From positions 3,844,001-3,908,000 of the forward strand of contig CM035311.1 in the NCBI GenBank assembly GCA_002900995.3: DNA of 64,000 nucleotides. Direction: 5' to 3'. The notes beneath the pieces were generated by a model. It did not search any database. It saw only the letters and a program-made list of their open reading frames with translations, and had not been told where the DNA came from. Positions within the stretch are counted from its first letter, which is position 1. Each line of letters begins with the position of its first letter. This document shows, one piece after another, positions 1 through 64,000 of this stretch. The stretch is from Ganoderma boninense. Its lineage: Eukaryota > Basidiomycota > Agaricomycetes > Polyporales > Polyporaceae. The position numbers were made by a program, and so were the translations under genes.

Positions 1-2421
1 TGGTCCTCGCCACTCATCCCGCGACAACCTGGTCCTCCGTTCCCTGTACCCCACGGTACTCTGTCCCATACCTATCCGGGGACGACATGGCTGTTGGTCC
101 TCGCCACTCATCCGGCGACAACCTGGTCCTCCGTTCCCGCTACCCCACGGTACTCTTTCCCATGGGGTATCCGGGGACGACATGGCTGTTGGTCCTCGCC
201 ACTCATCCGGCGACAACCTGGTCCTCCGTTCCCGCTACCCCACGGTACTCTGTCCCACTACCTATCTGGGGACGACATGGCTGTTGGTCCTCGCCACTCA
301 TCCGGCGACAACCTGGTCCTCCGTTCCCGCTACCCCACGGTACTCTGTCCCACTACCCATCCGGGGACGACATACTGTTGGTCCTCGCCACTCATCCCGT
401 GACAACCTGGCCGGTACTCTGTCCCACTACCCATCCGGGGACGACATGGCTGTTGGTCCTCGCCACTCATCCGGCGACAACCTGGTCCTCCGTTCCCGCT
501 ACCCCACGGTACTCTGTCCCACTACCTATCCGGGGACGACATGGCTGTTGGTCCTCGCCACTCATCCGGCGACAACCTGGTCCTCCGTTCCCGCTACCCC
601 ACGGTACTCTGTCCCACTACCCATCCGGGGACGACATGGCTGTTGGTCCTCGCCACTCATCCCGCGACAACCTGGCCGGTACTCTGTCCCACTACCCATC
701 CGGGGACGACATGACTGTTGGTCCTCGCCACTCATCCGGCGACAACCTGGTCCTCCGTTCCCGCTACCCCACGGTACTCTGTCCCACTACCTATCTGGGG
801 ACGACATGGCTGTTGGTCCTCGCCACTCATCCGGCGACAACCTGGTCCTCCGTTCCCGCTACCCCACGGTACTCTGTCCCACTACCCATCCGGGGACGAC
901 ATGGCTGTTGGTCCTCGCCACTCATCCCGTGACAACCTGGCTACCCCACGGTACTCTGTCCCACTACCCATCCGGGGACGACATGGCTGTTGGTCCTCGC
1001 CACTCATCCCGGACGACGGTACTCTGTCCCACTACCCATCCGGGGACGACATGACTGTTGGTCCTCGCCACTCATCCGGCGACAACCTGGTCCTCCGTTC
1101 CCGCTACCCCACGGTATCCCATGGGGGGGACGACATGGCTGTTGGTCCTCGCCACTCATCCCGTGACAACTGGCCGGTACTCTGTCCCACTACCCATCCG
1201 GGGACGACATGGCTGTTGACTGTGGTCCTCGCCACTCATCCCACGACAACCTGGCCGGTACTCTGTCCCACTACCCATCCGGACGACATGACTGTTGGTC
1301 CTCGCCACTACCGGCGACAACCTGGTACTCCTGTCCCACTACCCATGGGGTATCTGGGGACGACATGGCTGTTGGTCCTCGCCACTCATCCGGCGACAAC
1401 CTGGTCCTCCGTTCCCCGCTACCCCACGGTACTCTGTCCCACTACCCATCCGGGGACGACATGGTCCTGTTGGTGACAACCTGGCCCTCGCCACTCATCC
1501 GGGGACGACCTGTTGGGCGGACAACCTGGTCCTCCGTTCCCGCTACCCCCACGGTACTCTGTCCCACTACCTATCCGGGGACGACATGGCTGTTGGTCCT
1601 CGCCACTCATCCGGCGACAACCTGGTCCTCCGTTCCCGCTACCCACGGTACTCTGTCCCACTACCCATCCGGGGACGACATGGCTGTTGGTCCTCGCCAC
1701 TCATCCGCGACAACCTGGCCGGTACTCTGTCCCACTACCCATCCGGGGACGACATGACTGTTGGTCCTCGCCACTCATCCGGCGACAACCTGGTCCTCCG
1801 TTCCCGCTACCCCACGGGTACTCTGTCCCACTACCTATCCGGGGACGACATGGCTGTTGGTCCTCGCCACTCATCCGGCGACAACCTGGTCCTCCGTTCC
1901 CGCTACCCCACGGTACTCTGTCCCACTACCTATCCGGGGACGACATGGCTGTTGGTCCTCGCCACTCATCCGGCGACAACCTGGTCCTCCGTTCCCGCTA
2001 CCCCACGGTACTCTGTCCCACTACCCATCCGGGGACGACATGGCTGTTGGTCCTCGCCACTCATCCCGTGACAACCTGGCCGGTACTCTGTCCCACTACC
2101 CATCCGGGGACGACATGACTGTTGGTCCTCGCCACTCATCCCACGACAACCTGGCCGGTACTCTGTCCCACTACCCATCCGGGGACGACATGACTGTTGG
2201 TCCTCGCCACTCATCCGGCGACAACCTGGTCCTCCGTTCCCGCTACCCCACGGTACTCTTTCCCATGGGGTATCCGGGGACGACATGACTGTTGGTCCTC
2301 GCCACTCATCCGGCGACAACCTGGTCCTCCGTTCCCGCTACCCCACGGTACTCTTTCCCATGGGGTATCCGGGGACGACATGGCTGTTGGTCCTCGCCAC
2401 TCATCCGGCGACAACCTGGTC
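1..2421. repeat. Minisatellite array, 95-bp and 74-bp units
   Basis: The tract is a tandem array whose marker gacgacatg recurs at about 81, 176, 271, 366 and 440, giving a common 95-bp unit and a shorter 74-bp unit that lacks the segment around ggtcctccgttcccgctacc. The two forms alternate irregularly, and units near 1081-1520 are more degenerate. The last recognisable unit ends near 2421; the array is cut by the left window edge. The unit contains no stop codon in several frames and 95 is not a multiple of three, so long open frames appear in all + frames. These are by-products of the repeat, not genes. Confidence 0.95.
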
Positions 2422-3879
2422 CCCCATCCCGGCCACTTGCCATACAATCTTGTCAACGATTCATTGCCTCCATGACGTCCAGCCCACACACACCGGCTTC
2501 TTCTGGGGTCATATAAAGGGGCACCACGCAGACATTATGGCCAGGGTCAGAGTCAGTCAGCCACTGAAATGCGCAGACTTACCAATCGCCGGTGTTGATG
2601 TGTTCAGCAGGGTCATACACTTCAAAAAAAAGTTAGCAGGCATGAAGGCTGAGAAGGAGGAAGACGAACAGCAGTCCCCGCACCACCGCACATGGTTGAC
2701 GTGGGGGCGGTACTGGCGGTCCAACTTGCAGCTCTAACCCAACTTGCAGATGAGGTACAGTAGCTGCACAAATGTCATTAGTTGCTGTCCTGGACTGTTG
2801 TACTTACAATTGGTTGGCCCTCATTGTTGTCTTGCTAACCCCAGTTCCAACTGTTCAATATTACAAGCATGTCACACGCGCAGTTACGTCGTGTGCACCC
2901 GATTACTTACCTGTGCCCTCATATACCTTCATCAATCCCACCGTGTTTGACCCATACCCTTCCCATACATCCATCGCCGAGCGCACCGCCATCCCGTTGT
3001 TTGTCATCCACAATTGTTCTGCCCCCAAACCACATGTAGCCCTACCACTTCGTCTACCCATCCTTCTCCTTCTCTTTCCTCTCTTCCTTCCATCGCCCTC
3101 TTGACATACGGGCACCCAATGCATGAGAAAAGATCTCAGTACTTACTATAAATCAACTTCGACCATTGCTTGAGTTGAAGTCCTCATCGCACTTGCCGCA
3201 GCAGGCCGCGCATTCGTTCTCCTGTTCCATGGGGGAATAGGGGGGCCGCGAAAGCAGCCTTGCGATGTTGATCACAGTGGAATCATCATTGGGAATTCCT
3301 TCGCATTTGTGAGTCCGTAGAGCGAGCAAAGAGGGAGCAGGAGCAGGGGTCCGAATGATGGTGGGAGAGAGCAAGCGACTTTGACTTTGCACAAAGTACG
3401 CGCAACAGTCAAATTCCCTATAGGCGTCTATTATCTAATAATATCTAATCTTATCTGAGCTTGAGGTGCGCAGGCTCGCTCTAGCGTCCAGGTGCACGCG
3501 CTCGCTGCAGTCTCCAGGTGCGCTCGCTCCAGGTGCGCTCGGCCCAGGTGCGCTCAATCTCAGACTGTTGACAGTCTCACAGGAGAGCAGACACCCCACA
3601 CCAGGATATGGGTGCATTCGTCATTCGTCACTCCCGCTGCTGAGCATGGGTCCCGTACGATGGAACAAGTGGTGAGACAGAACACGGTCCCGCTAATGAA
3701 CGCGCTCAATGCTGTGATGAACGCCACTGTGGGCAACGGGCACCATCACCACCATCACCAATCCCGCGGTCACCGTAACTATCACGGTCATCCCTCAGGC
3801 AGACGTAGAATTCCTGAACTCGGGCTTGAGAACAAATGAACATAACCGGTTACAGCAGCAACAAATCGTCTAATAACTT
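2422..3879. other. Intergenic, no convincing gene
   Basis: A TATA-like atataaagg lies at 2511-2519 with an ATG at 2537 that opens about 66 codons ending at 2737, but the product matches nothing I know. 3465-3560 holds a short CAGGTG repeat and 3741-3762 a cac/cat run. The rest shows nothing I can support. Confidence 0.5.
3465..3560. repeat. Short imperfect tandem repeat (ccaggtgcgctcg)
   Basis: Five or so imperfect copies of a core ccaggtgcgctcg are spaced about 15-30 nt apart. The array is small and local, and the core did not stand out elsewhere in the window. Confidence 0.7.
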
Positions 3880-4996
3880 TCACCACTCTACCCTCTTTTC
3901 TTTCCACTCGCTCTGCTTCTTATGAATACAACTGTCGCACCACCAGTGCTTACCCAAGTCTGCCCGTCTGATATTGACAAGGTCATACCTGAGCGGATCC
4001 AGCGCGCCACTTTCCAGATCGTCACCCTCCACAATAAACATCCACCATTTCATCTTCCGCTCTGCCCTGGTGTGGCAACAGAAGATGTAAGTGTAAGTAC
4101 TTGGCCTGTTTACCACGTTCCTATTTTCATCCTGGGCAGGAGGCGTGAGGGTGAACTCGCGCCAGAGTTTGCCCAACTTGTCGCGTGCACGAAGGAGGCG
4201 CTCTCGGTCGCTGCTCGAAAGATCGATGGAGTCGCGATCCGTGTAGTAAATACGCCAGTACTCCTCATTTGAGAGTAGCTCGTAGAATGCCCGCTTGAGG
4301 ATATAGGAAACTTTGTGCTCACGTGCGAGGTGAATTGTAGTGATTATCGAGGTCCAGGATCTGACGTCGCCCGGGTCGAGTTGTGGTGGCACTGGACGTG
4401 AATCCCAGAGCGTGCGAAGATGGTTTATGGCCATACGGAGTGCAGCTTTGCATGAAAGGGCGTTTGCTGCTTCAAGAAGAGAGATCGTCTTAGTATGGGT
4501 GAGCCTGGACTTGACGTCTTCACTGTAGTCAATGAGTTGTCACCCATTCACGCCCACAAGTCAATAAGACAAGACGTACAGGGGCATCTCTACCACGGTC
4601 ATAACCGTCTTGAATCCCTCCAGTGAAACCTCCGTTGGCGCGTCGTACACTGCACATGCGTCGATACGCTGAGGAATTCTAGGACCAGAGGCCAAGAGAT
4701 TTTTGAAGTAGTCGCAGTTACGTTTGAGTCGAGAGCCATGGAGCTTGAACACCGTATCCCCAACCTGGATGACAACATTTCCGTCAGAGTACCAGAATGT
4801 GTCGTCCCGCTTGATGACTACGGCATGCTCCGCTGGCGGGCCACTCGGACGCGGCTTGATCTTCTTGCTTATGGTACCTCCCGGGTACTGTGCGTCCTTG
4901 GCGCTGTGGGGCTAGAAAATACAGTATGGATAAAATTCCGTTATAACAAGGCTTAATGGTACTTACCCGCTTTGAGGGGACGCTATCATTCACCAT
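3880..4996 (-). CDS. BTB/POZ-domain protein
   Basis: I read three exons from the ATG at 4996, with introns at 4912-4966 and 4523-4579, both GT-AG and in phase. The product is about 330 residues. After a basic N-terminus, residues about 45-100 have the BTB pattern common in Agaricomycetes: DDTFWYSDGNVVIQ, then VFKLHGSRLKRNCDYF and a short acidic or hydrophobic loop. BTB domains dimerise and often recruit Cullin-3. A helical region follows (EDVKSRLTHTKTISLLEAAN), as in the usual BTB plus helix arrangement of this fungal expansion. The C-terminus carries WWCDSCIHKK, a possible single zinc-binding half. The substrate is unknown. The frame is intact and the gene is probably functional. Confidence 0.75.
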
Positions 4997-5393
4997 ATTG
5001 TATCCACAAACATCAACTCTCTCTCTCCCGATTGGTTGAGGTTCCAGAGCAGCAAGATAGGGTAGGGTGGTGCAGAAGTCAAATAGTGTGCGTAAACGCC
5101 ATGAAGGTCCGAAGGCAAAGTGTCTGTTTTGCAGATCTCGCATCTCCCACACTGGACCCTAACCCTATACGGTCAAACACCATTGGGCTTCTTCGCTCAG
5201 AGATGATTAACAGCTTGAGATAAATACATGGGGTGCAGTTTCGCACAAAAACAGCACACATAAATCTACTAGAATGCACCCCTAACCACCGCTGGCACAG
5301 ATGGATTACCCGCTCTTTGGAGGAATATAGGTCCAAGACAGCACTTTCGTTTCGAGAACGTCTTCTGAAACCCATCCCTCCAGTAACCCCTCC

Positions 5394-6969
5394 TCAATCG
5401 CCAAGCTGATTCCACACATCAGTAGATGCCCAAGACAATACAATGTGACCATACCTGATATATTTGCTGTCCACCATGCCAGACTCGGTCAGCTGGGCTA
5501 GTGCCAGTCGGCATGCGCGAGGTACGGTGCAGCCCGCAGCCGGACGGCCCACACGTGCACGCTCGAGAACTCCCTTCATCACCCCCTTAACAAGTTTCAG
5601 CATTGCGGGATCTACACTCCCAAAATGTGCCTCTAGAGGCTGCAAAGCCATATGTGCAGAGTGCACGGAGTTCAATGCAGCAAGAATGCTTGAGATAAAC
5701 TTTGTACGACGCTGCAATATAGATCTCAGCTTCCAAGAACGATCATAAGAACAAATGAACAGACTCGGCCCACCTCTGAACGTACATGCATCGTAAAGTC
5801 TCGAAAAATTTCTGCATATCGGATGTGTTGGCTTATAGATGACGACTCTACTACCCACGGGCAAAGCGGTGTCACCAACATGAAGTCGTGACTGCCGTAG
5901 GAGTGATTCAGGAGCAATATTGCCAACACCGAAATGGACACGCCAATTCTACAAACGTTTATCAGAATGCAACCAACAATCTATGCGCAATACTCACGAA
6001 ATACCCGCCAGAGTGCCCCTTTCCATACGCGGCTCTACATTGTAGTCGGTACGGATGATTCGGAGAACACATTCTCCAGTGGAATCTTTCAGTTTCATGT
6101 ATATCATCTCATCTTGGTAGACCATGTCGACGATGGTACCATAACACACCACCTGCCATGTGAATTGCAAATTAATCCCCAGTTCAATCCTCACAGTCCA
6201 AGAAACCTCGCACACTAATGATGGGAAAGCCCCACAACCTCAGCCCACGATCGGGTACCCGACGAGGGCGTGCAGGTTGCACTTTATGAATCCAACCCAG
6301 CGCAATCGGAACCCTTGCGACCCATCCATCACCCTGTATTCATGTGCGACTTAGCATAAGTCGCTGTGGCCAGAATTAGGCTCTTGAACGCACCAGCCTT
6401 GATTGCACCGCAGTGTTATGATAGAACTGGTGCATCTCATGCTTGATGTCCCCGAGGCTATTGAATGCGACCTCTATTTCACGATCCACGTAACACTCGT
6501 CAGTCAACGCATCGGGTACTGCGTAGTACTCCATCAATTCCAGATAACTTGCACAGTCTCTTAAATGATTCATACGCACAGGTCAGCGCATCCAACTCAT
6601 GGTCAACCATCGAGGATATGTCGTGGGTCTCCTGCGGAGCCGTCCGCTCGCTCGCGGTGCATGCATTCTCGTGAACGTCGTCATGGCTGGAGGTGTGGAA
6701 GGGCTCCCCTGAACCTGAACTTGCGGAGGTAGCACAATGCATGGCCAACCAGTCAGCCAATCATCGCCACTCTGAGGCATCCAATCCCTTCCCTTCACCA
6801 CGCTTGCTTCAAAATACAGGGCTTCTAGATGCGCGAACACATGGAAACGAAAGAACGCACCGACTGGTTTATCACCTTCAAGCATCGAAGGTGTTACCGC
6901 ATCCAACCACGTGTGATCTTCTTCACCCCAATACACATTGTCACTAGATGTTGGAGAAGGGATAGACAT
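5394..6969 (-). CDS. Putative OB-fold protein, multi-exon, uncharacterised
   Basis: A coding-like series of exons starts at the ATG at 6969 (MSIPSPTSSDNVYWGEEDH) and ends near 5394 with TDVWNQLGD. I could not fix all introns. The middle segment (about 6150-6000) reads WQVVCYGTIVDMVYQDEMIY then MKLKDSTGECVLRI, followed by VGDTALPVGSRVVIYKP near 5860. Alternating strands with a DSTG turn and a late basic strand look like an OB fold, as in single-strand DNA-binding proteins such as RPA32 or Stn1. This is a pattern match only and the family is not assigned. The 3' exon (5700-5400) is helical with no known motif. It is transcribed divergently from the PHD-like gene at 7192, with about 220 bp between starts. 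Confidence 0.45.
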
Positions 6970-7191
6970 GACAGCGATGAGGAACAGCACGAAGTAAGCC
7001 ACCGAGGAAGATTGAAGCACGCCTCTCACCAAAGACAGCACTCAAGCACGTGCCTTCTCCTCTTATCAGCAATTGTCAATGCAGTCTCTCCGGTATCCCT
7101 ACGACCTTCACGCTCCCTATCCTTTCATTGAACACGGAGAGTACCTCGTGCACACCGCTGAACCCCCAAATTGGCCCACAATTTCATCACC

Positions 7192-8527
7192 ATGTCCAAC
7201 ACACCGCTCGTGCGCCCTGACAGCAGTCAGATCAAGAGCAACCGCTTTACAGATGCGCAGGAGACCTTCCGACGAGGCACTCGCCTATTGTATGAAGAGT
7301 GGCCAGGTAAGCATTTTCACAGGCATTGCATAGGCGCAGTCATCCATGACAAGTCTACAGTAACCATCGGCGTTGGCAGGATGGCCATGCCCAAACTGCT
7401 TGAGAGATGTTCTATGTGAGCCGTAACCCATCCTACGATCTGCTGGGATTCCTGCGCTCATGCTCTACCTAGCTATCGCTTGTTACCTGAGCAGCCCAAC
7501 ACACAAGAGACCACAATGGCCAGTCAAGCACTTCCGCCCTACACCGTACAGCTCCAAGACATCGCCAGGCTAGAAGTTGGGAACGACGCTCAGGTGAGTC
7601 GTTTGGCTATAGATGCCTCCAGGCATAATATGACCCGGCCTATTGCAATCAGAGTGCACTTTGTGTTACATGGTGCTATAGAGCGTCAGACATCAAGACC
7701 TTTGCAGACCAGAAGGATGCGTTGACGGCCGTAGCGCTCTCATTGTTGGAAGACTGTGCTGAGGTATGCACAACACGGTTCGAAGGATATAGCGACGTTC
7801 GATGTCTCGACCCCTCGGCCTCTGCCATTGTGGCATTCCATCCTGTGCAGACGTCTCTCAGGCCCATGTCACATGGCCAGTGCTGGTCTCGACTGGACGT
7901 CGTCTTCGGACACTCAACGGGTCAAGGTAGAAAGACCTTGCAATTGCAGTCTGTGAGCATCCATTCTCATATATAATCGAAGGCTCTCTGGACTGATTCC
8001 GGTAGACCATTGCCACCATTTGCTTCGACCGCTGCCGCAAGCGAGGAATGTACTCGCCATCCAAAGACACTGTGCGATACTGCGACTCGTGCAACAAGTG
8101 GTTCCACCTCGACTGCCTCACGACCATCATCGACCATGCCGACGTGGATTGGTTTTCTCCAGCTGAAGTTCACGAGGCCGCACACTGGCTGCCACCTCTC
8201 GACGCCAGTCTTCACACGAATGGAAGGCTGTGGCAGGCATTGCTTCGCACTCCAATCCAACGGCGATATCCTACCCTCTCCACCTCGACCCCAGTATCCT
8301 TTGAGGTGGTACTCCTGGCCGCGAGGCGCTACCATTTGGAACACGTCCAAGGCGCAGCGTGCGAGGCCGTCCCCGATGCACGCCAATTCATCACAGGTAA
8401 TATCTTAGGCAGCCATGACCTTGGGTCAGCCAGTTTGGTAGACATGTTTACAAGGCAGCTGCTAGAAATAGTTTTCGATGACGGGAAAGAGTGGTGGGCA
8501 TGTAAAAATTGCAGACAATTTATATAA
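7192..8527 (+). CDS. PHD-finger-like protein
   Basis: The gene starts at the ATG at 7192 (MSNTPLVRPDSS) and ends at 8527, with several short introns (for example one ending at 8008 before ACCATTGCC). Exons near 7500-7610 and 7690-7760 contain PYTVQLQDIARLEVG and DIKTFADQKDALT, which might be part of a BAH-like region. The last exon has the cysteine/histidine series CFDRCRKRG...VRYCDSCNKWFHLDCL and, about 130 residues later, WWACKNCRQF before the stop. This is PHD-like spacing (histone-tail reader) but with a long insert before the final pair. A paralogue lies at 38024, broken by a retrotransposon. A nuclear chromatin role is inferred. Exact exon borders are uncertain. Confidence 0.6.
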
Positions 8528-8894
8528 CCGCGTTATGCTTCATCTATATCGCTTCCATGCGAATTGCAGTGACCACCATATGCAAATGCTAATGCAAAGG
8601 GACCATTGAGCATTTCGTGAGCTTGGTGCTCAAGCAGTTCGTCAGCAAAGCTCCACATCACCCTGCAATTACCTGTAATGGGAAATGAGGAGGGCAGGCA
8701 CGAGCGTCATCCGTGCCTACGCTCGTCCTTAGGGTTAAACCTCTACCACATTCGACTACACCACACTATTCTACCTCTCTTTTTCCCCTTACGAATCACC
8801 TCACACTTGACGGTGAGATCCCTCTCCGACTTCGAGCTGGCTAGTGCACTCATCCTCCTCCGCTCGTCTGGCCTGGCTTAAGCCTCATCCATCT
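8528..8894. other. Intergenic, promoter side of the large-gene block
   Basis: No reading frame is supported. A GC-rich imperfect inverted repeat (acgagcg...cgctcgt) sits near 8700 but is too short to interpret. Confidence 0.4.
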
Positions 8895-11800
8895 ATGCCC
8901 GGGAAGAAACCCCCACAAAATGCGTTTGGAGTAAGCGGAGAAGAACAGGTGTGTCTCCTATCGTTCTCATGATTGAGAATCGCAGTAGTCATGCATGTAG
9001 GTTCTAAAGCCTCACATCCCCAAGGCCCGATCGCGCAGCGGGGCTCAGTCAAATCCTAAGGTGCGTCTCAGCTTGCTTTATTCTCTCCATCCCGTTGCCG
9101 ACAAACATGGCTGCACAGGCACAAAAGCCTGCTCGTGGAAAGCCATCCAAGGTGAGTTTGGGGCTGTATTCTTCCGCTTTTCCATTCTCCCTTGTAATCG
9201 CAAAAATAGGAGACACAGGAGTCCACTGCCATGGTCACAGATAGCCAGGGTCGGGCGCGAAATCTCGAAGCAGACACCCAAAGGACCTTTATCGGGTTTA
9301 CAGTGATGGACATTGTGAGTCCGCCGTTTCAAGACACGGTATACGAGTTTGGCGGGTTCAATGAGCGCCCCGTCATCAAGAGGACAGTCGCAGAACTGGT
9401 CAACAGCTTTCGCGAGGATGGAAAGATGCCAGAGAAGGCTACGATCGCGGTCGGGGTAGAGAAAGCTTGGGTAGACCCCAGTTCGACCTCTAAACTCGAC
9501 CTGCCATGGGCGGAGATTCCGAGGATGAAGTGGACGCTGGACGCAAAAGGTCAAACGGTACGCTTCTTTGGTGGTCAGCACAGGATGAACGCATGCGCAA
9601 TGTGGAAAAGCGAGCTACAGGCAGAGAGGAAGACGGTCGGCGACAAATTGGAAAGGCTGAAGAAGTCTGAACAAGGCGATTCATCCAAGGACGACAAGAT
9701 CATGATGGAGGAATCGCTCCGGACGTTGGATGCAGCCATTCTCGATGCTCAGCTCTGGGTCTGTCGTGTATACGTCCTTTGTGAGTTGACCTGTCGCATG
9801 TCAAGCTATCAACTAACTCTGTTGAGCACCATGATCAGCGGAGCTCCCTTACGAATGTCAAATACACCTCTCCAAAAACGAGACCCGTCCTTCGAGGCAC
9901 GCCACCCAAGACGAAAAGATGTTCATGAGCCGACTCGTGCTCTTGAACGCCATGTCGGTTTGGAGCGTGAAGAATCCCTCTGCAAAACCACCCATGCACG
10001 GCACCAAGATGTGGAGGGAAGAGGTCTACAACGTCGCTTTCAGCGAAGCCGAACGACGAGCTCCTTACATGTTCATGTTCACGAATCCACACGCGTTCAA
10101 GATTCTCGGCGTTATCTGCTCATTCTCGTACCTCCGGAACGGACGCACCATCACACTGAAGACCTTGACACGCGCGCTTCGCCCGATTTCCCGGGCCTCC
10201 GTTTCAACACCCGTCCCAGCTGCTGGATTTGTAAGTCAGCTTCCATCTGAATTGCTCGAGCCACATTAACAATCAATTACACGGCAGCTGTGGGGTTGGT
10301 CCATTCTCCGCGCAAGAGAGGAGATGGCGTTAATAGCAAGTGCCGTCGCCTTTCCGACCTTGGACTCCGACGGCGATGGTGACGGCAGGCTGCTGCAGCT
10401 GGTCATAGAGTGCGCGGAAGGAGGTGATATACCTGAAGACTCATCTGCGACGCAGCTTTCTGAGGCATTCAAAGCCCTCATCGGACGCTGGACCACTTCA
10501 GAAAATGTCCGAGACATCGTTTGGTCAGGATCGACGTTGGACGCGGTCGACGAGGAGTACGTCAGGTACATCCGATCAGGTGCAGCCTTCGATCACTTCG
10601 CGAACGACGATGCTCCAGAGTGGGTTGATGCCCTACGACAGTACCATGAGACTGTGGGCGAGCTTCTTGATCTCATATGGAAGGATAAACTGAAGACCAC
10701 GATCCTGGTCACCGCATCGGAAACCCCCACCTTGGATGCCATCGCGTTGGAGCATGCGTCGAAGAAGCTTGCTTGGCTCCGGAGGTTGTCTAATGCAGAT
10801 GGCGTTCCCCACATGCCCTTTATCAGCAAGTCGTTCTTGCAAGACCTGCTCAGTCGGTTAGAAGATTGCGCTCTTGGGTTCCAATGGGTGAGTCGATAGT
10901 CTGGTTCCTCACATCTTTGAAACCCGTCGGTCTCATGCAGCCCCATCACTAGCTCACCCGAACTTTGGATGGTCTCTGCGATTCGGAGATCCGGCTTGTA
11001 GACCACCCCACCTTCGACTATGTCTCACACATGGTCGACGTGCTGAGCTGCGAACGCCTGTTCACTCCTGGAGGTCACACCAAACCGGACGAGGTGAGCT
11101 ACGCGCTATACAGTGTCCGGTCTACATACTCACGCGTGCGACTATACGGACAGCTCTGCGAGTGGCTGTTGGACAGGCTGCCGCTGCTAGCCGAGGTGTC
11201 AGTGCTTCTTGCCGATGTGATGACCAAAGAGATGCACGCATTCTACTGCTTGACACCCAACCGCTGGAGGGAAAAGATCGTCCGAGGCCACATCGCCGTT
11301 GGGGAAACCCCTGCGGACTTGCCACATGAGCTGCGCGTACTCATGCCATCGTTGGAGTGGACTGATCAGGACCGCGTCGACGTTGCAGCAGCATCCGAAT
11401 GGATCAAATCGGCGTGGTCGACCAGCGAAGATAATGTCAACAACGACGCGCTCGCGGACCCCTTGTGCAAGTCCATTCCACATCTTTGCCCGGACGTCGT
11501 CAGCAGGGTGCCCGGATTAGGCATGCTCTATCGAACCCCACGATCGTGGTGGAAGAAGGAGCCTCGCAGCATACCTGAAGAGGCTTGGACGTACGCCTAC
11601 CAATGCATCATCGGGTCCAAGCTCTGGACAGATACCTTTGGAAGGATTCAGTTTCACCCTACGGCTTCTACGCTTACCCGCGAACTGCAAGAATTGCTGT
11701 CACCATGGGCTCAGCCTTCTTGTCGGACCACCTGTGAACGCGGATCTGAACAGAAGTGGGTGTTCTGGCATTCCCTCATGTTTGATCGCATGGCACAGCA

Positions 11801-14096
11801 AGGCAAAGAACTCGGACTACCGCTTTGCCGCGTTCGAGGGCGAGGTTGGCTCGAGCGCCAACGTCAACAACGGCAGGCAGACCATCGCAAAGAAGTGGAT
11901 GACCTAGTCCAGATGGTACGAAAGCTCAAGTCGGCCAAGGGCAGTGGAGGAAACTTGCATCCATGGGTTCGTGGAGAGCTGGAGCGGCTCTGCCAGGTGA
12001 GCTCTGCGCAGCCCTTGTAGTTACGTTGGTTGGAGCCACGCTGACCCCTAGCAGGCCATTTTCCACAATGCGGACCGCATCGCCTGCGTCGAAGGCCGTC
12101 CATCGGGAACTCCATTTGTGCCTAGGGACACACCTATCGCTCAGTTCAGCATTGGCACACTAGACTTTGGCCCTGAGGAAGAAGAAGACGCCGATGCCTT
12201 CCGAACTATGGAAGAGTTTGCGAGCCGAGATCCCGTCAGATACGCAGAGTTCAAGACCAGAGAAAACACAATCCCGCTCAAAAAGAGGAGCGCATTGGGA
12301 ATCGTTCTGCCTCAGGACTATGACTGGTAAGCTTTTTTGCACCACGCTCGTTAGAGCGGACTGCATTAATAAAGCACAGGGAGCAACCTTGTCCTGGAGA
12401 TTGGTCAGACACCAGATCTTCGTCCCCATCGAACAGCAGCGAAGATGAGCAGGAATCAGGCGGAGAGTCCGACAGGGACCATGATGTATCAAGCGGCTCG
12501 TATCAGCACGACGCAGTCCCCGGTGGAACGTCGCCCACAGACGACGAAGATCACACACAGCTCGATCACCAGTCGGGGCTCAGCATCCAGATCGAGGGGC
12601 CCGAGCATATCACTAGCGACCACGAGGGACCTGCCACAAGCCCATCGCCATACGACGTGACCGCCATGGTAGAGTCACGCATGACAGAAGAAGTCCAGCC
12701 GGGCGAGGGAGTCAGCTATCAGATGGGCGGCACTGAGGACAATGTCTGCAGCGATGCAAAAGCACCGGCTCCGAAGCCACGATTGAAGCTCCGGGTTAGT
12801 CGCGTCGTCTCCGACACAGATGACGATGATCCATCCGAGGATGGTATGACAAGCGTGCTGAAGTCCGACGGCCACATCTCTAACCGACTGGCAGCCTTGG
12901 GAAGCACTCCACCCCACGAAGACCCGCCGAGGGGGGAGAAGTTTCCTTTGAGCCAGAACGCCTTACCAGATGGAAACATCGTCGTTGCTGACAGAAACAA
13001 AGGTCTCCTTGTTCAGGTCATTATCGTCGTGCTTTACCCAGGTTGACGCGTACCCTCCAGCAGTTGACGGCCCGCTTCGTCCCCCAGGCCCTGGCAAGCC
13101 AAAGCTTGCGCGCGCGATAGGTAGTCGAGGTCAGCTTGTAATAGAACGCGTAGTCCACAAGACGCACCTAACCCAGAGTCCTCCAGTGGCTGACATTGTG
13201 AGCGTCGTGTCGTTGCTCTCCACCGCAGAAACTTGACCACCACCTGTTTTATATCCAGCGCAATGTCACACAGGAAGAAAGTCAACCACATACTGCATCT
13301 CGCCCCGCTCCGACATGCGAAAACGCTGTTCAACATGAGCTTCAAGAGATGCATCATACGGAAATAGAACACAGACACTCACATATGCCAGTCATTAAAG
13401 TGAGCGCGTCGGCTGGACGGTTCTGGCAAATGTAGCCTTGCTAAACGAAGCCCATATTGATACCATACGATCTGCAACAGCCATCCGATGCCGCCCCAGC
13501 TGCGTTCATCACGCAGGATCAGCAAAACCAGATTCTGGACGAAAGGGAATCCACCACGATGGATCGTACCCGAGCCACGACCACCACCCTAGATGCTCAT
13601 ATAGGGATACGCTCACTCCCAGACCCAAACAACAGCCACCCCCTGCACCGCGATAACGCCCATGAAGACGTTGATCCAGCCCTCGTTGGACATAAGCTGG
13701 CCGACCAGCCTTCCAACAAGCCTTCTCACCATGGTATCAAACGGGTTCGGCCAATCGGTACGTTTTCAGCCTTCCATATCTATTTCCACGCTGGAGGACT
13801 TACAGATGGAGACCTGCACAGAAACACAGGTCAACGATCACATCATCAACCAGCAACTCCATCCAGATGCATCACCGGACTTACCACTATGCCCAGGCTT
13901 GCCAGCTTCGAAGAAAGCAAAAACTGGTCAGCATATCCTTGCCTCTTTCCAATTCCACGACGATGCACAAGGTAGCAGCGCACCGCAGTCTGAGGTTACG
14001 ACAGCTGAGCGACGTAAGGTCCGGAAACGCGTACCTCCCACCGTAAAAGCATCCGGCTTCACGACGGTTCAGCTTGAAGACTTTGAGATTCTATAA
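8895..14096 (+). CDS. Large protein with ParB-like GQHR motif, uncharacterised
   Basis: Exons I can join in phase: 8895-8948, 9001-9060, 9119-9151, 9210-9780, 9839-10230, 10288-10887, 10953-11996, 12055-12326, 12380-about 13016, about 13042-13197, 13259-13399, 13481-about 13757 and about 13806-14096. This gives roughly 1,500 residues. The exon 9/10 and last junctions are unsure. Residues about 20-50 are basic (nuclear-signal-like). Near residue 170 the sequence FFGGQHRMNACAMW matches the GxHR core of ParB/sulfiredoxin-like domains, where this loop binds nucleotide or DNA, and the preceding strand EIPRMKWTLD fits that fold. The remaining helical 800 residues match nothing I know. Beyond residue 1000 the protein is acidic and Ser-rich, then basic at the end. 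All frames are clean. It is followed about 280 bp downstream by another giant gene on the same strand. Confidence 0.7.
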
Positions 14097-14373
14097 TTCG
14101 GCATACGGTGTTAGCATCCGTCGTGCTAGTGTCCACTGTGTATACAACTCCATAGTAATAGATGCAACATCGCCATCGCCATTTGGTCTTCGACAATTGA
14201 GCCGTGACACCAACCTGTGTGGCCACGTGAGGTAAATCTCTGAAATTGCACGTGAGCCAGACAATCATGCAGTATCGAGGACGACGGACTCGCCTTTCTT
14301 CGCTCCGTCTCTGCAGTCCACAAACACATCTGCTCCTAAAGGTTACCCTAAAGCCAAACCTGAACCGCCGAGC

Positions 14374-17300
14374 ATGATGTATGATGATGAAGACGAGCCC
14401 CAGCTTTATGGATCAGACGATGAGCACCACGATGCAGGACAGATGGGCATGATGGGCGCTGGAAGCCAGGATGGGTGCGTGCATAAAAATATTACTTCGT
14501 ACGCCCATCGCAGACTTCAAGCTGACTTGTTTGCACGTAGTTTCGAGGAGGAGATGGACTGGAGAGGCATGGGCGATGCACTATACGATGACGACGCCGA
14601 CGTCGACGAAGTCGAGCAGCAGACGAGGAGGACGCACGAGAGCAGGGCAGTTCCACAGACAATGGACGATGGCGGTGGCCTAGAGCAATGGGTTGTGACA
14701 GACCGCATCCTGCAGGAGGGCTTCAGAGAAACAGAGCCTCGTGTCGACTATGAGAACGTGCGGACGGAAGAACTGTCACTGTCGTCGCTTGAACAGCTGT
14801 GGAGCAGACAGAATGCCGCATCCGCCATCCGCCTGCTATTCAAGAAGCATCGCTTAATCATCGACGACCGATATATGCTTCCCATATCCGAAGGCAATGT
14901 CGTCCTTGCCTGGAAGGGGGTAAGCATGACGTATATCATCTTCACCACTCGCTCACTTTGTCGACCTACCTTTAGGCATACCAAGATTACAAGCTCATCA
15001 TCCCCAGAGGCATTGGCCTACATGCCGCCCTCCCCAACATGTCCATTCCCGAGTTTGCCAACGACCCGACCTGGGGCTTCACGATGCACGTCAACCGCCG
15101 CCATTACGAGTTCTTTGGAGACAAGGAACCTTTCGGCTACGATACCGCCAAGAGGATGGTTTATGCAGGGGAGACGTCGGGCGGTGATGACGTCTGGATG
15201 GTATGGGCCCCGATCGACAGCCTCGGTGCTCGCGGTCAGCTTGGCGACGACCTAGAGCTGTCCAGGGAGCCCACCAGGATGGATCCAGTGACGGCGAGGG
15301 TCATGATGGCCATGTTATGTTGGATGCTGCGATTCATCAACTACAGCAACATCTCCACGGTGGACGATTACCCCGATGTCACCACAGACGAGACCTTCGC
15401 TCTGTCGACATCGTTCTTGTCAGTGAACCCTGCACTTTGTGGATGCTTAGGTTGATCGTTTGCACCCTTGCAGGAAACGGCGCGACCTCAGATTCAACCT
15501 TGAGGAGTTCTCGCAGCTGAACGAGGCGATCAAAACTCAATACGATACCTGGATCCAGCGCGCGCCACGAAAATACCAGACCGATATCGTCAAGGGCTCG
15601 GTTCCCACCTGTATCAGAATCCGCTATGGCCAGAATCGACTCATCCCCTTCAACGGCGAGGACCTAATCGAACAGGACGCTCGTTATTGGGAGAAGGACT
15701 TCGACCTACCTCACATTGACCGAATCCAGCTCGCGATTGCCAAACATTATATGTGAGTCTGTCGCCAGCAAGCGTACCTGGACGGAAACCTAACCACTGC
15801 TTGACACAGAGCATTGGAGGTCTTGCAATGGGTCAACAAGGATGAAGATGACATCAGGGCCAGCCATGATGCCGTCTACACCACTGATGACGAAGACACG
15901 CGCGAGGAGCTGGAAGACCTAGATGAGTACCCGCTCTTGGATGCCGAATTGCAGGAGATCCCGATCTTTGACATCAATGGGAAGCGTATCCTCCGCCGGG
16001 ACCCTATTTACGCTCTCAACGACACAGGTCGTGCACTGCCATGCGGCCTCCTTCAAGATCTCTCTCGTGTCCATTCTCTGTTCCAAAGACCCATTCCCCG
16101 TCAGGGCGCAGCAGCATCCGCACAGCGTAGGGACAGTGAAGCTCGAGGCACGCCTTCCTCACAGCATGCGTATGGCCACACGGCAGCGAACACCCCTGAC
16201 GAGCGCGTCCCCCTCTGGCTTTTCCCGCACTTCTTTAGCTCCAAGTACGGCCAGTGGCAGGCCGACGGCGTCATGAACGCCATGCTTCCCTCGGTGGACA
16301 CGATCAACCAGACCCTTCGTGCGCAAGAGGGCGGAGGCAAGTGCGTCGAACCCGTCAGGTCTCAGTGCTACAACACTTACGCACACGAGACCCGTGCTTC
16401 CGCAAAGCTCCACATCGCGCAACGAGGCATGTTGACGGCCACTGTTGGGGGTGCGTGGGAGGGCAACCAAAAGGGGGCCAGGACCGCGAAGACCCTGTTT
16501 GAACAGGCCGACTGGGCTTTGCCACATGAACGGCTGGAGGCGCAGACGGACAAGGTGGCTAACACGTTCCTGCGCGTGGAAGAGGAGTTCTTGTTCCACA
16601 TCACTCGGTTCTCGGAAGAATATCAGAACGGCCACTCGTTCTTCAGGCTAGCCATCTACCCCCTAATCAATGCCGGAAAAAACACGCAGGTCATGAAAGA
16701 CTTGAAACGGACGACGGTGGTGTTCAAGCCAGAGGTGCGCACCCCCCCTTGTTCCACCACACCTACCGACCAAAATCATTCTGTCAGATTTGGCCGCGCA
16801 TGTATACCATCGCCACTTATCCAGTCACCTCACTGATGCACGCTATATGGGAGAATAACCTGAGGTCTACTCTTCACAAGCGGATTACAGTCCGCGATCT
16901 CGCCCCGACTGGCACCCCCTCATTTGCAGCGATGCGCATTACCCCGATGCCCTTCTACTTGGAGTGGATCGCCGTTCTGGAGCGGTGCATCAACTTTGCT
17001 TACACCGGCGCAGCCAAGGTCATTTGTTACAAGCTCATGAACCAGCTCTGGACTGGCCGCGCGCTACGTGACGGACTCATGCCCACCTTGGTCCCTCAAG
17101 TATTCTCACTCGGGATGCGAGACGAACCATGGATGAACATCATGCACTGGCCCATAGAGAATGACGGCAAACATCCACTTGTCGCCTCCCAAAGGGCGCT
17201 CACTCTTACGTATGGCAAAGCCCACTTCCTGGTACGTCGCGCCTCGCAGTCATCTCCTGAATCCTTGCTCATCATGTGTGAAGAAATATCGGACGCACCT

Positions 17301-18982
17301 CATGATCGTTAGGGTCGCCAGTAGAACCCCGGCATCCATCCACCCCGACCAGTCACGACGCGCATGTTTGCATGAGATCGCGCTGCTAGCCGTGGACGCC
17401 TACGTCCAAGACGTGCGTGATCTGATGGGGCAGGAGCTCGGGTCAGTCGTCGATCGTCACAACGTCCAGCAGGGCTCCGTTGAGGAGGCAAACTTGAAGA
17501 TGCGATGGCGGACCTACCAGGAGTGGCGACAGCTCTCAGAACCGCTGTCTTGGGGCCCTCTAGGAGAGACCTACATGAAGGTCGTGCGCATGGTCGTCGA
17601 TGACGAACACGCCGTGCCGCACGGACTGCCGATTTCGACCACAGACACGTGTTCTCTTGAGGACTTCGTCCAGCGCATCTTCTATATGGGGACGAAGACC
17701 ACCCTCCGCTCCGTCCAGGCTCCACTCGTTCGCAAAGGAGCCGCATGGCCGGTGCTTTCTATGGTCATCCGGGAGTGCCAGAACAGACTGGGTGATGACT
17801 TGGACGTGAGTGCGGGGGAAATCTGTAATATCCTCGTCAATGCCTTCAAGGCGCGCAAAGTCGAGTACGTGCCTGACAAGATAGGCTCTGATCCAAACCC
17901 GACCATCAAGGCCTGGACGATCCTCAGCAAGGCCCATGGCGAACGAACAGCTCACCTGGACAGAACCCTTCAAACCCCCAGTGAACGGCGCGCGTTCGAG
18001 CTCTCTCAGCACACGCGCGACAGGATTGAGAATGCCGTGAACGCCGATTGGCATGCCACGAAGCTCGCGATCGGGGAGTACCACAAGTACCTATCACGAA
18101 CCATGTGCCCTCTCGATCTTAGCCATGACCCAAAAGACCGCCTGGCAAAGGACGTCGCACAGGTGTACAACTGGGCCCAGGACAAATTTAGGACCGACTT
18201 TAGCTCATGGAAATGTCAGCTTGCGGTCACGCTCGCGTTCCTGGTATCCAAAGCCTTACCGAACGTCCATCTACCAGATGCCAGAGAGCTCGAGACGATC
18301 AAGGCTGAGCTACATGCGGTACAGTCACACCAGCAGGAGATGGCGATCGCCATCATCCGCAAAATCAACTTCACTTCGAAGAACGTCGGTGGGTTCAAAG
18401 ATGCAAAGACGTACTTTTCAATTGCCGCCATCGTCATCCTCGCCTTGATCGAGTCCGAGTCTCCTCTCCGCCAAAGGCTTGAGAGCAGTGGTAAGCTCGA
18501 CGACAGTTGGACGTCCAAGCACCGTGAGTGACTAAACGACGTACCCTCGATTGCCAGCTCACACTGTTCCAGGAGCCAAGGCGATCGTCACCCCTACGCT
18601 CATCCGCCTAGGCGTTTTGAAAGGCCATGGACAAGGACTCCTGCGCGCCGCCAAGTGGGGGCAGTGGAATGTTCGAGACGACAGAGACTTGCTCACCTGG
18701 TGGGAAGAAATAGTACGGTACCTCAACAACCCTCCTCATGGACCCTACCAACTTTTCGCCAAGATCTTCGGCGCCAAGGAAGCAGAACGTCAAGTCTCGA
18801 GAGGTCAGTTTCCAGGTCTAGATGACGTCCAAGCTCATGGGATCGCGCTCGGAGGCTGTGTCATGCGACCAAGGAGTTCACAGCCCAAGCGCCGATTGGA
18901 GGGTGACACCAGAGGATCTCAAGAGTACGATGAGCAGGAGGAAGAGGAGGAGGTACGCAGGAGAGAGAAGCGCAAGAAGTGA
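14374..18982 (+). CDS. Giant uncharacterised protein, intact, eight exons
   Basis: Exons join in phase: about 14317-14474, 14541-14919, 14976-15418, 15474-15752, 15810-16734, 16788-17231, 17284-18523 and 18573-18982. From the first in-frame ATG (14374) this gives about 1,406 residues; the exon is open back to 14317, so an upstream exon is possible. The N-terminus is acidic (DDEDEPQLYGSDDE). The body is helical and charged with no catalytic motif I recognise. A hydrophobic stretch (FSIAAIVILALIE) lies near residue 1250. The tail is a Glu run followed by RRREKRKK, which would suit a nuclear protein. I looked for DDE or RNase H-like transposase, helicase and polymerase motifs and found none. No stop or frameshift interrupts it, so it is under selection or recently arrived. 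Confidence 0.7.
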
Positions 18983-19285
18983 GAAGAGCGAGTGCCCCCA
19001 AACTCACGTGCCACCACAATGTCATACCGCGAACAATAACATTTTGATTTCGCATCACCATGCGGTCCGAGCGTGTGAATGGTCCCTCCATCCATCTCAA
19101 TCCTCGTGCATTGGGTGAAAACGTATTGAGAACCGATGATCTTTCCTTGGTGAGTAGGGAACTAAAGCCAATCCTAGAGCTGCGAGAACGCCAAGTGTTA
19201 CAGAGTCTTCAAACGACCCCAAACAACTGTACATGCGTGGATCACAGTCCTAGTATCAATCCAAGCTTACGAGGTACATCATTAA
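18983..19285. other. Convergent intergenic spacer
   Basis: About 300 bp separate the 3' ends of two convergent giant genes. Presumed terminator region for both. aacaataacattttg near 19030 is AT-rich. No gene seen. Confidence 0.4.
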
Positions 19286-22200
19286 CTATGCCGCTACGCG
19301 ACGCAGACGTTGGTATTTGCACAACGCATGTTCAAACATGATCGGATCGTATAGCATGTTAGCCCTCGTAACGTCGTCCAACCTCTCGCCAACGCCGCGG
19401 TAGAGTCCCACAAACACGTCCTGAACCAGCGAATGGGGAAGACGAACACCTGGCTGGGCATCAACCAACTGGCTCACCGCCGTCAGGGCGCCCATTGAAA
19501 GATGCATGATGAGCAGTCCCATCTCCTGCTCCGTCGGCATCTTGACTTTTCCGGTGTACACCAAGTCGGAAGTGATCAGCATCCCCGTTAGCTTGCCGAT
19601 CCCTGGGAGGCGGCCAAGCTTTTGGGTGAAACCAAAGGCCGTCTTGTAATCCAACTGCTCGCCCGATGGTAGGTTGCCCAGCAGCTCCAACCACTCCACC
19701 TCTGCCCGAAAGTATTGCGGAATGTTGGCATGCGAGCGTGTTGCAGACGCCGTACCATATGCCATTGGGTCACAGAAGTAGGAAGGGTGTACTCCTCCAC
19801 GCTGGCCAGTTAGTTGCACATGATGCCCCTCCCAGTCCGTGGCGGATCGGAAAAACAACCGACAGTCCGTGTCCTTGGAGTAGTCCGACCTGTAGAATAC
19901 TCCGCGCCAGCTCCAGAGAGATGCAATCGCACCTGCGATGTCAATCATCTCTGGGTCCAGGAAACAACCCAGAGCGGAGACACGTCGGACCTGTGGAGCG
20001 AGTTGCCTGAAAGGCGAGTAGAAATCTGGGTCTGACGCAGCACGCGTCTGCATCTTCGTCACCGCGGGTTCAGCGCAGACTAGGACCGGGTAGAGTTCTG
20101 TAAGGAAGCCGAACATGGATTCGATGCCTATCGATATCCGCTCCTGAAGCACTTCCGGGGCGAAGTGCACCCTGCCTTGCCTGCCACCGAGAGAGGGGTT
20201 GAGCGACCTGCGGATGTTCTCGCGACCCTCATATACCATCTGTCCAAGGCGTACTAAGGTTTGATGCTCCTCTGACCCACGCCGCACGACAGCCATGGCA
20301 GCCAACGCAGCCTGGAAGCCATCAAGCAGTGCGGGATCACCCTCTCGGATGTCCCGCTCGCTGATGTTGTTGCCCAGAAGAGTTGCACGGGGATATTTGA
20401 ACGCGTTTTGCACCCCTGGAAGCAGTAACGCCGCACTGTCGCCTACGCTTGAAATAAGTCTTCGAACGAACGTTCCACGAACACGGCTCATGTTCTCGGT
20501 CGGGTACTGTAGCCAAGCCATTAGGAGCGACCGGACCTCGGCGATGATTCTGATCTCCAGCACAGTTCGTGCCACAGCGCTGGGCAACGCTTTGCGCGTT
20601 TGAGGTTCAGCTCCTGGAATTACAAGCCCAAACTCTGCCGCGTCGAACCTCGCAGGCTGTGAGCCGAGGAGAAAGTCTCGCACGCGCGATACCAGACCTT
20701 CTAGCCAGGGTGGCACGTCACCTTCCAGATCGCCTACACCCTCGCTTTAGTTTACCCTACAAGTGCAAGTTCGCACCGTTACGCACCTTGCAGATAACCT
20801 TTCGTCATGGCTGGCAGATCGACGTCCAACCAGGCCCAAGCCACGCCGACCGCGGCAAGAACGTGTCCACGCGCAATGCAGCTGTGAAAGTCTGCCGCAG
20901 ATTGTCGTGCGCCTTCTTCATCCACAGAATTCCACATCGAGGGCAGCAGATAAACGTATCCCGCATCGAAGGACCTCCATTGACCTGCGCCTTCAATCAC
21001 TTGGCGGGCGACTCTGTGAGCCGTTGGATTTTCATCCGGTGAGACGTTTGCTGTTATGTCGACCAACTCCTTGTAACGTTTGTGTGCCGCATCGAGTCCT
21101 GACTGACTGAACACTTTGTTCGCCCATTGCTGTGACACTGAACAGGCCACATAAGTACTATCCGCACAGCGTGTATTCAAACTACCGCTTACGATCGTGA
21201 CTTTCCTGGCCGTTGCTTGTTTGCCTCGAAGATTTTGATGCTGAAATGACAGTCAGGCTGTACCCCAACCCGTATTCCAGGCTATCCTACTCACTTTTTC
21301 TCTTTTTCTTCGGCTTTCCACTTGCCCCCTTGCTACTTCTTGCCCCACTTGCTGTCACGCAAAACTTACTTAGGCGGCATCACAATGTAGCGAAGATTTG
21401 CTCACCGTGCTGAGGTTCAACCTTCAAGTCATATATCTCCTGGTATTCGGCCTCGCTCAACACCGGAAGGTGACGCGGTCGGCGGTGAGGTGGACCCCCC
21501 TCATCTTCATCGTCATTGCCACTGAACGCTGAGTCCATGGCCATCTCATCCCACTCTGGCGTCGAATTCGGCGATCCGCCTGCTCCCCCTCCGTTATCCA
21601 TACCCTGTGACGCTGCTAGTCGTTTCGATCGTCGAACTCCACCAACCTCTTCCTCGCGTACTTCAATGGACCTTGACGGTCCCGGTGTAGACGATGCGCT
21701 GCCCTTCTGTTGACGACCAGCCTTCACCCATCGAGAAGCCTTTTTGGAGGCGCCAGCCCTCTTCACCGGAATGCCAGTAGGTCCAAGGGACAGGCGAGCG
21801 AACGAATGACTCATGTTCTTCTGCACGATGACTCGCACCCCCAGGTCTGTAGGTTACAGGTAAGATGAGACCACTGACTGCAAGCAAACCTGGGGTTTGC
21901 ACTTACTCGTCGTACGTCTCATCCCTGCAGCTCAGTATCAGTCGCTGATAAGTCCCACAATAACCCGCGACTCACGCTTGCTAGCTCCTTGCGCTGCTGT
22001 TGTAGGGTGCGCTGGACGCTTTTGGGACGTCCGTGCTAGCAAATATATGAGCACACTTCGCACACAGATTCACAACGCACTCACCATTTGCGCGTTCTGC
22101 TCCCTCAGTGCCTCTCTTTGTTCGATCGTCCTCAAATTCTTCATCAAAATCTAAGTCGACCAGCGCAGGGGGCTCATCGTCTTCCGCATTCCACGGCTGG

Positions 22201-24298
22201 ACTCGCAAATCTGACCATTTGTCGACCAGTTCTGGAAAAAAAGGACGGATGCGACGGTGTGCCTCTGTCTATTCCTCAGCAATGCGCTCCCTATCAACGC
22301 CTGACCCGCCTTTCCCTTCACCAACTCCATCGACACCGGCAGCACCTTCTTGCAGCTGGACGTCTGCCTCACGGCCGGGTGCCAGTGGCCAAGGTGGCAG
22401 AGCTAGACGAGAGCCGCTGTTGGACGGCTGGTATGAAATCGCTCTCAATATCGCGTCCGTGTCAAACCGGACGTCCAAAGACGGCGGAACTTGACGCCGG
22501 AGACCTTGCAAGAGCTGAACGACGCCGCGACCCACGTATTGCATGTAAGATTCTTCGTCCATGATAGACGTCCCATGCTCGATCATCGACACGGACTGTC
22601 CAGGCAGCCGCGCGTTATCATGCCTATGACATTCCCATTCAGTTATCCACTCCATTGTATGCAGGGTTCAGTTACTCACTGGGGATCGTACCATTCCCGA
22701 CACAGGTTCAGCTCGCCGTCGGGGGTGTTCGCAAACTTGAATTTCGCGTGGGCATCAAACTGAGCCTTTGGCGGGTACGCGACTAGGACCAGCCGCACAG
22801 AGCGTGGATCAGGCAACGTGTCAGGTGTCGCCGTTGGCGGGAATCCACCGTGAGCATGGCGCCCCGAGAACGCGACAGAGCAGATGCCCTCCAACTTTAC
22901 ATACACGCCCAATCCAACCAGAAAGAAACGGCCAGGATCCTCCCCACCCAGCAGCTGGCTAGCCGCCAGGAGGTTGGTGTACCCGAGCAGCGAATCATTT
23001 TTGTCGATGTGCTTGATTCCGAATGCGCCCTGAACGAGTTCGAAGTTGGCCTCTGCGGGTGGCGGTCAGTGTCTCACCAATTTCCAGAAACGTGAGCATT
23101 CTTACTCGCTCGCTCTGGATCATGCTCCTGAGCAGGCGAAATATTGAGTTGAACCGCCGGACAGTAGGCGTTTTGGTGACATCCTATGCGAGGAAGGTTC
23201 AATGCATCAGCTCGCTCGCGCAGCTGCGCAGCAGCATGGGGCGCCGCCGTCTCGATCGAATGCGCCGCAACTTCCCCGGCAACCTGCATAAACACCTCGT
23301 CAGTAGGGTTGAGGCTCCAGCAATCACAAAAACACCGCGCGCCTTGAGTATTAGCCGGCGCGTTTCTTTCGAGGATGCATTCTCCTCCTCGGTCTCAAAC
23401 AACGTGCCTTGCACCGGGGTTATCGTCATCTTGGGCACCTGCAGGGCAACAGATTCGTTGTAGCATCTTGGAGCGTTACGAATGTTGTGCTGACATGGGT
23501 CCTGTTCAATAGGGATGCCTCCTTTCTTCGCCGCGTCACGAGATTCATCGGCGGGGCCCAGCAAACACATCTGCAGCAGCTCTATGTCCCGCAAGTATTC
23601 TTCCGGAATAGATGACCTGCGTTACGCGAGAAAGGTCAGGGTTTCCTCGGGAAATGAACTTGCGACTTACCCTGGCAGGAACCAGCATTCGATGCGGTCG
23701 TCCTTCTCCTCGCCCGAGCCGTGCAGCAGACGGGTGATCAGACAATCTCCAGGCATGATTCGCAGTTGGCCTACAATGTAAACAAAGCAATTAGACACTG
23801 AAATGGAGGAATTCTGATAGCACCCCGCTTGAACGTGCACTGACACCGGAGCCCGCCACCACGGTTGCCCCTACGAGGACCCAATCCCCGTCCACACTTA
23901 CGCCCATCCCATGCACGCATTTATTTACCTCTACCACTGACCGCCGCTACAGCCTCACAGCCGCACGTGGAAACATTCAAGATAACTCACCCATAGCTCG
24001 CAACTCATCATCGTTGGTTGTAGTGGGAATGGGCGCCCTTTTGATGTACTCGCTTAGCCGCCTGGAACCCTCGGGTGAGTCGTCTAACAGGAGGAGGTAG
24101 GTCGTTCCCGTGTCTTCGCCAAAAAGCGCGGATAAAAGGTGCTGGCCATGCCACCTGTACAACTTCGGCAACGCAGGATCGCGGCCAGGCAGATCGATGA
24201 GCTCCCCTGCAAATGACCAGTCAACGACACAGTCCTCACAATATACGCTTGACGTCATCAGACGCACCTCTTATCGTTTGTTCAGAAGGCAATGCCAT
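19286..24298 (-). CDS. Large protein with dioxygenase-like HxD...H...R pattern
   Basis: The first exon starts at the ATG at 24298 (MALPSEQTIR), whose donor and the following exon join in phase to GELIDLPGRDPALPKLYRWH. Later exons are spread over 24230-21400, one lies at about 21180-20780, and a long last exon runs 20716-19286. The exon at about 23050-22676 contains IKHIDKNDSLLGYTNLL (HID at 23003-23011), then GRFFLVGLGVYVKLEG, FSGRHAHGGFPP (22844-22870) and SVRLVLVAYPP. HxD, a distal H about 50 residues on and a later R are the metal and 2-oxoglutarate ligands of Fe(II) dioxygenases. The FSG..HGG form recalls fungal TET/JBP-like proteins, but I cannot prove that. Downstream is a low-complexity linker (RRSKRLAAS), then a helical C-terminal 600 residues with no known match. 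It could be two adjacent genes. No lesion is seen in the large exon. Confidence 0.6.
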
Positions 24299-24516
24299 GT
24301 GTTGGGCACGCGCGAGACCTCGGCCAGCAGTGTGGGAGACAAGGACTGGAGGCAATCTACACTTGGCCCCGGCAATCTTCAACAAGGTCACGCGTCTCTC
24401 ACATCGGGCCGTCCGGAAAATGGCCCGAAGTTCCGGAATTGATGGGACTCCAGTGAAAAATAAGGTTTGTCGGAAGCGCGGTCCGCACTCCGACTCCTGT
24501 GCGTACGGCGGGCGTG

Positions 24517-25721
24517 ATGATCATAACAGATGACGCCGCCACAGCGTCAGGTCTAGAGGACCTACGTGAATTCGTTATTCCCGCACCGCACTCAACTACT
24601 GCTCCCTCAGCTCCTCTCAGCCTGTCCTCCAGCTCCTCGCCTCGCCCTCAGTCGTCGAATGACACGGCAAACACGTACCCCACCGGTAACATTAATACCA
24701 CAACGCTCACGCACCCAGCAACGGGGACAACAGAGAATATCTCTACCCAGTGGAGCCCGTCCACTACTGTTTCCATGTCCCAGCCTCACTGGCCATTCAC
24801 CCAGCGTCCGCCCCACAAGTCCCCACCTCCCACCCCCCCTGCAGGACTATCCCGGCTACATCGCCGGAATGGTCCTGCGCTGGGTAGCCCTCCTATGCGT
24901 CCTTGACGGTCTTCTGGTCTGGAGACGTGGTACCCGTGGTCGGGCGGCAGAAGATCCTCACAACGGCTCCTGAGCGGGTTAGGTTCGTCCCCTCATATGC
25001 GGTTCTAGTGTTTAAAATGAGGATTGCAGCGATCGCTCATTCCTGGCGCCCTACTAGACTTAGTCCCCGGGTGCGAGTCACTCCACTCAATGTTGGTCCG
25101 CAGGCGACCCCCATGTAAACCAAGGCGGCTGCTCCCGCCGATCGTCCAGCTCGCCTGTTTTCGGTGCGTTCCTGCCTCTCTCCCGGAAACCAGAACGCAG
25201 AGGACGTCTTGCACATCCGAGTCCATGACGATGCCGAGGCGAACAGCGTCGCAGTCGAGCTGTCCACGTCTCACCTGCGAGACACGCTCGTCCTCCGCCC
25301 GGGTTCATCCTTGATCGTCGCTCCTCCGGGTCTCCCTATCCCTCGCGCGCCGCGTGCCTGAAAGGTCATATTTCTCTCTCCCAGAGATATGGGCGCACTA
25401 AAGGCGGAGCCTGTGCCGATGCCCGCAGCGGTAGGGGCAAGTCCACGTACCAAACGTGTCTCAGTCTCAACCGAGCCCGATCCCGCCCTTGACGCGGGCC
25501 ATGGGACCGATTCTGAGATACCCGTGGAACCAATACCGGGAGCGAAGGCACCGCGTATCACTTTCCTCGATTGCGATGGCGGGCTCCGCTGGGCGACGTC
25601 AGTGTCCCAGGCGCGGTCGAGGGCGGGGATTGTGGACGATCTGGGCAGCCAGTTCAGCAGTGCGTACGGGTTTGTCGAGATCGAGACTCTTCCCCCGCCA
25701 TATCACCGATATAACAGCTGA
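24517..25721 (+). CDS. Possible Ser/Thr-rich membrane protein, uncertain
   Basis: A frame from the ATG at 24517 (MIITDDAATASGLEDLREF) is Ser/Thr/Pro-rich with NxT sites. Another frame at about 24855-24920 encodes a hydrophobic segment (YIAGMVLRWVALLCVLDGLL). A third (25389-25721) encodes an acidic tail ending ETLPPPYHRYNS. Together they resemble a fungal surface protein with extracellular linker, one membrane span and cytosolic tail, but the parts lie in different frames and I could not place convincing introns for all of them. It may be an intron-bearing gene or a decayed one. Confidence 0.3.
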
Positions 25722-25939
25722 TGTTCGCGTTCGGGCACCGGACGTAAATACAGCACATAGTTCGTTGTGTTCGCGAACCCAAGCTGTAGATTACACACAC
25801 AGCCAATTCAGTCTTTGCTGCAGATCCGCAATGTACGTGGGTCGGCGGGGTATGCGAAACGTCCAGCCTATGCGCGCGCGAACGAAAGCAAGAAGAGTAC
25901 TAGCGCATCAGCCACACACTCTATGTTCTGTTGTCCCGC

Positions 25940-27545
25940 TACAAGGTGTGTTCCGTCAGCGCGACGCCGACGGCCTGGTTCCCCCATTCGTAGACGTGGT
26001 AAAACCGTTCGAGCCACGGGTACCCCTTGATGAAGTCGAGGCCCTCGCCGCTCCGCGAGCGCAGGTCCCTCACGATCAGGTATATGCCGTACACGTCGCC
26101 ACCGATGGCCGTGTTGAGCTGCACGTCCACAAGGCGAGCGGTCAGTGTGTATTTATGTATACACAGGGAAGGGGCCCGAAGGGGACACACCGAGCGGGGC
26201 CAGATCTGCGCGGTCAGGATGAACTCGAAAGTTTCCTCATCGTACAGAGTGTTACGTGAGCATATGCATACACGCGCTACCGCCGGAGCGTGTGCGGTGT
26301 ACTGACGTCGCGCATGTGGAAGAGCAGGCTCTTCATGTCCTCGAACTGGTCCAGTGTGATCTTGAGCAAACCAATGGAGTCTTCGACGGCCCCAGTCGCG
26401 CTCTTGTACGCCTCGTAGGCCTCCGTCCTGAGCAGAAGGACCCTGCTGCCCTTGTGGGTGATGCCCGCCGTTTGCGCGAGGACGAGTGTGTGCCGCCCGT
26501 ACATGACCTCCTGGTCGATGCCCACATATTGCGACGCCGGGGAGATGCCCGTCATCGCACTGACCCAGCGGTGAGCGACGCAAATTCGTCACAGCGGGGC
26601 CGAGTGATAGAATGAAACATGCGCACGTAGTTCATGGTCCCGACGGGTTAGGACTCCTCGACTCCAACGAACGTCAGGACGCCGCTTGTATCGGCGCACC
26701 AGGCGGGCGCGAACGAGATCACTATGACGTCTTGGTCGATGAGTCCTCGCGAGTAGGCGTTGTCTTACACTGCGGGCACGAGCGAGCTGTCGGAGACGGT
26801 GCCCCCCGTCAACGCCGAGCCTGACGAACAAGAGCAGTAACATGATCAACATTGAGCCATAATCGCAAGGAAACTGGGATGAGAGTACATGCCCGAGAAT
26901 GCAGTCGAAGCCCACCGACGAGCTCGCGACAGCGACACCTTGGTTCGTGATGACCAGGTTGGAGCTGAGCGTGACGGCGTCGGTGTACTCCTCATCGGAA
27001 AATCCTCCTGAGCCGTGGGACACATACTTTGCGCCGCATGTCCCTTTTTATTCCCATGCCTCGGGGGACGGCGAACATGAGGCAGTGGAACTCACCACTG
27101 AGTTCCAGGTATCCTGAGTAGAGGACGTCTTGACGTACGCCTTGCCTGTGCCGACCACAGTGTTCGCAGTGCCGCTGTCGATGATGAGTGTGAAGTTGGT
27201 CGGCCGAGTGCTGTCCCCAACCTCAAGCATATATTTCGTCTCCCCATTCATCACCAGCACATCCACCCGAGCGCGTCCCTCCGAGCATGTCCGCCTGCTT
27301 CAGGCCCCGGCCCGCTGCCGTGGCCGACGTCCTTCAGGACCCGCCAAGAGCGCCATCCTTCTCGATGATCGTGGACGCCCTGGACAACTTGTGCCGCCAG
27401 GCGAACGGCAGCGATATAGGTGAGCCGCGGGCAAGGATGGGGGTCGCCGAGGCTGCAGCGTTGGCGGTGATGCAGAGAGCAAGGAGGACAAGTAGGCATT
27501 TCGCAAACGAGTTGAACGATACGAGGACAGGCGAGCGAGTGCTGC
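25940..27545 (-). pseudogene. Polyporopepsin-like aspartic protease pseudogene
   Basis: Reading the minus strand in changing frames gives the successive parts of a secreted pepsin-family (A1) protease: a hydrophobic signal segment (SFNSFAKCLLVLLALCITA, about 27510), a propeptide-like PISLPFAWRHKL, the first catalytic region NFTLIIDSGTANTVVG (about 27180), SHGSGGFSDEEYTDAVTL (about 27000), a second-lobe region with YKSATGAVEDSIGLLKIT (about 26380), and the C-terminus SGEGLDFIKGYPWLERFYHV (about 25990). The order and spacing match the polypore family. The signal segment has no ATG, frames change several times, and the usual DTGS is DSGT. It is not expected to make active enzyme. Confidence 0.75.
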
Positions 27546-27596
27546 ACGGCCAGGTCGTGGAAACCTCAGTTCGAGCAAAGCGTCCACGGTGAGCAA

Positions 27597-28530
27597 CACT
27601 CAAGACGGAGCAAGGTACCACCGTGCAGTATGCGTTGTATGCGCCGTGCGATAACCGACCCAGAGTTGTCCACGGTGGGTACGTGTGTCGCGCGACAACC
27701 AACTCGTCCAGCTGCCAACGGTCCGACTCCGACGACCCGGCTGCTGGCACGCTGAGCTTCGACTGAGCGTCTGTCGCCAAGTGCACGACCACAACTGGCG
27801 ACTTGCTTCTCAGTCTGCCTCCATCTCCTGCCCTACAGCGAATGTCTAGCTATCAAGATTTCTTCGAAACTAGCGTCCTCGCCATCATAGCTCCTCCTCC
27901 CTCCCTCCCTCGAGTTTGCCTATGGATACTCCCCCGACAAGGCCTCGGAATCGTTGGGTCGTGACCAAGGGCCGCAGGCGGACAGGAAAACGGCGTTCTG
28001 CGGTGCGCACGCGTTGTGGTATCATCTACCAGTCCAGCTCACTAACTATTAGACATTAGACGAGAATCTCGACTTCTTCCTGAGCATCCGCTTCCCCCAA
28101 CCATCCGAAAAGAGGCTGTTGACCCCATCGCTCCACGTCTCCACACCTCTCCTACTTCGCCTTCCTCCAGATATCATATGAGACGGCCTACATCTCTCCC
28201 GCCGCGACCACTCCAGAGCTCACCCCTGCCTCTCTACTCCTCCCCGACATAGCTCCATGCAACGCAACAGGCCAGACAACCTCCTCGGTCGTCCCCCCTC
28301 CATTTTTCGCTCCTCTCGTCTCGGCGATCTGGGGCCAGTCCTACAATCCCGACAATGAGGCCTTCGCCCTCTTGTGGGATCAGAAGATCGCTCGTGCGTT
28401 GCCATCTATAAGATCACAATACCCTTTCGTAAGTCCCTGTTTTGCCTGAACCGCTCATTCAAACCAATCTCTTCCCAGTCTTCATCATTACAAAGCTTTC
28501 CGCCCCACTGTTGTGCATCACCGTCTCCAC
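27597..28530. repeat. Diverged segmental duplicate of 63003-64000
   Basis: From gcaacactcaagacggagcaa through the start of the Trs65-like pseudogene, this segment aligns by eye with 63003 onward (gaacaagactcaagacagagcaa) in the same orientation, with substitutions and indels. It covers the upstream spacer and the first Trs65 exons. Confidence 0.75.
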
Positions 28531-30888
28531 CACCCTTCGAAGCAAACCGCTCGCCGTCGCTCCTCCCAGAAAGAACCTCGCCGCCCTCATCCATGCAGCC
28601 GGGGTGCTCGACCCCGACCTCGTCGCTTCCCCTGTCAATGAAAACGGCCTTGATCGCGACTTCATGCATAGCGATCACGAAGATATCCTCTCCTGGCTGC
28701 AGCAGGTCAATCACCTCCAGGGTTTGGCGACATGTAATGGCCTCCACTGCGGGGTCATGAACCTCGCTCACTGGCCATCTCAGGGCCTACTTTCACCCAT
28801 CCGCAACACGGCGCTCTCTTCCTACCACTCGTCTAGGCACTGCCATGCCTCAACATGTGTTCTCCCTTCCTCCCGCTCCCAGTGCGTCCTCAGCAGACCT
28901 GCCTACCCCGTATTCTGGAAGCATCACGTCCCCGCATCCAGGAGGCAGTCTCAGCGGTCTCCCCAAGGCCGCCACCCTCCGACGGTCGTTCCGGAAAACG
29001 CTCAAGACGCATATAGGTTTCCGTGTCCGCGTGCGCACCATCTTCGTTCCTTACTTCCTCCTTCCCCATGATGTTTCGAACGGCAAGGCGCAGCGATTGC
29101 GACGCCTCCATGGAGCCGATTCCGACGCGTCGGATTCCGGGTCACACTTGGAGGACGATATCCTCGAAGAGCGGGAGCAGCGAGAAGCAGGGAACGAAGA
29201 ACACACGGTCGTCCTCAGCGTCGAGGTCAAAAACCTCTTCGCAGGATCAGCGCCAGGATCTTACCACATCGAAGTGGACCGTGTAGACGTCGCCATCAGT
29301 GGTTCGGGCGCACGCGCATCCTTCATAGGATGGGGTGGTGATGGCACGAACGTTTCCCCCCTCCGAGTCTGTCCGCGCGAGCAAATCAACCTTCTCTACG
29401 CCGTCTCTTTCCTCAGAGGCCCAGAGGTAGACGAGTTTTCCTTGGCGAGACCAACAGGTGACAAACGGAATGGTCCCGCCGAGGAGGGTTAGCGACCGGT
29501 CACCATTCACCTCATCGTCCGGCCGTTCGAGCCCAATGGCGGCAAAACGTTATACCCAACTCATTTATTCCCTTCAAGCTGGAACTGCGTCCTCGACCTG
29601 GCTTCCTCAAGTATATCCAAGCAATCGCGCGATGCTGCTGAGGCCGCACCCCAAGGCCCCTTGCACTACTTTGTCCTTCCGACGCCTGCGTCTCCCTTCT
29701 CAACAGCCCCTCTCGCTCCGCCTCACAGGGTGCTCACTCGCTTGTCGACTAAGCGTGTCATTCCTCTCACCGCGATCCCAGGCAGCAAACGACACACAAT
29801 CGCGACGCACATCGCACAGTATGCCCGCATGCCGAAGTCGCCCATGAACTAACCCTAAGACGTCCCTATTCAACCCACAGAACCAGCCGCCCCCCGCGCC
29901 GCCCAACTCCAGCCCGACGCCCACCGGCTCGACCTCCTGCAGACGCTCAGAATCCCCCACCGCGCCTCGTATATCCCGCCCTCGATGTCCTTCCAAACCA
30001 GCTTCCCGCGCTCGCCACTACCTACGCCCCGCCGACGAGTCCCCCCCCTCCCGCTCCCGCTCCCGCTCTTCCCCATCATCCCGATGGCGGCTTACGCGCA
30101 CGCGCCGTGCGACAGCGCCAGCACCATCACCGAAATCCTCGACGCGCTTCCTCGTACGCCCGCCTACCCCGTCTACCCCAGCTCCACCTCGCCCGTCCCG
30201 CCCACGCCCTTCTGGCAGACCCCTATCGTGCAGCACTCGGGCTCGGGGGCCGTCGGCCTCCAGCGTCGACATCCGCCGAGATCGCGGCGGCGGGGCCAAT
30301 CCCGCAGACCCCCGGGCCGACCGTGGGCGGGTTCGGCTTGCTCGCGATGAACCCGCTCCAGCAGATCGGCCACGGCCAACGTCAATCACCACAACGGCGG
30401 CCAGTCTATCGTCGTGTGTGCCCCCCTCCTTCCCTGGCCTCATCCCCCCGAGAAGGACAAGGCAAAGGGGGCAAAGGGACACGCCAGCGAGCTGTACCCT
30501 CTCGACGACATCTTCGTCTTCAACCAGTCATCCTGGACGCGGCCGTTTTAGCTAAGCTACTCGGAAGAGCGGCGGCGAAGGCCGAATGGGGAAAGAGAGA
30601 GCGGGCAGCGGCAAGGCCGTTGGCCTTCCCGGGATCATACCACTGCAAAACCGCGTTCGTGTTGAGTACATCTCACCGATTTACGTTGTCCTTGGGTTGC
30701 TTTTAACGATGGCATTTGTTCACAGACCGCTCGTCCCGTCGACATGTCAGTCCGTGTGGACGGAGTTTCTCGCCCTCTCGCCGGACGTTCATTCGATCCA
30801 GACACTGACTCTCATTGACACTCAGTGTGGTGTCACCATCAATCTCAGGTGCGTTGTGAACGCCTGGGATTCTAACCAGCTCGCTTAA
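27842..30888 (+). pseudogene. TRAPPII subunit Trs65-like pseudogene
   Basis: Fragments in several + frames follow the order of fungal Trs65, a subunit of the TRAPPII Golgi-traffic complex: MSSYQDFFETSVLAIIAPPP (27842), then after an intron ending ctaactattag (28050) DENLDFFLSIRFPQPS, then LVSAIWGQ...NEAFALLWDQK (28330-28385), an N-terminal domain end (KNLAALIHAAGVLDPDLV) and the best-preserved part at 28845-29460, with LRRSFRKTLKTHIGFRVRVR, VVLSVEVKNLF and PREQINLLYAVSFLRGPEV. The C-terminal end TCQSVWTEFLALSPDVHS is at about 30740. A ccct repeat expansion near 27895 shifts the frame, and several later stops occur. A second broken copy lies at 63227. Confidence 0.65.
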
Positions 30889-31380
30889 TCTGCCTAGGTC
30901 TGTTCTACATATCATTGTGCACGAACTGCAGTGCAAGCAATCATCATCGTATCCTCGCGCTGTACCTCGCAACGTCAATTCGTGTCCAATTATCTACCTT
31001 TGCGCGCATTTCTGGGTCCCAAACGGGTCGTCAAGAGGTCATGAATATGATGCGAAAGATACAGCGATTCGAAAATAACAACAGCTCAGGATACAAGCAC
31101 GAGATAAGCGTTCACCGGCCATCCGTCTTGCCCATCTTGCGTTGCCCAGCGAAAACATGTTTTGGCTGTCGAGGAGTGACCAGCGACAAGCGAGACGATC
31201 AGCATTGAGTCGCTTACCATTCTCACCTTGATAGCACGATCGCTCTCGCCCGCGCGTGCATGCATGTTGCGTTCCATTTTGTTCGAGATTCCGCAGTTTG
31301 ACTGTTTTTGATGCTTCCTGAGGACGCGCGACCCGTCAGCCCAGCTATGATTGAACTTCATCAAGAATGCACTTACTGCC
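30889..31380. other. Spacer between two pseudogenes
   Basis: No reading frame or repeat is supported in this stretch. Confidence 0.4.
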
Positions 31381-31384
31381 TCGT

Positions 31385-33550
31385 CTCACATGCCCGAGAG
31401 TTGGCCATTTGACCGCCGTTGCCTCGAGGCCTTCGCGACGACAGCGCCCGAGTTCGCCTTCACCTTCTTCATCTGCGGCGCCTCCTCCCCGCGGACGTCC
31501 ATATCCTCGTCCACATCCATCTCCGCGTCCTCTTCCTCGCGCGCTGACGGTTCCCCTTCGCGAGCATCTCGGCGCCCTCCTGGATCCAACTTGGGTCGAG
31601 GCCCGCCTTCGTCATCTCGGACAGCGTGCGCAGGCCGGCCGTGGGGGCAGGGCCTCGCGGTTCTTCATGGCCTTCTTGGTGCTCTGCAGCACGAGCTTCT
31701 TCTCGCGCGCCGACTTGGCAGCGACGGCCTCGCGCTTGTCCTCCGAATCGAACTGCAGGTGGATATCGTTAGTATATGCGCGCGACTGTAGAGTAATAAC
31801 GTAGATGGCCATACCATGTACAACTCTGATTCGTAAAATCCTTCGGCCTCCAGCTTCTCCTCCTCCCGCTTGAGCGCATCGAGCTTCTCGAGGATGTCGG
31901 GCTCGATGAAGTCCGCGATATTCTTGCCGTCCATGATATCGGGCATAGTGTCCCTCTTCCACTCGTCGTCCTCAAGAAGGTAGTTCTCTGCGAAACACAA
32001 GTAAGTCGTGCGCGCGCGCGCGAAGACGCCAGTGGGAACCAATGAAACTCACTCTTGAGGTTGATGTTGTAAACTCCCGCGCCACCCTCGTCGGCCTCGA
32101 TGTCGCGCTCAACACACCGCCGCTCGGGATCCTCCTTATCGTACTTCTTGCGGCCCTTGACCGCGTCGGGGATGAATGGCGCGCGGACGACGTCGTCTCG
32201 CGCCTTGGGCTGCGCGACGTGGAGACGGTTGAGGATCGCGTTGACTTTGTTGCCCTTGAGCTTCGTGTCGACGCGGTGCTCGAGGAGGGCGTCGCACGCG
32301 GTCGTCTTCAGGATGGTGACGCCTTCATCAGTTTAACACGAGACCTGGACGTGCCGGACTCCCTCGCCGTTGACCACCTCTTCGACCGCCGCGCGGCGCT
32401 CGGGCGCGAGACGTCAGCCTTGTTGAGGACGACCACGGTGGGTTTGTTGGCGAACAGGCGCTTGATGGCGTGGAACAGCTGACACTGGGCCTCAACGGAA
32501 AATCCGCACTGTTCCAAGAGGTCCATGAAGTACAGAACACAGGCCTTCAGATGCGCGAGCGCGGTGATGCTCTGCATCTCGATGTTTTTCATCTCCTAGA
32601 GCGGATGGTCGAGGATTCCGGGGGTTACGATGACCTGCCACCGCATATAGCGATAGTCGAGGTGGCCGGCGAAGAACGACTTGGTCGTGAACGCGTAGGG
32701 CTGGACGTCGACGTCCGCGCGCGTGACCTAGTTGAGGAACGACAAGTTGTCGACGTTGGGGTATCTACAGATGAGAAGGGTCCGGGCAATGGTGTCGATC
32801 GTGGGGACACGGGAGATATGTTTCCGAACTTCCTCCAAGAATTCGAGCGCCTTGTTTTGCCGCTTCATGTTCGTGACCATACGACCCAGGGCGGCGCTTA
32901 GGAGCTGTTTGCATCAGTAGAGAGAATCGCCGAATTTGAGCAGTCGGACATAACCCTTAGCGACTGGGTCGATCAGATGGCGCGAGGAGCGGAGTTGACC
33001 GTAATGGTTCTTATCGTACAGGACGTTGACAAGGGAGGAGAGGAATCGGTTCAGGTCCTGTGAAAAGGAGTCAGACATTTCCAAATTGAAGACATCTCTC
33101 GGCCGACGACGACTGAATGCAAAATAGGTGACAGTATTCAACAGCAAATATTCAGCTAGAGTGGTCCGCGTGTTCAAAACAACCTTGAATGCAAGGCGTC
33201 TTCCTGCACGTCTCTGAATTCTGGGTATGGCCATCTCGCAACGCCTTCGATTGACCTGGCCTGGATTCGCGACAGCTTGCATGCCAAAGAACCCATGCTC
33301 GCAAGGGAACCAGCCGTGGCACTCAGCCAAGCAAGCGGCACAGAGCAACAGCCGATCCCCGTGAACGACCTCTTCCGGCCAGAACGATGGGGATCGCATC
33401 GAACCCGACAGACCAACGCCAGGCATTCCTCCGCCTTGCTCGTCGCACGTATTTCAAAAGACACAGAACGCAGTACTCACATCGATGATAGGGAACTTAG
33501 CCAAGATTGCCCCGAGCTTCTCGTCGAACGAATCGAACAGGTATGAATGG
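31385..33550 (-). pseudogene. NOG1-like nucleolar GTPase pseudogene
   Basis: Minus-strand fragments are collinear with NOG1, the GTPase of 60S ribosome assembly: FDEKLGAILAKFPIID (about 33500), FLSSLVNVLYDKNHYGQLRS and VAKGYVRLLKFGDSLY (about 33040-32920), [20 protein letters not shown] (about 32840), the P-loop region, [13 protein letters not shown] (about 32610), [20 protein letters not shown] (about 32570), [13 protein letters not shown] (about 32430), DIMDGKNIADFIEPDILEKL (about 31910), and a basic tail ending QLSGM at 31386. Lesions: stops after GDSLY and SFLN, a TAG between DHPL and EMKN, and frameshifts. The P-loop reads RYPNVDKLSFLN where the family has GxPNVGKSSxLN, so GTP binding would be lost even if translated. 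Confidence 0.8.
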
Positions 33551-33789
33551 AAAACGGGATTGAAAGGGATGTCATCGCCGCGAAGGTTGAGCAACCAAGC
33601 TATCACGATGCCTCAGTTAACCACGCCAACTTTCAACATCTCGACATCACGTACCGATCGACCACAGGTTCGCAATTAGCGTCGCGACCTGCATCTCAGA
33701 CGGTTTGGGCTCGGACCCCGAGTAAAACGGCATGACCGGCCGCTGCTCCTTGATCCAGTGCCTCAGCCGCGTCGACTTATCGCCCGCGC

Positions 33790-34640
33790 CCGTCCCCGTG
33801 CGTGAACTCCTTGGGCTAGACGTAGATGGGCTCTCTGCTCCACGCGGGCTTCTCGCGCAAGTCCACGTCGACGAGGTTCTGCGGCGGGCAGTGGAGCTTC
33901 GAGTCCTTGGGATTGAGCGCGTTGTCAAGGGCAGTTGCGGCCTGCAAGCAGATGATGCATGTGTCAATACCGATCTTGGTGTCCTTCGCGCTGTCCATCA
34001 GCCATTCCGTCTAGTTCTTGAAGTTGGTCGATTGTCCGCCGGCCTCCACGAGCACCCATTTCGGGTCCAGGTGCTCGCCCGCCTGGAGCCAGTAGCGCGA
34101 GTCTGTGATCATCTATGTCGAGCGCATGGAGACAATAGCCTGGCCCACGCAACCAGTGAAGCTGAAGCTGGAAGCCGTCAGCGTTTAACCAGGTAGACGG
34201 TGATACTGTGTACGGACCCAGAAATCCACTCTCGCCGTTTGCCATGCGATGCGATCTTTTCCGAGCCATGCCAATCCTTGCTGGGGATGACGCTGGACGA
34301 CAACCTTAGCACGGGCGGCGAAGAGCAGCGTGTGAGCGACTCACTAATAGTCGAAGTCGTGCGTGCGCATGAGATCGCGCAGGCTGTCGAGTCTGCTCTT
34401 AGTGTGTGGGCGGTCGACGACGGCGTCCTCGTCGCGGATGTTGCGCTCGAGGGCGGATGCGACGAGGGTGCTTGTGGACTCGGAGGCATAGAGGGTAGGA
34501 CCGCCGCCACTCCTGCCGCTGGCCTTATTGGTGGTGAACTTATAGGTATTGGAACGTTTGGGGTTGTTGCAGGGATGAAGTGCGTGCAGCCGTCGTCGGT
34601 GGAGGCGGAGCCGGTCCCGCGAGGGGACGCATGACCTTGC
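33790..34640 (-). pseudogene. Xaa-Pro aminopeptidase (aminopeptidase P) pseudogene, N-terminal part
   Basis: Minus-strand fragments in changing frames match the N-terminal creatinase-like domain of cytosolic aminopeptidase P, which removes N-terminal residues before proline: RLDSLRDLMRTHDFDY (about 34390), VIPSKDWHGSEKIASHGKRR with EWISG (about 34290), LITDSRYWLQAGEHLDPKWV (about 34090), GIDTCIICLQAATAL (about 33960), and CPPQNLVDVDL...KPAWSREPIYV (about 33860). A TAG follows HDFDY, and stops follow STNFKN and REPIYV. The metal-binding C-terminal half is not seen, so it is truncated as well as broken. Confidence 0.7.
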
Positions 34641-35990
34641 CCCCAGTCTGTTTGGCTGTAGGAGCGAGATGGCTGGGAACGGCGGGAGCGAGATGCATGG
34701 GAGCGGGTCTCGGTTGGCGGGGAGTTGTAGACGGGAGGAGATTTCGAGCGGGGAGACTCGACGTGGGCGTCTCTCTCACGTCGTCCTGGTTCTGGTTCTT
34801 GGCCTTCTTGCCGATCCCCCAGCCATAACCCATTTCTTGGTTAGGGAGAGGACTTGTCCTTGGGGTTGGTCACGGTGTTGGAACGCTTGAGGGTGGTGTG
34901 GGCGGGGATGACCTAGCGAGCACCATCCCAGTATGCATTCACGTCGAAAGACTCGGTCTCGGATCAGAAGCTGAGCTTCTCAGCATGGCAGGTGAGAGTG
35001 GCCGTGGGGGAGTAGGAGTAGGAGACGAGACGGTCTACGGAGGAGCGACGAAAGCTGTAGTCCTCGGTGGCCGATGGCTCTGAGTAGGTGAGCCTGCGGC
35101 ACGACTTCTTTCCGCCGAAGAAGGGCAGGCATTGTGTCGCAGGGAGAGATTAGATAGAGAGCGAGAGATGGAGGGACGACGTGAGTAGGAGGCCAAGGCC
35201 CGGGCCGGGGGCACACGAGGCAGTCTAAGAGGGCGCAGCGGCGGAGGGTTAGGCAGAGAGGGGCCCTGAGCCGGCGCACGACCCTGCAGAGACTGAGACC
35301 AGCCGGGAGTGGGGAGGAAGACGGTCGGAGGAGAGCACGGCCAGGCTGAGAGTAAGTGCGATCGGCCAGGTCGAGAAGTCACACCCTGCGCCCATATCCG
35401 GCATGCTGTGAACCCTCTTCCCACGGGCTTTCGGCGCGTCTCTCGCTGCGAGACACCAGGATACGTGTCCCCATTGGCCACCATGGCCCTGCACCCCGTC
35501 CTGGCTGCTTCCCCGATCCACGATAAACATTCTCGTTCTCGTTCTGGCCGTGACCACCCCCGACTCAAGTGCTCGACCGCCCATGAACGGAACCCCCTCA
35601 ACTACGGCCACCCGGCGCTGCAGCCTGAAGCTGATCACCCCCGATGTCCGCGCCCTCCATTCCTCTCGGACTTCGCGCCGGCTTCCTATCGCATACACCC
35701 ACTCTCCTCGCCATATCACACCAGCACCTCTCTCGAGACTCGATGCTCCAAAACAGTGCTCGGTACGTCCTTGCCGCCACGTGCGTCTGTCGAGCTGTCT
35801 CAACCGTTATCCCCTTTGCTCACCACACAATATATGTAGACATTGCACGCTCTCGCTCTGCTCGGAGATGCCTCATGCCAAACACACCCACATCGTCCCG
35901 GGTGCGGCCGTTTTCCGCAACGGTCGTCTCTTCAAGGACGGCCCCTGCAGACCTTTCGGGCGTCTTTGTCTCGTCCGACGACCGTCACAG
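34641..35990. other. GC-rich stretch without supported gene
   Basis: Open frames on both strands are low-complexity Arg/Pro/Ser products of GC-rich DNA. Some protein-like similarity to the repeat near 62.5-63 kb starts toward the right end. No gene is called. Confidence 0.4.
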
Positions 35991-36950
35991 GTCCTGATAT
36001 CGAAAGCTAAGCTACCCCTCCGCACTCAGCTCTCATCCACGTCCCTCACAGACCTTCAAGCTGGCGACCGCATCCATACCGAGCCCGAGTCCCGTTCTAC
36101 TCCGTACGGGAACCTGGCCCCACCACGATTACCCGACGATGCCGACTTGCGTCTCTCCAGCCCTCTCTCCAGCCCCGCATCCGTCCACGACAGTCTCAGC
36201 GAGCCCCGAACCCCGCTCCATTACAGCGCCATTCAGTGTCGCATCCTCGAGTGGCAATCCGTGTTGTCTTGATCAGGTAAAGAGCTGCGCCAGTCCAACA
36301 GCCTTGATCGCCAAGACAGTATTCAAGGCACCACAATAACACACTGCAATCATCAAAACCAGGCCTTCAGGCACCCGCCGCACGCGACATTGGTGAGTAT
36401 GTGGCACGGTCGGGTCTCGGACAGCGGCAGGCACAGAATCACGTGGCGAGAGGCCACTCTGGTAAGGCGCCATACCACTCAAGCCCGGCCCTTCCGCTCG
36501 CCTTCTAAATCGCACCCACAGGTGAGCTCTGCGACCGGACCGTTCGGTTTCGACGCGTCGGAACCCCATTTCGTGACGCTCTCCGCTCTGGAGACGCGAC
36601 CGTTAGCTGACTCCGCTCCTGAACAAACAGTCGGACTGGGTGAGTACGTCCAGCCAGCAGAGGCCCGTTCGCCATCAACGCGTGGATTTTAAGCCTTGGC
36701 GCGCACGCAGGTCCTACTTGGGCGCCGTATCACCAGACCACCGGAGCCGCTTGGCCGTTGCACGGTCGTCTGCAAGGTGTACCCTGGCGGCAAATATGGT
36801 CACGGCTGAGCCTCGAACACCGAACCAGATGGCTGTCGAAGCCGTACATGATGTACTTTGCATGTGCCGCTCAGGTACGTTAGCGATCAATCGAGCCCAG
36901 TCGCTCGAAATCCGTGCTAACCTCCATCTACGCAGTGTCTGTTCACCTTC
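35990..36950 (+). repeat. Dispersed repeat, copy A
   Basis: Segments such as gggcgccgtatcaccagacc and aggtgtaccctggcg (about 36720-36790) match the reverse complement of 60765-60900. The translated stretch TGPFGFDASE (about 36527) recurs on the minus strand at about 61050. The copy is inverted relative to copies at 52.2-54.5 and 59-63 kb. No intact gene is visible. It could be a decayed mobile element or an old segmental duplicate. Confidence 0.6.
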
Positions 36951-38023
36951 GCGACAAACTCTGCTGGTGTCGCGACTAGGCTGTAGCACGGGTCACCAGG
37001 GGGTCTTAAATATTGAACCTGCACCCGTACCCATGAAATACCCGCACCCGCAACCCGCGGGTGTTCGCTCGTTCGGTGACCGAGAGAGGGCCTCCTTGAA
37101 CGTCGTCGGGAACGCGATCTAACGTGATACGCTAGATGGTCAGTGGATATTTAGCTGGCAGCATTAGCTGCAACCCACTGTAAAAGAAACCCCGTTCTGC
37201 AACCGGTTCTCCATCCCGACGTGGTGCGGCGGCACATCTACTCCATCGTCGTGCAAGCGAGAGCCCTCGTTTCGAGATCGCGTCATGAAGACTCCAATGC
37301 GGCCCTTTGCATCACCTCGCTGTCGTGAATGGCCGTGTCCACCAGGGAGAGGAGTGGATGGTCGTGATGCCCGTCAACGTACAGGAAGAGGGGGTAGGAT
37401 AGTTTGGATGGCAGCCCTACATTGCTAGCTGGGAGAGGTAGATGTGATAGCCTGGTGAATAAGAGTGCAGAGTTCTGCATGACGGACTGCGTCAGTGAGA
37501 TGCAGCGGACGAGGTTTAGCCACAGAACTTAGGATGTTTTTGTCACCCATTGTGCCCCGCCGTCAATACTACAGTAACCATGGCCACATGGAAATAACCC
37601 TAACCCGCCCCAAGCGCCGCCGACTACTTATATACAGAATGCAGTGTGGTTTATTTTTCGATGTCGTTTCTGATCTTGGCCCACGATCATCTCTTGTACA
37701 GCTGGTGTCATCGACCCTCACGCACCGGGACTTAGCGTACTAAGCTTACCCTTCTGTATCGGTCCGGGTCGAGCCAGCCTCGCGATAGCTGCTTGCTGTG
37801 CTCTATCATCGTCTTCACGAAACCCTGCTCCCGCCCGACATTCGAGTACAAGCATCCTCGTTTTCCCCGCCCTTCACTTGTCTCAGGTAAGGAAGATTGG
37901 ATTATTTTGTCTTTTACCCCAAGCTGCATCCATGCTCCATCCAGACGAACAGCCTCACAACAAGAAGTACATTCTAAGGAAATAGCCGGCGTTACACCGA
38001 ACCTTCCGCTATTCAAGACCAAA
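36951..38023. other. Intergenic, no supported gene
   Basis: 37020-37070 has acccgc-type short repeats (taccc, cacccgcaaccc). Nothing else is recognised up to the ATG of the PHD-like pseudogene. Confidence 0.4.
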
Positions 38024-39247
38024 ATGCCTTCGCGGGGTGAACGTCAGGCCTCCCACATGCCAGAGAATCGCACTGCTTGGGATGCGAATGAGGACGACTT
38101 CAACGAAGGCGACGAGCGCAACGTAGGACAAAGTAAGCGATTGTTCGTCCATGCGCCTGCGAACACTATTTGACGTTGGAGTTAGTTGGCCAAGGCGAAA
38201 ATGCAGAGCACGTCTATTGTACCAACTTGTGTGTGCTGAGCATCTAGTGTCACTCATATCATCTTGGTACTAACAGCATACAGCGTGTGGGTTGTTCCCA
38301 TCGGTATGACTCCAGCGGAGGCCCGCAAGCGAGGACTAGATCTTATGGAGCCCATTATCATCGAGTCCATCACTTGGAATAGAAACTTGCAGCAAGTACG
38401 TAGCCTGACTGTATATGCATGTCGCGCCTGATCTTTCGCCAGTTCGTATTCAAAGGGATTGAGTTTGTGCGGGCTAGCGAGATCAAGGGCACTTGGTCCT
38501 TCGCAACCGAAGACGCGGCCACTTCGACAGTCATCAATGGCCTTGGTGGGGCAGATGAATTAGTCAAGACAGGTCGCATAACCTTCTTTGCAGGATGTCG
38601 GATCGAAGACTTTGCACTTGTCGCGCACCTGGGACCTGCCAGTGTCACCTTTCCACCGCTACTGCCTAGACAGCCGTACACGCGATCCGACGTCTCCATT
38701 CAGTATCAGCCTGACAGTGAGCTGTGGGTTGCAGCAGAGGCAAGTCAAGCAAAATATGACCAACACTTTGAATACCACTGCTAATATGACACACAGCCAG
38801 CGTACTCTTTCTGTCACCCAGGCTGCTCCAAGGAACGCCAATACTCTCCGCATAGTGATGAGATGAGATGGTGCCCTGGTGATTGCCAGCGGTGGTACCA
38901 CGTCGAATGTTTGGACGGACCACATCTCAGCAGCGACATTTTCCAAGCTGATGCCAGGACGGCTCGCTTCGCGACCAACTGGAAGCAGTGGAACAAGATC
39001 CTTAACCTCCGCATCGCTCGAACTCCTCGCACTGATGATGGGTACGGAACTCCGGCAGTTCCGTTCTCGCTCGAGCGAGTTCTAGTGACCATGCGCGAGA
39101 AGGGCACTGCTTTTAGTTGAACGGTTAACCGCGGCTTGCCATCGTTCCGAGCTACACTGAAGGACGTTGTACAAACCGAAGACTGGCCGCAGGATATGCA
39201 TACGCGGCTCGTCCAAGAAGTTATCGTAGCCACGGAGGCCGCATCAA
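38024..39247 (+). pseudogene. PHD-finger-like gene, 5' part, split by retrotransposon
   Basis: Exons 38024-38132, 38277-38395, 38443-38739 and 38797-39120 join in phase to a 282-residue product that stops at a TGA (39118-39120). The third intron (38740-38796) starts with GC (gcaagt) and ends cacacag, a GC-AG intron. The product contains VWVVPIGMTPAEARKRG, a possible BAH-like region, then CHPGCSKERQ...MRWCPGDCQRWYHVECL, a PHD-like Cys/His series. Past the TGA the same frame stays open (TVNRGLPSFRATLKDVVQ) to the insertion site and continues at 45786-45840 with YKCVGSGCTQWL and a stop. That aligns with the end of the paralogue at 7192-8527 (WWACKNCRQF). The TGA is probably an earlier nonsense change, and the element then removed the last 17 codons. 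Confidence 0.7.
39243..39247. repeat. 5-bp target-site duplication, left
   Basis: atcaa here is repeated at 45786-45790 directly after the right LTR, as expected for integrase-made 5-bp staggered insertion. Confidence 0.95.
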
Positions 39248-39707
39248 TGTCATGAACGGCACGCTCAGCGCCTACCCCGGCGTCTCTCTTTCCCTTTTTG
39301 GACTGTTTGCCTCCCGCGTCGTCCTTATTGTCCTCCGTTGTTTAGCAAACCTGTCCCTTGTTCTCGCAGTACAATAACTCCTGTTACCCATTGTTCCCGT
39401 CGTCATTGTACTACATACCATTGTTCTTCCACTGGTTCCCGTGTCCATAGTTACCTATTGTCCCCGGTTCCCATTGTCCACTACATGTATATAAGGCCTG
39501 TACTTCGCTACCTGGAGACCTCAGTTTCGACCTCTTGTCTCCAGGTAAGCCTCGCTGTATTCTCGCTCGTTAGTTACTTGCTCAATACATCTTGTCTCCA
39601 GCCTGACTGTCGAGCCCTGCTCCGCTCTCGCTGCACAAGTGCTCGTCGACGCCCTTGCTCGTCTCGTAAGCCTCCTCCCTGATCTTACTCGACAGCCAGT
39701 CGTAACA
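39248..39707 (+). repeat. 5' LTR (460 bp)
   Basis: It starts tgtcatgaac and ends cgtaaca. It contains the TATA box, predicted start, a 9-bp inverted repeat and a strong splice donor (cag|gtaagc at 39545/39546). By eye it matches 45326-45785 without differences. Confidence 0.95.
39488..39496 (+). promoter_or_regulatory. LTR TATA box
   Basis: tatataagg lies 35 nt upstream of the 11-nt self-primer sequence at 39523-39533, the distance expected from TATA to transcript start. The copy in the 3' LTR is at 45566-45574. Confidence 0.75.
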
Positions 39708-39709
39708 TT

Positions 39710-39720
39710 AGGTCGAAACT
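39710..39720 (+). promoter_or_regulatory. Primer-binding site, self-priming type
   Basis: aggtcgaaact begins two bases after the 5' LTR and is the exact reverse complement of agtttcgacct at 39523-39533, the predicted 5' end of the RNA. The match is 11 nt and stops on both sides. Tf1 of fission yeast uses an 11-nt self-primer of this kind. I did not recognise a usual initiator-tRNA site here. Confidence 0.7.
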
Positions 39721-40074
39721 TCTACACGAGCACCGGCGTACTCCACCCACACTCTTTCCCTCTCGTACGGTACGCACTTAGATCCTCTGTGTTGGCCTAG
39801 CGTAGTGCGCGCTCTAGTCACACCATCGGACGTGGTCTCGGCGCAACCTGAGGCTTGCCACTCTTAGTGGTACAGTACGCGGAAAGCTCCTAACACGAGA
39901 CCCCGGTACTGACAGAAGTGGTCCGCCTCACGGCGTGGGAGGCTAGAGAAAGGCGGCGAAACAAAGCCAAGGCAGAACACCCTTGGGCCCGTGTCCCTTG
40001 GGCTAAGACACAGCAACAGGCCGAGGAGGCTGAGCAGACAGTGTTGGATCGTGCACCTGCCGTTTCATTCCTAG

Positions 40075-41526
40075 GATAAGGAAGCGAGATTCAACGTGGC
40101 TTGCCAAGCCTGGGGACACGTATTTCACCCCACTGCAGTACAGGACGAGTACTGGGACGAAGATAAGCAAACCTGGTACTACTGCGAGGAGCAACCGTGC
40201 CCCCACCGATCACACACATTCAACGATACTCTTGAAACGCGCGAAGGCATCGCCCCTAGACTCCTCACCACCAAAGAACAGGAAGTCCTAATCCGTGCGA
40301 AGATCGCAAACCCACCAGCACCTGCACCTCGAGATCCAAGCCGACCCCCAGCTCGCCAAGCCGCCCTCATCGCATCCAGGAATCCCTCATCCCGCCCTGC
40401 CTCACGCCCTACCTCACAACCCCAGAGTCGTGTCCAAAGTCGAATCCCCAGTCCTGCACGATCAACAGGGTCTCCCATCCTCGACAAGACTCTTGAACTC
40501 GTTACAGAGCGTCTTGGACAGCGACGAACCTCGACTCCCGCAACCCCCATTGCTTCAACTTCTAAACTCCCAAAGGCAGAGAAAAAGCCGGAAGAAAAGA
40601 AGGAACCCAAGCAAGAGACCATCAGCCTCAACACTCCACAACCCTCATCCTCTTCATCAGCTGCACCCAGTCGAGCGTCCACACCCGCCATGACTACCCC
40701 TGCCCCCGCTCCACTGTTCGACACCTCCAAACTCCTCTCCCAGATCGCCCCACGTGAATACGATGGAAAATCCGCACAGGATGGTCTCCGCTTTGTGTCC
40801 GCCGCTCAGATCTACTACAACACCCTTACGGCGGTAGCGGTTGGCACGCCTAGCGACGTCATATGGATGACCATCCTCAGTAAGCTCACGGAAGGAGCAG
40901 CAGCCTGGGCTGGCCCCCACATTGTAAAGCTCGCCGGTGGAACTAGTCCTTGGGCAGACTATGGCGAGTTCAGCACAGCCTTCAAGGATCACTTCTGCGC
41001 GGCTGACGACAAGGAGGCTGCCATCGCTGAACTTGTCAAGCTTTGCAAGGCGTATCGCAAGGTTGGCACTGTCCAGGAGTACACGGCGCAGTTCAATGCA
41101 GCTGCAGCGCGGACCGGCTTCGGCGACGAGGACAAACGCGAACGCTACCGCTCTGGTCTGCCTCCCAGGCTCCGGGACGTCCTCGCCACCAGTGCCCACG
41201 ACATCTCGGACCTCACCAAAATCCAGAAGGTGGCGCTGTCGCTCGACCAGGCCCTCGTCACCAGAGAGGAAGAACGGCCAAAGTCGTTTGGATGGAAGAA
41301 GAAGGGGGAGAAGGCGGCCGCTACCGGGAAGAAGCCGTTCCCTGGAAACTGTCATATCTGTGGCCAGCCCGGACATCGTAAGTATGACTGCCCGCGGCTG
41401 AAGAGTCAGCAAGCCGCTTCCTCGTCCACTGCAACTACGGAAGTAGCGGCTCTTCAGGCCCAGGTCAAGGCGATGGAGGAGAAGATCGCGGCCCTTACGA
41501 CCGCTGAGAAGAAGGAGGGTTTCTGA
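40075..41526 (+). CDS. gag: Gag, open frame without upstream ATG
   Basis: The frame opens after a stop at 40072 and ends with TGA at 41524-41526. The first ATG in it is 40690, giving a 278-residue Gag that begins MTTPAPAPLFDTSKLLSQI just before the typical retrotransposon Gag helical domain (DGLRFVSAAQIYYNTL...AAAWAGPHI). Upstream of that ATG, 205 codons are open and protein-like (WGHVFHPTAVQDEYWDEDKQ; later Ser/Pro/Arg-rich), so translation may start at a near-cognate codon such as GTG at 40096. A CCHC knuckle CHICGQPGHRKYDC lies at 41350-41391, with a short coiled C-terminus after it. A further ATG-free frame (39894-40079) sits one frame away just upstream. Confidence 0.85.
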   Translation, partial: DKEARFNVACQAWGHVFHPTAVQDEYWDEDKQTWYYCEEQPCPHRSHTFNDTLETREGIAPRLLTTKEQEVLIRAKIANPPAPAPRDPSRPPARQAALIASRNPSSRPASRPTSQPQSRVQSRIPSPARSTGSPILDKTLELVTERLGQRRTSTPATPIASTSKLPKAEKKPEEKKEPKQETISLNTPQPSSSSSAAPSRASTPAMTTPAPAPLFDTSKLLSQIAPREYDGKSAQDGLRFVSAAQIYYNTLTAVAVGTPSDVIWMTILSKLTEGAAAWAGPHIVKLAGGTSPWADYGEFSTAFKDHFCAADDKEAAIAELVKLCKAYRKVGTVQEYTAQFNAAAARTGFGDEDKRERYRSGLPPRLRDVLATSAHDISDLTKIQKVALSLDQALVTREEERPKSFGWKKKGEKAAATGKKPFPGNCHICGQPGHRKYDCPRLKSQQAASSSTATTEVAALQAQVKAMEEKIAALTTAEKKEGF

Positions 41527-44500
41527 TTAGAGCCGCACTGGACGCTGCGCGTGCCGGCTCTTGTAGTAATAGTCGATTTTCTGTACTGAGCTCTGCGTTT
41601 GTATATGAAGTAAATCATAGTGGCCAACACTTTCATATACCAGTACGGTTAATCGGCAAGCAGCGACACAAGGACATAGTAGCCATGGTAGATAGCGGGG
41701 CTACTACTAAATTTTTACATAGACGGTTCGTAGAGAAGAACCAGGTTACGACGAGGAAGTTGGCAAGGCCAATTCCCCTGTACAACATAGATGGTACCGA
41801 GAACCGTGATGGAACGATCACGGAGGTCGCTGTGTTGGATATGGCGATTGGAGACCACCGAGAGAAGGTGGTGTTTGTGGTGACAGACATAGGAGAAGAG
41901 GATGTGATCATTGGCCTAGACTGGCTGCGCGAACACAACCCTGAAGTAGATTGGGAACGTGGCTCGCTGCGCCTATCGAGATGTCCGGAGGCATGTCCGG
42001 CTCATCGGAAGGCATCCAAACCTGTTGAAACCAAAGCGCGTGATACGGAGGTACGGCTTACGGCGCGCAATGGTTCTCGACGGGTGCGGAAGGCAAAGAC
42101 GATGGGTAGGATATGCACGGCCGTAATGGTCGAGGAGGAGGAGGAAGATAGGCCTCCACCACCAGGTTTTCTGCCGGAATGGGATGGCACTGAGGAGTCT
42201 CTTCTCAATGCACTAGAAGATGGACAACGACTTCGAGGTACCCCTAAGATCTTTGTGTCAGCGAGCTACACGTACTCTCAACAGCTCGCTGAACAAGAGT
42301 ACCAGAAGAAGGAAGTCCGTCCTGTCGAAGAGATCGTACCTCCCCAGTACCACGAGTATCTGCGTGTGTTCTCGAAAGAGGCGTCCGAACGTCTACCCGA
42401 GCACGGACCCTATGACCACGCTATAGAACTCGTACCAGATGCTAGGATGTTCCATTCCAAGGTGTACCCCCTGTCTCCCAGCGAGCAGGTCGAGCTTGAC
42501 AAGTTTCTTAGTGAGAACTTGGCCAAAGGATATATTCAAGAGTCGAAGTCACCGATGTCGTCACCATTCTTCTTCATTAAAAAGAAGGATGGCAGCCTAC
42601 GTCCTGTACAGGACTACCGGCGATTGAACGACATCACCATTAAGAACCGATACCCACTACCGTTGGTGTCGGACTTGATGGATCGACTCAAGAGGGCCAA
42701 GTACTTTACAAAGCTTGACATCCGTTGGGGGTACAACAATGTGCGGATTAAGACCGGTGATGAATGGAAGGCTGCCTTCGTTACCAATCGTGGACTGTTC
42801 GAACCGAACGTGATGTACTTCGGACTGGCTAACTCGCCTAGTACATTCTCTGCGCTCATGAACGACATCTTCAAGGACCTCATCATACTCGGCAAAATCA
42901 CTATCTACCTCGACGACATCCTCATATTCACCAACGACATCGAGGAACACCGCACACTGGTGCGTGAGGTCCTGAAGCGTCTGGCGGAGCACGACCTGTT
43001 CTGCAAGCCAGAGAAGTGCGAATTCGAACAGCCTAAGGTTGAGTACCTAGGTGTGCTCGTCTCGGAGAACTGTGTGGAGATGGACCCAGTGAAGGTCAGG
43101 GGTATCGCAGAATGGCCTGTCCCTCAGAACGCCTCAGATGTACGGAAGTTCCGCGGTTTCGCGAATTTCTACAGGCGGTTCATTAAGGACTTCAGCGCAG
43201 TATGCAAACCCCTCGACCGTCTCACGGGTAGCGCTCCCTGGCAATGGGGTGCCGAAGAGCAATCAGCATTCGACGAGCTCAAACGTCGTTTCACTGAAAG
43301 CCCTGTCCTGAGCATGTATGACCCAGACCGCAAAACCCGCATTGAAGTCGATGCATCCGGGTATGCTACTGGTGCGGTTCTGTCTCAGGAGGGGGAGGAC
43401 GGCAAATGGCACCCTGTGGCTTTCCACTCTGAGTCAATGAGCGATGCGGAACGCAACTACGAGATCTATGACAAGGAGATGCTCGCTATCATCCGTGCCC
43501 TGCAGGCCTGGCGCCACTACCTCGAGGGTCTTCCCAGTGTGTTCGAGATCCAGTCGGACCACAAGAACCTCGAGTACTGGAAAGCCGCGCAAAACCTCAC
43601 ACGCAGGCAGGCACGATGGGCTCTCTATCTGTCACGGTTCGACTTTGTCATTGCACACAAGCCAGGCACCTCCAATGGTAGGGCAGACGCGCTGTCGCGC
43701 AGGCCTGATCACCAGAAGGACGATGCCGATGACAACCTGAACCGAGTCATGTTGCAACCCGATCGCTTCCGAGTACTGGCAGCCAAGAGAGGGCACATGT
43801 CAGTGGTACCAGAAAAGGCACTGCTCCGCCGCATTCGAGAATGCGGAGAGCGTGAGCAGGAGGTCGCAGAGGCACTCAGCAAGCTCGATAAGCTAGGGCC
43901 AGCACGTCTACAGAACGATTTGGTGGACTGGAACACAGAACAAGGCCTGCTGCTCTACCGCGGCCGAGTTTATGTCCCCAAAGACGACGCGCTCCGAGCA
44001 GAGATAGTGCGCATTCACCACGACCTCCCGCCTGCTGGACACCCTGGCCAGGCAAAGACGGTGGAGTTGGTTACACGGAACTACTGGTGGCCGGGCATGG
44101 CAAAGTTCATTAAAGATTACGTTGAGACCTGCGACACTTGTCGCCGTGGCAAGACTTCACATGCGAAGCCACACGGTCCTCTTCAACCCAACGAGATCCC
44201 AGACGGCCCAGGCCAAGTAGTTACCTGTGACTTCATCACTGGACTGCCAGAGGTGGACGGATACAACGCGCTCCAGCTTATTGCTGATCGGCATGGAAAG
44301 ATGATTCACCTTATTCCATGCACCGAGGAGATCGACACGGAAGGGACTGCAGACAACTTCATTAGAGAATGGTTCCGTCTACATGGACTCCCGCGAAAGA
44401 TCATCTCTGATCGGGGGCCCCAGTTCTCTAGCAAGCTCTTCCGTGCAATCCTTAAAGGCCTCGACATAGAAAGCGCATTGTCCACAGCCTACCACCCGCA

Positions 44501-45299
44501 GACGGATGGACAGTCGGAGCGATGGAACCAGGAGATAGAGGCGTACCTACGGATGTACTGCTCAAGGCGCCGCGACGATTGGGTCAAGTGGCTACCAACA
44601 GCAGAGTACTGCTTTAACTCGCGCGTACATTCATCCACAGGGTACTCGCCGTTTTACCTCATGTACGGCTATGAACCTCAGTTCCACGTTCCGATGCTAT
44701 CCACCACGGTGCCTACGGCGGATGAACGAAGAGAGGAGTTGCGGCAGGCAAGGGAGGACGCGACCTCAGCCTTAACCCTGGCAGCAGAATGGATGAAGGA
44801 GTACTACGATCGCTATGTCTCCGCTGCTCCAGAGTTCAAGGAGGGTCAGAAGGTGTGGCTCGACACGAGGAATTTCCGTGTCCCAGGAGTCTCTCGGAAG
44901 CTGGTGGACCGGTACGCTGGCCCGTACCCTGTCAAGCGCAAGGTGGGCAACTTGGCTTATGAGCTCAAGCTCCCCAAAGACATGGGGCTCCACCCGGTGT
45001 TCCATGTGACACTCTTACACCCGCACAAAGAAAGCCAACTTCCTGGTCGGCATCCCCCTGAACCCGCAGCTCTTGAAGTGGAAGGAGAGGAAGAGTACGA
45101 AGTAGAGGAAGTGTTAGAGTCGCGTCGGTATGGGCGGTGGAAGAAACTGCAGTATCTTGTTCACTGGAAGGGCTGGGGCCCTGAACACGATAGCTGGGAA
45201 GACGTGTCGGATCTAGCAAATGCGCCAAAAGTGCTGCAAAAGTTTCATTCGACACATCCCGACGCTCCTGGCCCTCTCAACAAGAAGACTCGATCGTGA
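41508..45299 (+). CDS. pol: Pol: protease, RT, RNase H, integrase, chromodomain
   Basis: The frame is open from 41508; the first ATG (41685) falls inside the protease, at MVDSGATTKFLH, while the protease-like lead-in FHIPVRLIGKQRHKD lies upstream. That supports entry by frameshift. RT has YRRLNDITIKNRYPLP, FTKLDIRWGYNNVR and the catalytic YLDD at 42906-42917. RNase H has TRIEVDASGYATGAVL, EMLAII and QSDHKNLEYW. Integrase has an HHCC zinc site (H...H, CDTCRRGK) and D,D,E residues in CDFITGLP, ISDRGPQFSS and QSERWNQE, then a GPY/F-type region (RYAGPYPVKRKVGNLAYEL). The C-terminal chromodomain (EYEVEEVLESRRYG...YLVHWKGWGPEHDSWE, about 45095-45215) should steer integration to modified histones. 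No stop or frameshift. Confidence 0.95.
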   Translation, partial: EEGGFLIRAALDAARAGSCSNSRFSVLSSAFVYEVNHSGQHFHIPVRLIGKQRHKDIVAMVDSGATTKFLHRRFVEKNQVTTRKLARPIPLYNIDGTENRDGTITEVAVLDMAIGDHREKVVFVVTDIGEEDVIIGLDWLREHNPEVDWERGSLRLSRCPEACPAHRKASKPVETKARDTEVRLTARNGSRRVRKAKTMGRICTAVMVEEEEEDRPPPPGFLPEWDGTEESLLNALEDGQRLRGTPKIFVSASYTYSQQLAEQEYQKKEVRPVEEIVPPQYHEYLRVFSKEASERLPEHGPYDHAIELVPDARMFHSKVYPLSPSEQVELDKFLSENLAKGYIQESKSPMSSPFFFIKKKDGSLRPVQDYRRLNDITIKNRYPLPLVSDLMDRLKRAKYFTKLDIRWGYNNVRIKTGDEWKAAFVTNRGLFEPNVMYFGLANSPSTFSALMNDIFKDLIILGKITIYLDDILIFTNDIEEHRTLVREVLKRLAEHDLFCKPEKCEFEQPKVEYLGVLVSENCVEMDPVKVRGIAEWPVPQNASDVRKFRGFANFYRRFIKDFSAVCKPLDRLTGSAPWQWGAEEQSAFDELKRRFTESPVLSMYDPDRKTRIEVDASGYATGAVLSQEGEDGKWHPVAFHSESMSDAERNYEIYDKEMLAIIRALQAWRHYLEGLPSVFEIQSDHKNLEYWKAAQNLTRRQARWALYLSRFDFVIAHKPGTSNGRADALSRRPDHQKDDADDNLNRVMLQPDRFRVLAAKRGHMSVVPEKALLRRIRECGEREQEVAEALSKLDKLGPARLQNDLVDWNTEQGLLLYRGRVYVPKDDALRAEIVRIHHDLPPAGHPGQAKTVELVTRNYWWPGMAKFIKDYVETCDTCRRGKTSHAKPHGPLQPNEIPDGPGQVVTCDFITGLPEVDGYNALQLIADRHGKMIHLIPCTEEIDTEGTADNFIREWFRLHGLPRKIISDRGPQFSSKLFRAILKGLDIESALSTAYHPQTDGQSERWNQEIEAYLRMYCSRRRDDWVKWLPTAEYCFNSRVHSSTGYSPFYLMYGYEPQFHVPMLSTTVPTADERREELRQAREDATSALTLAAEWMKEYYDRYVSAAPEFKEGQKVWLDTRNFRVPGVSRKLVDRYAGPYPVKRKVGNLAYELKLPKDMGLHPVFHVTLLHPHKESQLPGRHPPEPAALEVEGEEEYEVEEVLESRRYGRWKKLQYLVHWKGWGPEHDSWEDVSDLANAPKVLQKFHSTHPDAPGPLNKKTRS
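41517..41523 (+). promoter_or_regulatory. Predicted -1 frameshift slippery heptamer
   Basis: GGGTTTC is read G GGT TTC in the gag frame, the X XXY YYZ form, and is followed at once by the gag TGA. The -1 frame is open from 41508 and leads straight into protease and pol. A downstream stem was not worked out. Confidence 0.65.
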
Positions 45300-45312
45300 G
45301 GACACGATCCTT

Positions 45313-45322
45313 AGGAGGGGGG
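45313..45322 (+). promoter_or_regulatory. Polypurine tract
   Basis: aggagggggg ends three bases before the 3' LTR and would prime plus-strand DNA synthesis. Confidence 0.75.
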
Positions 45323-45325
45323 TAT

Positions 45326-45785
45326 TGTCATGAACGGCACGCTCAGCGCCTACCCCGGCGTCTCTCTTTCCCTTTTTGGACTGTTTGCCTCCCGCGTCGT
45401 CCTTATTGTCCTCCGTTGTTTAGCAAACCTGTCCCTTGTTCTCGCAGTACAATAACTCCTGTTACCCATTGTTCCCGTCGTCATTGTACTACATACCATT
45501 GTTCTTCCACTGGTTCCCGTGTCCATAGTTACCTATTGTCCCCGGTTCCCATTGTCCACTACATGTATATAAGGCCTGTACTTCGCTACCTGGAGACCTC
45601 AGTTTCGACCTCTTGTCTCCAGGTAAGCCTCGCTGTATTCTCGCTCGTTAGTTACTTGCTCAATACATCTTGTCTCCAGCCTGACTGTCGAGCCCTGCTC
45701 CGCTCTCGCTGCACAAGTGCTCGTCGACGCCCTTGCTCGTCTCGTAAGCCTCCTCCCTGATCTTACTCGACAGCCAGTCGTAACA
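45326..45785 (+). repeat. 3' LTR (460 bp)
   Basis: Appears identical by eye to the 5' LTR, and is followed by the atcaa duplication at 45786-45790. Confidence 0.95.
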
Positions 45786-45840
45786 ATCAACACAGCGGGT
45801 CTACAAATGCGTCGGGTCAGGCTGCACGCAATGGCTTTAG
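45786..45840 (+). pseudogene. PHD-like gene, 3' remnant after the retrotransposon
   Basis: After the second atcaa the host frame resumes and encodes TQRVYKCVGSGCTQWL, then TAG at 45838-45840. The CxxxxxC pair corresponds to the last zinc pair (CKNC) of the paralogue at 7192-8527. Confidence 0.65.
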
Positions 45841-45879
45841 CTGGATGCATCTGCGATGACGAAGACGGCGCGGGGCATG

Positions 45880-46480
45880 GCGAGCATCATAGAATATGGT
45901 TGACTTGTACGATAAAGCGGTAAAGACCATCTGTACAAACTTGTATTCAAGGAACCGCCGCCCAGAGCGAGGACATATGGTGAGGGTCCGCGAAATGTAG
46001 CACCGAAGTGTCCCAACTCCCAGCAGCAAACAGCGCGTGCTTGCAAATTTCTCCAGGTCCAGCGATAGCAGAAAATAGTTAACCTCCTGCTTCAGACGGC
46101 CATCAGGAACGCCGATCCGGCTGCCGATCGCACTCATGGAGTCCCCGATAACGCAGAGTAGAGTCGAGACCGACAATGGGGTTGTCGAGCGCGGCGGACG
46201 TCGGGACGACGCGTTTGAGCGTCTTGTACATCGAGCCCTTGTTGTGCCCGAACTCGACCAGCTGCTGCTCCTCGAGGTGCTTTGCGATGTCGCATGGGCC
46301 ACAGCCCGAGAACGCGATCCACGTCTTGAAGACGATCACGCAGACGGTGACGGTAAACGCGATGCATGCGAAGGCGTGGATCCAGTCCGGGAAAACCGCT
46401 CGGACAGTATGGATTGGGTATGTGTATTTCGCGATGCCCGAGACAAGCGCGAGCTTGGCTGGGGCGACGTACTGGTAGAA
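45880..46480 (-). pseudogene. SEC61 alpha pseudogene fragment
   Basis: The minus strand encodes FPDWIHAFACIAFTVTVCVI, VFKTWIAFSGCGPCDIAKHL, EEQQLVEFGHNKGSMYKTLK and RVVPTSAALDNPIVGLDS. These are collinear with the cytosolic loop and membrane helices near the C-terminal half of SEC61 alpha, the ER protein-conducting channel. The end degenerates (SAIGSRIG near 46120), and the N-terminal half is absent. The left end of homology abuts a phosphatidylserine decarboxylase fragment, so this is a chimeric relic. Confidence 0.65.
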
Positions 46481-46489
46481 GAAATCGTC

Positions 46490-48165
46490 GAACGTCCTGT
46501 GGAAGGCAATCCTAACCGTAAGACATCATCCACAACAATCACGGCTAAAACACCTACTGAATGAATCGAGCGGATCGCGAACCTACTCAAGTTTGAGATC
46601 GTGGAATGCGATCACCGCGGGGGTGTCGCGTGCAGACTCGGGCGCATCGTACTTGAGGGCCTGCTTGATCGACGGCGAGTTCAGCAGTGGCCGAACTATC
46701 CAGGATTCCAATCATTATTCCATTTATCGGCACGACAAGTCAGCGCACACAGTATACGCAACGTCAGGTGAACTCACCTCGAGCCCCTTCAATACGGCTT
46801 TTGCAGCTCTTGTACAGCAACCGAATACCCAACCGCACGTACACCTGCGTATTCTCCTCCTCGACCTGGCCTGTCAGGCGGTTCGACACGATGATGTTCG
46901 CCGATTCCGGCCCGTCACACGATACCGACACCCGTCAGAACCCTCACGCGACGCTCAAATATCAACACTCACCGCGCACTTGGGCTGCCCCTGGATCGCC
47001 GTTACGTAGTTCCCGACCACGATCTTGTCGACGCGCCCCCAGGCCTGGCTAGCGGACACCGCGAGCCACGTCACGACGTCCCCCTCCGCCTTCAAGTTCA
47101 GACGCGGCCCGTGGCACAGCGGGGAGTTCTTCAAGTTGATGAGGCGCTCCACCGACCACTCCGGTAACCCGTTTGACTCGTTCGACGAGTCCTCCGCGTC
47201 CGACGACGACGTCGAGTACGGCGTGCGCGAAGATGACTTGGACGGCGTCGAGGACAGGCCCTGTGCCGCCGCTTCGAGTGCCTGCTGCATCGGCTCCGTT
47301 GTGTACACAGGGTGTACGCCCGGGTGCAGCTTGCCGCTGGACTCGCGCTCGCGCGCCAGGGCACGATGGAGCCCCATCAAGTTAAGCTTCTCGAAGTTGA
47401 GGATCTGCTCCGCCTCGAGCCCGCTGGTGATCGCAGGCGTGACCGGCGCGGACGTGTCCATGATGTTCTCGTCGAGGTTGATGCGCTTCTTTTCGCTCGC
47501 CGGGCGGCACAGCTCCGTCTTGAGACACTGGATCGCTTCGGTAACGGTGAGCGGCTCCTCGTCCGAGCGTTTGTTGTAGCGCGTCCAGATGGTGTCCACG
47601 GTGCTCAGAGAGCGTCTAGCCCAGCGAGTCGAGCTGAACGTGATGGTCGGGTTGTGCTTGGACTCCCAAATCATCTCCTTCGCCGTCGAGAGTGCGAGCA
47701 TGAACTCCATCATCGAGCGCATCTTGTTCTCCTCAGCAGGGTACAGCCCCGTCCGCTCGTCCTTTTTCGTCGCATCCGTGATGAGCTTCGCGACGTCGAA
47801 CAACGCATTGCCGACGTGGTCGTTCGACGACAACTTGTCCCAGTCGAGCACCGTGAGCTGCACCTTGAACGTGGTCTCCTACCGGCGGACATGGAACGCA
47901 TCTCCTCGTCCCACTGCGGTTTCAGCGAGTGCCGAAAGACGCACGTCCATAACACCTTCGCCAACGACACCACCACGAACGCGTCCGTGTCCCACTCCGT
48001 GCGCGTCACTGTCATTGGCATCCTCACCCGTCAGCACCCGAACCTAATAAACGCAGAAACAGGAGAGCGAGACGCACTGTTCTTGAGTTTCGCCGGGTCC
48101 TCCACACCCTGGATCTCGAGCATCACGATTGCCAAGATGTCATTCGCAGCGATGAAGGGGTAGTC
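46490..48165 (-). pseudogene. C2-domain phosphatidylserine decarboxylase (PSD2-type) pseudogene
   Basis: Minus-strand pieces follow the fungal C2-domain decarboxylase that makes phosphatidylethanolamine: NDILAIVMLEIQGVEDPAKL (about 48140), a C2 strand set (WDTDAFVVVSLAKVL, RHSLKPQWDEE), MQLTVLDWDKLSSNDHVGNA (47863), a helical pair region (TVTEAIQCLKTELCRPASEK), CHGPRLNLKAEGDVVTWLAV (about 47100) and SIKQALKYDAPESARD (about 46670). The usual CxxC zinc pair before CHxPRLN reads NSPLCHG, an internal segment is missing near 47620, a stop follows HDLKLE, and the catalytic C-terminal half with the LGST-type self-cleavage site is absent. It cannot make active enzyme. Confidence 0.7.
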
Positions 48166-50169
48166 GTTGCTTTTCGGGCCCCCGACTTGCGGAATTTGGA
48201 CTTCTGCTGCTGCTAAGTGGACGCTGGGCGGGGGATGAGCCCCGGCACCGCATCAGGCGTGATCGGAATCGATGCCCCAGAGATCGTGGCCCATGGAGCG
48301 CTCCGGATGGCAAAGAGAGCTGTGGCTGCTGGACTGCTACTGCTCAGGAGATGGGGCTTGCGAGAATACAGTGGCGGAGATGGTGGTCAGGACGACAGGC
48401 TTGGCCCAATGGGCGGAGAGGAAACATCCGCCTCGTGGGTGACAGAGACCTTGGGCGACCACAACTCACGGAGAGAGTTCACGATCGGCGAAGGCGGCTC
48501 ACAGACGACAGACACAGCGGGGGATGCAGCATCGCCCGTGAAGTCGGTAAGGGCGCTCGAGGAGGAGCAGGCAGTCGATAATCTATTTGTTACAACGGAA
48601 TTGTTAACACGGCCATGGAAATGGAATCGCACGTCTTCTCCGCGAAATTGTCCGACGACGCCCTCGCAACAGCCCGTGCACAGCTTCAATAGCGAAACCA
48701 GGAGCCGGCATTGACGGGATACATACGAGGTAGAGGTCTACCTGACCATGAACTTGCATAAGGACCGTAATCTTGTCGTTCTCACATGTGGGGTCATTGT
48801 GGGGGCGGGGATTAGTAGGATCATTATCGGCAGGGTTAGGTACGGCTGCGACAGGGCGCACCTGCATGAACATCACATCCTCTGCGCGCTCTGGACAGCA
48901 GCGCATTTTCCAATCCCTCCCTTGGCGGCAAAGCGGGTGCACCTCCCTAGCCGGCTGGCGTCCAAGTTTGCGAGATCGCAGCGCGTATAGGCAACACGCC
49001 TTGAGGGTTAGGGCTGTGACGAGGACCAAAAGTACATCGAAGCAGATGCGTGAAGTAAGCAAGTAAACACGCCCAGACAGAGGACAAGGATGGGCATGAG
49101 GGTACACGACGGGCAGGAGGACGTCGTGACGTCGAGGACAGACTCGAGAGACGAGCGCACTCTCCGTTAAGCCCTAACTCCACTTTCGGAAAGTGATTAG
49201 GGTTAGGGTTCACTTCTCGAAGGTGGATCGTGGATTAACGACCGCGGCGCCCCGCCCGCCTTTGTCTGCCTGCCGCTGAGGCTCCGAACTCAGCCCTATC
49301 TCTCTTGCCCATGCCTGACTCTGCGCCCACGCTTACTCGAATGGTGTGGTCCCTCCTCCTCCTCGCTGTTACAAACAGCTGCCTCTCGCGGTCTCGCCCA
49401 ACTTTCCGCCGTTCCATCTCGCCCCTCCTGCCCATCCCCCAAGGCGGCTTGGTCGCGCAGTCCGCATACCAACACGACCCATGGACGCCAACCAGTCGAG
49501 GTATGTGCAACAGCAGCGCCGCAGGCCTACCCATGTGGCGAAGCGCACCCTCAATCTGACGCACGACCCCAATCCTGCGGTGTTCGGCTTCCTCATCCAC
49601 TTTTTGTTAGTGGACATGCTTCGGGTCCTCGAGCTTGTCATATTCTATATACTTACATGTCACTAGCGTGCTTGCATCTTGAGGGCCGGGAGTACCAATC
49701 CTATGGCATAAGCTCGGACCCCCGCGAGGACCAGTCCACTGAAGGCAGCCGCCTCACGAACCTCTACAACCCACCCCCTCCTCCCACGGACATTCAGTGG
49801 ACACCCAGCACCTACCGCTGTCCGTTCCCCACGCGGCATTGACGACATCTATCATCCAATCGGCCAAGACCGTCCTGCACCCTTTCACATCGTCAAAGCA
49901 GCCTCCACTCGCCACTAGACCTCGCAGACGGCCGTCATGCGAGCTCGTTTCTCCCACTCAGATTCCTGCCGTCGCTCAGGTACATGGCCCGAGAAGACAG
50001 AATGAGGGGCAGAAGGAGGATCCGCGCGTGCTTCGGCCGTCGCTATGGGCCCCGACTGGGACTTGCGGTGGGACAGCGCGGTCGTGCTGCCTCCACCTTA
50101 TAGCTCTTCTTGATCAGGACGCGCCGTATGTACGTCTTTTAATTCACCGCGATTGCCGGAGACCGTGGC
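48166..50169. other. No supported gene; may hold decayed 5' end of the PSD2 relic
   Basis: Open frames here are short and unlike known proteins. 48390-48690 on the minus strand is Ser-rich and might be the remains of the PSD2 N-terminus. A telomere-like hairpin lies at 49172-49212. Nothing else can be named. Confidence 0.4.
49172..49212. repeat. Interstitial telomere-like repeat with hairpin
   Basis: ccctaa (49172-49177) and ttaggg (49197-49202) face each other around a 7-bp stem cactttc/gaaagtg with one central base, and a second ttaggg follows directly. TTAGGG is the usual basidiomycete telomere unit. Confidence 0.7.
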
Positions 50170-50913
50170 TCATCGTCGCTCCGCACATTTATTGCCTTTA
50201 TAATGGCATTCGAGAATGACTGACACCCACGACCATCCATCTTCGCTCTGCCCAAACCGCTCAACTATGGTCTCACAGTCATACCGCCCCCGACTTGAAG
50301 CCAGCAGGTCATCGACAATCTGGTCCGTGTTCAGGTTAGACGGCATCTCCGGCTGGAGCTCGAACCATTCGCGCTTCATATCCGAGCTCGAGTCTGAACC
50401 GTTCTGTGGACGTCTCTCACACATCTCATGACCGTCGTACCCACCATCCGCACTGTCACTGTCCCCACAGTCCATGCCCTGATCTGATTCCCAGCTCACG
50501 GGGCTCGTATGACGAGACTTATTATGATACACGCCCTCCGTGTCTCACTCGTCATTGTCCTGCATGCTCAAGTCCCAAATACCCTCAGGCGGTAAGATGC
50601 CCTCACAGCACTCGTCAAGCACCACTGCCCACGAGTGCTGCCGCATGAGCCCCTTGGCGCGCCAATCCCTGATGCCACCCATCGTGCCCATCAGCCAGTC
50701 TGCGACGTAGCTGCCGGAGGCCTCTGACCTGCCGACATCCACTAGGTCCTCAAGCGATCTGAGCATCTGATATCTCTTGCGACAGAGCACGCCCGCCACG
50801 TATACCACCTCCAAATCCAGTCCGACCTGACCAACTCCGGGAGACGTCGCAGGAGGAGTCGGACGCCATTGAGCCGGATGGCCAGTTGGAGGCCGAGGAC
50901 GACAACCGGCCAT
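50170..50913 (-). CDS. Hypothetical protein, two exons
   Basis: From the ATG at 50913 (MAGCRPRPPTGHPAQW) the frame runs through VVYVAGVLCRKRYQMLRSLE and SWAVVLDECCEGILPPEGIW to DLSMQDNDE, near a possible GT donor at about 50545. A coding-like segment DQGMDCGDSDSADGGYDGHE continues at about 50480 and ends KGNKCAERR at 50170. No family is recognised. The acidic hinge and lack of stops make it more gene-like than its surroundings, but it could be part of an older broken gene. Confidence 0.35.
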
Positions 50914-51089
50914 GAAAGTGTGAGGATATCTTGCCGTTCTTCTGGTATGTACTAGCACATGTTTGTATCGGATATCCATACAGACAGTTTTTTCATGGAC
51001 GCAGATATACTGTTGACTCAGGCTCATGGCGGGCTGTATGGATCGTGCTACCACTGGAGAAGGGTATAGAAGTCCTCGATGTCAGTCAA

Positions 51090-51730
51090 TCACCCGGTGA
51101 ACTCGAACACGCCAATCTCTCCGCCCCATAACTCGAACCCCGCATCACCCGGAGGGGCACACAATGAGCCACGTTCGGTCTCATTCGCCCCTACGGCCCC
51201 AGCAGCCATGCCGTGGTTGGTGCAGATACACTCGCTTGCGTTCTCGACGCCCGCGAACGAGAGCCCTACCTGCGCGCATCCCTGCACGCAGGCTCTGGTT
51301 CACAAGGTCGAGGTTGGATGCGACGGTTTGCAGCCCCGAAGTGTTGAATGCCAGCGTCTTGGCGATGTCGACGATGCAGACCTGACAGGTCCAGGTCTGG
51401 TGACGCAGTGTGGGGACCAGCGTCGCAATCACGGTAGCACCATATGAACTCCAACCTGGATGCTCCATGCTCCCCCGCAGGCGAGAGTTGCGTCCCCGGT
51501 GCAGGCCATGTCACAGACCACGGCATCGCCGTCGACGAGCAATGCCTCACGACGGTCATCGAGGAGTGCCTTGAGGCCCGTCCTACTGTTGCACTCGTCG
51601 CCGAACTCGACGCCCACGTACCCGAACCCGAGCGCGGCGCACGACGTGATACAGGACGCGGGGGTGTTTCCGGTGATGACGGTGGTCCCATCGTCTGCGA
51701 GGATGCGCGCCGGGTTATCGATTGCTCAGG
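51090..51730 (-). pseudogene. WSC-domain protein pseudogene
   Basis: Two WSC-type Cys-rich units can be read on the minus strand. The first is ARILADDGTTVITGNTPASC with CAALGFGYVGVEFGDECNS and CDMACTGDATLACGGAWSI (51710-51440). The second is CAQVGLSFAGVENASECICT...GSLCAPPGD...GGEIGVFEFT (51287-51090). WSC domains bind carbohydrate at the fungal cell surface. The conserved ECyCg motif is changed in the first unit (ECNS), the second has GG without its Cys, and frames change between them. Confidence 0.6.
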
Positions 51731-53100
51731 CTTGGAGTGTCGTCTAGTTGAGCGGCATCAGTGACCCAACCTATCTGCTCCCCCCAAACGGTCAGACTTC
51801 TGAGTGCTGGGGGTAAGCGAGGCTGTACAAGGCATCAGAGTGAAAGCGGCGGATTGCCGGCGAGATTGCCTACCATAGTTGGAATCTGAGAAGGAGAGAT
51901 GCTCCTTGCTCTCCAGCTCATGCAACGTGATGTCGATGACAGACCCGCGATAACTAGGGTTAGCTAGTTCCCGTCCGCATTCGATAGAGACGATGACCCT
52001 TACTGATATTCTGAGCGACCTGACACGCATCCAACCCGAACGCGGTTCAGCAGCGGTTAGATGACTAACGAACGAGCTGTGCCCACACATCCGTTACATA
52101 TTCGCGTTCAACTAGTCGTCGTGGACGCAGCGGTTTGAGCTGAGCTACCTGATGGCTGATAGTGGAGCGCACACAGGTCCTCAGTTTCTGAAGGGGTTAG
52201 TCGAGTCACTGAGAGAGACTCACCTCGATGACATGCGATGAACACGGAGGGCCGCTAGACACTTCTGTGACCTTGCGTTTGATCTCGACGGCCGTCTTGA
52301 GAACCGCACAGCGGCCGGTCCCCAGATACACGTTGAGCGACGGTGTCTTGACGTCCAGCACTGGAGATGCGCGTCATGGCGAGGACGCGTTCATGATCGT
52401 GGTCGGGTGTCGCGGTTGGGGTTCACCTCCCCGTCTCAGCTGTCCTGTCCGTCTAGATTGGTCACGGTCCACGCGGTCTGCTGTAGGTTGACGGGGAGGT
52501 AACGAGGAGCGTCGGAAGGGGCATTGGCCGCTGTTCGAATGCCGCTGGCCCCCAAGTGTGTTCCACGTCATCTGGGTAGCCGGTTCGCGGTGGGTACCTG
52601 GCTGGCTCAAAGCCTTTTCCCCCGGATGCGGCGACCGCTTATCCGTCGTCTGATGTAGGAGCGACGCCCGTCGCGTCTGCCCAGTCAGCTGCTATCATAG
52701 AACGCAAGTTAGTCCCCCGGCCGGCCTCGCGCCTCTATCCGTCGGCCATCCATTCTCGGCGCCATCGTCGTCGAGCGTCGCGAGCATGCACCCGTGACCT
52801 TGACTCATCCTCATAAGCGATAGCGGACCAGCTTGCAGGCTGTTGCACCACCCCCGCTGCGCCGTCGTCCTCTGATGCGTCGAGGGGACGGTCGTGCACG
52901 TTCTCCGCCATCTCAGCTCGGCTGCATGATCGAGAACGTTGTCGCGTTGGATAAGCCGGCTCCTCGGCCTCAGAACTGCGGTGTTGGGTCGAGGCCTGCA
53001 GTCCCTCCGCGGCCCAGCTGTCGCTCGGGTCCCTGCCCAGATGCGAATCGCAATCCCGCTTTCCAGAACGTGCCGGCCCTTCCTGTAGCGTCTCCGTGTC

Positions 53101-53152
53101 CCAAGCACTTCGTTCGAAGTGTTATCCCAAGCACTTCGTTCGAAGTGTTTAT
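53101..53152. repeat. Tandem 26-bp repeat, each unit a hairpin
   Basis: ccaagcacttcgttcgaagtg occurs twice with a 26-bp period. Each unit has 7-bp arms cacttcg/cgaagtg around tt. Confidence 0.85.
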
Positions 53153-53580
53153 CCAGCGGGATAAACAGCAAGAAGGCAGTTCCGCGGGGCACTCTTCTCG
53201 GGCGACGTCATTCCTGTTCTCCCTCGTTCCCGACACGAATACCCCGCCCTCCGGGTCGCAGCCTGTGTGTGCAAGTGGCCGGCGTCCCGCCTCGATGCGC
53301 TCAGGACACGGGATGTCCGTCTCAGCCCTCCCCTCTCCCATCGCGCCCGGGCAAGTGGGGCACGCTGTCCACTTCGTCCGCCGTTGAGGACGTCATCCGG
53401 GCGTTGTTCGCGTCTGTTTTTGAACTATTGAGGTGCGCCGTCGTCGCAGTTGTGGCTGGCGCTGCGCTGCGTTCGAGGTTGGCTGATGGCCGCTTGGCTG
53501 GCGTCCATAGTACCCCTTGGCCGTGTACCGCCCTAATGCCGTTCTCGTGGACGGCACTCGCGCGGCCCACGACGCGTCGT

Positions 53581-53609
53581 ACGACTTGTCTGCATGTCGT
53601 ACAAGTCGT
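53581..53609. other. 9-bp perfect inverted repeat
   Basis: acgacttgt (53581-53589) and acaagtcgt (53601-53609) flank 11 nt. A second, smaller stem aaatcgc/gcgattt is at 53680-53700. Function unknown. Confidence 0.7.
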
Positions 53610-54480
53610 TGGAGGTGTCCCGCCGGCCGCATCGTGCGTGGAGAGCCGGGTTCAGTGGCGACGTCTTCCGAATTTAATGAAATCGCGCAAAATGCGATTT
53701 TTCGGCCTCCTCCAGATCATCGCGATGCCGCATGCATTCATTGCGGGGGTGAACAGGGACTGCGGGAATGTGGGTTAGAACGCATCCCGAGGCAATGGAC
53801 TCTAGTAATCGCGCACTTACTCCGGCGGCGCCCACAGATTGCCTCATGAGCCTTCGCCTACCACTCTGACGGCAGTCTTGCACTGCGTTCAAGGCTCGTC
53901 TGTGCATGCATTCACGTCAGGGATATGTCTTCCAGACACCCGCGCCGCGACGAAGCGACGGCGGGAGTCCGACAGTATGGCGCCCATCCGCCTATCCGCC
54001 ACTGCGTTCAGAGTCGAGTGCCGAGATTAGTCGCTTTCGACGGTGAACGGGGTTAGAAACGTCTCAGTCAGCGTGTCCGTGGACTCTGCACTTCGTAGGA
54101 AGTTTATGCTCTGCTGGATTGCTCGTGGACAGCCGTGGTCGGTCACCGCATCCTCTGAATATAATGAAACGGCGCTTCGAGCCGGTTTCGCAGCCTTCTC
54201 CAATCACGACTGAACTGGTCTCGTTCTTCGCGGAGGTGAATAATCACTGGCTGAGTGCAAATCAGGACGCGTTCCGAGGCCCTAGGTTCAAGAAACAGCC
54301 GAGTTGCTCGTACCTCGACCACACATCACGGCTTAAGTCTTGGCCTCCCGCTTGGATGATCGTCCCGCACAGCCGTGGAGGCCCGTCCGTGCCCGTCTTG
54401 ACGGCACGGACATACCTTCCAGACAACCGCGCTACGGGAGCGCGGTCGCGGGAGGCTGATGGTACGGCGCTTGTCTAATG

Positions 54481-55719
54481 CGCGATGTCGTGCGTGCTCA
54501 GATTCCGTGCTGTTGATCGCGAATAGGCATCGAACGTCTCGGAGATATCTGCAAGACGATCTGAAGACCTTCTCAGTTGTCAAATACCAGTGCTAGTAGG
54601 AAATATGTAGTCCGCTTACCTTGTCCGATACAGCTACAGCGGCACTGGCCACTCTGTCGCCCCAGGTAGCCATCACCCGCCGTCGTTTCGCATGTGCTCT
54701 TGATTCCCCGCCGTGCCAGAGAGGTTTTGCGGCCGCGAAAGATGCGTTCGCATGTTCTCCGGCTGAAATCGCATCCCGCCAGCAGGGTTTGTAATGCTGT
54801 TATCCGAGATGGTCAGTCGGGAGTTCAGTATCATCATGCAATCGCAATTCGATGCAACACTCACTGACTGCGCGTAACTCGATACGTACGCGGTTGGTTC
54901 TCCCAGTCGCTTGCACGCGCATTTGCGGCCAACGCACAGAGGTTTCGGGCGGTGTGAAGTGGCTGCGACCGAGTGTACACTGGATGAGAACGAAGCGGAC
55001 TCGGAACAACCGTCGTCCAAAACGAATTAAACTTACGGTGCAGAAGGGAGGGCTTGAACCGAGACGGAACATCTGAACAACCTTGACGTGATTTGAGACG
55101 GCCCTGAACGGTGCGAGACGTCGAGGACGCTCCGGAACGAGCGCCGAGAGTGGAAAACGAGGAGAGTAACGGTGTGGGCGGTGTGGAAGAGGCGGCCGAG
55201 GCGTGCAAAAACTGTGCAAAACTATGATGGACAGGCGCCTAACGGAGGACAAAGTCGATTGAAGGGCCTGCGAGAACAGCTCGAATGAGCTCCTGACGAG
55301 GAAACGATCGAGTCCGTGAGAGAGCGAGCAACGGGCCAGCCCAAGGGTTCGCCAGTCGACGCGGAGAGACACCACCTCCACTCGCAACCAGCACCTGCCA
55401 TCCCAAGCCCCGGCCTGATGCGACGCGCTTTGGGCCCTGACCTATGATTAGTCAGCATCGCAGGTGATTTTCGCAAGGGCGCTGGACCCGAGGTCGTACG
55501 TCCGCTCTCAGCTCCCGCCTTTATACCCCCTCTCTCATCCCACTCATCTACAGTTTGCTCTGGTCTCGCACTGCAGCTGGTCTATGACACGCTCGGGGTC
55601 TCTGCCACGCTGCAAGCCCCTTTGATTGCTCCACCTCCTTCCCTCTGAAGTATTTGACCTCCCCAACCTAACCACTGATATCCCCTCTCGATCTCTGACA
55701 TCTCGCTGCCGGTGCCACG
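54481..55719. other. No supported gene
   Basis: Long frames on the minus strand (for example 55387-54800) are Arg/Ser/Leu-rich and look like composition artefacts. Nothing is identified. Confidence 0.4.
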
Positions 55720-57471
55720 ATGGCAAGCATGCACTTCTCCTGCTCCGACTCCCTCCACGCCGCCGTCTCCTCCTGCCTCCCCTCCTTCAAACACTCTGAT
55801 TCTGACTCCGAATCGGACGCTCAAACCCCACGGCACCCCGCCTTCCCCCACCGATTCCCCCGCCGCGCGCCCGCCCAGACGAGCTCGATGGCCTGTTCGC
55901 GGACGCCTCCGACGACGCCGACGCGCTCTCACTGCACACGAACCCCGGCGAGCGCAGGACGCGCAAGAAGCGGCGCAAGGGAGCGCAGTGAAAGGGCTCT
56001 AAGCACATCCGCGTGTTTGGCTTCGACCTCTTCGGCAGGCCGGCCGCCATCCAGCTTCCCGAGTCCGACCATGAGGACAGCAGTCGCCTCCTAGGAATTG
56101 AGGGTCGAGGTGCGGGGCTGCGGCCGGGCCGGGAGGAAAGGGAAAGGGACCGGGTGCCCAAGATCTCGACGTCGAGCCTGCACTCGGACGCGGCGCCACT
56201 TGACGTGTCCACGATCGAGGAGCTGAGTGCTGCGCGGCATGCGGAGGCGGTCGGGCGGGAGGAAGATGAGCGGCGGGAGAAGGAGGAGAGGCGGCGCAGG
56301 CGACGGGAGAGACGCGAACTCAAGCCGGCGGCGATGGCGCACGCGCTTGAGCTCCAGGCGAATGGCGAGGACGAGTTCGAGGGCTTCCAGGTACGTAACC
56401 CGCTCTCTGCCTGCATTTCCCCTTCCGTTCGACTGTGTCAGTATTTTGGTTTTCTGACGCGTACACATCCACACGTGATGTCGATAGGGAAGCGGCCCAG
56501 CGTACGGCGCAGGCAGGCCCATGCCGTTCAGCCCCAGCACCAAAACGTTCTCGGACTCGGTCACCACGTCCTCCCAACAGCAATTCGGGCCGTTCGTGCA
56601 TGGCCAGCCCGTCGAGCCCTTTGATGTCGATGCGGCCAAAGCAGCGGAGGCCGAGGCAGACGGCGCAGACTTTGGCGGCGAGTCGTACACGTCGCGCCCG
56701 CGCAGCGGCAGTAACAAGAGATCCACGCATGGCGGCGGGGCACGCACGATGTCCACGTCGGACACGCGCTCGTCCTCAAGCCGCAGCCGCGGCACTGGCT
56801 CCCAGGGCTACACCGGTGGGGCCGCGCCGTACAACCACCAGTTCCTCGCGTCGCCCTCGTCCCCGGGCCCCATGCACGTCCCTCGCTCGCCGGTCTCTCC
56901 CCTCTCGGACAGCGCGAGCGTCCCAGAGTCGCCCGTGTCGCCCAACGTGACGGAGCGCAAGAAACGGCGCAAGTCCACCAAGTCCAAGTCGCAGTTGCAA
57001 TCGCACGCGGCTGCGCTCTCGATCTCGACATCGTCGCCGTCCGCCACCGCGTCCTCGGTCACCTCCCCGCCGCCCTCCACCACCACGCATCCCTTGAACT
57101 CCGCCGCCCCGCGCCTCGCGTCGCACCCAGAGGACGACTTCGAGGGCTTCCCGCGCGACTTTAGTAATGGAGACATCCCGGGCGGGGCGATGGTCGACTT
57201 CCACTCGGGCGGAGGGCCGCGCAAGAACAACGATGGACAGGAGGTGGAGGCGAAGAAGGACGCGTACGTGCCCGTGGTACGGGCTCGAGGCGGAGGCGCA
57301 GGAGGCGAGGGCGGCGAGGGACGACCTGGGGTGACGCCCGGCAGGTGTTTGCACGGATGTGGTCCCATAGCGGAAATATATTTTGTTTGCGGTGTCTGGG
57401 TGCGCGTGCGGCGAAGACTCGCACATGCGCCGTTGATTATGCTGGACTTACAGGGTCTAAGGGGGAGGTAG
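55720..57471 (+). pseudogene. Ser-rich protein with acidic FEGF motif, probably broken
   Basis: From ATG 55720 (MASMHFSCSDSLHAAVSS) the frame shifts near 55850 to DELDGLFADASDDADALSLH, meets a TGA at 55989-55991 and continues in the same frame with KHIRVFGFDLFGRPAAIQLP. A charged helix follows (REEDERREKEERRRRRRERR) ending EDEFEGFQ at a GT donor near 56390. A second exon region from about 56510 (MPFSPSTKTFSDSVTTSSQQ) is Ser/Pro-rich and ends with EDDFEGFPRDFSNG near 57150. The protein is of a low-complexity regulatory kind that I cannot name. The TGA and frameshift argue for a pseudogene. Confidence 0.5.
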
Positions 57472-59029
57472 AGACGTGCAGGGGTGAGTAAAGGTGTGTA
57501 GGGGGAGTAGAGACGTATTGGTACTGGAGATGTACAAGGGGCTGCAAGGACCTTCTGCGGGCACAAGTCCATGAGCACTTAGTGCACACATCCGCGTCTC
57601 GCCTCCGACGCGGCTCTGCTCTGTGCTTGTACCACTACCACCTCCTCCCATTCGACTCTCGTACTTGAGGAACGTCTGCCTCAAGTACCACCCGCACTCA
57701 GCCCCTCAACCTTCCCCCCAACACAGTGTACCCGCCGGATTCGCCCCCAGAGCACGCAAGCTGCCACTCATGACGGCCACGATGAGGCCTTGGAGCGGGA
57801 ACGGGCGAGGAGTAGCCGTACGTATCCATTTGCAGCTCTTCGCTGCCGGCGAGGCACGTCCACGTGAGTCCGTCCAGGTGAGTCTGTCCATGCCACACCC
57901 TCCTCCAGATCCCATCCAATTCCGCTGCCGGCTCGTCATGCGCGTTAGCGGAGCACCCCTGCTGGCAAACATGCCGAGTCTTGGGTTGGCTGCATGCTGT
58001 CGCCAGGAAGATACATCCCAGGTGCGTCCGCGAACCTCAAGACGCCATCTCCGTCTCCTGTCCGAGTGGCCTACCGGCCCATCTCGTCAGCGCAGCGCCC
58101 AGGTGGTCCTCCGTCTTTAGACCCAGACCATAGACTTCAGATGGTACGCACCCCTTTACACTTCTTCGGACCTCGGCGCATGGTGTCCCATCTTGCAACG
58201 GCCCGCGCCGGGGAGACACGCTCTTGCGCAGCGAGTCCGCCATCCTCCATCCCCCATGCCGGCGTTCGAGGCTTCGGTACTGCCGGCGCGATCCTCCTCC
58301 GCCGGCGGATTCATCTCCTTCTCCTCAGCTGCCAGCTGTCCCCACGCCGCGTATATTTGATGCTGTAACCCTTGACCATCGGCGTCGCTGTCAATACTCC
58401 GGGAAGAAGGTACTTACCTTTGTTACGCCCTTTTGTCAGGCGGTGCTGTCCGTTACGGCCCGTGCCTTGTCGTACGGCTTTCACCGTCTCCTTCTCGCAT
58501 CGCGTACCCGAATCCTTGCACAGTGCTGACCAGCCTGGCCACTTGCAGCAGCGCATCCGAAACGACCCAAGGCGCTGGCACTCAATGTATGTGTGTTATT
58601 ATGCTGACGACAACACCTCGAACTCACCGTGTCTGTTTCCGCTCGCGAGCATCGGGAGGAAGAGTTCGGACTGTATCACGTACGTGATTGCCTCATATCC
58701 ATTGGCTGGAGCCTGATCCATCTCGTTCTCGGCACAGCCATCTCGGCTACTCGGGTATACATAACCACGCGTAGCACGTGAGTTTATCCAGATTATTAGG
58801 TGCAAAGCGACATGGCATGCTTACCATTGTTCTGAGCTTCTACTATCTAGGCACCGCCAGTCCTCACCTGGGCGAAGTCAGTCGTCTTGCCCACGACCGC
58901 CGCGGCTCCGTTTGTATTTGTCCTTGCCAAGCCACGTCCTATGCCATCCTCGAGTCCGGCGGACGTGTACGCCGGCTCGCCGCTCTCTCGACCGCTCAAC
59001 GCAGAGTGCCCGGCGGCCGTTGGAACTGA
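57472..59029. other. No supported gene
   Basis: Open frames overlap on both strands and match nothing. No clear repeat was found by eye. Confidence 0.4.
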
Positions 59030-61385
59030 ACGCGAAGGTGTCAGTCAAGTCGGCGAGACACTCACGCTTACGCTTGTGATGGCGCACGGACTCGAATCTC
59101 GCGGCCGGCTTGAGAATGGCAGGGGGGGCCAAATCCGGATAGACGTTGAGTGACGGCGTCTTGATCCCGGGTGCAGGAGATGCACGCCATGTCGAGGGCG
59201 TGTTCTCGGTCGCAGCCGGATGTAGCGGCTGGAACAAGCCGGTATTCGCCTCTTCTTTGGCTTGATACCCTGTCCGTCCGTTAGATCGCGGTCTGCGCGG
59301 TCCATTGGAGGTGACGGGGAGGTACCGAGGAGCGTCCGGGTCGGGGAGGGCCGCTCTTCAAATGCCTGCTGACCTGACACCTTGCGTGGCTGAGAGCGTC
59401 AGCGTCGGCTGCGCAAGGTGTTCAACGTCATCTGGGTAACCGGTTCGGCCCCGTCGACGGTACCCAGTGTCACCTGTCGCGCTGAATTTGTATGCACCGC
59501 AGTTGACGAGGCACCAGGCCTCAGCACCGCGGAGTGGTGGTCAGCGCAATCTTGAGATCTTCGCACCCTTCGCAAAACTGACTGCTTGCGATCGGCAGTC
59601 ATCGGCACCCGTCCTGAGCCATGGGTGATGGGAAACCCCGGATTTACTCCCCAGACGAGCCTAGTACCGTGTTCGTCTCGTCCTTCCTCCGGCGGCCCCA
59701 GTCGCCGCTTCACCTTCGTTCAGCGTAGTACCAATCGCTGCCATGTCGGGTCCGACGAGTCAGCCGTCATCGACGGCGAACAAGTTTGGCTTCGGCGGTC
59801 TTCCGGCTCGATAGGCCCGCCGCTGTGCTAGGCACAGCACCACGGAGCGTCATGAGCCGCGCTCCAGTTCGTTAAAACAGTGTAAGTGAGACCAGACGGA
59901 CAACCCTTCCAGCTGCTGCCACGCTCGTGCTGGGACACGTACCTTGCAGTCATGACCCCTGCTGCCGCCCACCGACACGGCGAGAGCCATCGTCCACGTT
60001 CGCAGCCACCGCCTCCGCCTCCCGACGCCTCGGCTCTCCATGGTGATAGCGAGTGCAGCAGCCGTGGTCGTGGCCCCGTTCCCGAACTTGGGTATCAGGT
60101 GCGACCCGTCCATGGCCGTCACCCGACTGTCGGAAAGACGGTCGATTTTCTTAGACCGCTTCAACGGCCGCGGCCAGCCTTTTGTACGGTTTCTCTGTGC
60201 GCCGGGTGCTTCGTCGAAGCGCTTTCATGGCCGTGTAGCGGACTGAAAGCCGATTTTGCCGCCCGCACTTTTCGAATGCAATGCAACCACGCGCAGACAG
60301 CGATCTCCTAACCTCAGTAGAGTCCTGTCGGACTCGCGACCTTCGGGACGGAAATGAATGTAAATTGTGGGGCGAACGGCAAGCAGGGGCGAACGGTCGC
60401 GGTTCGAGAAATAAAAATGATTTACGTACTGTATGCACGCGAGCCGCAGCCTGTCTCCTCATGGCCAGCCACTCCGAGCGCCATGGCGGTCTTTTCACGC
60501 CCGTACGAGACCTCCTTCGTCGATTTGTGTGCTCGGCATCCCGTAATGTGCTCAGGACACGGGACGTCCATCTCGATCCTCCCCTCTCTCACAGCACCGG
60601 AGCAGGCGGGGCCCGCTGCCTGCCTCGTACGACATTGCGGACGTCCTCCGTATGTCATTCTCTAGTGTTCTAAGTGCAGGTGCTCGTCGGCGTCGGACCG
60701 TTGTGGTGGCGCGGTGTTGCGTCCGAGGTTTGCTGGTGACCGCTCGCCTGCGTCCGTCTTGTTCAGAACTTAGCCCGGACGGCGCTGAACGGTCCGGGTA
60801 CACCTTGCAGACGGCCGTGCCACGGCCAAGCGGCTCCGGTTGTCTGGTGGTACGGCGCCCAACGACGAACCGCGTTCGCGCCAAGTCTTACAGTCCCTGC
60901 CGTTGATCGCGAACGTGCCCCTGCCCAGTGCCGGGTGGAGGTGCTCGCCCAGTCGGACTGTTTGTGGAGGGGCGGAGTCAGCTAACGGGCGCGTCTCCCG
61001 AGAGGAAAGCGCCATGACCTTCCGTTCCGACGCATCGAAACCGAACGGGCCCGTCGTGGAGCTCACCTGAGGGTGCGAATTGGAACGCGAGCGGAAGGAC
61101 CCGGCTTGAGTGATAGGGCGACTTACCTGGGTGGCCTCTCGCGACCTCAGTCTGTGCCTGCCGCTCGCCGAGACCCGACGGTCCCAGATATTCACCAAGT
61201 CGCGTACGGCGGGTGTCTGGCGGCCTGGTTTTGATGTTTCGGGCGTGTGGTTGTGACGTCTCGAACACGGTGTTGAGGCTGCTGGGCTGGCGGTAAATAG
61301 AAGAGGGACACTAGTGCTTGCTTACCGGATGAAGAAGACTCCGCTCGCCCCAGGATGTGAAAGTGAGCGCTGCTGCAATGGACGC
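59030..61385 (-). repeat. Dispersed repeat, copy C, up to the gap
   Basis: Collinear with 52240-54480 and, inverted, with 35990-36950. The last 1,163 bp (60223-61385) recur almost exactly after the gap. Confidence 0.65.
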
Positions 61386-61485
61386 NNNNNNNNNNNNNNN
61401 NNNNNNNNNNNNNNNNNNNNNNNNNNNNNNNNNNNNNNNNNNNNNNNNNNNNNNNNNNNNNNNNNNNNNNNNNNNNNNNNNNNNN
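61386..61485. other. Assembly gap (100 N)
   Basis: Exactly 100 undetermined bases, a conventional gap of unknown size. Confidence 0.99.
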
Positions 61486-62647
61486 TTCCATGGCCGTGTA
61501 GCGGGACGAAAGCCAGTTTTTGCCGCCCGCACTTATGTCGAATGCAATGGAACCGCGCAGACAGCGATCTCCTAACCTCAGTGAGTCCTGTCGGACTCGC
61601 GACTTCGGACGGAATGATGTAAATTGGGGGCGACGGAAGCAGGGCGACGTTCGCGGTTCGAGAAATAAAATGATTTACGTACTGTCATGCACGCGAGCCT
61701 GCAGCCTGTCTCCTCATGGCCAGCCACTCCGAGCGCCATGGCGGTCTTTTCACCCCGTACGAGACCTCCTTCGTCGATTTGTGTGCTCTCGGCATCCCGT
61801 AATGTGCTCAGGACACGGGACGTCCATCTCGATCCTCCCCTCTCTCACAGCACCGGAGCAGGCGGGTGCCCGCTGGCTGCCTCGTACGACATTGCGGACG
61901 TTCCTCCGTATGTCATTCTCTAGTGTTCTAAGTTGCAGGTGCTCGTCGGCGTCGGACCGTTGTGGTGGCGCGGTGTTGCGTCCGAGGTTGCTGTTGACGC
62001 TCGCCTGCGTCCGTCTTGTTCAGAACTTAGCGCCGACGGCGCTGAACGGTCCGGGTAATACACCTTGCAGACGGCCGTGCCACGGCCAAGCGGCTCCGGT
62101 TGTCTGGTGGTACGGCGCCCAACGACGAACCGCGTTCGCGCCAAGTCTTACAGTCCCTGCCGTTGATCGCGAACGTGCCCCTGCCCAGTGCCGGGTGGAG
62201 GTGCTCGCCCAGTCGGACTGTTTGTGGAGGGGCGGAAGTCAGCCTAACGGTGCGCGTCTCCCGAGAGAAAGCGCATTGACCTTCCGTTCCGACGCATCGA
62301 AAGCCGAACGGGCCCGTCGTGGAGCCTCACCTGAGGTGCGAATTGGAACGCGAGCGGAAGGACCCGGCTTGAGTGATAGGGCGACTTACCTGGGTGGCCT
62401 CTCGCGACCTCAGTCTGTGCCTGCCGCTCGCCGAGACCCGACGGTCCCAGATATTCACCAAGTCGCGTACGGCGGGTGTCTGGCGGCCTGGTTTTGATGT
62501 TTCGGGCGTGTGGTTGTGACGTCTCGAACACGGTGTTGAGGCTGCTGGGCTGGCGGTAAATAGAAGAGGGACACTAGTGCTTGCTTACCGGATGAAGAAG
62601 ACTCCGCTCGCCCCAGGATGTGAAAGTGAGCGCTGCTGCAATGGACG
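61486..62647 (-). repeat. Near-exact repeat of 60223-61385, likely unmerged contig end
   Basis: Begins ttccatggccgtgtagcg, as at 60223, and passes gtgaaagtgagcgctgctgc at about 62620, which is where the left copy meets the gap. Differences are mostly one- to few-base indels, as in unpolished or low-coverage sequence. Confidence 0.9.
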
Positions 62648-63226
62648 CCGGTTTGGGACTTGCTGAGAGTGTCGTTAGCGGATGCGGGGCTGGAGAGACG
62701 GAATTCAGCGTCGTCGGGCGATCGTCGTGCGGTACGAAGTGGAACGCGCATAAAGGACACGGGAGTCGGTGTGCATCCGGCCTCCACGACGAAAGTCGAG
62801 CTCTGTCCAGGGATGAGGATGGCGGGGCAGCGAGGAGCTGAGCTGGAGGAGGTTCTGAAAGTGCTAATCGCAGAGGCGGACGGGAGACAGGCGATGGTCT
62901 GAAGCGCAAGGATCGAGAGCGTCTTGCGTAGAGCCCGACACGGGAAGCTTGCACGAAACCAGAGACAGCCACAATCTCTACACCGCAGGTCGAGAAAACA
63001 ATCCAAGGTGAACAAGACTCAAGACAGAGCAATGTAGTAAGCTGTATGCGGTCTATGCGGTAACCGGGCCAGACTCGTCCACTTTGCACGCGTGTCGCGC
63101 GTTGGCCGGTCTCCGTCGGCCCGGCAGCCGGCACGCTGAGCTCGGGCTGAGGTCGATCGCCAAGTGCTCGACCACGACCAGCGACTTGCTTTCTGCCTCC
63201 ATCTTCCCGCTCAGCGGATACAGCGA

Positions 63227-64000
63227 ATGGCTAGCTATGAAGATTTATTCGAAACTAGCGCCCTTCACTAAATAGCCCATCCTCCGTCGCTTGAGTTCCC
63301 CTCTGGATACTCCCCGGACAACGCCTCAGAATGGTTAGCGCGTGCCCAAGGGCCGCAGGGGGACAGGACAATGGTGTTCTTCGGTTAGCACGCGTTAGTT
63401 CATGGTCTACCAGTCCAGCTCACTAACTGTTAGAGATCAGACAAGAATCTCGACTTCTTCCTGACCATCCTGACCATCCGCTTCCCCGTACCCTCCGCAG
63501 ACACTGTTGACCCCACCGCTCCGCCTCCACCACACCTCCTCTCCTACCTCGCCCGCCTTCAAATATCCTACGAGACGTCCTACATCTCTCCCGCTGCGAC
63601 CACTCCAGAGCTAACCCCCGCCTCACGCCTCTCTACTCCCCCACGACATAGCTCCATGCAACGCAATAGACGAGACAACCTCCTCCGCGGTCCACCCTCC
63701 ATATTTCCTCCCCATACGCCCCATCCTATTCCATCCGCGGCCGAGGCAGACCTCAAGTACGTCCAATCCCAAGGCACGCCCCTCGTTTCTGCCATCTGGG
63801 GCGAGTGCGACAATCCCCACAACGAGGCCTTCGCTCTCTTATGGGACCAGAATGAATCTTAACCCTAACCCGTCTATAAGATGACAATACTCGTCCGTAA
63901 GTCCCTATCTTCTCTAAACCACTCACTCAATCCAAGCTCTTCCCAGTCTTCATGATTACAAAGGTTTCCGACCCACTTTTATGCATCACCGTCTCCACCA
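63227..64000 (+). pseudogene. Trs65-like pseudogene, second copy, truncated by window edge
   Basis: From ATG 63227 it encodes MASYEDLFETSALH, then a TAA. The frame resumes with PSGYSPDNASEWLARAQGP, then after the intron NLDFFLTILTIRFPVPSADT, LLSYLARLQISYETSYISPA and SIFPPHTPHPIPSAAEADLK, and YVQSQGTPLVSAIWGE...EAFALLWDQ. It keeps a segment (PPHTPHPIP) lost in the 27842 copy. A telomere-like ttaaccctaaccc (63859-63871) follows DQNES and brings a stop. Confidence 0.65.
63859..63871. repeat. Interstitial telomere-like tract inside the Trs65 copy
   Basis: ttaaccctaaccc replaces a different sequence present at the matching place near 28390. Confidence 0.7.

Follow-up and report, generated by a model that had tools for sequence, protein, structure and literature searches.

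Self-priming chromoviruses of the Tf1 type carry an RNA whose 5' end is complementary to the primer-binding site (PBS). For MLV, glyco-Gag is described as a CUG-started, N-terminally extended Gag, and the same source gives appreciable initiation at near-cognate codons, for example 2–30% (PMC3542737). In RTBV, ORF I is described as starting at AUU, with leaky scanning over 900 nt that contain no internal AUG (PMC5902531). Here we analysed an LTR retrotransposon at 39248–45785 of a 64,000-nt stretch of Ganoderma boninense DNA, the whole of which is referred to as the window. The reading that we favour, with a probability of roughly 0.7, is that leaky scanning on a single RNA yields two isoforms of Gag in this element, the longer of them begun at a near-cognate codon.

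Structure and class of the element

The element is a self-priming chromovirus of the Ty3/gypsy type, with the following features (window positions).

39243–39247 and 45786–45790, + strand: target-site duplication ATCAA (5' and 3' copies), read from the sequence
39248–39707, + strand: 5' LTR (TGTCATG...TAACA), from bin-wise comparison with the 3' LTR
39488–39495, + strand: putative TATA-like box about 30 nt 5' of the inferred transcript start, from reading of the sequence
39523–39533, + strand: AGTTTCGACCT, putative self-primer and 5' terminus of the RNA, matching the reverse complement of 39710–39720 exactly
39523–40095, + strand: AUG-free untranslated leader, 573 nt, from an ATG scan
39710–39720, + strand: primer-binding site AGGTCGAAACT, 2 nt past the LTR, an 11-nt exact complement of 39523–39533
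40096–40098, + strand: proposed long-Gag start GTG (AAC GTG G), CTG in subfamily C, from copy comparison
40096–40689, + strand: Gag N-terminal extension, 198 codons, AUG-free, from copy alignment and dN/dS
40690–41526, + strand: short Gag (278 aa), whose start is the earliest AUG in the inferred RNA; it carries a Retrotrans_gag capsid domain and a CCHC zinc knuckle
41508–45299, + strand: pol in the -1 frame (protease, RT, RNase H, integrase, chromodomain), from Pfam matches
41517–41523, + strand: -1 slip heptamer GGGTTTC of canonical type, adjoining the gag stop (UGA 41524–41526), from conservation among copies
45326–45785, + strand: 3' LTR, from comparison with the 5' LTR

The two LTRs showed no mismatch in the 20-nt bins compared (39260 to 39699). 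The RNA probably starts near 39523, since the 11-nt complement of the PBS lies there and a TATA-like box precedes it by about 30 nt. The hallmark of self-priming, an RNA 5' end complementary to the PBS, is found here at the sequence level as an exact 11-nt complement, and 10-nt cores of the self-primer (39523–39533) and the PBS (39710–39720) are present in 21 and 22 of the 25 divergent copies, respectively. R/U5 contains an intron-like stretch (CAG/GTAAGC...CTCCAG, 39545–39601), whose removal by splicing would give a shorter leader and add no AUG.

Both the capsid fold and the zinc knuckle expected of a Gag are found in this element, within the protein that begins at AUG 40690. Pfam searches confirmed the order protease, RT, RNase H, integrase and C-terminal chromodomain in pol (Chromo, E 2.7e-12). 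The pol frame is open in -1 from 41508 and the gag UGA directly follows GGGTTTC, a heptamer kept in 37 of the 38 family A copies that extend over it, as well as in 19 of 20 B/C stretches; we regard 41517–41526 as a putative -1 frameshift site of canonical type. A candidate stimulatory structure past the slip site, a 7-bp stem after about 5 nt, was rejected (z only -0.57, not above shuffles). Gag relatives with an organism name were Ganoderma proteins at 55–65% identity, and the Ganoderma sinense Gags P0004, P0007, P0011, P0012, P0014 and P0015 are labelled 'transcription factor' in public records.

At least 38 near-full leader–gag copies are present in the same genome, together with divergent subfamilies. 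Family A was aligned as 40 copies (the window and L002–L040), in 21 of which the Gag frame is open to its stop; the 25 divergent copies (L071–L095; subfamilies B, C and D, the D type represented by five copies read) bring the set to 65. Two further stretches (L096, L097) had been considered as candidates for distant families; they turned out to be decayed relatives of the present family and were excluded from the counts. Like the window, L096 has no ATG from its start motif to the gag AUG. In family A, the density of shared variants is 2–9 per 100 nt in the LTR, leader and extension versus 7–28 in the gag core (40648–41526), where they fall mostly at third codon positions; this step may reflect either mosaic ancestry or an additional nucleotide constraint upstream.

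ATG codons upstream of the short Gag

A scan of all frames found no ATG in 39523–40689, in agreement with the preliminary description of this DNA, the nearest being at 39485, 5' of the inferred transcript start, and at 40690. ATG is the sole trinucleotide of the 64 that is missing from the stretch. No other gap between ATGs on the + strand of the window is as long as the one between these two (1205 nt, 39485–40690); the next, of 587 nt, lies at 61910–62497. The preliminary description had set the chance expectation for unbiased sequence at about 18 ATGs, which was too high: a fair expectation is 12.0 from base composition or 6.7 from dinucleotides, and Markov simulation gave a P of about 0.001. 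For the leader alone (39523–40095), depletion was not significant (2.5 expected, P 0.08), and the signal is located mostly in the coding part, not the leader.

Applied to the extension of single sequences, shuffle tests of ATG avoidance were weak (P 0.02–0.16). Four sequences were then pooled to 595 non-redundant codons (window, L071, L076 and L091, chosen as intact representatives that are all ATG-free, other copies carrying some), in which 5.99 out-of-frame ATGs were expected in the extension and none was present; such absence occurred in 0 of 4000 shuffles, with a P of 0.0018 when pol codon usage was applied. For comparison, the gag core holds 7 out-of-frame ATGs and pol 48. Apart from two ATG start codons, the extension contains no in-frame Met in 34 of 34 sequences, and the majority state of subfamilies B, C and D is likewise free of ATG. 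The ATG-free coding stretch and the ATG-free majority states support the earlier suggestion of selection against upstream AUGs.

Related copies with ATGs in the leader had been named as the observation that would speak against such selection. On its face it was made, as the stretch contains one or more ATGs in 27 of the 64 other copies (11 of 39 in family A, 16 of 25 among the divergent copies), but these ATGs look like decay after insertion. In subfamilies B, C and D, 21 of 27 subfamily-sites are of CpG type (ACG to ATG, CGTG to CATG) and none is the majority state, which suggests CpG methylation decay after insertion; where copies of one subfamily have an ATG site in common, their closest relatives are other copies. 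In family A, an ATG at any given position occurs in at most 2 of the 40 copies. ATG-making variants there number 10 of 113 private versus 1 of 65 shared; the single shared case is the start-codon variant, and P is 0.058 when it is counted and 0.015 when it is left out. The gag core, as a control, gave 5 of 101 versus 4 of 151 (P 0.49). Private ATG gains exceed a simple expectation (10 versus 4.0), probably through CpG hotspots, so the private-versus-shared contrast is partly mutational. The subfamilies have segments in common, and copies are therefore not statistically independent.

The gag-frame extension and its proposed start codon

Upstream of 40690, the gag frame is open for 205 codons (40075–40689) after a TAG at 40072. 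Both the open stretch and the impression that it is protein-coding had been put forward in the preliminary description, and the latter is borne out by the codon-position pattern and by dN/dS values of 0.20–0.49 between subfamilies, with dS up to about 2. Variants found in two or more family A copies, which were taken as mostly inherited via active elements, number 13, 0 and 22 at codon positions 1, 2 and 3 of 40075–40689 (0 of 35 at position 2), and private variants 18, 13 and 31, including four stops; taken alone, neither the N/S nor the stop contrast of private with shared variants was significant (P 0.29 each). Within subfamilies, dN/dS was 0.09–0.16 for three pairs and 0.88 for one pair with 7 differences. 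The commonest indels in the extension are of 12 nt (five copies) and 6 nt (four copies); two 1-nt deletions, in a G run and a C run, occur in two copies each, and the remainder are private and mostly 1 nt. From its sequence, 40096–40689 looks like a genuine coding N-terminal extension of Gag.

The extension consists of a domain of about 80 residues followed by a Ser/Pro/Arg- and Lys/Glu-rich linker. Residues invariant in 8 of 8 aligned copies include C3, H8, H11, W27, C30 and C35, which also occur in the database protein P0020, a protein that begins with M at this point; two database proteins resembling the extension were found among the matches listed. Divergent forms, down to about 50% identity, are present in the same genome (protein search, up to 150 candidates scored). 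No sequence relative of the extension was found above the cut-off in Pfam or PDB, and a search of viral contigs gave no match; a coronavirus nucleocapsid match (E 0.011, 3 of 8 members) was sub-threshold and looks like a Ser/Arg-rich low-complexity match. The predicted fold is of low confidence (pLDDT mostly below 50), with a possible hairpin at 18–29 and helix at 59–71, and structure comparison of Gag concerned residues 211–392 in most rows, hence no claim is made on the extension fold. In the alignment of eight copies, inspection by eye showed no long hydrophobic run.

These results bear on whether the short Gag is the only product, reached after 1,167 nt of scanning, with 40075–40689 an untranslated leader that is open by accident. 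The 19 catalogue relatives found, which include Ganoderma sinense proteins, cover the short Gag only and have its size (267–293 aa, 50–59% of the query covered); a search of longer proteins with the extension alone, 3251 candidates from the protein collection, found no full-length long Gag at E 0.01. An accidental reading frame would nevertheless have to account for the codon-position pattern, the dN/dS across subfamilies and the conserved Cys, His and Trp residues, and we consider it scarcely credible. Gene prediction appears to miss the N-terminal Gag domain in these relatives.

Comparison of the 65 copies at the proposed start codon revealed GTG in 53, CTG in 10 and ATG in 2, so that 63 are near-cognate, and all 65 have A at -3 and G at +4. 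Subfamilies A, B and D have GTG and subfamily C has CTG. An in-frame stop lies 24 nt 5' of the start in A, B and C and 78–93 nt in D. In 6 of 7 sequences the start is the only CTG, GTG or TTG with A-3/G+4 counting from the RNA start; the exception, L078, carries a second such codon at -150, which lies above the stop. Relative to A, the spacing to a conserved upstream motif is changed by 6 nt in subfamily C and by 13 nt in subfamily D, so the frame above the start is not kept in D. The two copies with ATG at the start site (L017 and L037, both with open frames) look like separate hits after insertion, because they are not nearest neighbours and the change lies at a CpG. The codon-level constraint and the conserved GTG/CTG in A-3/G+4 context together support a longer Gag that would begin here.

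An AUG for the long form might also come from splicing or an alternative transcript start. Because the inferred RNA has no ATG upstream of 40690, only an A/TG junction could create one. Besides the intron-like GTAAGC...CAG stretch in R/U5, what speaks for this origin is a single open, in-frame YAG/TG acceptor in the D-type copy L093, the one candidate retained when the window and seven copies were scanned for A/GTRNG and YAG/TG patterns. A splice that adds an upstream ATG had been named in advance as telling against the preliminary interpretation; no open in-frame A/TG junction was found in the window, whose only in-frame YAG/TG acceptor runs into a stop. Such an origin also leaves the conserved NTG unexplained, and we judge it improbable. 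Slightly less probable again is cap-independent entry, by an IRES or a shunt, that brings ribosomes near 40096: it would suit a leader that is 86–100% identical to the window's (bins, seven copies), but the leader has no AUG uORF of the type that drives pararetrovirus shunting, and RNA around the start showed no unusual stability relative to shuffles in four sequences (z -0.81 to +1.20). On the same values, a stimulatory RNA structure beside the start was rejected.

Two proposed Gag forms and their counterparts in known systems

In the leaky-scanning reading, ribosomes would scan the 573-nt AUG-free leader to a near-cognate codon in strong context (GUG 40096; CUG in subfamily C). A minority would start there and produce a long Gag of 476 aa, comprising the N-terminal extension and capsid–nucleocapsid, while the others would scan 594 further AUG-free nt, also coding, to AUG 40690 and produce the short Gag of 278 aa. 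What we infer is that the two proteins are produced, that the long form is minor and the short one major, and where the RNA 5' end lies; seen directly in the sequences are the absence of ATG, the constraint on the extension as coding sequence, the conservation of the near-cognate site, the avoidance of AUG within coding sequence and the retention of AUG 40690. Long scanning to 40690 and a non-AUG start had been offered in the preliminary description as alternatives; the evidence favours both together.

Of the 65 copies, 64 keep AUG 40690 and 64 have a purine at its -3 position, both kept beside diverged residues. Together with the AUG-free coding stretch, this retention supports leaky scanning to the short Gag. 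If the long Gag were the only product, AUG 40690 would be a mere internal methionine codon, as the start of coding constraint at 40096 would allow, and as would L035, in which this codon is ATA and the frame is still open. L035 is, however, one copy of 65, and neither the all-frame avoidance of AUG past 40096 nor the kept AUG with its -3 purine would be explained, making a long Gag alone unlikely. Leaky scanning is the simplest reading, because full capture at the near-cognate codon would make later AUGs harmless, yet they are avoided.

The leader matches the window's closely, as given above, whereas N-domain DNA in C and D copies is only 39–60% identical to it; in B (L071), divergence from the window lies in the linker instead (55–70%). 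Gag core protein identity is 91–97% for C and D and 80–81% for B, among the matches listed. Near-identical leaders and similar C/D gag cores joined to strongly different N-domains indicate that the extension has apparently been exchanged between elements by recombination, each form retaining an NTG start. More tentatively, the extension may be a swappable head-domain cassette of a minor Gag isoform, exchanged by recombination, with its dosage set by the near-cognate codon. Were this conjecture true, cassette exchange might, for example, evade host control or alter particle targeting.

The arrangement resembles the Tf1 type in its self-priming, RNA 5' end against PBS, and is set apart from it by a -1 slip site and a gag and pol that do not share a frame; we know of no comparable Gag extension in Tf1-type chromoviruses. 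As in RTBV and the badnaviruses, a near-cognate start is followed by a long coding stretch, AUG-free in all frames, through which scanning ribosomes would reach a downstream AUG. In those viruses the ORFs are separate and the leader has a uORF and is shunted, whereas here the frame is the same, two isoforms would result and there is no AUG uORF, the scan of 39523–40095 having found no AUG by which a uORF-driven shunt could operate. As with MLV glyco-Gag, an in-frame Gag extension would start at an upstream near-cognate codon, with an AUG-started Gag downstream. The MLV extension carries an ER signal peptide, and the one described here has a Cys/His-bearing domain with no long hydrophobic run visible; unlike the MLV case, the element is fungal, and its 594-nt extension and leader are AUG-free.

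No description of such a combination in Ty3/gypsy elements was found in the titles and abstract openings of open-licence literature. The proposed mechanism would bring to fungal Ty3/gypsy elements a mode of Gag expression, with two isoforms and a non-AUG start, that is known from a gammaretrovirus, and a conserved coding stretch that is AUG-free in all frames could serve as a simple signature for further dual-start Gags. By analogy, the locus fits a combination of both devices, an extension of the MLV type and AUG-free scanning of the RTBV type, in a fungal Ty3/gypsy lineage.
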